IMG/VR virus record: IMGVR_UViG_3300048837_000288
Coordinates: 1 to 29,879 of that record
From: a virus
DNA length: 29,879 nt
Strand: one strand, 5' to 3'
Shown here: piece after piece, positions 1 through 29,879 of the stretch
How positions within the stretch are numbered: position 1 is the stretch's first letter
Layout of the letters: each line of letters begins with the position of its first letter
Made by a program: the position numbers and the translations under genes
Notes under the pieces: generated by a model
What the model was told of the DNA's origin: nothing
The model's input: only the letters and a program-made list of their open reading frames with translations
The model's database searches: none

Positions 1-141
1 CGTCTTACCGGCAGGCGCACCCGCGAGGGTGATCGTGTTGGTCGCGGTGCGGCGTCCGGTCAGCATCTTGCGCCAGCCCTTGAAGACTTCGGCATGTGCG
101 AACTCGCGCAGCGCGCGAATGACTTCGGCTTGTGATGTCAC
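1..141 (-). CDS. Unknown protein, N-terminal part only (runs off left edge)
   Basis: This is a 47-codon open frame that begins with GTG and continues past the left edge. The GTG overlaps the TGA stop of the upstream tail-tip gene in a GTGA arrangement, the coupling seen at many junctions in this window, and that is the main reason to believe it. The visible residues begin MTSQAEVIRALREF and continue to a Gly/Ala/Pro-rich stretch ending GKT at the edge. No family is recognisable from so little sequence. Its position after the tail-tip gene suggests a tail fibre, tail accessory or lysis gene, but this is inference only. A Shine-Dalgarno site is not obvious, so translation probably depends on coupling. 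Confidence 0.55.
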   Translation of the reverse strand, partial: MTSQAEVIRALREFAHAEVFKGWRKMLTGRRTATNTITLAGAPAGKT

Positions 142-3100
142 GTCTTTGGTATCCAATCCGTCAAGTCAAACTCACCAATCAGCACGTTATGCGGTGCGGT
201 CACTTGCGCCCACGCTGCGCCGCGATTGGTCGTCCAGCGCACGATGTTGTCCCCCCACCAAAGCGCGATGTCGGGGGATGTCCCCCACCCATTGACTCCT
301 TGATAGGTGGGATTGCCAGTTGTCGGGAAGGGGATGATGTTGAGCGGCGCATCTGTAGCTGTATTGCCCGTAAAGAGACTTACCCAACCGTCCGTCGTGC
401 TGGCGACCCGCGCATAGGTGTTGTCGCCGGCGACCATGTAGCTGTAAGCAGAGTCGGGCGTGTAACTCGCGACCGCGCACACCGGGATACGCGGGCGCAT
501 CAGGAAAGCATTGTATTGTCGAGAGTAAGCGACGCTGCTGCCGCCGTTCTCGCTGATCCACGAACTCGTCGCTGGCCCTGCGTCGCCTTCGCTGAAGTGC
601 CACCACAGCACTTGATTGGCGTCATTGGCGTTTGGAGCACCGCCGGTCTTGGTGTACGGCAGGTGCATGTAGGCTTCGTAGTTGCCGATGTTGGCCGAGT
701 AGTTTAGGTTCGGTAGCAGTGTCCAAGTCATCCCCCAATCGGTTGACTTGAAGATGCGCCACTGCGTTGGAAAGCCCCACGTCGCGCCCTGAATGCGATA
801 GGCCAGATACAGATAGCCGTTATTGGCTGCGCTGCTGTTGCGCTGGCTAATAACAAATGAACTCACGCCGGAAGTGGGATTCCCGGTCGCATTCGGAGTA
901 AAATCAGTCACGTTCCACGTCGCGCCGTTGTCGAACGAACAGGCGAACTTGTCCCCGCTGCTGACCGCGAGGTAACCCTTCTTGTTGATGCTTGTCTGGA
1001 TGCGCCCGCGCGTGATATTGGCATCCCCGAAGATGTCGGTCGGGCTTGCCAGCATCGAGAACGCCGCGCTGCCACCCCACACATCGTCGCATTTCCATAG
1101 GCCGTCGGCGCTCATGACAAAGCGCCGCGCATAGTCGAAACGGTCGGGCGCACCGTCATACTGCGTGCCGGTGATGTCCGCGCCGATGTTCTCAAAGTTT
1201 GCCGTGCCGGTCGTGAAGTCAAACAGCGTCGAGCGTGAGAAGTAGCCCGCCGTTGGCGCTTGCAGCAGCATCTTCAGCGGGATTGCTCCCGGCGGCGGCG
1301 TGAGCAGCGAACTCACGCCCGGCGTCTCGTAACTGAATGTCGGCAGGTAAAAGTCGAGATTGAACTCGTAATCGCTCGTCGGGTCGCTCGGCGGGATGTA
1401 CGTCACACCTGCCGCGCCGTTCGTCGCCGTCCGCAGCGTCCAGACACACTGTGCGCTGCCGTCATCGGCCAGTTCGAGCCGGCTGGAACGCAGCACGAAC
1501 AGGTGACCGCTCAAGTCCAACCCGCGCAGCGCCGTCGTCAGGCTGACCGCGATGTACTCGTCGTAAAAGTCCGCGACGTGGTAGCTGCCGGGCAGCGTGA
1601 GTTCGAGGTCGAGCGCCGTCTGCAGCACGCCGTTCGCGTCGGTGTAGATGCCGTCCGCAGCCGCGCCGCGCCGTCCGCAGCGCTCATTGAGGTCAGTCTG
1701 CGAGGCCGCGATCAGGCGCTCTGCCGTCACGCTCTGATTACCCTGCCCAGGCGCAAGGCCCGGCCAGCGCGAGAACATCGGCGTCGCGGTGCTGCCGCCG
1801 GTGAAGCCGCGCGCTTCGAGTAGTTCGACGGGTCGCCAATGCTCGCGCGTGTACTGCCAGTCGATGATGTCCGCTGTCGTCAGCGTGATCGTCGTGGTCG
1901 CGGCAGCGCGTGAGCCGACTGCGAGTAGCTCCGGCTTGGTGTGCAGGCTGAAGCGGCCCGTGCGGTCGCACGTGATGCGTGCGTCGGTGCCGTCCGCTAG
2001 TTCGCGCATCTGCGCCAGCGGGTTCGACTTTTGAATGAAAAGCTGCGGGTACGTGTAGCTGACATAACTCGCATCCGTCACCAGATCGAAGCCCGCTTCG
2101 GTCGCGTTACTGTAGAACTGCCACAACTGCCGGATGCCGCGCTCGGTGGAGAGCGTCTTCATGCCGTCCCATGAGTCGGGCGTCGCTTCGCTCGTCATGA
2201 CCTTCGAGTAGCCGACGAGTTCCGCCAGCCGCGCCATCGGGGAGATGACTTCGAAGCGCAGCCCTTCCACGCCGCTGTCGGCATCAAATGAGCCTTCTTC
2301 GCGCCGAATGTAACCGACGCCGAGGATGTGCGAGCGTCCGCTGCTTTTCGCGCCGAACGCCTGCCGCGTCCCGTTCACCCACTGTTCCACCCACAGCACG
2401 CAGAACGCGCCATCAGGGATGTCGGTCAGCGCGGCATCGTCAAACACGCGCACGCTGAAGCTGTGGCCGTTTTCTTCGTCGCCGCCGACGTCCTCGACCA
2501 CGATCTCGTAGGGCGGATTAGCCGCGTCATGGACGATCAGCGGCACGTACTGCACCGTTGATTTAGAGTTGTCGTCATCGGTCACGGTATGCGCGACGAG
2601 GTACTCGCCCGCGTCCGCTGCGGTCACGTTCACGTCCGCGACGTTGGTCGCGTCGGCGGTCAGCCCTGCAGGAAATGACCACGCATGAGACAGCGGCCCG
2701 TTGCTGTCGGGGTCGACGTAATCCGACGCGCTTCCGGTGAACGGGATCGGCGTCATGTCGTCCCAGCCGGCCCACGCGCCGCCCGAACACGCCAGCGGCG
2801 GCGGATTGCTGCCCTGATCGCTGTAGGCGATGTCATCGGGCGCAAAGTCGAGCGTCGCGCTCACCAGCTTGTCCGAGAGGCGCACGTCGGCATAGACGCG
2901 CACCACGTCGCCGCTGACGATCTTGGCGATGCCGGCGCTGTGTTCGCGGATCGGGAGCGACGTCGCGCTGATCGTGCCGGCGTAGCGCACGCGCGTGCGG
3001 CCCTTGAAGTCGCCGCCGCTGCTGTACACGTCGACGCGGTAGCCGGCCTTGACGTCGGCAGAATCGCCGCTGACGGTCGTTACGACGAGCGTCTTGGCCT

Positions 3101-3224
3101 GATCTGCCGGCGTGGTGTCCACCGTCGCGCTGAAGACTTCAGCACCGCTATACACGGAGAGATAGGCGCGCAGCGCATGATTGGACGCACGCAGCGCCGC
3201 CAGATTTGCGGACTGATCAGGCAT
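138..3224 (-). CDS. Tail-tip / receptor-binding protein with PKD-like and Asp-box-like regions
   Basis: A 1028-residue virion protein, probably at the distal tail where it contacts the host. Its ATG overlaps the stop of the Dit-like gene by 8 bases, and tape measure, Dit and tail-associated protein in that order is typical of siphoviruses. Residues about 145-220 resemble a PKD/Ig-like beta domain (HAWSF, then a VTVTAADAGEY-like pattern followed by VTDDD). The middle (about 340-560) looks like a tail-associated lysin or baseplate-hub scaffold. The last 350 residues contain Asp-box-like turns of the S-x-D-x-G-x-T-W type: SFDNGATW near 766, STDWGMTW near 830 and a weaker TNRGAAW near 999. This suggests a BNR/sialidase-like beta-propeller. 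No sialidase catalytic arginines were identified, so glycan binding is as likely as cleavage. Role as host-range determinant is inferred. Confidence 0.8.
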   Translation of the reverse strand: MPDQSANLAALRASNHALRAYLSVYSGAEVFSATVDTTPADQAKTLVVTTVSGDSADVKAGYRVDVYSSGGDFKGRTRVRYAGTISATSLPIREHSAGIAKIVSGDVVRVYADVRLSDKLVSATLDFAPDDIAYSDQGSNPPPLACSGGAWAGWDDMTPIPFTGSASDYVDPDSNGPLSHAWSFPAGLTADATNVADVNVTAADAGEYLVAHTVTDDDNSKSTVQYVPLIVHDAANPPYEIVVEDVGGDEENGHSFSVRVFDDAALTDIPDGAFCVLWVEQWVNGTRQAFGAKSSGRSHILGVGYIRREEGSFDADSGVEGLRFEVISPMARLAELVGYSKVMTSEATPDSWDGMKTLSTERGIRQLWQFYSNATEAGFDLVTDASYVSYTYPQLFIQKSNPLAQMRELADGTDARITCDRTGRFSLHTKPELLAVGSRAAATTTITLTTADIIDWQYTREHWRPVELLEARGFTGGSTATPMFSRWPGLAPGQGNQSVTAERLIAASQTDLNERCGRRGAAADGIYTDANGVLQTALDLELTLPGSYHVADFYDEYIAVSLTTALRGLDLSGHLFVLRSSRLELADDGSAQCVWTLRTATNGAAGVTYIPPSDPTSDYEFNLDFYLPTFSYETPGVSSLLTPPPGAIPLKMLLQAPTAGYFSRSTLFDFTTGTANFENIGADITGTQYDGAPDRFDYARRFVMSADGLWKCDDVWGGSAAFSMLASPTDIFGDANITRGRIQTSINKKGYLAVSSGDKFACSFDNGATWNVTDFTPNATGNPTSGVSSFVISQRNSSAANNGYLYLAYRIQGATWGFPTQWRIFKSTDWGMTWTLLPNLNYSANIGNYEAYMHLPYTKTGGAPNANDANQVLWWHFSEGDAGPATSSWISENGGSSVAYSRQYNAFLMRPRIPVCAVASYTPDSAYSYMVAGDNTYARVASTTDGWVSLFTGNTATDAPLNIIPFPTTGNPTYQGVNGWGTSPDIALWWGDNIVRWTTNRGAAWAQVTAPHNVLIGEFDLTDWIPKT

Positions 3225-3903
3225 TGATGCTCACCCATCCCGTTCCATTCGAGATCACGTCTAAGCGCCCGTAGAGCGCGGTCACGGCCTTGTTCGCGTT
3301 CCCATCGACGGTTTCCGCGCCCGATCCATCGAGCGTGACCGTATTGCCCGCCGCCGTCTTGACGACGCTGTAGACGGTATTAGTCGTCACGGTTGCTGCC
3401 GCCGGCAGGGTCACGGTCACGTTGCCGCCGGTCGTGTCGACGTAGACCAGCCGGTCGGCGGTCGTGATCGTGTAGGCGCTCGTCTTGGTCACGCTCTGAA
3501 GCCGCAGGTTGGTGAACAGCACGCCGATGTCGCGCAGCCAGCCGCCGACCGTCACGCGCACGCTTTCGCGCGGGTAGGGCCGGCTGATGTACGCGAAGAA
3601 TGGACTGTAATGCCCTGTCTCATCGATGGTCGAGATGTAGACGCCGCGCGACTGCGCCGTGTAGTGCGCGCCGGTCGCGTTCAGGATAAAGGCGTCATAG
3701 TCGGAGCGGCTGGCAAGGTCGAGCGTCCACGAGTGCGACGCGAAACCGTCGCGCCGCGTCGCGCCGCTGGCGAGCGCCGTCAGCGTGCCGCCCAACAGCG
3801 GAGCCGGCCCGTTCTCAAGGATGTGCGGCGGCACGGTCAGCCACGTTTCCACGTTCGCCATTCCAGCGAGTGTCGTGCCGATTGCGAAGTAAGCGTTCGT
3901 CAT
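3217..3903 (-). CDS. Distal tail (Dit-like) protein with fibre-type C-terminal domain
   Basis: A 228-residue protein between the tape measure and tail-tip genes, the position of the distal tail protein that forms the hub of a siphovirus baseplate. The N-terminal part (about 1-130) has the beta-rich pattern of minor tail proteins (GWLRDIGVLFTNLRL at its end). The C-terminal part (about 135-228) is a Thr/Val-rich beta domain with the pattern VTLPAA, VVKTAAGNTVTLDGSG and GTGWVSI, often seen at the ends of phage tail fibres and head fibres. The ATG start has GGAATC about 9 bases upstream. Assignment of the first half as Dit rests mainly on gene order. It overlaps the next gene by 8 bases. Confidence 0.6.
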   Translation of the reverse strand: MTNAYFAIGTTLAGMANVETWLTVPPHILENGPAPLLGGTLTALASGATRRDGFASHSWTLDLASRSDYDAFILNATGAHYTAQSRGVYISTIDETGHYSPFFAYISRPYPRESVRVTVGGWLRDIGVLFTNLRLQSVTKTSAYTITTADRLVYVDTTGGNVTVTLPAAATVTTNTVYSVVKTAAGNTVTLDGSGAETVDGNANKAVTALYGRLDVISNGTGWVSINA

Positions 3904-3923
3904 GGGCGCTGATTCCCTAGCCG

Positions 3924-3932
3924 TGTTAAGAT
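3924..3932 (+). promoter_or_regulatory. Possible extended -10 promoter for the plus-strand membrane protein
   Basis: The plus strand reads TG-T-TAAGAT, an extended -10 (TGnTATAAT-like) element about 20 bases upstream of the small plus-strand gene at 3953. No convincing -35 box lies 16-18 bases upstream, as expected when an extended -10 compensates. It lies just upstream of the start of the divergently read Dit-like gene. Weak evidence; it is listed because the gene downstream runs against all neighbours and needs its own transcription. Confidence 0.3.
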
Positions 3933-3952
3933 GTGCAAAAAGGAGTGTTGAG

Positions 3953-4129
3953 ATGCGCTACTTAGCCGTGACGTGTTTCGTGTTCGGCGTCGTGGTCGTG
4001 GTCTTCGGCTTCGCGTTCAGTTCCCCGATGACCAACCTGCTGCTCGGCGCGATTGCCTTGTTTGCGCTCGGCGGCGGGATTGCCATGCTGTGGGTCGGTG
4101 AACTGCTGCGGACGCGCTTCAAGCAGTAG
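3953..4129 (+). CDS. Small two-helix membrane protein, opposite strand to tail genes
   Basis: A 58-residue protein on the strand opposite to the surrounding tail genes. The longer upstream frame can be trimmed to the ATG at 3953, because AGGAG lies 7 bases upstream of it. Two hydrophobic segments are clear: residues about 3-22 (LAVTCFVFGVVVVVFGFAF) and about 27-48 (NLLLGAIALFALGGGIAMLWV). The sequence then ends in a basic tail (RTRFKQ), a layout that fits a cytoplasmic C-terminus. It sits between the divergent Dit-like gene and the convergent tape measure gene, whose stop is 3 bases away. Independent orientation and its own RBS suggest a moron-type gene. Candidate roles are superinfection exclusion, holin-like activity or host membrane modulation. 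No family recognised. Confidence 0.65.
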   Translation: MRYLAVTCFVFGVVVVVFGFAFSSPMTNLLLGAIALFALGGGIAMLWVGELLRTRFKQ

Positions 4130-4132
4130 GCG

Positions 4133-6664
4133 CTAGTCCGGCACGCCCGCCTTCTTCAGCGTGTCATACAGGCGCGCGTCGACCGTCTGCACGATCTGGC
4201 GCGCGTTCATGCCCGCCGTGACGGGGATGTTAATCGTCATGCCGCCGCCGGCCATCGCGCGGGATTGTTCGTTGGAGTAGACACGCGCCGGAGACATGAA
4301 ACGCGCGAGTTCCGGCCCGTTCTCACCGACCAGCACCGTGCTGCCCACCGGCGGATAGCCGCCGCTGGCGTACTTCTTGATGTTCGGCTGCGTGTACAGG
4401 TTGGCAAGCTGCGTCGTGCGTGCGGCTTGGACTTGGATGCCGCTGATGCTGGCGACGGTGCGCGCCGCGAGGTTGTAGGTTGCGGCCCAGAACTGATTCT
4501 GAAGCCCATACTGTGCGAACAGCGCGGATTGAAGCTGCTGCAGTTCGGCGTTGTACGCCTGCCCGCGCAGCGCGATCTCGGCCTGCGCCTTCTGCACTTC
4601 CATCGTGATCGCCCGCTGCGCCGCCTGTTGTGCCGTCCGCAGTTGGTCGCTGTAGCGCTTCTCAATGACCTTGAGCTGTTCGCCTTCGCGCTTCTGGATT
4701 TCCTTGACGCGCTTGGCGTTAGCCTTCTGTTCTTCGGCCAGTTCTTCGTCGCGCTGCTGCTGCGCCATGAACGCGGCCAGCGCGTCGCGGTTCGCCACCG
4801 CATTGGCAATCGTCGAGTTCGCGCGCGTGATGATCCGGCGCAGGTTGTCCTGGTGCTGCGCTTCCTGATCTTCGCGCTCGGCCTGCGCCTTGTCGCGTGC
4901 TTCGGTCAGCGCCTCGGCGCGTGTGCGCTCGGCTTCGAGTTCCTTGTCGGCCAGATCAGCGCGGATGTCCGCAATCTTCTTGTCGCGGTCGGCGCGGATT
5001 TTGGCGACATCTTCGCGCAAGGATTGAGACAGCGCTTCGGTTTCTTCCCTGAATTGGCGCAAGGCAACCTTTGGCCGGATGCCTTCAAGTTGTGCGAGTT
5101 CGCCGTTAATTTCCGCCAGTCGCGCGGTGTAGCGGTTGAGCGCGTCCGCGCCTTCGTCTGATGCCTCGGCCTGCGCCTTGAGCGCCGGCATGTTCCGCAT
5201 GATGGCCGCGCGCTCGTCATTGAGCGCGGTTACGCGGGTGTCGATCTGGTCAGCCGTGCCTTCGCGCATGAGTTCAGCCGCGCGCTGATCGGCGGTAATC
5301 CGGTCATCAATCGCGCTGACAATGTCGCGCATCGCTTCGGCTTCGCGCTCACGCTGCACCGCCAGCGGGTAATACGTCGCCAACAGGCTGTTGATGTCTT
5401 CCTTGTTCTCGTCAAGCTGCCGACGGTATTCGACAATCTTGTCGATAATGTCGGTAGGGATGTCGCCAGCAACCAGCGCCGTTCTTAGTGCCTGCTCGGA
5501 GTCTTGTCCTTCGCGCACGAACCGGCTGATGTCGCGGCTGATGTTGTCGAGCGTTGCGCCGAACGGACTAATTAGGCCGGCCATGCCCGCTTCAAAGGCC
5601 GCGTTGTCTTCCTGGTAGCGCCGGATGCGTTCTTGTATCTGCTGCGAACTCAGCCGCGAGAACTCGGCTTCTTGCGCGATGTTCTCACGCGCACGGTCAG
5701 CACCCATCAGGATCGCCTTCGTGCGCGCATCGGCAAGCTGGCGCTCATATTCCGCCATGTCATTCGCTGCGGTCGCGCCGTCCCGCAGTCCGCCTTCGAG
5801 CATTCTGAGCAGTGTATTCTGATTGAACAGTTCTTGACTGGCCGATGAAAGCGCAGCGCGATAATCATTCATGCCACCGACGTTAAATAGTTCGGTGATG
5901 CCACCAACCAGACTCGCAATGGCTGGCATTTCAGCGCGCGCTGCTGCGAAACTTTGGGTAACAATCTGATCAAGCGCGTCGTATTTCGCCTGTGCAATCT
6001 GGACTTCCAGTTCCTGCGCTTCGATGGCGGCTTCAAGCTGCTTGGTCGTCGACGTCGCCACCGCGCGGTAATACGCATCCTGCGCCGCAATAAACGCCTT
6101 AGCTGCCTGCTGTCCTGCCGCCAACTTCTGGTTCATGTCGTTGATCGCAATTGCGGCGATTGCCACCGCCGGTGCTGCGATTGCCGCGACAGTTCCAAGC
6201 GTCCCTAACGTCACGCCGACGCCGCCCAGTGACCGCGCCACCTTGCCGAGCATGTCGGTCGTTAGGCCGGTGCCAGGGATCGGGATTGACGGCATGGCAT
6301 ACAGGTTCTGCCCGATGCGTGACAGGCTGTTTGTGCCGGCGCGAGCGGTCGTGGCCGCTGCGCTTACTACGCTGCTGCTGACGTTGCTCGTGCGCGCGCC
6401 GGTTGCAGCGGTCGAGTTGACGCGCTCCAATTCCGTCCGCAGCTTTTCAATGTCAGATGTTGCGGTGCGGACATCGTCGCGCAGGTACTTGAAGCGTGTC
6501 CTGACGGCATTGACGCCGGCCTGCGTCCCCGCGCCGAAGCCGCCGAGCGCCGTCGAAAGCTGCTGCTGCTCACCCTTAAGATCGGCAATCGCGCGCTTTG
6601 ACGCCGCCACCGACGCCTGATCGACCGTGTACTTTAGGATTGTCTCTGCTACGCGGTTCGCCAT
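4133..6664 (-). CDS. Tail tape measure protein
   Basis: An 843-residue protein that sets tail length and takes part in DNA ejection. By the usual 0.15 nm per residue this predicts a tail of roughly 125 nm. The N-terminal region is helical with coiled-coil-like stretches. A hydrophobic Ala/Gly/Ile-rich segment lies near residues 130-175, and a very long charged coiled coil (KIRADRDKKIADIRADL and similar) lies near 530-720. The C-terminus carries the VGENGPELARF motif that is common in tape measure proteins, followed by a Gly-rich stretch. It comes 3 bases after the tail chaperone gene and precedes the Dit-like gene, the canonical position. The ATG start fits the junction, although its Shine-Dalgarno site is poor. 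Confidence 0.92.
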   Translation of the reverse strand: MANRVAETILKYTVDQASVAASKRAIADLKGEQQQLSTALGGFGAGTQAGVNAVRTRFKYLRDDVRTATSDIEKLRTELERVNSTAATGARTSNVSSSVVSAAATTARAGTNSLSRIGQNLYAMPSIPIPGTGLTTDMLGKVARSLGGVGVTLGTLGTVAAIAAPAVAIAAIAINDMNQKLAAGQQAAKAFIAAQDAYYRAVATSTTKQLEAAIEAQELEVQIAQAKYDALDQIVTQSFAAARAEMPAIASLVGGITELFNVGGMNDYRAALSSASQELFNQNTLLRMLEGGLRDGATAANDMAEYERQLADARTKAILMGADRARENIAQEAEFSRLSSQQIQERIRRYQEDNAAFEAGMAGLISPFGATLDNISRDISRFVREGQDSEQALRTALVAGDIPTDIIDKIVEYRRQLDENKEDINSLLATYYPLAVQREREAEAMRDIVSAIDDRITADQRAAELMREGTADQIDTRVTALNDERAAIMRNMPALKAQAEASDEGADALNRYTARLAEINGELAQLEGIRPKVALRQFREETEALSQSLREDVAKIRADRDKKIADIRADLADKELEAERTRAEALTEARDKAQAEREDQEAQHQDNLRRIITRANSTIANAVANRDALAAFMAQQQRDEELAEEQKANAKRVKEIQKREGEQLKVIEKRYSDQLRTAQQAAQRAITMEVQKAQAEIALRGQAYNAELQQLQSALFAQYGLQNQFWAATYNLAARTVASISGIQVQAARTTQLANLYTQPNIKKYASGGYPPVGSTVLVGENGPELARFMSPARVYSNEQSRAMAGGGMTINIPVTAGMNARQIVQTVDARLYDTLKKAGVPD

Positions 6665-6667
6665 GCG

Positions 6668-6943
6668 CTATTCTTTCAGGTAGTCGGGGCGCTTCGGGTA
6701 ATCTTCGGTGAATTTCAAGCCTTGATGCCAGCGGAACAGGTCTTGAACGTAATGCGCCGGCAGCTTCAGGACGTCGAGCGGGTTGGGGATATGCTTGAAG
6801 CCCGACATCTCCCACAGCATGTAGCACGTCCGCAGCAGCTTGATGTCGGTGCGGATTGCCGCGATGTTGGGTAGTTCGAGCGTCAGTTCCTGCGCCGCGG
6901 CCTTGAACTGTTCCTCGACGTCGCGCCGCCAGAGGTCGCGCAC
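6668..6943 (-). CDS. Tail assembly chaperone, downstream (T-like) part; possible frameshift extension
   Basis: A 91-residue frame (from a GTG at 6943) directly before the tape measure gene, where siphoviruses encode the second tail assembly chaperone, usually made by frameshifting from the first. The frame is -1 relative to the upstream chaperone gene. It stays open upstream of the GTG through the end of that gene, and protein-like sequence (QQYIDHV) precedes the GTG. No Shine-Dalgarno site is visible before the GTG. Together these favour a frameshifted fusion product over independent initiation. I could not find a classical XXXYYYZ heptamer; C-CCG-GAA near 6980 is the closest. The helical protein contains TDIKLLRTCYMLWEMSG. 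Function is inferred from position. Confidence 0.6.
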   Translation of the reverse strand: MRDLWRRDVEEQFKAAAQELTLELPNIAAIRTDIKLLRTCYMLWEMSGFKHIPNPLDVLKLPAHYVQDLFRWHQGLKFTEDYPKRPDYLKE

Positions 6944-6969
6944 GTGGTCGATGTACTGCTGGCGGCGCG

Positions 6970-7368
6970 TTACGCTTCCGGGTCGTCGCCGGCCCTTTCC
7001 GCGAACTCCGCATCTTCGATAGACGTGTCGCGCGTCTGCAGGTAGGCGTCGATGATCGCGCCGTAGACCTTGCCGCCGACCACCTGCGTGAACAGGTCGA
7101 AGTTGGCCGCCACGTTCGCGCCGCGCTCGCGGAAATAGGCCGCAAACGCTGCCACTTCCGCATCGGCGTCCTTCTTCGCCACCACGTCGACCGCCGAGCC
7201 TTCGACGATCAGGAAGATGTGATGAATGTCCTGCCAGTCCTCGCGCGGGGTCGCCTTCTCAAGCGCCGCCTGCGCCAAATCATTCCGCAGGGTCAGATAC
7301 GGCATCAACCACAGGGTCAGCTGCCCGTCGAGAACGTCCGCCCGTCGTGCGATGTCGCGTAGGTTCAT
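6970..7368 (-). CDS. Tail assembly chaperone (G-like)
   Basis: A 132-residue protein in the position of lambda gpG, between the tail tube and tape measure genes, predicted to chaperone the tape measure protein during tail assembly. It is mainly helical and ends in an acidic tail (TSIEDAEFAERAGDDPEA), which is typical of these chaperones before the frameshift site. The ATG start has AAGGA about 8 bases upstream and also AGGTGA immediately before it. The start overlaps the 3' end of the preceding gene by about 89 bases, which is unusual here. It is followed in the -1 frame by a second chaperone frame. The family call rests on gene order, size and composition rather than a recognised motif. Confidence 0.65.
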   Translation of the reverse strand: MNLRDIARRADVLDGQLTLWLMPYLTLRNDLAQAALEKATPREDWQDIHHIFLIVEGSAVDVVAKKDADAEVAAFAAYFRERGANVAANFDLFTQVVGGKVYGAIIDAYLQTRDTSIEDAEFAERAGDDPEA

Positions 7369-7570
7369 TCACCTGTTCCTTCAGCGCTTCGATCAGCGCT
7401 TCGAGTTCCGTAAAGGGGATCGGGTCATTGTCGATGACGGCAAAATAGCCGCCGCCGAGCTTGACCATAGCGGACACGGGGCGAACATAAGCCCGCCCCG
7501 TGATCGTGACAGCCGGCCAGCTTTCGACCGCGCCGTCCTGTCCAACCTTGCCCAACCGCTCGTCAATCAT
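7280..7570 (-). CDS. Unknown small protein between tail tube and tail chaperone genes
   Basis: A 96-residue frame that starts 10 bases after the tail tube gene. Residues 1-70 look like a compact protein (VKLGGGYFAVIDNDPIPFTELEALIEALKEQV). The last 25 residues are Arg/Thr/Ala-rich and lie entirely within the region that also encodes the start of the tail chaperone in another frame, so the tail may be an out-of-frame by-product of a lost earlier stop. No clear Shine-Dalgarno site precedes the ATG, so coupling with the tail tube gene is possible. No family is recognised. Its place in the tail module suggests a tail assembly role. Confidence 0.55.
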   Translation of the reverse strand: MIDERLGKVGQDGAVESWPAVTITGRAYVRPVSAMVKLGGGYFAVIDNDPIPFTELEALIEALKEQVNEPTRHRTTGGRSRRAADPVVDAVSDPAE

Positions 7571-7580
7571 GGCGTGTTAG

Positions 7581-8456
7581 CTACGGACTTACGAAGTTAG
7601 TCATGTAACTGATGACCCAGATGTCTGTCGCGCTGCCCGCCGTGTGCGTAGTCGCTGCGGTCGTGGCGCTGAAGGCCGAGATGTTCGACTTGTTGTCGAC
7701 GCCGTTCTTGGTGTACACGTTGCGCGTCCCATCGACATCCGCCGTGGCCGGCAGGTACGCCGTCGTCACGCTGGTGTCTGCGCCGTCATCGACGTAGGTG
7801 GCGAAGGTGACGGGGTAGTCCGTGCGCCAGCGGCTGACGATGTCGCGGTCGTTCGTGATATTGACGCCGGTCGCGCTGAACAGGTAGCCGAGCGTGGTGC
7901 GCGTCGAGCTTGACGGGATCACCGTGTACTGCACAGGGTTCGGGTTGACGCCGCCGTCCTGCGTGACGCTGATCTGGCCGGACGCGATCTGCACGTTGGG
8001 GTACATCCAATTAATGTAGCGGTTGGTGCCGGTGCTGTCCTGCCAGCCCGCCGTGAGCACCAGGTGGAACTGCGGCAGGTTCAGGTTCTCGGTGTTGCTG
8101 GCGCTGAACACGTTCTCCGTGCCGGCGTTGGTGACGTCGTTCACCGCGCCAGTCACGTAACTCTCAAACACCTCATCATACGCTGACAGCGTCATGTCAA
8201 AGGTGCCGAAGTCGGTCACGCCAAGCGCGCGCTGGCCGAGGATCGCCATGCCGCCGCGGAAGGTGGCGAGTTCGCGGGTCGGCGTCGGCGCGGTCACGTT
8301 GACCGGCCCCGTCAGCTTGTACGCGTTGTACACGGTGCCGTTGGTCTTGCTGTTCGGCGTGGCGTTCGCGCCGACCGGATAGCCGTTGGTGTCGCGGAAC
8401 ATGATCTGCGCGTAGTAGAAGCCCGCGAGATGTCCAGAACGTGGCGTAGCAGCCAT
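7581..8456 (-). CDS. Major tail (tube) protein
   Basis: A 291-residue, beta-rich protein in the major tail protein position: after the tail terminator and before the chaperones and tape measure. It has the high Thr/Ser/Asn/Gly content and low Lys content usual for tube subunits. Recognisable stretches include FDMTLSAYDEVFESYV and YINWMYPNVQIASGQISVTQDGG, where the protein is described as a ring-forming beta barrel by analogy. A very strong ribosome binding site, GGAGGAG, lies 8 bases upstream of the ATG, fitting a protein needed in many copies. Identification comes from order, size, composition and translation signal. Confidence 0.8.
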   Translation of the reverse strand: MAATPRSGHLAGFYYAQIMFRDTNGYPVGANATPNSKTNGTVYNAYKLTGPVNVTAPTPTRELATFRGGMAILGQRALGVTDFGTFDMTLSAYDEVFESYVTGAVNDVTNAGTENVFSASNTENLNLPQFHLVLTAGWQDSTGTNRYINWMYPNVQIASGQISVTQDGGVNPNPVQYTVIPSSSTRTTLGYLFSATGVNITNDRDIVSRWRTDYPVTFATYVDDGADTSVTTAYLPATADVDGTRNVYTKNGVDNKSNISAFSATTAATTHTAGSATDIWVISYMTNFVSP

Positions 8457-8478
8457 GTGCTTTACTCCTCCGCCCGTC

Positions 8479-8931
8479 TCACGGGCGCATCGTCGTTACT
8501 TGGAAAGTGAACCGGACACAGGCGTATTCCTTGCCCTTGTAGGGGGAAGTCACTGGCCCGCTGTCGTCTGCGAATGTTGTCCCGTAGACGATGGGGTTGC
8601 TCATGTCCGCTTTTTGCAGTTGGGGCCGCGCCGCGAAGTAGTCCGGCACAGTTTCGAGATAGGTGTGACACGCTTCCAGCGCCGGCAGCACGTCCGCAGG
8701 GTCTTCGGGGTTCGTCAGTTCGCGCACGAACAGCCACAATTCCCACTCGCGGGTCACGAGCCGGCCCATGCCGCCATGTCGCTCATTGGTCGCGGCGCGT
8801 GGTCGCGCTTCAACCGCCGGCAGCGTGGACTTCGCGATTGCGTACTCCGCGCCAGACAGCAGCGTGGTGATCGCAGCATCCGCCAGCAGTTCGAGCCGTG
8901 TTTTGACGTTGTCTACGGTTGCGACTGCCAT
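8479..8931 (-). CDS. Tail terminator / tail completion protein
   Basis: A 150-residue protein preceding the tail tube gene, the usual position of the tail terminator that caps the tail tube and joins it to the head. The layout fits: an N-terminal helix (VATVDNVKTRLELLADAAITTLL), a beta-rich middle with a REWELWLFVRELTNPEDPADVLPALEACHTYLETVP segment split over strands and a helix, and a final strand (YACVRFTFQVTTMRP). The ATG has AAAGG 7 bases upstream. It lies 3 bases after the gp10-like gene. Homology was not tested; the assignment relies on synteny with lambda/HK97-type tail modules. Confidence 0.6.
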   Translation of the reverse strand: MAVATVDNVKTRLELLADAAITTLLSGAEYAIAKSTLPAVEARPRAATNERHGGMGRLVTREWELWLFVRELTNPEDPADVLPALEACHTYLETVPDYFAARPQLQKADMSNPIVYGTTFADDSGPVTSPYKGKEYACVRFTFQVTTMRP

Positions 8932-8934
8932 GCG

Positions 8935-9435
8935 TTAGCCTTTCACACCCGCATACGGGTCGGATACGGTGAACCACGTCTGGATCGCCACCTCTTGGAT
9001 GTCCTCGCGCACCTGCGCGACCAGCGGCGCAAGCTGCGGCCAACCGCTGTCGAGGTGCATCGGCTGCGCGAAGTCCACTTGCACGAACTGCGCGTAGGCG
9101 ACGGGGTTGACCACCGTAAATTCGCCGCTGTACGGGTCACGATTGGTATACTCGACATCCCACCCCGCCTCTAGCTTGCCGGTGGGTCGGTACGGGATGC
9201 CGCCGCCGAAGCCGTCGGTTGCAAAGAAGGCCCTGCGCTGCCGTTCAGATTTCCAGCGCCGCTTCCCCCGCCACTTCGGGGGTCGCTTTCGCAGGGAGCG
9301 CAGCAGCCGGTTGGCAACACGGCGCACGTTGCGCCGCATCGCCGTCTGCATCAGCTTCGGTGCCTTCTCCGCAGTCTCAGCAACCGCGTCGAGGATGTCG
9401 TTGTCGATGGTGACAGTGACACGAATAGGGATCAT
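8935..9435 (-). CDS. HK97 gp10-like neck/tail protein
   Basis: A 166-residue basic protein starting MIPIRVTVTIDNDILD. A longer open frame exists upstream, but it overlaps the connector gene, so I start at the ATG at 9435. The pattern is that of the HK97 gp10 family of tail completion proteins: an N-terminal strand, a helix with KAPKLMQTAMRRNVRRVANRL, an Arg-rich linker (KRPPKWRGKRRWKSERQRRAFF), GKLEAGWDVEY, and a tail with VAYAQFVQVDFAQPMH. In gp10-like proteins the GxLxxxW and YAxFVxxG-like segments are usual. It sits between the head-tail connector and the tail terminator, which supports the call. Confidence 0.65.
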   Translation of the reverse strand: MIPIRVTVTIDNDILDAVAETAEKAPKLMQTAMRRNVRRVANRLLRSLRKRPPKWRGKRRWKSERQRRAFFATDGFGGGIPYRPTGKLEAGWDVEYTNRDPYSGEFTVVNPVAYAQFVQVDFAQPMHLDSGWPQLAPLVAQVREDIQEVAIQTWFTVSDPYAGVKG

Positions 9436-9443
9436 GTCGCCCC

Positions 9444-9866
9444 CTAGTCGTCCGTGGTCGTGTAGCTGCTGCTGTAGTCCGGCGCTTCCGTCTGCAGGCT
9501 GTCGGCGCGGTAGGTGTAGGTCACGGCGCTGCCGCCGGACTGGATGCCCAACCCGTCCCCGACGCCTTCCGAGAGCGCGACGCCTTCCCAGTAGTCGAGC
9601 AGCTTCTTGAGCTGCTCCTGCTTCTGAGAGTGGCTTGCGTTGCCGAACTCGCCGGACAAGTCGACCGCGTTGATCGCACGCGCCCAACGCCGGCGCAGCG
9701 CCCACACAATCGTTCGCGTGAGGTTGCTGTCGCCCTGCGTCGCGTCGTCATAGATCGCGTCAAGCGTCGCGTCCGCGAGGTCGTAAGCCGGCGTGCTGGC
9801 GTTGTCCGTCCGGTGGTCGCCGGTCGCGTCCCGAACGAACGCTTTCTGTGCTGCGGTCATCGCCAT
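9444..9866 (-). CDS. Head-tail connector/adaptor protein
   Basis: A 140-residue, mostly helical protein located between virion proteins and the gp10-like gene, where head-tail adaptors (gp6/gp15-like) are found. The N-terminus (MTAAQKAFVRDATGD) is followed by helices with LTRTIVWALRRRWARAINAVDL and KQEQLKKLLDYWEGVAL, then a Gly/Ser/Asp-rich extended tail of the kind that docks on neighbouring rings. The start could be the ATG at 9866 or the second ATG two codons on. AGGCGGTG lies upstream. The function is inferred from order and helical composition. Confidence 0.55.
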   Translation of the reverse strand: MAMTAAQKAFVRDATGDHRTDNASTPAYDLADATLDAIYDDATQGDSNLTRTIVWALRRRWARAINAVDLSGEFGNASHSQKQEQLKKLLDYWEGVALSEGVGDGLGIQSGGSAVTYTYRADSLQTEAPDYSSSYTTTDD

Positions 9867-9876
9867 CGCGCACCGC

Positions 9877-10344
9877 CTACTGTGTGAAGACGGTCAGCGT
9901 GATCGTCAGGTCGGTGGCCGCCGTGTATGTCGGTGTTGCGTCGCACACGAGGTAACCGTAGAGACAGCCTTTGCCGTCGGCGGCGTAGGCCACGGGGTCG
10001 CCGGTCGTGACACGCACCAGCGCCACCGCGTCGCTGCCGATGGTCGTGTAGTCCGCGGATGCAATCGGAATGATCGCAATCAGCTTCTTCAGGTCGGCAA
10101 GTGCCAGCGAGAACGCCGCGTTGTCGGCAATCGCCGCCGGCGCTTCACTGAACAGGTACAGCTTGCAGGCCGCCTTCTCGTTGTCGGCGTCGACCACGCG
10201 CACGTTGTTGATGCTGCCGGCTCCGGACGGGCTTGTGATGCTGAACGTCAGCAGGCCGCCGACCACGTCCGCGGCGCCGTAAGCGCCGGCGGTGATCGTG
10301 GGGGTGACCGATGCCGAAAGAAGTTTGTCAAAAACATAGGCCAT
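9877..10344 (-). CDS. Virion protein, probably structural (unknown family)
   Basis: A 155-residue Ala/Thr/Gly/Val-rich protein with alternating hydrophobic strands, ending in a repeat-like TAATDLTITLTVFTQ. It lies downstream of the major capsid gene and upstream of the head-tail connector, where phages keep decoration or minor head proteins. The ATG has AAAGGA 7 bases upstream. An 8-bp GC-rich hairpin lies just 5' of that site and may protect the mRNA end or slow transcription. I do not recognise the family. Capsid decoration or neck protein are the most plausible roles. Confidence 0.5.
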   Translation of the reverse strand: MAYVFDKLLSASVTPTITAGAYGAADVVGGLLTFSITSPSGAGSINNVRVVDADNEKAACKLYLFSEAPAAIADNAAFSLALADLKKLIAIIPIASADYTTIGSDAVALVRVTTGDPVAYAADGKGCLYGYLVCDATPTYTAATDLTITLTVFTQ

Positions 10345-10364
10345 AGCCTGTCCTTTCTAGACGT

Positions 10365-10394
10365 CGGGCGGGTCAGCGTGTGCCGGCCCGCCCG
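10365..10394 (-). repeat. 8-bp GC-rich stem-loop between virion genes
   Basis: CGGGCGGG at 10365-10372 pairs exactly with CCCGCCCG at 10387-10394 across a 14-base loop. No T-tract follows on either strand, so it is not a classical terminator. On the minus-strand transcript it sits just upstream of the Shine-Dalgarno site of the next virion gene, so mRNA stabilisation, processing or pausing is possible. Confidence 0.5.
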
Positions 10395-10406
10395 TTGCGT
10401 CATGCG

Positions 10407-11048
10407 TTAGCTTAGGCCCACCGAACCGATGTTCTCCAGGATGATCCAGCGCGTCGCGCTGACAGCGATCATGTGGATCACATCGCCGGGTGCGTCGAGT
10501 GTTGCCACGTCGTTCGCGCCGTCGAGCGTGACGCCCGCCGCCACCGTCACGGTGTGCGCTGCGGTGCCACTGGCGCTCGTGTTGATGATGATCAGTTCGT
10601 CACCGGCTGTCGGCGCGGCCAGCGTCGCCTCGATTGGCGTCGTCGCGTGCGCCAGCGTGACGAGGCCCGACTTGATCGTGATCGCGCCGGTCGCGGTTAG
10701 CGCCTGCACCTGCCGTCCGAGGTTGCTGCGACCATCCTTGAGCAGAGCGCCGTCGATGGTGACACCGGCGTCGCCGGTCGTTTCCGCGATGGTGTCGGTC
10801 TTGATGGTGCTGCCCGATAACGCGGTGAAGGTGTTGGCGCTGATCTGGAAGTCGTCAGCGCCCGACACCTTGATGTCAATGCGGTCGTCCGTGTCCGCCG
10901 TGATGCTGGTGTCAGCGTCCGCGTCGAGGATCAGTTCCGCCCCGTTGAGGTCGTTTGACACCGCGCCCACATAGGCGTCGGCGGTCGCTGTGCCGGCAAC
11001 TGTTAGGTCGCCGGTGATGAGCAGGTTGGTTAGTACGGTATCAGCCAT
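10407..11048 (-). CDS. Virion protein, head-fibre/tail-fibre-like beta protein
   Basis: A 213-residue low-charge beta-rich protein. It begins MADTVLTNLLITGDLTVAGTA and continues with stretches such as DADADTSITADTDDRIDIKV and IKTDTIAETTGDAGV, which are typical of phage fibre and head-fibre proteins. Its C-terminal half (GDELIIINTSASGTAAHTVTV, then RWIILENIGSVG) resembles the terminal domain of the Dit-like protein at 3217-3903, so the two may share a fold. It lies after the capsid gene, from which it is separated by the HNH insertion. GGGAG lies 10 bases upstream of the ATG and overlaps the palindrome at 11062-11073. A head fibre or decoration protein is the best guess. Confidence 0.55.
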   Translation of the reverse strand: MADTVLTNLLITGDLTVAGTATADAYVGAVSNDLNGAELILDADADTSITADTDDRIDIKVSGADDFQISANTFTALSGSTIKTDTIAETTGDAGVTIDGALLKDGRSNLGRQVQALTATGAITIKSGLVTLAHATTPIEATLAAPTAGDELIIINTSASGTAAHTVTVAAGVTLDGANDVATLDAPGDVIHMIAVSATRWIILENIGSVGLS

Positions 11049-11061
11049 ACGTGCATTTCTC

Positions 11062-11079
11062 CCTCATATGAGGTATACT
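11062..11079 (+). promoter_or_regulatory. Palindromic operator-like site and -10 element before HNH gene
   Basis: CCTCATATGAGG at 11062-11073 is a perfect 12-bp palindrome. It abuts TATACT at 11074-11079, a good plus-strand -10 box. No -35 box was found at the right distance. Transcription from this -10 would start near 11086, at the first bases of the three-way-junction RNA. A protein bound to the palindrome would block the promoter and also cover the ribosome binding site region of the minus-strand virion gene. Confidence 0.35.
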
Positions 11080-11083
11080 TAAA

Positions 11084-11140
11084 GGCGTGGTCTAGCCCGA
11101 CGGGGCGAAAAGACGGCACTCACACCGTCCTGACCACACC
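11084..11140 (+). ncRNA. Predicted three-way-junction RNA leader of the HNH gene
   Basis: The plus-strand RNA can fold into three helices. The outer stem pairs GG-c-GTGGTC (11084-11092) with GACCAC-a-CC (11132-11140), with one C/A mismatch. The first inner hairpin is GCCC/GGGC (11095-11098 with 11103-11106) around GACG. A GAAAA linker follows, then a second hairpin GACGG/CCGTC (11112-11116 with 11125-11129). The fold begins where transcription from the adjacent -10 would begin. Read on the minus strand, the last hairpin is followed by TTTTC and could act as a weak terminator after the capsid gene. I could not match it to a named RNA family; group I introns, hammerhead and HEARO cores were not found. 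Confidence 0.4.
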
Positions 11141-11154
11141 TCAAAACAGTGAGT

Positions 11155-11172
11155 TAGCACAGTGAGGTGCTA
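11155..11172 (+). promoter_or_regulatory. Hairpin that covers the HNH ribosome binding site
   Basis: TAGCAC (11155-11160) pairs exactly with GTGCTA (11167-11172) across a six-base loop AGTGAG. The likely Shine-Dalgarno sequence GAGGTG spans the loop and 3' arm, and the ATG follows at 11174. Folding would hide the ribosome binding site. Translation control by such hairpins is known for several phage homing endonuclease genes, so the same logic is inferred here. Confidence 0.5.
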
Positions 11173-11173
11173 G

Positions 11174-11725
11174 ATGTACAATTACACTTGCCAGCACTGC
11201 GGCAAGCGCTTCGCCCACCGCCGACCGCACCACAGCCCATACGCACCACGTTTCTGTTCACCGCAGTGTGCATCCGCTTCAAGACGCAAGCACCCCGAAG
11301 CACACTGCGCCATTTGCGGCAACGTCTTTCAGACCACGAACATTCGCAAAACCTATTGCAGTCGAGCGTGTGTTTATGAGGCACATCGCCGTCATGGTCT
11401 TATCGAATGTGAGTGGTGCGGAAAGTCGTTCAAGCGATCCAATCGCGCCACGCGGTATTGCAGTGCGCGTTGTTATGGCGATAGCATGCTGAGTGCATTC
11501 CCCAGAAAGGGGAAAGAGTTCAGTAAGGCAGTTCGTCGCGCCATTAAAGAGCGCGACAACTACGCTTGCGTGGTTTGCGGTTCAACTCACCGTCTGGAAA
11601 TTGACCACATCGTACCGATTGCGCTTGGCGGAGACAATTCCATTGACAATGGACAAGCGCTATGCCACAAATGCCACAGGGCGAAAAGCCTTCGCCAGCG
11701 CAAGCAGGTACTTAGGGGTTATTAA
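11174..11725 (+). CDS. HNH homing-type endonuclease with three tandem zinc modules
   Basis: A 183-residue protein on the plus strand, opposite to all neighbouring virion genes. Residues 6-115 contain three tandem CxxC...CxxxC zinc modules (CQHC/CSPQC, CAIC/CSRAC, CEWC/CSARC), probably for DNA recognition. Residues about 127-175 form an HNH nuclease domain: CVVC, then EIDHIVPIALGGDNSIDNGQALCHKCH, with the DH dyad, Asn and the second zinc pair in place. It is thus an intact nuclease by motif. It ends 3 bases from the stop of the convergent capsid gene. The gene looks like a free-standing homing endonuclease beside the conserved capsid gene. GAGGTG serves as its RBS and is covered by a hairpin. 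Confidence 0.88.
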   Translation: MYNYTCQHCGKRFAHRRPHHSPYAPRFCSPQCASASRRKHPEAHCAICGNVFQTTNIRKTYCSRACVYEAHRRHGLIECEWCGKSFKRSNRATRYCSARCYGDSMLSAFPRKGKEFSKAVRRAIKERDNYACVVCGSTHRLEIDHIVPIALGGDNSIDNGQALCHKCHRAKSLRQRKQVLRGY

Positions 11726-11728
11726 GGA

Positions 11729-12619
11729 CTACGACGGCTCACTTCCTATAATCCACCGGAAGTCAGACCAACCAAAACTGTAGCGCATCCGGCCACGATA
11801 GCGGCGAATGAGCGTGTTGAAGTCTTCGTCGGCGGCAAAGGTCGGGTCGATGCGATCCCACCATTTCAGGTGCTGACGAGCCAGCGCGGAGTCGACCACG
11901 AACCAGCGGTTCGTGTCGGTCAGCCACGGCACGACCAGCGTGCGAAGGCCGCTGTGAACGTTGATCGCGTTGTTCGCGGTCTCAGGGTTCAGCGGCGATC
12001 CGGTCAGTTCGAGCGCCGTCTTACGCAGGGCGCGCGGCACGATCAGCAGGTCGGGCATGATCGAGATTTCTTCGCCCTTGTCGTCGCCAAACGCCTGCAT
12101 GGTCGTGATGGCGGTTTCAAGGTTCGCCGCGCTCAGCGCCAGCGCCAGCAGGTTGTCGACCGCCGTCGCGTCGGTGCGGCTGCGCGGGTGGTCATTGGCG
12201 ATCAGCGCCTTGCCGTCATAGCCGACGGTCGAGGTCGCGTTGTTGAAGACGCTCCAGGCGTCCTTCTCCTGCTTGCGCGCAAACGCGCGGCCCATCTCCG
12301 CAGCCGATGCGAAGATGCCGTCATACTGCATGTCTTCGAGCAGCGTCTGCTCGATGCTGAAGCCCTTGACGAAATGCGTGTGGCTGTACACGATTTCGTA
12401 GTCGCGGCTGGGGGTCTCGTATTCGACCGCGCCGTCAAACTCGACGGGATCGCCGAACGAACCGAGGCGCAGTTCCGTTTCCTTCGCCTTGAGGCTGCGG
12501 CGCATCCCAAACACCTGCTGCCGAAGCTGCGGGTGCTGGTTGTACTGCTGATAGAAAATCTCAGCGAGGACGGGGTCGAAGTCTGTTAGCTGTGTGAAAT
12601 TCTGGCTGACGAGTGTCAT
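11729..12619 (-). CDS. Major capsid protein (Mu gpT-like, HK97 fold)
   Basis: A 296-residue protein that builds the head shell. It has the size and segment pattern of the Mu-like gpT family: an early VSQNFTQLTDFDPVLAEIFYQQY helix region split by loops, SHTHFVKGFSIEQTLLED (P-domain and E-loop region), an ARKQEKDAWSVFNN helix, then the typical GKALIANDHPRS and a late IMPDLLIVPRALRKTALEL. The C-terminal FGWSDFRWI motif fits the A domain. It follows the scaffold and decoration genes. AAGGAG lies upstream of the ATG, a strong translation signal. The convergent HNH gene ends just after its stop. Confidence 0.88.
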   Translation of the reverse strand: MTLVSQNFTQLTDFDPVLAEIFYQQYNQHPQLRQQVFGMRRSLKAKETELRLGSFGDPVEFDGAVEYETPSRDYEIVYSHTHFVKGFSIEQTLLEDMQYDGIFASAAEMGRAFARKQEKDAWSVFNNATSTVGYDGKALIANDHPRSRTDATAVDNLLALALSAANLETAITTMQAFGDDKGEEISIMPDLLIVPRALRKTALELTGSPLNPETANNAINVHSGLRTLVVPWLTDTNRWFVVDSALARQHLKWWDRIDPTFAADEDFNTLIRRYRGRMRYSFGWSDFRWIIGSEPS

Positions 12620-12631
12620 GTCGCTATCTCC

Positions 12632-13033
12632 TTAGGCGTCGAGCCAATGATTGCCGGCGTTGATGTAGACCAGCGTCGGCTCGGTTGAACCGCTGTCGCG
12701 GAACACCTTGAAGGTGTGGCTGCTATCGGTGGTGACACCCGTCGCGGCAGTGTCCAGATCAAGGTCGGCATCCACTGCGCGCGCATTGGCATCGACCACA
12801 CTGTAAACCGCGTCGCGGTTGACGATGACACGCACGGTCTGACCGTCGGATGTGTTGTCGGCGTCATGCACCGCGATCCCGATGATGGCGGCATCGCCGT
12901 GCGCGGCCTTATCGACCTCGCCGGTGTCCAGGCTGACCATCATGCCCTCGGTGATCACTTCGGCATTTTTGACGGTGAACGTCTGAATCAGCGGCATTCC
13001 GCCGCTCATGTTGAAGGCCCACTGAAAAGCCAT
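12632..13033 (-). CDS. Capsid decoration/stabilisation protein
   Basis: A 133-residue beta-rich protein between scaffold and major capsid genes. This is the place of small head-decoration proteins (lambda gpD-like or DUF2190-like). The sequence shows FTVKNAEVITEGMMVSLDTGEVDKA, AIIGIAVHDADN and VRVIVNRDAVYSV, the pattern of small beta-barrel decoration proteins, followed by YINAGNHWLDA. A strong AAGGAG site precedes the ATG, consistent with many copies per head. Family membership was judged by pattern and context and not by a search. Confidence 0.65.
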   Translation of the reverse strand: MAFQWAFNMSGGMPLIQTFTVKNAEVITEGMMVSLDTGEVDKAAHGDAAIIGIAVHDADNTSDGQTVRVIVNRDAVYSVVDANARAVDADLDLDTAATGVTTDSSHTFKVFRDSGSTEPTLVYINAGNHWLDA

Positions 13034-13036
13034 GTC

Positions 13037-13642
13037 CTAATCTCCTTGCGGCTTGTCTCGCCGCTGCTGTTCGATTTGCTTCTGGCGCGCGGCCAGCTGC
13101 TCCGGCGTGATGCTGTAGCCGTACTGCGCGGCCACTTGCGCCGCCGACACCTGTCGCGCGTCGGGAACCGCTGTGCTGCTGTCCCCACGCACACCCGCGT
13201 CCAGCGCCGGCGGTCGTGGAGTCTTCAGCGTGCCGGCATTGGCATCAAGCCACGCCAGCGTCTTCACAGGGTCGTCGTACTCCGGCACGAGCGTGCGGTA
13301 CGCTTCCGGCAGCGCTTCAATGCGCTTGGCGACGGTGTCGCGCACGAAGCCTTCAAGGGCCTCGCGCCGTTCGCGTTCCGGTTCGAGTTCCTTCACCTGC
13401 TGTTCGCGCAGCGTGGCCAGTTCCTGCCACTTCTGCTGCTCGGCAAGTTTCGCTTCTTCGGCCCGTGCCAGTTCAGCTTCCCGCGCCTTCGCAGCCACAC
13501 GATACGACGCGGACTCTTTACGGAGTTCGTCGATGTACTTGCGGATGTCGGCGGGTAAGCTGTCGAGATTGGTGCGCTGCTCCGCATCCTGTGCGTGCTG
13601 CGCGTCGGACATGGCCTGCATGTCGTCGTGGTCGGTGGTCAT
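13037..13642 (-). CDS. Head scaffolding protein
   Basis: A 201-residue highly charged helical protein directly upstream of the decoration and capsid genes. The central part (about 45-110) is a long coiled coil (ELARAEEAKLAEQQKWQEL, then REQQVKELEPERERREAL). The C-terminus is basic and hydrophilic (QIEQQRRDKPQGD), as in scaffolds that contact the inner capsid surface with a basic tail. Residues about 128-160 contain a Pro/Ala linker. GGAG lies about 10 bases upstream of the ATG. Assembly role inside the procapsid is inferred from this classical composition and from order. Confidence 0.78.
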   Translation of the reverse strand: MTTDHDDMQAMSDAQHAQDAEQRTNLDSLPADIRKYIDELRKESASYRVAAKAREAELARAEEAKLAEQQKWQELATLREQQVKELEPERERREALEGFVRDTVAKRIEALPEAYRTLVPEYDDPVKTLAWLDANAGTLKTPRPPALDAGVRGDSSTAVPDARQVSAAQVAAQYGYSITPEQLAARQKQIEQQRRDKPQGD

Positions 13643-13681
13643 GATCTACGCTCCTGGCGTGTGTTGCTACTGCGGACAAAT

Positions 13682-13698
13682 GCGCCTGTAATCGGCGC
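13682..13698 (-). repeat. Short GC stem-loop between MuF and scaffold genes
   Basis: GCGCC (13682-13686) pairs with GGCGC (13694-13698) around a seven-base loop. On the minus strand the stem is followed by ATTTG, too few T residues for a confident terminator. It lies in the 61-base gap between the MuF-like and scaffold genes and may modulate read-through so that scaffold and capsid levels differ from portal. Confidence 0.3.
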
Positions 13699-13703
13699 GG
13701 GGA

Positions 13704-14312
13704 TTAGCCTAGCCAAAGGTCTTTACACGGGATGCGCTCGAATGGCAGCGCCCGCCATTCATGTGGGCAGGACACGTGAGCAGGGGCCGGATACAGGTCG
13801 ACGTAGTTCTGCGCCACCACGCCGGCGGCAAAGTGTCCAACGCAAATGTCACAGACGGGTGGCGGCCCTGTAAACACGTACTGCCGCCGGATGCCGTTCG
13901 CTTCGTAGAACGCCTGCTGTGCGGAGAAGCGCGTCTGCTGCGCGGTGTTGAGCGCGATCTGCGGCGCTTTCCACACGTTGCGCGCTTCGGCCCACTGTTC
14001 GAGCCGGCTGACGTAGTAGTAGCGGTTGCCGCGCGGGTTGGCTTCGTACAGCCGGCCAATCTCGCGGGTGACTTCCCTGTTCCACGTGCGGGCGATCATG
14101 CGCGCATCGGCGGCACTCTGCCGGCGCAGCGCGTCGAGGTCGCGTCCGCTTGGCGCGCGCGGCGTGCGGTTGCAGCCCATGTCACGCGCCAGTTCGCCGA
14201 GCGCCGTCACCCACGACCGCTTGCGCTGCGTCAGAAGCTGTTCGGCCAGCGCGTCGGTGTCGTCGCGCTCCATCTTGTAGAGCAGGCCGATAACGGTTGT
14301 AAGACGGCTCAT
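13704..14312 (-). CDS. Phage head morphogenesis protein (SPP1 gp7 / MuF-like)
   Basis: A 202-residue minor head protein that associates with the portal. The N-terminal half is helical (DADTLAEQL-type, ARMIARTWNREVTREIGRLYEANPRG). The C-terminal half carries the MuF signature: helix with TARFSAQQAFYEANG-like sequence, VFTGPPPVCDICVGHFAAGVV, and YPAPAHVSCPHEWRAL. The paired CDIC and HVSCPHEWRA segments match the conserved Cys/His core. The ATG overlaps the stop of the upstream gene in an ATGA arrangement. Position after portal and before scaffold supports the call. Confidence 0.88.
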   Translation of the reverse strand: MSRLTTVIGLLYKMERDDTDALAEQLLTQRKRSWVTALGELARDMGCNRTPRAPSGRDLDALRRQSAADARMIARTWNREVTREIGRLYEANPRGNRYYYVSRLEQWAEARNVWKAPQIALNTAQQTRFSAQQAFYEANGIRRQYVFTGPPPVCDICVGHFAAGVVAQNYVDLYPAPAHVSCPHEWRALPFERIPCKDLWLG

Positions 14313-14641
14313 TCACCATTCACCAGTTCGTCCCACACGTCATCGCTCATCGCCGCCAGCGCCGAAGCGCCACGCGCGCCGATGTCGCGGAAGGTGCGGG
14401 TAATCTCGGTGGTCGCCTGCTCGACTTCCGTCCGGCGTTCGTCCGGCAGCGCCGCGACCACGTTGTCGATACGCTCGGCATCCGGATCAGACGCCGCCGC
14501 CATCATCGCCAGAAGCTGCCGCTTCGCTGCTTCGGTAATCGGCAGGCCGGCCAACTGCAAGCGCGCGAGTTCCAGACCAGCCGGCGTCAGCGCCGGAATG
14601 TGACCGCGCGTGTGGGTGCCGTTATTCAATGGACGGTTCAA
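14309..14641 (-). CDS. Unknown small protein between portal and MuF-like genes
   Basis: A 110-residue mostly helical protein. It starts at TTG with GGAATG 6 bases upstream and overlaps the portal gene by 20 bases. Its end overlaps the MuF-like gene by 4 bases, so it is tightly coupled with both. The sequence is Ala-rich (LARLQLAGLPITEAAKRQLLAMM, then TTEITRTFRDIGARGASAL). A Pro/Gly-containing N-terminal 20 residues look disordered. No family is recognised. A portal or minor head accessory role is likely from context. Confidence 0.6.
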   Translation of the reverse strand: MNRPLNNGTHTRGHIPALTPAGLELARLQLAGLPITEAAKRQLLAMMAAASDPDAERIDNVVAALPDERRTEVEQATTEITRTFRDIGARGASALAAMSDDVWDELVNGE

Positions 14642-16112
14642 GCATCATTCCATTCTGCGGACGGGCAAACACGCCTTCCGCGAAACCGCGAACGCTCGTG
14701 CGGACTTCAATCTCGCGCTCGCGTTCCTTGTCGGCCATGATCTGGTCGATCTTGCCGTCTGACCAGTCAAACACTTCCGCGACGATCTCCAAATAGGTGC
14801 GCCGGTCGACGTAGTCCTTCACGGCGTTGGCAAGCGCGACGATCTCCTGCTTATTGCGGATTTGCGCGTCTTTCCACTTGGCGTCGAGCGCCGCGACTGC
14901 CGGCGGCTGCTGCATCCCAAACGTCTGCTGCAGGCGGTGCGCCAGGTAGAAGGCGTCTTCCCAGGCGTTGCCGTTCTTGACCTGGAAGCGCTGAAGCTGG
15001 CCGAGCAGCTTGATTTCGCGCTGCTTTAGGCTTTCGCCCGATGCGTTCGAACTCGCGCCTTCGTCCGGCGTGTTGGTGACCGCGAAGATCTCGTCCTTGA
15101 GGAAGCGTGCCTGCTCGATGTACGGGACGATGTCGCCCTGCGCCCACTGTTCGAGCCGGATGCTCTGCAGCCAGTTAATCACCAGTTCATTGGTCGGCGG
15201 CTGCGCGTTGCCGTTCGCATCCTTCGCAAAGTAGCTGAGGATCATGCCCGGTGTCAGGCCTGCCGGCGCTTTGTCGCCAATCAGCACGCGGATCGGGAAG
15301 GCCGTCAGTTCGGCAGTCATCACCATCGACACTAGCGTGCGGTTGAGCGCGTCCTGCAGCGGGATCACGTTCTCAATCTCGCTGATGCTGTCGTGATTGC
15401 GGAACTCGACCAGCGGCACGCCCAACGGCTTGCCGGCGGCGTCAACCCACGGGATAGTCGCTTCCTGCCCGTCGGCGTCATACGGCACGAGTGTCATGCT
15501 GTCGGTCGATGGCGTGATGTAGCGCTCAATCCGGTCTTCGTGATAGACGTTCACGCGCACCGTGTCGCCGGTTTCCTTGCGCGAAAGCCGCCACAGCTTG
15601 ACCGCGAACAGCATCCGGCGGTCAGCGTCGGTCGCGTAGAACGGGATCACGCCGTAGCTGCCGTCAAAGGCCGGCTCGTGCGTCAAGCGCGGGCGCGTCG
15701 TGCCGTCTTCGAGCGTCTCCATGTCGATCAGCACGAAGGTGCGCCCGTCGCGGATGGTCGCGTTGTGGACTTCCACCTGCAGCGCGTCAAGCCGGTTGGC
15801 GCGGTAGACCGCTGCCGCCCACTCGCTGCCGGCGTCGGTGTCGGCTTCCACGCGCTGAAGCGTCAGGCGGTCGACGCGCGTCGAGACGATGATCGGACAC
15901 AGGTTGTCGTTAAACTCATTCATGCTGCCGGAATTGCTGACGCGCAGCATCCGGCGCATCTCCGGCGTCAGGTCGGCGCGGTGGTCGCCTTCGACGTACT
16001 GCCGGCACAGCGCCACCTTCTTGGCAAGCATCTCCTGATCAGCGAGCCAGGCGTTGGCACTCATGCCGCGCATAAACGGCGCGACCGCGCTTCGTATGAG
16101 ACTAAGGGTCAT
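14622..16112 (-). CDS. Portal protein (SPP1 gp6-like)
   Basis: A 496-residue protein that forms the dodecameric DNA gate of the head. It follows the large terminase gene and precedes MuF and scaffold genes, the canonical order. Features of SPP1-type portals: an N-terminal helical region with LCRQYVEGDHRADL, the conserved region NEFNDNLCPIIVSTRVDRL (wing and stem), a central beta-rich wing with DRMLFAVKLW-like sequence, and VIPLQDALNRTLVSMVMTAEL, the stretch commonly seen before the stem/tunnel-loop helices. Then come a helix-rich C-terminus with VKDYVDRRTYLEIVAEVF. AAAGG lies 6 bases upstream of the ATG. Confidence 0.88.
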   Translation of the reverse strand: MTLSLIRSAVAPFMRGMSANAWLADQEMLAKKVALCRQYVEGDHRADLTPEMRRMLRVSNSGSMNEFNDNLCPIIVSTRVDRLTLQRVEADTDAGSEWAAAVYRANRLDALQVEVHNATIRDGRTFVLIDMETLEDGTTRPRLTHEPAFDGSYGVIPFYATDADRRMLFAVKLWRLSRKETGDTVRVNVYHEDRIERYITPSTDSMTLVPYDADGQEATIPWVDAAGKPLGVPLVEFRNHDSISEIENVIPLQDALNRTLVSMVMTAELTAFPIRVLIGDKAPAGLTPGMILSYFAKDANGNAQPPTNELVINWLQSIRLEQWAQGDIVPYIEQARFLKDEIFAVTNTPDEGASSNASGESLKQREIKLLGQLQRFQVKNGNAWEDAFYLAHRLQQTFGMQQPPAVAALDAKWKDAQIRNKQEIVALANAVKDYVDRRTYLEIVAEVFDWSDGKIDQIMADKEREREIEVRTSVRGFAEGVFARPQNGMMLEPSIE

Positions 16113-16122
16113 CTCGTGCCTT

Positions 16123-17598
16123 TCATGCGTACGTGCCGATGCTGCTGCCGATCATCACGTCGTTACTTGCGTCTACTTGTTCATACGCGCCGCTAGCGGC
16201 GTCCACCTGATCGTCGTGCGCGCCGGCAGGAAACACCGCGAGTTCGTCGAGAAACGCGCGATTCCACGCGCCGCGCACCATCAGCACCTGCCCACCGTTC
16301 ACGCGCGACGCAAACGGCCCCGCCCGCGTGTATTTGTCGCCCTTCGGCGGCACCGCGTCGATGCGGTGGCCGGACAGACGCCGGTCGCGCAGCAGGAACG
16401 CCAGTTCAATCACGCCGGCCTTCTCCGCTTCGAGGCGTATGGACGTCTCAGCGCCGTCAATCAGCGCGTTTTGCACAATCGCTTCGTGAATGTCGGGCAG
16501 TTCCTTGCGGTCGCGCCACACGTCCAGCACGACAATGCGCCCGTCTTTCGCGCGTCCGAGTTTGACGCCCGCCGTGTAGTCGCTCGTCGTCTTTTTCGTC
16601 ACGGCCAAGTCATAGAAGCGCACCGTGCGCTCCAGTTCCGGCGCGTGATCGACAATCTCGATCTTCAGCGGGTCGAACAGGCCGCCGCCGCTTGGAAGCG
16701 GTCGCTGCTGATACAGGCCGGCAAAGGCGTATTCGCCCATGCGCGCGCGCCGTTCTTCCAGCACCGCCGTGCCGTAGCGTTCCGGCCACAGCGCTTCACC
16801 GAATGCGCGCCCTAGCGGGTCGCCTTCTTCCGCCAGCGCCGGCAGGCGTAACACCGTCCATTTGTCGGCGTCGTCTTCCAGCAGCCATCCGAGCAGATCG
16901 TGGGTATGCCAGCGCGTCATAATCAGGATGATCGCGCCGCCCGGCTCTTCCAGGCGTGTCAGCAGATCGTCGGCGTACCAGTCTTTCAGGCGCTGCCGGA
17001 ATGTTTCACTCTCGGCTTCCGCCCGTGACTTGATCGGGTCGTCGATCAAAATCAAATTCGCGCCGTGGCCAGTAATTCCGCCGCCGACGCCTGCCGCGAT
17101 CAGCCCGCCGCCGGCGGTGGTGTCCCACTCCAACGCGCTTGCGGTGTCGGCGGCGAGTTCCACGCCGGGGAACATAGCGCGGTAGCTGTCTGCCGCCAGT
17201 AAGTTGCGAATGTAGCGGCTGTTGCGCTTGGCAAGCGTCGAGCCATACGACGCCGCGATCATGCGCAGGTGCGGGTAACGTCCGATCAGCCACGCCGGAA
17301 ACAGCCGGCTAATCTCCAGCGTCTTTCCGTGTCGCGGCGGCATACTCACCGCCAGCAGCTTCGTGCCTTCCGCGCCGCCCGTCGCCACGTACCGCGCCAC
17401 CTGTTCGAGGTGCGCCGCAATGTACGTGTGGAAATGCTTCTCAATGTAGCTTGGGTAAATGCGCTGCTTGAAGGCGGAGAAGGGGACGCCGTTCGCGCCG
17501 GCGGGTGCTGCGCTGCTTTTCTCAAGCGCGCGGCGTAGCTTCTCCCGCATCAGCGATTGATACGCCGACGGACTCAAATAACTCGATTGCGAGATCAC
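16123..17598 (-). CDS. Terminase large subunit (ATPase and nuclease)
   Basis: A 491-residue DNA-packaging motor. The ATPase part has Walker A PPRHGKT (about 87-93), Walker B LILIDDP (about 182-188) and coupling motif MTRWHTHD. The C-terminal RNase H-like nuclease begins with RFYDLAVTKKTTSDYTAG, giving the first catalytic Asp, and later has RLEAEKAG and DDQVDAASGAYE with the last acidic residues. I start at GTG 17598, because AGGA is 8 bases upstream; TTG at 17604 would add two residues. The gene overlaps the 3' end of the small subunit gene by 77 bases. Full length, no disruption seen. Confidence 0.95.
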   Translation of the reverse strand: MISQSSYLSPSAYQSLMREKLRRALEKSSAAPAGANGVPFSAFKQRIYPSYIEKHFHTYIAAHLEQVARYVATGGAEGTKLLAVSMPPRHGKTLEISRLFPAWLIGRYPHLRMIAASYGSTLAKRNSRYIRNLLAADSYRAMFPGVELAADTASALEWDTTAGGGLIAAGVGGGITGHGANLILIDDPIKSRAEAESETFRQRLKDWYADDLLTRLEEPGGAIILIMTRWHTHDLLGWLLEDDADKWTVLRLPALAEEGDPLGRAFGEALWPERYGTAVLEERRARMGEYAFAGLYQQRPLPSGGGLFDPLKIEIVDHAPELERTVRFYDLAVTKKTTSDYTAGVKLGRAKDGRIVVLDVWRDRKELPDIHEAIVQNALIDGAETSIRLEAEKAGVIELAFLLRDRRLSGHRIDAVPPKGDKYTRAGPFASRVNGGQVLMVRGAWNRAFLDELAVFPAGAHDDQVDAASGAYEQVDASNDVMIGSSIGTYA

Positions 17599-18112
17599 GG
17601 CCAAATTCCTGTACCGCCACGTGGTAGTCTAGTTTGCCGTCCCGAATGAGTGACAGCGCTTCCGTGCGCCAGTCCTGATGCTCGACAATGCTTTTCTCGC
17701 TCCACTCTTCGCGGTAGCGGCGCTTCAGGTATTCAATGGCTGCGCGCCAGTCGCCCGGCGCAACTGTCACCGTCGTGCGCTCCGTCGCCTTCTTGTACTC
17801 GTAGGGTGAGCCGTACATGTTGACGCGCGTCTCGGTGTATACTTCTTTCGTCGTGCTGACGGTGCGCGTCGGCAGCATGGCGGAGTGCAGCGTTTCAATG
17901 GCTGTGACTTTCGCCGCCTCGCGCGCTCGTGTTACGGCGTCGAAAAACTCGACATAGCCGGCGTCACCTTCGCGCCCGCGTTCCAGCCACTTGTAAAACG
18001 TGCTGTCATCAACGCCACTCACAGCGCACGCATCGGCCACGGTCGCGCCTTTTTCAATACACGCGACGATCTTCGCTTGTGTTTTATTCGTCAGCTTGGA
18101 AGGGCGTGCCAT
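17522..18112 (-). CDS. Terminase small subunit
   Basis: A 196-residue DNA-recognition subunit of the packaging terminase. The N-terminal region (about 1-50) is a helix-turn-helix: KTQAKIVACIEKGATVADAC, then VSGVDDSTFYKWLERG, as in many phage small terminases. A central coiled-coil or oligomerisation helix follows (FFDAVTRAREAAKVTAIETL) and then WRAAIEYLKRRYREEW, a motif frequent in this family. The start at ATG 18112 has AGGA 6 bases upstream; the longer frame beginning at 18145 would intrude on the adjacent stem-loop region. The gene lies immediately after a structured intergenic RNA or packaging-site candidate. Confidence 0.88.
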   Translation of the reverse strand: MARPSKLTNKTQAKIVACIEKGATVADACAVSGVDDSTFYKWLERGREGDAGYVEFFDAVTRAREAAKVTAIETLHSAMLPTRTVSTTKEVYTETRVNMYGSPYEYKKATERTTVTVAPGDWRAAIEYLKRRYREEWSEKSIVEHQDWRTEALSLIRDGKLDYHVAVQEFGRDLAIELFESVGVSIADAGEATPRA

Positions 18113-18142
18113 AAGTTCCTGCGTCTCATGTGGGTAAAGTGA

Positions 18143-18429
18143 CACCGGCGGCGCGGCGCGTTTGAGTCCCGTACTCTGTCGCCGCTACTTCGGTGGCGGG
18201 TTGACCGCCGGTGAGCGCTACAAAAGGAAGGGGTACTGCGCGTGTGTCTGTAAGTTCGCAGTACCCCAAATGGCCGCGCGGCGTGAAGCCACTCGACCGG
18301 CCTGTAACGGCCAGCGCCCGCAAGGTATGTAGGGCGCACCCGCGTCAACATGGAAGCGGGAGGCGCAGCACAGTCGTCGTCGTTCTGGCAGCCCCGTGTT
18401 GTGAGGCCGAACTGTTGACGTGTGCGCCT
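18143..18429 (-). ncRNA. Highly structured leader, noncoding RNA or packaging site upstream of terminase
   Basis: This is the core of the 444-base intergenic gap and no credible protein frame occupies it. Perfect or near-perfect stems, plus-strand coordinates: 18361-18371 with 18420-18429 (10 bp, one bulge); inside it 18382-18389 with 18406-18412 (7 bp, one bulge); 18339-18343 with 18356-18360; 18314-18319 with 18332-18337; 18299-18302 with 18309-18312; 18230-18240 with 18257-18267 (11 bp); and 18143-18151 with 18205-18213 (9 bp) enclosing 18153-18158 with 18180-18185. CGTCAACA at 18343 is complementary to TGTTGACG at 18413, a possible pseudoknot. A minus-strand promoter places the RNA start at the first stem. 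It may be a regulatory leader, a free RNA of about 200 nt, or a terminase recognition site. No named family recognised. Confidence 0.5.
18221..18267 (-). terminator. 11-bp stem-loop with T-rich tail (attenuator-like)
   Basis: On the minus strand an exact 11-bp stem (18257-18267 with 18230-18240, loop of 16) is followed by TTCCTTTTG. This looks like an intrinsic terminator with an imperfect T-tract. If active, most transcripts from the promoter at 18429-18457 would end near 18221, giving an RNA of about 200 nt. Read-through would reach terminase, so it could be an attenuation point before the late genes. Confidence 0.45.
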
Positions 18430-18457
18430 TTCTACTTGATCTTACCACACTCGTCAA
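18429..18457 (-). promoter_or_regulatory. Sigma70-like promoter for the structured leader and late genes
   Basis: On the minus strand TTGACG (18452-18457, five of six consensus -35 bases) and TAGAAA (18429-18434, four of six -10 bases) are separated by exactly 17 bases. The expected start, about 18422, falls on the first bases of the first long stem. It is the only such pair I found upstream of the terminase genes, so it may drive the late operon. Confidence 0.5.
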
Positions 18458-18516
18458 TACCCCACACCAAACGTTGTGCGCGACTTACATTCAGGCTAGC
18501 ATCAATAGCAATTTTG

Positions 18517-18525
18517 TGCTACACT
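18517..18525 (+). promoter_or_regulatory. Extended -10 promoter candidate for the second HNH gene
   Basis: The plus strand reads TG-C-TACACT, an extended -10 element, 65 bases upstream of the HNH start at 18590. The surrounding DNA is AT-rich relative to neighbours. No good -35 box is present. The gene is read against its neighbours and needs its own promoter, which supports the site. AGGAG then lies 8 bases before the GTG start. Confidence 0.4.
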
Positions 18526-18589
18526 TGAGGGAAAGAAACGCCCCCGCGCTGCGTCAACAGCCGGAGGCACGAGCCACAGGAGCAAGCCC

Positions 18590-19306
18590 GTGACTACCCC
18601 TGATTCTAACACACTCACGAAAATCTGTACACATTGCGGCAAAGAAAAGCCTGCCACTCCGGAGTTCTTCGCGCGCCAAAGACAGGGCGGCAAGTATGGC
18701 CTGCGCGCCGACTGTAAAGAGTGTCACCACAAACGCGAGCGCACCAGAAATGAGTTACCTAGTGAAAAGGTCAAGCTACGACAACGCGCACGCGAAAGGG
18801 CCGCTCGCAATAAGGCTATGCACCGCGCCGATCCAACGCTATGTGAGCGCCCCGATGTATTAAAGCAGTGCTATACATGTAAGCAAGAGTATCCAAGCAC
18901 CACGAAGTTCTTTCATAGGAATGGAAGCGACCCCGACGGGCTTTCATCTGTGTGTAAGCAATGCATCAAGGCCCATCACAGGGAATACTACCGACGACCT
19001 GAAGTCAAGCGCCAAATGAAAGAGTATCAGCAGCGGCCCGATGTTGCGGACAAAATACGCGCTATCCACAACAACAGGCGCAATGCCCCCGGCTCATTCA
19101 CCGCCGCAGACGTTGAAGAAATTCGCAAGGCGCAGGGCAATCGGTGCTACATCTGCCACAAAAAGCTCAAGAAATTCCATGTCGATCACTTCATTCCGAT
19201 TGCACTTGGTGGCACGAACGATCCGGGCAATCTGCGCCTTGCCTGCCCGCGCTGCAACTTCAGCAAAAACAAGAAGCACCCGCACGCGCTCGGTATCCTA
19301 ATCTAA
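18590..19306 (+). CDS. HNH homing-type endonuclease with two zinc modules
   Basis: A 238-residue plus-strand protein between the structured gap and the convergent metallophosphoesterase gene, whose end it overlaps by 4 bases. The GTG start has AGGAG 8 bases upstream. Two similar zinc modules (about 13-48 CTHC/CKEC and about 94-130 CYTC/CKQC, each with an EFF/KFF centre) precede a basic helical linker and then an HNH domain: CYICHKK, HVDHFIPIALGGTNDPGNL and CPRCNFSKNKKH. All HNH landmarks are intact. GC content is visibly lower than in neighbours (27 of 60 bases in 18601-18660), suggesting recent arrival. A free-standing homing endonuclease beside terminase is a common phage arrangement. Confidence 0.88.
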   Translation: MTTPDSNTLTKICTHCGKEKPATPEFFARQRQGGKYGLRADCKECHHKRERTRNELPSEKVKLRQRARERAARNKAMHRADPTLCERPDVLKQCYTCKQEYPSTTKFFHRNGSDPDGLSSVCKQCIKAHHREYYRRPEVKRQMKEYQQRPDVADKIRAIHNNRRNAPGSFTAADVEEIRKAQGNRCYICHKKLKKFHVDHFIPIALGGTNDPGNLRLACPRCNFSKNKKHPHALGILI

Positions 19307-20439
19307 TCTCCCGCCATCGCCAGCGCGTCGGCGTCGATCTCTTGCAGCAGGATGCGCGCGCCAATCGTCGTCCGCAGCAGCCCGTCGTGGCGCTCGTACA
19401 CGACATTATGCAGCCACGCGCGCTTTGCCCGCATGTCCATCACCCCATACGCGAAGCCCTGCGTCCATGTCGAGGGTGCGCCGTCTTTGGCGTAGTGCGG
19501 ATCGACTTTGCACAGGCAGCCGCCAATCGCGCTTTGTACGGCGAAGTTCGGCCCGCGCGCCATGAACCAGTCCGGGCGGTGGCGGTGGCCCGACAGCACA
19601 TACGTCTGATACATGCGATCTTCGACCTGCGCCCGCGCGCCGTACTTTTGGAGTGTCTTCCGGTTGCCGTGCATCACCGTCAGCGGGCCAATCTGACACT
19701 CGCTTGTATGATCAGGCAGCATGACGCGGCCCTGGTAGCGCACCAGATCGTCAAATGCGCGCAGCACCGTCGTTCGCACCTGCGGCGCTGTCTCGTGTAA
19801 GAAGCGGACCAGCCGCGCGTCGTGATTGCCGAGAATGGCGCGCAGGCGTGCCTTCGGCGCAGCCTTTGTCATGCCGTCGATCAAGTCCCACCACGGCTTG
19901 CGCACGTTCTCCAAAATGTCTTCGCTGCTCAAGTCAGGATCGTGCGGGAAGTGGCTGATCTGCGCGAAATCGAAGCCGTCCGATAGGGTGACGATCATAT
20001 CCGGCGCGACGACTTCCATCGCCTGATACGTCAGCGCCAGCGCGTCGTCGTCCTGAAACGGCAGGTGCATATCACTCGCGTGGATCACCGTCACGTAATT
20101 CTGCCGCCGCAGGTCGCTCATGTGATCGTCCCACGCTTCATGGTCGAGCGACGGCGGGCGCGTGATCGTGTGCAGCGGGAACAACGGCGCGTGTTCGAGC
20201 AGCGCGTCGATCTCGTCTTCCACCACCGGCGCGGGCGCTGTCTCGCGTGCCTTGCGGACGTCCGCCTGCAGCGCGGCAGCGGCGGCGTGGCGTCGCTTGT
20301 AGCGATTGGCGCGCCCACGGACGGAATTGGCCGACAGCGGCGGTGTGAAGCGCGCGGCGATGTCGCGGCACGACAGGCCGGCAGCGCGGAGGTCGTAGAG
20401 TTCTTTGTCGGATGCGCGTGCGTTTGTGCGTCGTTTCAT
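19303..20439 (-). CDS. Metallophosphoesterase with N-terminal helix-turn-helix
   Basis: A 378-residue calcineurin-like phosphoesterase. Metal-binding landmarks are in order: SDMH (D123, H125), SDGFD (D154, D157; the usual GDxxD with Ser replacing Gly), GNHD (N205-D207), VMHGN (H257) and SGHRHRP (H285, H287). Residues about 7-50 look like a helix-turn-helix (DKELYDLRAAGLSCRDIAARF, then SANSVRGRANRYKRR), so it may bind DNA. Such fusions suggest a nuclease or phosphatase acting on nucleic acid, though nucleotide substrates are possible. It is the last gene of the replication operon and starts 3 bases after the gene before it. The substrate cannot be told from sequence. Confidence 0.85.
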   Translation of the reverse strand: MKRRTNARASDKELYDLRAAGLSCRDIAARFTPPLSANSVRGRANRYKRRHAAAAALQADVRKARETAPAPVVEDEIDALLEHAPLFPLHTITRPPSLDHEAWDDHMSDLRRQNYVTVIHASDMHLPFQDDDALALTYQAMEVVAPDMIVTLSDGFDFAQISHFPHDPDLSSEDILENVRKPWWDLIDGMTKAAPKARLRAILGNHDARLVRFLHETAPQVRTTVLRAFDDLVRYQGRVMLPDHTSECQIGPLTVMHGNRKTLQKYGARAQVEDRMYQTYVLSGHRHRPDWFMARGPNFAVQSAIGGCLCKVDPHYAKDGAPSTWTQGFAYGVMDMRAKRAWLHNVVYERHDGLLRTTIGARILLQEIDADALAMAGD

Positions 20440-20442
20440 GCG

Positions 20443-20832
20443 CTAGTCACCATCACTTTTCGACTTGTCGCGCTCCAAGATCGCTTCGAACGCCGCTTCC
20501 ATTTCGTCGGCAATCTCATCGACGTAGGTGGCATAAGCCGCCGTGACTGCTTCTGCCAGTTTGCTATACGCAACCTTGTCCTTAGCCTGAAACGCGGCGA
20601 GAGTTTCCCCTTCCCCGTGCCACGTGATATACGCGCCGAGGATTTCCAGCGGCATTTCGTCCCAGGCATCAACAAAATGAAGCAGAACGCGCCGCATCGA
20701 CATCGGCTTGCCTTCGCGCTCCTGAATGCGAACACACACGTCTAGCCCGCGCTGCAAGTTCCAGCCGTTCATGCCGTATTTATTGACATCCGGCGCATTG
20801 TCGATCAGTTCACTAAAGTCCTTGACGTTCAT
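20443..20832 (-). CDS. Unknown acidic protein of the replication operon
   Basis: A 129-residue acidic, helical protein starting MNVKDFSELIDNAPDVNKYG and ending in an acidic DKSKSDGD. I start at ATG 20832, because a purine-rich AGGGGGACAC leader precedes it; an ATG ten codons earlier has no ribosome binding site. It contains MRRVLLHFVDAWDEMPLEIL and YATYVDEIADEMEAAFEAIL helices. No motif identifies a function. The same leader sequence is found before the upstream neighbour, so the two genes may be co-acquired. Confidence 0.6.
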   Translation of the reverse strand: MNVKDFSELIDNAPDVNKYGMNGWNLQRGLDVCVRIQEREGKPMSMRRVLLHFVDAWDEMPLEILGAYITWHGEGETLAAFQAKDKVAYSKLAEAVTAAYATYVDEIADEMEAAFEAILERDKSKSDGD

Positions 20833-20848
20833 CTTTCGGTGTCCCCCT

Positions 20849-21205
20849 TTACTCAATTTCATAGTGATTGATCAGCGATATAAAGAACTCGCGATTAATG
20901 CGATCTGCGCATTCCAGAAAGCGCGGCAAGAGTAACGCCTGCCAATGCTTCGCTTCTTTTTTCGAGATTTCCGTAAGTGCATAAGTGTCCGAGCCGTCAT
21001 CCCCCCACGAAAATACAACGTGGATCGCGGCCATTTTCTCTTTATTGCGATTGCTTGGATTAACACGCACGCGGAACTGCAAGTTGAACAATGCCCGCAG
21101 CAGCCCTTCGATTGTTTCAACGAAGTCGCGGTAATGTTCGTCGTATAACTGCTTCTGCGCTTCAGTCTCAATACCAGTCGGGTAATTCTTCGCTTCTTCG
21201 TTCAT
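20849..21205 (-). CDS. Unknown protein, low-GC gene
   Basis: A 118-residue protein. The ATG at 21205 follows AGGGGGACAC directly; an ATG six codons earlier overlaps the previous stop. Sequence features: YRDFVETIEGLLRALFNLQF, then VRVNPSNRNKEKM, a strand AAIHVVFSWGDDG and a helical C-terminus with KHWQALLLPRFLECADRINREFF. Base composition is about half GC here (28 of 60 in 20941-21000) against 47 of 60 in 21301-21360, a sign of different origin. No family recognised. Confidence 0.6.
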   Translation of the reverse strand: MNEEAKNYPTGIETEAQKQLYDEHYRDFVETIEGLLRALFNLQFRVRVNPSNRNKEKMAAIHVVFSWGDDGSDTYALTEISKKEAKHWQALLLPRFLECADRINREFFISLINHYEIE

Positions 21206-21222
21206 GTGTCCCCCTGTTCTCA

Positions 21223-21720
21223 TTAGTCACCCGCCATTTGCAAAGCCGTCTCGATGCAGCGCCAGCCCCCCGCGCCGTCAGACACCCACCGCAGCGTAAA
21301 GCCGCGCCGCTTGTGTCTCTCCCGCAGCGGCAGCGTCCGCAGCAGCGCGCGCAGCATGGCGTCGCGCTCGTCCGCTTTCAGCAGCGCGACCACGAGCGCC
21401 GCCGTGAACACCTGCCGCGCCCGTCGCTTGGCCTCGGCGCGTTCCGCGATCACCGCCCGCCATGCGTCCGCGAACACGTCGGCGCGCATGGGCCGGTCGT
21501 CGGGCAGCACCGGCGCGTGCGCGATCAGCCCGTACAGTTCAGCGCGCGTGATCGTGACTTTCGCCTCCGGCGGCGGCGGTGCGGCAGCTTGCTGCTGCGC
21601 TACCTTGATATGCACCAACTGGTAGCCCGTCGCGCCTTCGAGTGGATCGACGTCCCACTGCGCGCAGACGTCGCGCCAGCGGGATTTGAATTGTGCGAGG
21701 TCGAAGGCGCGCGGCGTCAT
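21223..21720 (-). CDS. Unknown helical protein of the replication operon
   Basis: A 165-residue Ala/Arg-rich protein with high GC, in tight coupling: its ATG overlaps the previous TAA (TAATG) and its stop overlaps the next frame in the same way. It has a Pro-rich linker near residues 46-54 separating an N-terminal part (FKSRWRDVCAQWDVDP) from a helical part (TRAELYGLIAHAP, then RADVFADAWRAVIAERAEAKRRARQVFTAALV in several helices). Overall size and pattern are like small replication-accessory proteins, but there is no motif to name it. Confidence 0.55.
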   Translation of the reverse strand: MTPRAFDLAQFKSRWRDVCAQWDVDPLEGATGYQLVHIKVAQQQAAAPPPPEAKVTITRAELYGLIAHAPVLPDDRPMRADVFADAWRAVIAERAEAKRRARQVFTAALVVALLKADERDAMLRALLRTLPLRERHKRRGFTLRWVSDGAGGWRCIETALQMAGD

Positions 21721-21905
21721 TAGGCGTCGCCTTCGTTAATCACCAGCAGCGCGAACAGGCCGCCCGCCGACACGCCAGCGATCAGCAGCACGCGCAGCGC
21801 ACCGGCCAGTCCATTGGCGAGCAGTTCGCCCACCACCAACGCGCCGAGCGTGAACAGCGCGACCGACGCGGCCAGCCACCAGAAGCGATCTCGTGTCTCA
21901 TTCAT
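21720..21905 (-). CDS. Small two-helix membrane protein
   Basis: A 61-residue protein. I begin at ATG 21905, which overlaps the previous TGA by four bases and has GGAG 9 bases upstream. Hydrophobic segments at about 9-28 (WWLAASVALFTLGALVVGEL) and about 33-55 (LAGALRVLLIAGVSAGGLFALLV) form a helical hairpin flanked by charged ends (NETRDR and NEGDA). Its place inside the replication operon suggests an early role at the host membrane, for example replisome anchoring or superinfection exclusion, rather than lysis. Family unknown. Confidence 0.6.
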   Translation of the reverse strand: MNETRDRFWWLAASVALFTLGALVVGELLANGLAGALRVLLIAGVSAGGLFALLVINEGDA

Positions 21906-22312
21906 TCCTGCCGCCACTCCTTTGCCCGTGCATCCCATGCCCACCGAAACTTACCGAGCAGCCTGGACACTTTCGCCAGGCCGAACACTTCAAGCTGTTC
22001 CTCCGCCTTGTGGATCGGCATCCCGAACACCGCCACCAGCACCACCGGCGCGAGTTCGCGCTTAATGCGATTGTTGAGCGTCCGGCAGCTATGCCCACAG
22101 AACACCTGTCCGGCCCGCGCCCAAAAATGATTGCCACAATGGGCGCATTGTTCTGGTGTGCGTTTGACGCCGATGCCGTCCACTTTTCGATGCTTGCGGT
22201 GTTGACGCCGCCCGCGCGTCTGCCGTTTGCGCGGCCTGCGGACTGACGTCACCCCTACCCCAGCCATTTCGCCGGCGTCAACTGCCGGCCACGTTACGAA
22301 TCGGGCGTCCAC
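21902..22312 (-). CDS. Unknown zinc-finger protein
   Basis: A 136-residue basic protein. It starts at GTG 22312, supported by AAGGAG 8 bases upstream. Residues about 20-45 are Arg/Lys/His-rich (RRPRKRQTRGRRQHRKHRK), followed by a single zinc module CAHCGNHFWARAGQVFCGHSC. The latter is the same CxxC...CxxxC type used in this phage's HNH proteins, here without an HNH domain. The C-terminal half is helical with KAEEQLEVFGLAKVSRLLG. DNA or RNA binding is likely. The overlap with the preceding gene is 19 bases. Confidence 0.6.
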   Translation of the reverse strand: MDARFVTWPAVDAGEMAGVGVTSVRRPRKRQTRGRRQHRKHRKVDGIGVKRTPEQCAHCGNHFWARAGQVFCGHSCRTLNNRIKRELAPVVLVAVFGMPIHKAEEQLEVFGLAKVSRLLGKFRWAWDARAKEWRQE

Positions 22313-22653
22313 TCTTGCATCTCCTTCCGCACGCTAAGCACGCGATTCCACGTTCCATCCCACTCCCAGCGGTCGCGGGGTAGGGCTTTCATGGATGCTT
22401 GAATGACGGGGACGGCGTAAACATTCGCGCGCTCGACGAGTTGCCGCAGCATCCCCAATGGCAGCACCGCGACGATCAGATCAGGCGTGCGCGCGCGATT
22501 GGTGATCAGCGTCCAGGCGTCAACCGCAGAGTAGGCGCGACCGGGCGGATTGACTTGCACGATCTCATACGCCGACAGGCTGCGCCGCTGCGCCGGTGTC
22601 GGCGCGTGCCGCGAAAACCACACGCACGTCTTCGGCTTCGGACTATAGGCCAT
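22294..22653 (-). CDS. Unknown small alpha/beta protein (WFSRH-type)
   Basis: A 119-residue protein starting at ATG 22653 within the end of the helicase gene (11-base overlap). It begins with a strand-like CVWFSRHAPTPAQRRSL, then alternating pieces YEIVQVNPPGR, DLIVAVLPLGMLRQLVERA and AVPVIQASM, consistent with a small Rossmann-like fold. Phage and bacterial hypothetical proteins with a similar W-F-S-R-H-x-P-T-x-x-Q opening are known to me, but I cannot assign a function. A structural similarity to Csx16/CARF-type small sensors is conceivable but unproven. Confidence 0.6.
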   Translation of the reverse strand: MAYSPKPKTCVWFSRHAPTPAQRRSLSAYEIVQVNPPGRAYSAVDAWTLITNRARTPDLIVAVLPLGMLRQLVERANVYAVPVIQASMKALPRDRWEWDGTWNRVLSVRKEMQEWTPDS

Positions 22654-24076
22654 GACCGCCCGCCCCCACTCCAAGCGCCGCCAAGTCGATCACCGTCGTC
22701 TTCGCGTCCTGCACGCGCGTCGTTACCCCTTCCCAATACAGCGCGAAACTGGCCGCCGGCCCGTTGCGGTGCTTGACCAAGTTCATCTCCAAGCGGTGCG
22801 CGTCGGCCGACGTGTCATACACGTATTCCCTGTAAAGCATGAAGATCAAGTCGGCGTCCTGCTCGATCTGTCCACTGTCGCGCAAGTCGCTCGGCAGCGG
22901 GCGCTTGTCCTGCCGCTGCTCGACCGCCCGCGACAACTGCGCGGCCAGCACCACCGGCACGTCCAATTCCATCGCCAGCTGCTTCATGGTGATCGAGAGA
23001 TCGGACACTTCTTCGTAGCGGCTTTGCCGGCGCTTGCCTTCGTCGTCGTGGCCCTGCATCAACTGCAGGTAATCGACGATCACGAGCGACAGACCGTGCG
23101 TCCGCTTCCAGCGCCGCGCCAATAACTTGACGCGCTGCGGCGTAATGCGTCCACTCGCTTCGATCAGGATCGGCAGCTTGCTAATCTGACCCGCGCCGGC
23201 CATGTAACGCCGGCGCTCGTCTGCCGTCATCATCTCCGGATGCGCGACGTGTTCGAGTGGGACGCCTGTTTCCACCGCGATCATGCGATCCACGATCTGC
23301 TCAGCGCCCATCTCCAACGACAGGACGCCGACCGTGTGACCGGCCCGCGCCGCCGCCAGCGCCATGTTGACGAGTACCGCCGACTTGCCCATCCCAGGCC
23401 GACCGGCCAGCACGATCAAGTCCTTGCGCTGCAGGCCGTGCGTGATCGCGTCCACGTCCGTCCAGCCAGTCGGGACGCCGTCCGGCGCGTCCGGCGACTC
23501 AATCCGCGCCATCGCGTGATCCAAGCGCGCGCCGACCAGTTCGATCAAGTCCGGCGTCGGCTTGTCGAACGTCGCATCGCGCACCGCCGTGAAATCGCGC
23601 TCGGCATCGGCCAGCACGTCTTCAACGCTGCGCTTCTCATCGAGTGCCAGCCCGCGCAGGCTGTCGCTGAATTGGAGCATGCGCCGGCGCACCGCCGTGC
23701 GTGCGACCATCTGCGCGTAGGTGTCCACATAAAGCGACGATGGCGTGCTGTTCAGAAGCTGCGTCAGGTAGACGACGCCGCCGATGTCGTCCAGCTTGCC
23801 CATGTTCTTTAGTTCTTCAGAGAGCGCGATGTAGTCGAGCGTGTCCCCGCGTCCGCGCATCCGCGCCATCGCTTCCCACACGATCTGATTGCGCGTGATG
23901 AAGAAGTCCGTCGGGCGCACGATCAGCGCAGCGTCTTCGAAAGCGTCCACATTCATCAGCACCGAGCCGACCAGCGCGCGCTCGGCGTCTTCGCTGTATG
24001 GGATCGCGTCGGGAGACATAAACTGCGCTTTGATCACCTTGTCATTTCCGTTACTGCTGCCGTTCGTGTTGTTCAA
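22643..24076 (-). CDS. dnaB: Replicative DNA helicase (DnaB-type)
   Basis: A 477-residue full-length hexameric helicase. The N-terminal domain (about 25-125) has SEDAERALVGSVLMN, as in DnaB. The RecA-like domain has Walker A GRPGMGKS (about 225-232), SLEMGAEQ (about 253-260) and Walker B LVIVDYLQLM (about 330-340), then LSRAVEQRQDKRP and SGQIEQDADLIFMLYR with the arginine-finger region. It starts at TTG 24076, overlapping the initiator stop in a TTGA arrangement, with GGGAG 7 bases upstream. It follows the initiator gene, which probably loads it at the origin inside that gene. Confidence 0.95.
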   Translation of the reverse strand: MNNTNGSSNGNDKVIKAQFMSPDAIPYSEDAERALVGSVLMNVDAFEDAALIVRPTDFFITRNQIVWEAMARMRGRGDTLDYIALSEELKNMGKLDDIGGVVYLTQLLNSTPSSLYVDTYAQMVARTAVRRRMLQFSDSLRGLALDEKRSVEDVLADAERDFTAVRDATFDKPTPDLIELVGARLDHAMARIESPDAPDGVPTGWTDVDAITHGLQRKDLIVLAGRPGMGKSAVLVNMALAAARAGHTVGVLSLEMGAEQIVDRMIAVETGVPLEHVAHPEMMTADERRRYMAGAGQISKLPILIEASGRITPQRVKLLARRWKRTHGLSLVIVDYLQLMQGHDDEGKRRQSRYEEVSDLSITMKQLAMELDVPVVLAAQLSRAVEQRQDKRPLPSDLRDSGQIEQDADLIFMLYREYVYDTSADAHRLEMNLVKHRNGPAASFALYWEGVTTRVQDAKTTVIDLAALGVGAGGHGL

Positions 24077-25419
24077 GTGGCGCTCCCTTCTTTAAGTTGG
24101 CGTCTTGCCTGTTCCATTTCTGCCTTGATCGCTGCGAGTTCCTCCGGCGTCGCGCGCGGCTTCGCGGCGTCTGCCGCCCGCTGCGCGTTCTCGGCCTGCT
24201 GCCGCTGCCGGCCCTGCTGTGCGCGCTGTTTCTCCGAGGCCCACGCGCGCCAAGCGTCGGTGAATTTCACGATGTCGATGGGCAAGCTGGCGTCGCGGTG
24301 TTTCAGCTTGTACCCCGCGGCAAACTGCGCGACATGCTGCGGCTGTGCCGGCGCGCTGATCAGGCCCACCACCACCTTCTTGCCGCTGCCGTTGGGCGCA
24401 AAGGCGTCATTCTGCCGCAGCAGCCATGACACGATCTTGCCGGCGCGGGAATGATCGCCGCGCGCCATTTCGCGAATGCTGTCCCTGTCCGTCACGCCGA
24501 ACACGTGCGCGCACACCGCCTCGAACATGGCGTTGCGCTCGTCTGCGCTCGGCTTGTAGTAGGGTGACGGCTCGGCGGCGGCGGCGGGGGGTGCTTTAGC
24601 GGAACTTTCGGGGGGTGCCTTACGCTTGCTTTTGCGCGTGTCACCCTTCACCGTGACAGCTTCTTTAACAGGAGTGGTGTCGGTGCTGTCTGCTGCTGCT
24701 GAGACTTCAGTATGCGAAGCGTCCTGTGCAGCGACGGTGTTCTTTCCGTCGCTAAGTGCGGACGTGATCGGCGTGTCTGCTAGAGGTGAATTACTAGCGT
24801 TGCTAATGTTTGTATTTGTATTTGGGCTTGTGTTTGTGCTTGTATTTGTTAGGGTACGTCCGACGTTACTACCATGATAACGTCCGACGTTACTATGGTC
24901 GTATCGTCCGACGTTACTACCCCCATCATCGGGATCGTCAGTTGACGCCGTTTCTTCTCTCGGTGTAACGTCCGACGTTACTACCCCTTTGCCCATACGG
25001 GCGGCGCTGGCGTTTGCGGTGCGCTTGCGATTCACCAGGTTGCGCTCGGCGGTTCGCTGCTCAAGGCGATCCCAATCCGGATCGTCGCCAAGCCGCCACA
25101 TCTGGCCTTTGTCCTGCAGGTAGCCGGCGCGTTCAATGAAGCCAAGCTGTTCAAGACTCTTGAGCGCCCGCGAGATTGCCGGACGACCTAAGCCGCAGCC
25201 ACCGAAGCGGCGCGGCTCACCCGTTTTGCGGTCGGTGTATTCGAAGCCGTGTTCAAACATGGACAAGCTGAGACAGCTTGTGCGTGACGACACCTTGTCC
25301 TGCCAGCCCATGATGTGACGGGTGGCAAACAGCAGCACGCGCAGCTCGGCATCGGTGATGTGCGCCAGCGCCCGATCCACATACTCGTTGAAGGTTACGA
25401 ACGTGTTGGGGACGCTCAT
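24073..25419 (-). CDS. Replication initiator (lambda O / RepO-like, winged helix)
   Basis: A 448-residue protein that probably binds the origin and recruits the helicase encoded next. Residues about 1-125 are a winged-helix like phage replication protein O N-terminal domains: TFVTFNEYVDRALAHITDAELRVLLF, ATRHIMGWQDKVSS and GRPAISRALKSLEQLGFIERAG. The middle (about 145-290) is a disordered Ser/Thr/Asn linker with three SNVGR repeats that correspond to DNA iterons. The C-terminal region (about 290-375) contains a helical domain with SREMARGDHSRAGKIVSWLL-like sequence, then a long helix (EKQRAQQGRQRQQAENAQRA). ATG overlaps the methyltransferase stop. Its layout is that of lambda O with the origin in its own gene. 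Confidence 0.85.
   Translation of the reverse strand: MSVPNTFVTFNEYVDRALAHITDAELRVLLFATRHIMGWQDKVSSRTSCLSLSMFEHGFEYTDRKTGEPRRFGGCGLGRPAISRALKSLEQLGFIERAGYLQDKGQMWRLGDDPDWDRLEQRTAERNLVNRKRTANASAARMGKGVVTSDVTPREETASTDDPDDGGSNVGRYDHSNVGRYHGSNVGRTLTNTSTNTSPNTNTNISNASNSPLADTPITSALSDGKNTVAAQDASHTEVSAAADSTDTTPVKEAVTVKGDTRKSKRKAPPESSAKAPPAAAAEPSPYYKPSADERNAMFEAVCAHVFGVTDRDSIREMARGDHSRAGKIVSWLLRQNDAFAPNGSGKKVVVGLISAPAQPQHVAQFAAGYKLKHRDASLPIDIVKFTDAWRAWASEKQRAQQGRQRQQAENAQRAADAAKPRATPEELAAIKAEMEQARRQLKEGSAT
24801..24983. other. Predicted origin of replication (iterons and T-rich region)
   Basis: CGTCCGACGTTACTA is repeated four times at 24857-24871, 24881-24895, 24905-24919 and 24969-24983. The first three are spaced exactly 24 bases, about two turns. 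Each has a palindromic core around a central C; the fourth is a perfect 17-bp palindrome (24965-24981), the second 15 bp (24878-24892). Directly beside them 24801-24850 has only 16 G/C of 50, with T-rich plus strand, a likely unwinding region. Copies 1-3 encode SNVGR, but copy 4 is read in another frame, so the DNA itself is conserved. The layout matches lambda-type origins inside the initiator gene. Confidence 0.75.
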
Positions 25420-26327
25420 TCAGCACCGCCTTCCCGCGCCTGCGCGTCTAGGTACTCGCGTACCGCCTGCGCGATGGGCAGGACGACTTGCGGGACGACC
25501 GCGTTACCGAGCGCCTTGATGCGCGGCGTGCGGTTCTTAGCGCCCGTGACGACGCGAGGCGGTTCGTAGTCGTGCTGGTCGTGTCCAAGTCCGGCAGGCC
25601 AGCGATGTCCGTCCAGCCAAGCGGAAAGCCCATCAGCAGTTCCACCCAATCGGGATTGAGTTGCCCTTGCAAGCCGCTGACGTCGGTTCGCAAACTGCGG
25701 TTCTGTCCGCCGCCGTGCGATCCGATACTGTCTGCTGCGCTCGGTGTTGCCCAAAGCGGTGCATCTTGCGGGTTTCTGAACGGTTGCACCAACGCAGACC
25801 CACCGTTCCCGTTTGTGCGGTGCGCCGACACCTGAAGCGGAAACACGTCCCCATTCCGCGTCATACCCCATTTCGGCAAGCGCCCTGAGAAACTCTGCAA
25901 AGGTGTTCCCATCATCGATGCTTGTAAATCCTGGGACATTCTCAAAAAGCGCAGCATAGGGGCGCACCTCCTCAATTACGCGAAACAGTTCAGGCACAAG
26001 GTAGCGGTCGTCATTCACGCCGAGGCGCTTACCGGCCAGCGAGAACGGTTGGCATGGGTACCCCGCCACGATCACGTCAACGTGCGGCAGGTCGTGACAG
26101 TCGTAGATGTCGGTATGCAGTTGGGCGTTGGGCCAATATTGCGGCGCGTGCTTTCGCAGCACCTTTTGACAGTAGGGGTCGATCTCGACTTGCCAGCGCA
26201 CGTCGAAGCCGGCAGCGGTGAAAGCCAAGTCGATGCCGCCGATGCCGGAGAACAATGACCCGACTGTGTAAGTTGGTTCGTTCGGGGGTTGGCGATCAGG
26301 ATCGCCGCGTGTTACAATGTCACTCAT
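25416..26327 (-). CDS. C5-cytosine DNA methyltransferase
   Basis: A 303-residue enzyme that methylates cytosine at carbon 5. Motif I is LFSGIGGIDLAF, motif IV VAGYPCQPFSLAG with the catalytic Cys, motif VI ENVPGF, motif VIII-like GAPHKRERW and motif X GNAVVPQVVLPIAQAV. The region between VIII and IX holds a short target-recognition part with ANRRQRLARATQ and GTADGLSAWLDGHRWPAG, so specificity cannot be read. ATG 26327 is preferred over GTG 26339, because AAGGTGA lies 8 bases upstream. It is the first gene of the replication operon, behind a strong promoter. It may protect phage DNA against host restriction. No cognate endonuclease is adjacent. Confidence 0.92.
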   Translation of the reverse strand: MSDIVTRGDPDRQPPNEPTYTVGSLFSGIGGIDLAFTAAGFDVRWQVEIDPYCQKVLRKHAPQYWPNAQLHTDIYDCHDLPHVDVIVAGYPCQPFSLAGKRLGVNDDRYLVPELFRVIEEVRPYAALFENVPGFTSIDDGNTFAEFLRALAEMGYDAEWGRVSASGVGAPHKRERWVCVGATVQKPARCTALGNTERSRQYRIARRRTEPQFANRRQRLARATQSRLGGTADGLSAWLDGHRWPAGLGHDQHDYEPPRVVTGAKNRTPRIKALGNAVVPQVVLPIAQAVREYLDAQAREGGAE

Positions 26328-26353
26328 CGCAGAAGTCACCTTTCTGTGATCGT

Positions 26354-26383
26354 GTCACCGGACGTTCGCTGCGTCGCGGTGAC
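26354..26383 (+). terminator. 11-bp stem-loop with T-rich tail upstream of the C5 methyltransferase gene
   Basis: GTCACCGGACG (26354-26364) pairs with CGTC-g-CGGTGAC (26372-26383), 11 pairs with one bulged G and a seven-base loop. On the plus strand GTTTTGTTTG follows, so it looks like an intrinsic terminator for antisense transcription coming from the left. On the minus strand the same hairpin lies inside the leader of the methyltransferase mRNA, upstream of its ribosome binding site, and could be regulatory. Confidence 0.5.
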
Positions 26384-26422
26384 GTTTTGTTTGTGGCAAG
26401 CGTGCATAGCTACTCCGTCAGG

Positions 26423-26472
26423 GTAGCGCGACACGCTACAGGTATTATAGCACGATTGATGCGCAGGCGCAA
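26423..26472 (-). promoter_or_regulatory. Strong early promoter with hairpin at the start site
   Basis: On the minus strand a perfect TATAAT (26444-26449) is preceded by TGC (extended -10) and, 17 bases further upstream, by TTGCGC (26467-26472, three of six -35 matches). The expected start near 26437 lies at GTAGCG/CGCTAC (26423-26428 with 26434-26439), a six-base stem around a five-base loop, which may be a 5' mRNA stabiliser or an operator. It would drive the C5 methyltransferase, initiator and helicase genes. Confidence 0.7.
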
Positions 26473-26496
26473 CAGGTGGTGCGGTCGGCTTCCAAG

Positions 26497-26676
26497 TCAC
26501 TGCACATACTCCACCGGCGCATCGCCCAACGTCAGCAGGTCGGCTTCGAGTGTCAGCACGAGTGACAGCAGCGCCTCGCGCCAGTCGTCGTCGAACAGGC
26601 CGGCGGCGGTCATGGCGTCGATGAACAGGTCAGCGGCAGCGAGTACCGCGGGGAAGTAGGTGATGTCGGGGGTCAC
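26497..26676 (-). CDS. Unknown 59-residue acidic protein
   Basis: A short frame begins with GTG 26676, overlapping the TGA of the methyltransferase gene (GTGA), with GGAG 8 bases upstream. It encodes an acidic helical protein starting MTPDITYFPAVLAAADLFID and continuing DDDWREALLSLVLTLEADLL, ending VEYVQ. No gene of another type fits this interval. It is the last gene before the promoter region of the next operon, and small acidic proteins of this kind can be inhibitors or DNA mimics. No family is recognised. Confidence 0.6.
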   Translation of the reverse strand: MTPDITYFPAVLAAADLFIDAMTAAGLFDDDWREALLSLVLTLEADLLTLGDAPVEYVQ

Positions 26677-27986
26677 GGCTGCGCTCCTTCCGTGAACATG
26701 TAGGGCATGAACGGATTGCCGCGCTGTTCGGCCATGTACTCATTAAGCCGGCCCTGTAGCCGCATGTTTGCCAGTCGGACATATTCAGCATTGATCTCGC
26801 TGCCAATCCAGCGGCGCTTCAGTTGGCGCGCCACTAGCGCGACGGTGCCGGCTCCCATGAATGGATCGATTACGATGCCGCTAACGGTTGGCACATCGCA
26901 GTCACAGGTCGCCTTTTGTCCGTTCGATGAGCGCTTGCTATACGTAAATTCGCGGTAGTATCCCCCTAGCGCCGCTTTTGCTTCATCGGCCAATCGCTGC
27001 ACATCGGAGTCATTATTGCCCGCGCCGGTCATCGTCGAGCGTGCCTTACCGGCGTCGGCTAATCCGACCGCACGGATTGCGGCAAGGTGTTCGTCTGTTA
27101 GGCCGTGCCGCTCGAACAGTTCCAGCGCGCGGCGAGCCTGCGGCCTGTCTAGATTTAATTCACGTTCTTCGCTGTAGACGTCCCTATGCGGCGCGCCGCA
27201 TTTGCCACAGACTGCCGGTGGGCATCCGGCAAGGATGCACAGTTCAGCCAATTTAGGCGGCATGACGGCAAAGTGGCCGGCGGGGAACGGTTCAGGACTG
27301 ATTGTCCACACCGAGCGCCGATTGCGGGTCGCCTGCTTCTGTCGTTTGTCACGCGCCCAACGTCCGGTTCGGCTTTCGCCGCCATGCTGTAATTGAACGC
27401 GATTCAGTTCGCGCATGAAGTCGCCGCCGCCCGTATTGCTGGCCGGCTCCGCGATTGCCTCGGCGTCATACCAGTAGCGCGGCTGCTTTGTCAGCAGGTA
27501 GACCATTTCATGCGCGGTCGTGGTGCGGTCGCCAATGGGGGACGGCATCGGGTTCGGCTTGTGCCACACGATCTCGTCGCGCAGATACCAGCCGTCATCT
27601 TGGAGCGCGATTGCAAGGCGCGCCGGGATCATCATGCGGTCTTTTGCCTTGAAGCCGTACCGCGCCCCGTGATTGGAATATTCCGGCTGCCAATTGGCGC
27701 TGCGCTTTGCGCTCGATTGTCCACCCTTGCCGCTGCCGGCGTAGCTGTCCCCGGTGTTGAGCCAGAACGTGCCGTCGCTTCGGAGCACGCGGCGCAGTTC
27801 GCGGAACACCGTCACCAGCGCGGCCACGTATTCGGCGGGCGTCGTCTCAAGGCCGATCTGCCCGTCTGCGCCGTAGTCGCGCAAGCCGAAGTAAGGCGGC
27901 GACGTCACGCAGCAATTCACGCTTTCATCGGGCAGCGTCCGCAGGTAGGTCAGCGCGTCGGTGTTGTGAATTGTGTCGAGTTCCAT
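26673..27986 (-). CDS. Beta-class DNA methyltransferase (N6-adenine or N4-cytosine)
   Basis: A 437-residue amino-methyltransferase. The catalytic motif is TSPPYFGLRDYG near the N-terminus (motif IV), and the cofactor motif DPFMGAGTVALVA (motif I) near the C-terminus followed by IGSEINAEYVRLA, the permuted order of beta-class enzymes. SPPY is compatible with either base. An insertion (about 245-370) has CGKCGAP and a later CDCD, perhaps a zinc site, and charged helices that could carry target recognition. The start is ATG 27986, sharing one base with the upstream TAA, with GAGG upstream. No paired restriction enzyme is visible. Protection of phage DNA is inferred. Confidence 0.9.
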   Translation of the reverse strand: MELDTIHNTDALTYLRTLPDESVNCCVTSPPYFGLRDYGADGQIGLETTPAEYVAALVTVFRELRRVLRSDGTFWLNTGDSYAGSGKGGQSSAKRSANWQPEYSNHGARYGFKAKDRMMIPARLAIALQDDGWYLRDEIVWHKPNPMPSPIGDRTTTAHEMVYLLTKQPRYWYDAEAIAEPASNTGGGDFMRELNRVQLQHGGESRTGRWARDKRQKQATRNRRSVWTISPEPFPAGHFAVMPPKLAELCILAGCPPAVCGKCGAPHRDVYSEERELNLDRPQARRALELFERHGLTDEHLAAIRAVGLADAGKARSTMTGAGNNDSDVQRLADEAKAALGGYYREFTYSKRSSNGQKATCDCDVPTVSGIVIDPFMGAGTVALVARQLKRRWIGSEINAEYVRLANMRLQGRLNEYMAEQRGNPFMPYMFTEGAQP

Positions 27987-28330
27987 TAGTACGCCTCGAT
28001 CACAAGCTCGACGTCGGGGTAGCGCCACATGAACAGCTTGGCGCGCAGCTTGAACGCTTCCGTCTGCGTGGCGCGTCCGCCCTTGACGTCCACCGCGACG
28101 CGCTGCCCGTCGGCGCGCAGGTAGTCAAAGTCCGGCGTGTAGGTGATCGCCCGCACGCGCTTGCCGTGGCGCGTGAACGGCTCCAACAGCGTATAGCGCG
28201 GGTGAACGCGCAGGTCGGTGATTTCGCCGGCCTCGACAAGACTGCGCAGGTGGTAGTAGTGCCACGCTTCGGCCTGACTGTCGAAACAGTAGCCGTCCGC
28301 TTCGGTCGCGGTGTTGTGGTATTTGGGCAA
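27986..28330 (-). CDS. DUF1064-family protein (putative PD-(D/E)XK nuclease)
   Basis: A 114-residue phage protein of the DUF1064 type. Features: FDSQAEAWHYYHLRSLVEAGEI with the conserved Glu, LRVHPRYTLL, then YTPDFDYL and VAVDVKGGR. Glu, the Asp of PDF and the Asp-Val-Lys triad give the PD-(D/E)XK arrangement known for Holliday-junction resolvases and Vsr-like nucleases. It begins with TTG at 28330, backed by AAAGGAG 7 bases upstream. The stop overlaps the methyltransferase ATG by one base. A role in recombination or DNA processing near RecT- and methyltransferase genes is likely. Confidence 0.8.
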   Translation of the reverse strand: MPKYHNTATEADGYCFDSQAEAWHYYHLRSLVEAGEITDLRVHPRYTLLEPFTRHGKRVRAITYTPDFDYLRADGQRVAVDVKGGRATQTEAFKLRAKLFMWRYPDVELVIEAY

Positions 28331-28351
28331 GTGCGACTCCTTTCGCGTTGA

Positions 28352-28380
28352 CGCGGGCCAGCAGTTGACGCCGGCCCGCG
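28352..28380 (-). repeat. 8-bp GC-rich stem-loop upstream of DUF1064 gene
   Basis: CGCGGGCC (28352-28359) pairs exactly with GGCCCGCG (28373-28380) around a 13-base loop. There is no T-tract on the minus strand. As with 10365-10394, the stem lies just upstream of a gene's ribosome binding site. GTTGACGC occurs twice around it, at 28347 and 28364. Confidence 0.45.
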
Positions 28381-28396
28381 CGGTTGTCGGTGGGTG

Positions 28397-29137
28397 TTAG
28401 TCGCCGGCCTGCTGCAGCTCGGCAGGGCGCACGACGCGCAGACGCGCATACTTGCGCGCCATCCGGCGGTGGTGGCTGTCCATGCGCTTGGCGTTGCTGT
28501 GTTCGGCGCAGTAGGCCGAAATGGAGTGCGCGCTGATCCGCACCGGCTTGTCACAGTCGGCGTGTGAGCAGGTCGTCACCCGTCCGGCAGCGGCGCGGTC
28601 ACGGATGCGCTGTTCGCGTCGGACGCGCTCAATGCGCGCCTGTTCGCGGTAGCAGTCAATGCAGTAGCTGCTTACCGCCGACGGCGTGACGTGGCGCGGC
28701 GTCGCGCCACAGCGCGCGCACGGCTTGTTCGGGTCACGCAGCGTCGCCTTCGCTTTGTAGTGCTTATGTCGCACCTCGGCGGCGCACTCGACGCAGTAGT
28801 TCCCAAGCCGGTGGCCGTAGTCTTGCCGCGGGCGCTTGCCGCAGCGCGGACACAGGCCGTCCTTGCGATACAGGCGCGGCACCTTGAATAAGTTGTAGGC
28901 GTCCAAGCCTAAGCCGGTCATGCGGTAGACGTGTTCGTCGGGGGCGGCGGAACGCGGCGCGATATAGCCGCGTCCCACCAGCGACGTGACGATCTGCCCG
29001 TGAACGTCGCTCAGGTCGATAAAGTAGTCACCCTTCAGGCGCAGGGCGTTCATTGCGCCCAAGACGTTGAACTGCGCGATTGTGAGATACATGCGGCCAT
29101 GCTTCGGGTGATTGCGGTGTCCCTTGCGGCCTTCCAC
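28397..29137 (-). CDS. Putative DNA-binding protein: winged helix plus three zinc modules
   Basis: A 246-residue protein from GTG 29137, whose GTG overlaps the upstream TAG (TAGTG) and has GAGGTG about 7 bases upstream. Residues about 15-80 look like a winged helix (TIAQFNVLGAMNALRLKG, VHGQIVTSLVGRGYIA, YRMTGLGLDAY). Then come three Cys-rich modules with the same pattern: CPRC/CVEC, CARC/CIDC and CSHADC/C-H, ending in a basic tail (RMDSHHRRMARKYARLR). No HNH domain is seen. Tandem zinc modules like those of the phage's homing endonucleases suggest a transcription regulator or a nuclease relic. It follows the RecT-like gene in the early operon. Confidence 0.65.
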   Translation of the reverse strand: MEGRKGHRNHPKHGRMYLTIAQFNVLGAMNALRLKGDYFIDLSDVHGQIVTSLVGRGYIAPRSAAPDEHVYRMTGLGLDAYNLFKVPRLYRKDGLCPRCGKRPRQDYGHRLGNYCVECAAEVRHKHYKAKATLRDPNKPCARCGATPRHVTPSAVSSYCIDCYREQARIERVRREQRIRDRAAAGRVTTCSHADCDKPVRISAHSISAYCAEHSNAKRMDSHHRRMARKYARLRVVRPAELQQAGD

Positions 29138-29879
29138 TAGCGCACCTCGACGGCGGCCAGCTTGTACGCTTCGGCCATGTCCTTTGCGCGGCCACGCAGC
29201 TCGTCCGTCGCCTGCGCCTTGTCGCACCAGGCGTCGATCCGCGCCGCGTCGTATTCGCAGAAGCCGGCAATGACAGCGCCGCGCGCCTGCATGGTCGTGC
29301 CGCGCCAGTCCTTCTTCGACAGTACGGGCGGCTGCACGTCGTTCAGCGTGAGCAGCACCGCTTCTTCGTTCATGTCAAACTCGTCCGCGGCCCACTTCAG
29401 CATGTTCGCCCACGCCTGCGCGAGTTCCGGCGTCCAGTCGGGCGCTTTCGCGTCGGCGGCCTTGCCGTTGGGCTTCGCCTTCGATTTCGGCTCGACAGGC
29501 TGGGCGGCGGGCGCTGCGGCTTCCGGCTTCACCCACGCCTTGACGGTCGCTTCGGCGTCGTCTTCGCTGCCGGCGTACTCACCGAAGCGGGTAACACCGA
29601 GCGCCTTGACGATCTCCGGCGCGGTCACGCCGTAGGCATCGGACATGCGTGCGACGAACTGCTCAATGCGCGGGCGATCTTGCGAGAACGGCAGCGGGGC
29701 GTCTTCCACCACCGGCGCGGCCTCGACGATCTCACCCGTCTCGGTGTTGACCACTTCCATGCCGCCGTCTTCGGTGATCGTCACATCAGCACCCATCTCG
29801 TCGGGTGTGTACAGCTTCATGATCACGTCGGGGAAGACGATGCGTGAGCAAGCGCCAATTGCGCGCCACTGAAGCATCA
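29137..29879 (-). CDS. Probable RecT-like annealing protein, C-terminal part
   Basis: About 247 codons are visible and the frame is open to the right edge, so the N-terminal part is outside. The first visible residues, LQWRAIGACSRIVFPDVIMKLYTPDEMGA, were recognised in pieces: the RAIxxAxRxxFPD and LYTPxEMGA segments resemble the end of the core domain of RecT-type single-strand annealing proteins. What follows is an acidic linker (VETEGEIVEAAPVVED-like), then a helical domain (about 70-100 and 140-200) with FVARMSDAYGVTAPEIV, SEDDAEATVKAWVKP and WANMLKWAADEFDMNEEAVLL. The late domain may be an SSB- or single-strand-interaction part. Identification is by motif resemblance only. Confidence 0.5.
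   Translation of the reverse strand, partial: MLQWRAIGACSRIVFPDVIMKLYTPDEMGADVTITEDGGMEVVNTETGEIVEAAPVVEDAPLPFSQDRPRIEQFVARMSDAYGVTAPEIVKALGVTRFGEYAGSEDDAEATVKAWVKPEAAAPAAQPVEPKSKAKPNGKAADAKAPDWTPELAQAWANMLKWAADEFDMNEEAVLLTLNDVQPPVLSKKDWRGTTMQARGAVIAGFCEYDAARIDAWCDKAQATDELRGRAKDMAEAYKLAAVEVR

Follow-up and report, generated by a model that had tools for sequence, protein, structure and literature searches.

The late promoter region of phage lambda lies between the replication and regulation genes and the late genes, and consists of the promoter pR', the 6S RNA of about 200 nt and the terminator tR', after which the late genes begin. The late genes are controlled by the antiterminator Q (PMC7171158). 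Intrinsic terminators also stand ahead of the late genes of phage Xp10, and the phage factor P7 lets polymerase pass them at the late stage of infection (PMC6624301). Both systems are precedents for the timing of phage late genes by terminator bypass. In HK022, the RNA transcribed just downstream of the promoter suffices alone for terminator bypass, without a phage protein (PMC9378689). The pRNA, 174 nt long in phi29, is described as restricted to phi29-like phages (PMC11476376).

The whole stretch of DNA analysed here, a 29,879-base virus record referred to as the window, has nearly all of its convincing genes on the minus strand. Along that strand, genes for a RecT-like protein, methyltransferases, a RepO-like protein, DnaB and a metallophosphoesterase are followed by those for the small and large terminase subunits, an SPP1-type portal, and head and tail proteins. 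The interval 18143–18429 is the exact boundary between these replication and packaging halves. It belongs to a cassette with the order promoter, RNA with a 5' hairpin, intrinsic-type terminator and 78 nt leader, and the same order was found in three related phages, L205, L216 and L219. The RNA body has two unrelated versions, type A in the window and L216 (RNA of about 210 nt in total) and type B in L205 and L219 (about 280 nt), and both begin with the same hairpin and finish in a terminator at the same position. The cassette and its surroundings include the following features, numbered as in the window:

16123–17604, minus strand, large terminase subunit (Terminase_6N and Terminase_6C)
17522–18112, minus strand, small terminase subunit, whose gene opens the late operon with an ATG at 18112 (PHROG 4102, E 9e-24)
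18142–18219, minus strand, conserved 78 nt leader 3' of the terminator, closed by CACCGGCGG/CCGCCGGTG, identical in the window, L205, L216 and L219
18220–18267, minus strand, intrinsic-type terminator with an 11 bp stem, a 16 nt loop and the tail TTCCTTTTGT, identical in L216
18220–18432, minus strand, type A structured noncoding RNA of about 210 nt, terminator included (fold z −4.65, versus −1.97 on the opposite strand)
18373–18422, minus strand, conserved 5' domain, a hairpin with a 4 nt bulge, CGUC ... (G/U)UUC-GGCCUC-loop-GGGGYU-GCYN-GAA(C/A/G) ... ACG
18439–18457, minus strand, promoter core TTGACG-AGTGTGG-TAAGAT, likely with an extended −10 (TGGTAAGAT), a 19 nt block exactly common to the window and L205
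18539–18569, plus strand, leader hairpin of the HNH gene with a GCUG-CGUCAA-CAGC core, a separate element next to the cassette (covariation in 20 phage leaders)
18590–19306, plus strand, HNH endonuclease gene, an insertion opposed to the operon direction (HNH_5, E 5e-12)
19303–20439, minus strand, metallophosphoesterase, whose gene closes the early side and is common to the relatives, with DnaB and a RepO-like protein encoded upstream

Comparison with lambda revealed a similar arrangement of a constitutive-looking promoter, a short RNA of similar length, a terminator and the late genes, the promoter and terminator being predictions in the present case. However, no Q homologue was recognized here, and the cassette differs from pR'-6S-tR' in its dense structure, its conserved 5' hairpin, its two exchangeable bodies and its conserved 78 nt leader. 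As in Xp10, a terminator stands ahead of the late genes, but no P7-like protein was recognized, and in the cited parts of the Xp10 report P7 is not described as needing such an RNA element. The resemblance to HK022 put lies in a folded RNA element that is located soon after the promoter and ahead of terminators (PMC9378689). While put has two stem-loops, is about 70 nt long and is found in early transcripts, the cassette has one bulged hairpin of different sequence in what appears to be a late leader. The cassette has neither the two-stem-loop architecture nor the sequence of put, and Rfam returned no match.

The initial annotation had treated 18143–18429 as a single structured site with strong stems and no convincing protein gene. 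The main stems are present, including an 11 bp stem (18230–18240/18257–18267), a 9 bp stem (18143–18151/18205–18213) and further stems in the interval, and no reading frame is kept among the relatives. The structure was confirmed, but it is divided between an RNA–terminator unit (approximately 18220–18432) and a separate leader unit downstream of the terminator (18142–18219). On the minus strand, the interval folds with −133.5 kcal/mol (z −3.94) and none of 200 shuffles was as good, whereas z was only −1.31 on the plus strand. The z values listed above for the window RNA cover its predicted start to the terminator, and those of the other members are −3.81 (L216), −6.09 (L205) and −5.20 (L219). 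In all four RNAs, the transcript strand folds much better than dinucleotide shuffles, with z from −3.8 to −6.1, and the opposite strand has z values of −0.8 to −2.9. In the background set of 75 same-strand tiles of the window, each of 204 nt, the lowest z was −3.15. As the fold excess is strand-specific and exceeds that of all of the tiles, we assign the structure to a transcript that runs into the terminase genes.

When Rfam 15 was searched at the gathering score and at E ≤5, as the initial annotation had proposed, no family was found for the RNA; weak unrelated hits (mir-940 and HgcF) were far below threshold. This result is consistent with an undescribed RNA, and a tRNA/tmRNA search of the cassette RNA also found nothing. 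We conclude with high confidence that a structured, conserved and undescribed RNA is encoded on the minus strand at this interval. What appears to be new is a late leader RNA that Rfam lacks, from a phage lineage for which the collections searched contain no cultured members.

A search with the small terminase protein returned one relative, L205, which is 92% identical. The promoter block and the 78 nt leader are kept between the window and L205, and the sequence between them is unalignable except for the 5' hairpin. The pattern of the 5' hairpin was found at seven viral loci, including the contig of L205 itself and the true members L216 and L219; the matches in L214, L215, L217 and L218 were rejected as chance pattern matches inside genes. 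A pattern search with the conserved leader returned the same phages and two coding matches only, with none in bacterial genomes, and relatives of the metallophosphoesterase yielded no additional phage with the cassette and none in bacterial genomes. Members whose contigs extend far enough have the same early genes upstream of the cassette.

Downstream, the large terminases of the four phages are of three kinds (99% identical, 48% identical, and one with no relation beyond the last residues), and the small terminase candidates of the three kinds gave no mutual BLASTP hits. L216 combines the type A body of the window with another promoter core and with a terminase region that contains a ParB/DUF4417 gene and a large terminase unrelated to that of the window; identity to the window returns to 96% in the portal. 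L219 has the type B body of L205 together with the other large terminase (48% identical) and an HNH gene. The window and L205 thus share one terminase (99%) and have two RNA bodies, while the window and L216 share one body and have unrelated terminases. Terminase genes directly follow the cassette in two of the four phages. These paired relatives are natural swaps of RNA, promoter and terminase, which allow regulation to be separated from packaging without experiment. In the contig G001 (43,264 bases; L225–L227), the first 127 bases and the last 127 both correspond to the window segment 14540–14666, inside the portal gene, and G001 is probably a complete phage genome assembled as a circle.

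As RNA type and terminase type do not track, two packaging roles that the initial annotation had raised, a phi29 pRNA-like helper and the cos/pac site of the adjacent small terminase, are disfavoured. The cassette RNA shares with phi29 pRNA, a component of the packaging motor, its compact structure, a comparable size and a location upstream of packaging genes. It is, however, unlinked to the terminase type, since a 99% identical large terminase is found with two unrelated bodies and one body is found with two unrelated terminases. The large terminase of the window also retains its own recognizable RNase H-like nuclease domain (Terminase_6C), and a pRNA-like function is scarcely credible. A packaging start that is recognized by the small terminase whose gene adjoins it could explain the identity of the 78 nt leader in four phages, as might be seen in a protein-binding DNA site. 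However, the cassette is the same across three different terminases and so does not show specificity for a cognate terminase, its structure is strand-specific as in an RNA, and the end overlap of G001 is consistent with circular assembly and no end at the cassette. We therefore consider a cos/pac site highly unlikely.

Other folded stretches were seen near terminase genes. Those upstream of the large terminase gene in the terminase relatives L006, L041 and L052 are strongly folded and unrelated in sequence. The stretch in L006 (866–1105; 46% large terminase) is near a TTGACA promoter-like site upstream of the small terminase gene, and the L006 gap at 627–885 has a z of about −5. No terminator is visible in L006. 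In the type B RNA (L205 3600–3890 and L219 1925–2210), there is a tRNA-like four-way junction with a 7 bp acceptor-like stem, a T-loop-like UUCAAGU and a short 'anticodon' arm, which neither ARAGORN nor Rfam recognized.

A minus-strand promoter composed of TTGACG, a 17-base spacing and TAGAAA had been proposed. Alignment of the four phages upheld the prediction of a promoter on this strand, but TAGAAA was probably misassigned as the −10 box and TTGACG is doubtful as a −35. TAAGAT (18444–18439) is more likely to be the −10 box, because it aligns with the hexamers of the three relatives (TAAGAT/TATAAT/TAAGAT/TAGGAT, at equal distance from the RNA in the four phages) and because TAGAAA would place the start inside the first stem. 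The predicted RNA start is near 18432. TTGACG is only 7 nt upstream of TAAGAT and may instead be an activator or operator site. In all four phages, GTCAAC hexamers cluster around the cassette, with approximately four or five per approximately 500 bases, and there are 21 in the whole 30 kb window. The cluster spans 18200–18560 in the window and the matching regions of L205, L216 and L219, often as GYGTCAACRY upstream of the promoter, and is a possible operator for a phage regulator.

The 5' hairpin is the sole part that both RNA types have in common in sequence and structure. It is closed by an outer CGUC/GACG stem, which is of the CGUC/GGCG type in L219. A model of the 5' domain (R2) found credible matches only in these four phages when 750 kb was scanned, and none in 24 terminase-related virus records. 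The initial annotation had suggested that related contigs be tested for covariation. On the transcript strand, substitutions between members of one RNA type lie outside stems or preserve pairing more often than randomly placed ones do, with joint P values of 0.055, 0.044, 0.048 and 0.002 in four comparisons that are modest and come from four sequences, and the corresponding values for the opposite strand are 0.45, 0.21, 0.11 and 0.34. In the 5' domain, 12/12 pairs are kept in 4/4 phages, with one pair double-changed (GC/UA/UG) and one GC/GU, but covariation among four relatives is thin and this one double-sided change was often matched by shuffles. A pseudoknot formed by CGTCAACA/TGTTGACG, which had also been put forward, is not conserved, as the second half is altered in L216 without a compensating change.

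The 11 bp stem with a T-rich tail had been predicted to release an RNA of about 200 nt. Both the stem and the tail are there, and the RNA would be about 210 nt, but the terminator is imperfect and, with its 16 nt loop and modest T tail, was not called by a consensus terminator scan. At the same place, L205 has a different, canonical terminator (10 bp, 4 nt loop, TTTTTG). The terminator arms showed no strong alternative pairing, and classical attenuation by terminator/antiterminator switching is thus not indicated.

While the 78 nt leader is identical in the four phages, the genes downstream of it differ. Neighbouring early genes diverge by up to about 25% among the same phages. Either this block is very strongly constrained or it marks a recombination joint. 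If the entire region were a mosaic joint, short identical stretches would seed module exchange and the stems would be GC-rich by-products. The breakpoints at the start of the RNA, at its body and behind the leader would fit, as would the HNH homing-type endonuclease gene that adjoins in the window. However, four sequences with two unrelated bodies lie approximately 4–6 sd beyond dinucleotide shuffles, and on one strand only, and other tiles of this GC-rich genome do not, making this explanation very improbable.

As four phages share the position, promoter, terminator and leader, and not the terminase, it seems rather likely that the cassette is a late-operon leader RNA that works by termination and read-through. 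The initial annotation had offered a noncoding RNA and a late-gene attenuator or antitermination leader among its readings, and these are supported by the placement at the early/late boundary, the strand-specific fold and the promoter–terminator frame in four phages. The boundary position, element order, strand-specific structure and terminase independence are features of the sequences themselves, and we infer transcription, termination, antitermination and timing of the cassette.

Host RNA polymerase would start at the minus-strand promoter near 18432, where initiation could be constitutive or late-activated, and would by default stop at the terminator near 18220 after making a compact RNA of approximately 210 nt. 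This default termination would prevent expression of the terminase, portal, capsid and tail genes. At the late stage of infection, RNA polymerase would be made termination-resistant and would proceed into the 78 nt leader and the late genes. The 5' hairpin is a natural candidate for the RNA signal, and might serve as a put- or nut-like recruitment element. Alternatively or additionally, a phage factor might work at the promoter in the manner of lambda Q. Pfam and PHROG scans of the upstream window genes recognized no protein resembling Q, N or LoaP, although a diverged Q could escape. The body between the hairpin and the terminator would be exchangeable, with at least two versions. With a fixed hairpin and two unrelated bodies, read-through control and the body's own role become directly testable.

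The strongest rival to the late-leader reading, and one that may hold together with it, is a stand-alone phage small RNA with trans-acting effects on RNAs or proteins of the host or the phage, with the proximity to late genes and read-through being incidental. Such an RNA would have its own promoter and terminator and a dense fold, as found in both types, and an exchangeable body would be expected where targets or partners vary among hosts or competitors. However, the late genes have no other evident promoter within the 78 nt leader, a stand-alone RNA would not need this leader to be perfectly conserved, and the cassette is at the early/late boundary in four phages. We regard a free small RNA as possible rather than probable. 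Unlikely, in our view, is a combination in which the fixed 5' hairpin would confer RNA-only, put-like antitermination at a late operon and the exchangeable body would be a trans effector RNA, released early and later fused to the late mRNA.

A second RNA element is found next to the late-leader cassette. The window contains two HNH endonuclease genes opposed to the operon direction, 11174–11725 and 18590–19306, and locus comparison revealed that the site of the latter is without an HNH gene in L205, L216 and L219. When the interval and its flanks were used to query known phage records with BLASTN, only 18541–18582 matched, which is outside the interval, and the matches were in unrelated phages. 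This segment overlaps the HNH leader hairpin, and a search with the core pattern located this hairpin in front of small genes on many viral contigs. The R1 model matched the window hairpin with an E value of 5e-8, the window sequence being one of its seeds. Across 20 distinct leaders, 93.6% of cells in the outer stem plus core are paired, compared with ≤50% in slid controls, and five pairs are double-changed (24 cells). The compensatory changes are in the outer stem; the inner core, having been imposed by the search pattern, is no evidence by itself.

Pfam identified 16 of the directly downstream genes as HNH or endonuclease VII genes of several families, including the one in the window, though this share is a biased estimate as the first ten downstream genes were picked for their HNH look. 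The other genes encode one Rha/Ash protein and a few other small proteins. A cultured example is Propionibacterium phage Anatole, where the hairpin is at 453–475 and the HNH frame has a possible start about 30 bases past the hairpin core, compared with the annotated start at 772. Rfam has no family for the hairpin at the gathering score, and none for the window copy at E ≤5. In several leaders, a second hairpin has the ribosome-binding site in its loop, which is suggestive, though individually these are mostly not significant. For homing endonucleases of T4-like phages, concealment of the ribosome-binding site by RNA structure is known, but the parts of that report cited here describe no shared sequence motif of the HNH-hairpin kind (PMC2988022). 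As a covarying element of many unrelated phages that is absent from Rfam, the HNH leader hairpin may match the late-leader RNA in importance.

At the motif sites in L086 and L197, the same GCTGCGTCAACAGC loop is located within apparent intrinsic terminators. In both the window (11085–11151, plus strand) and L219 (1756–1822, minus strand), an RNA of the Rfam family int-alpA (RF02996) precedes an HNH gene by 22 nt, and int-alpA may be a leader of HNH endonuclease genes.
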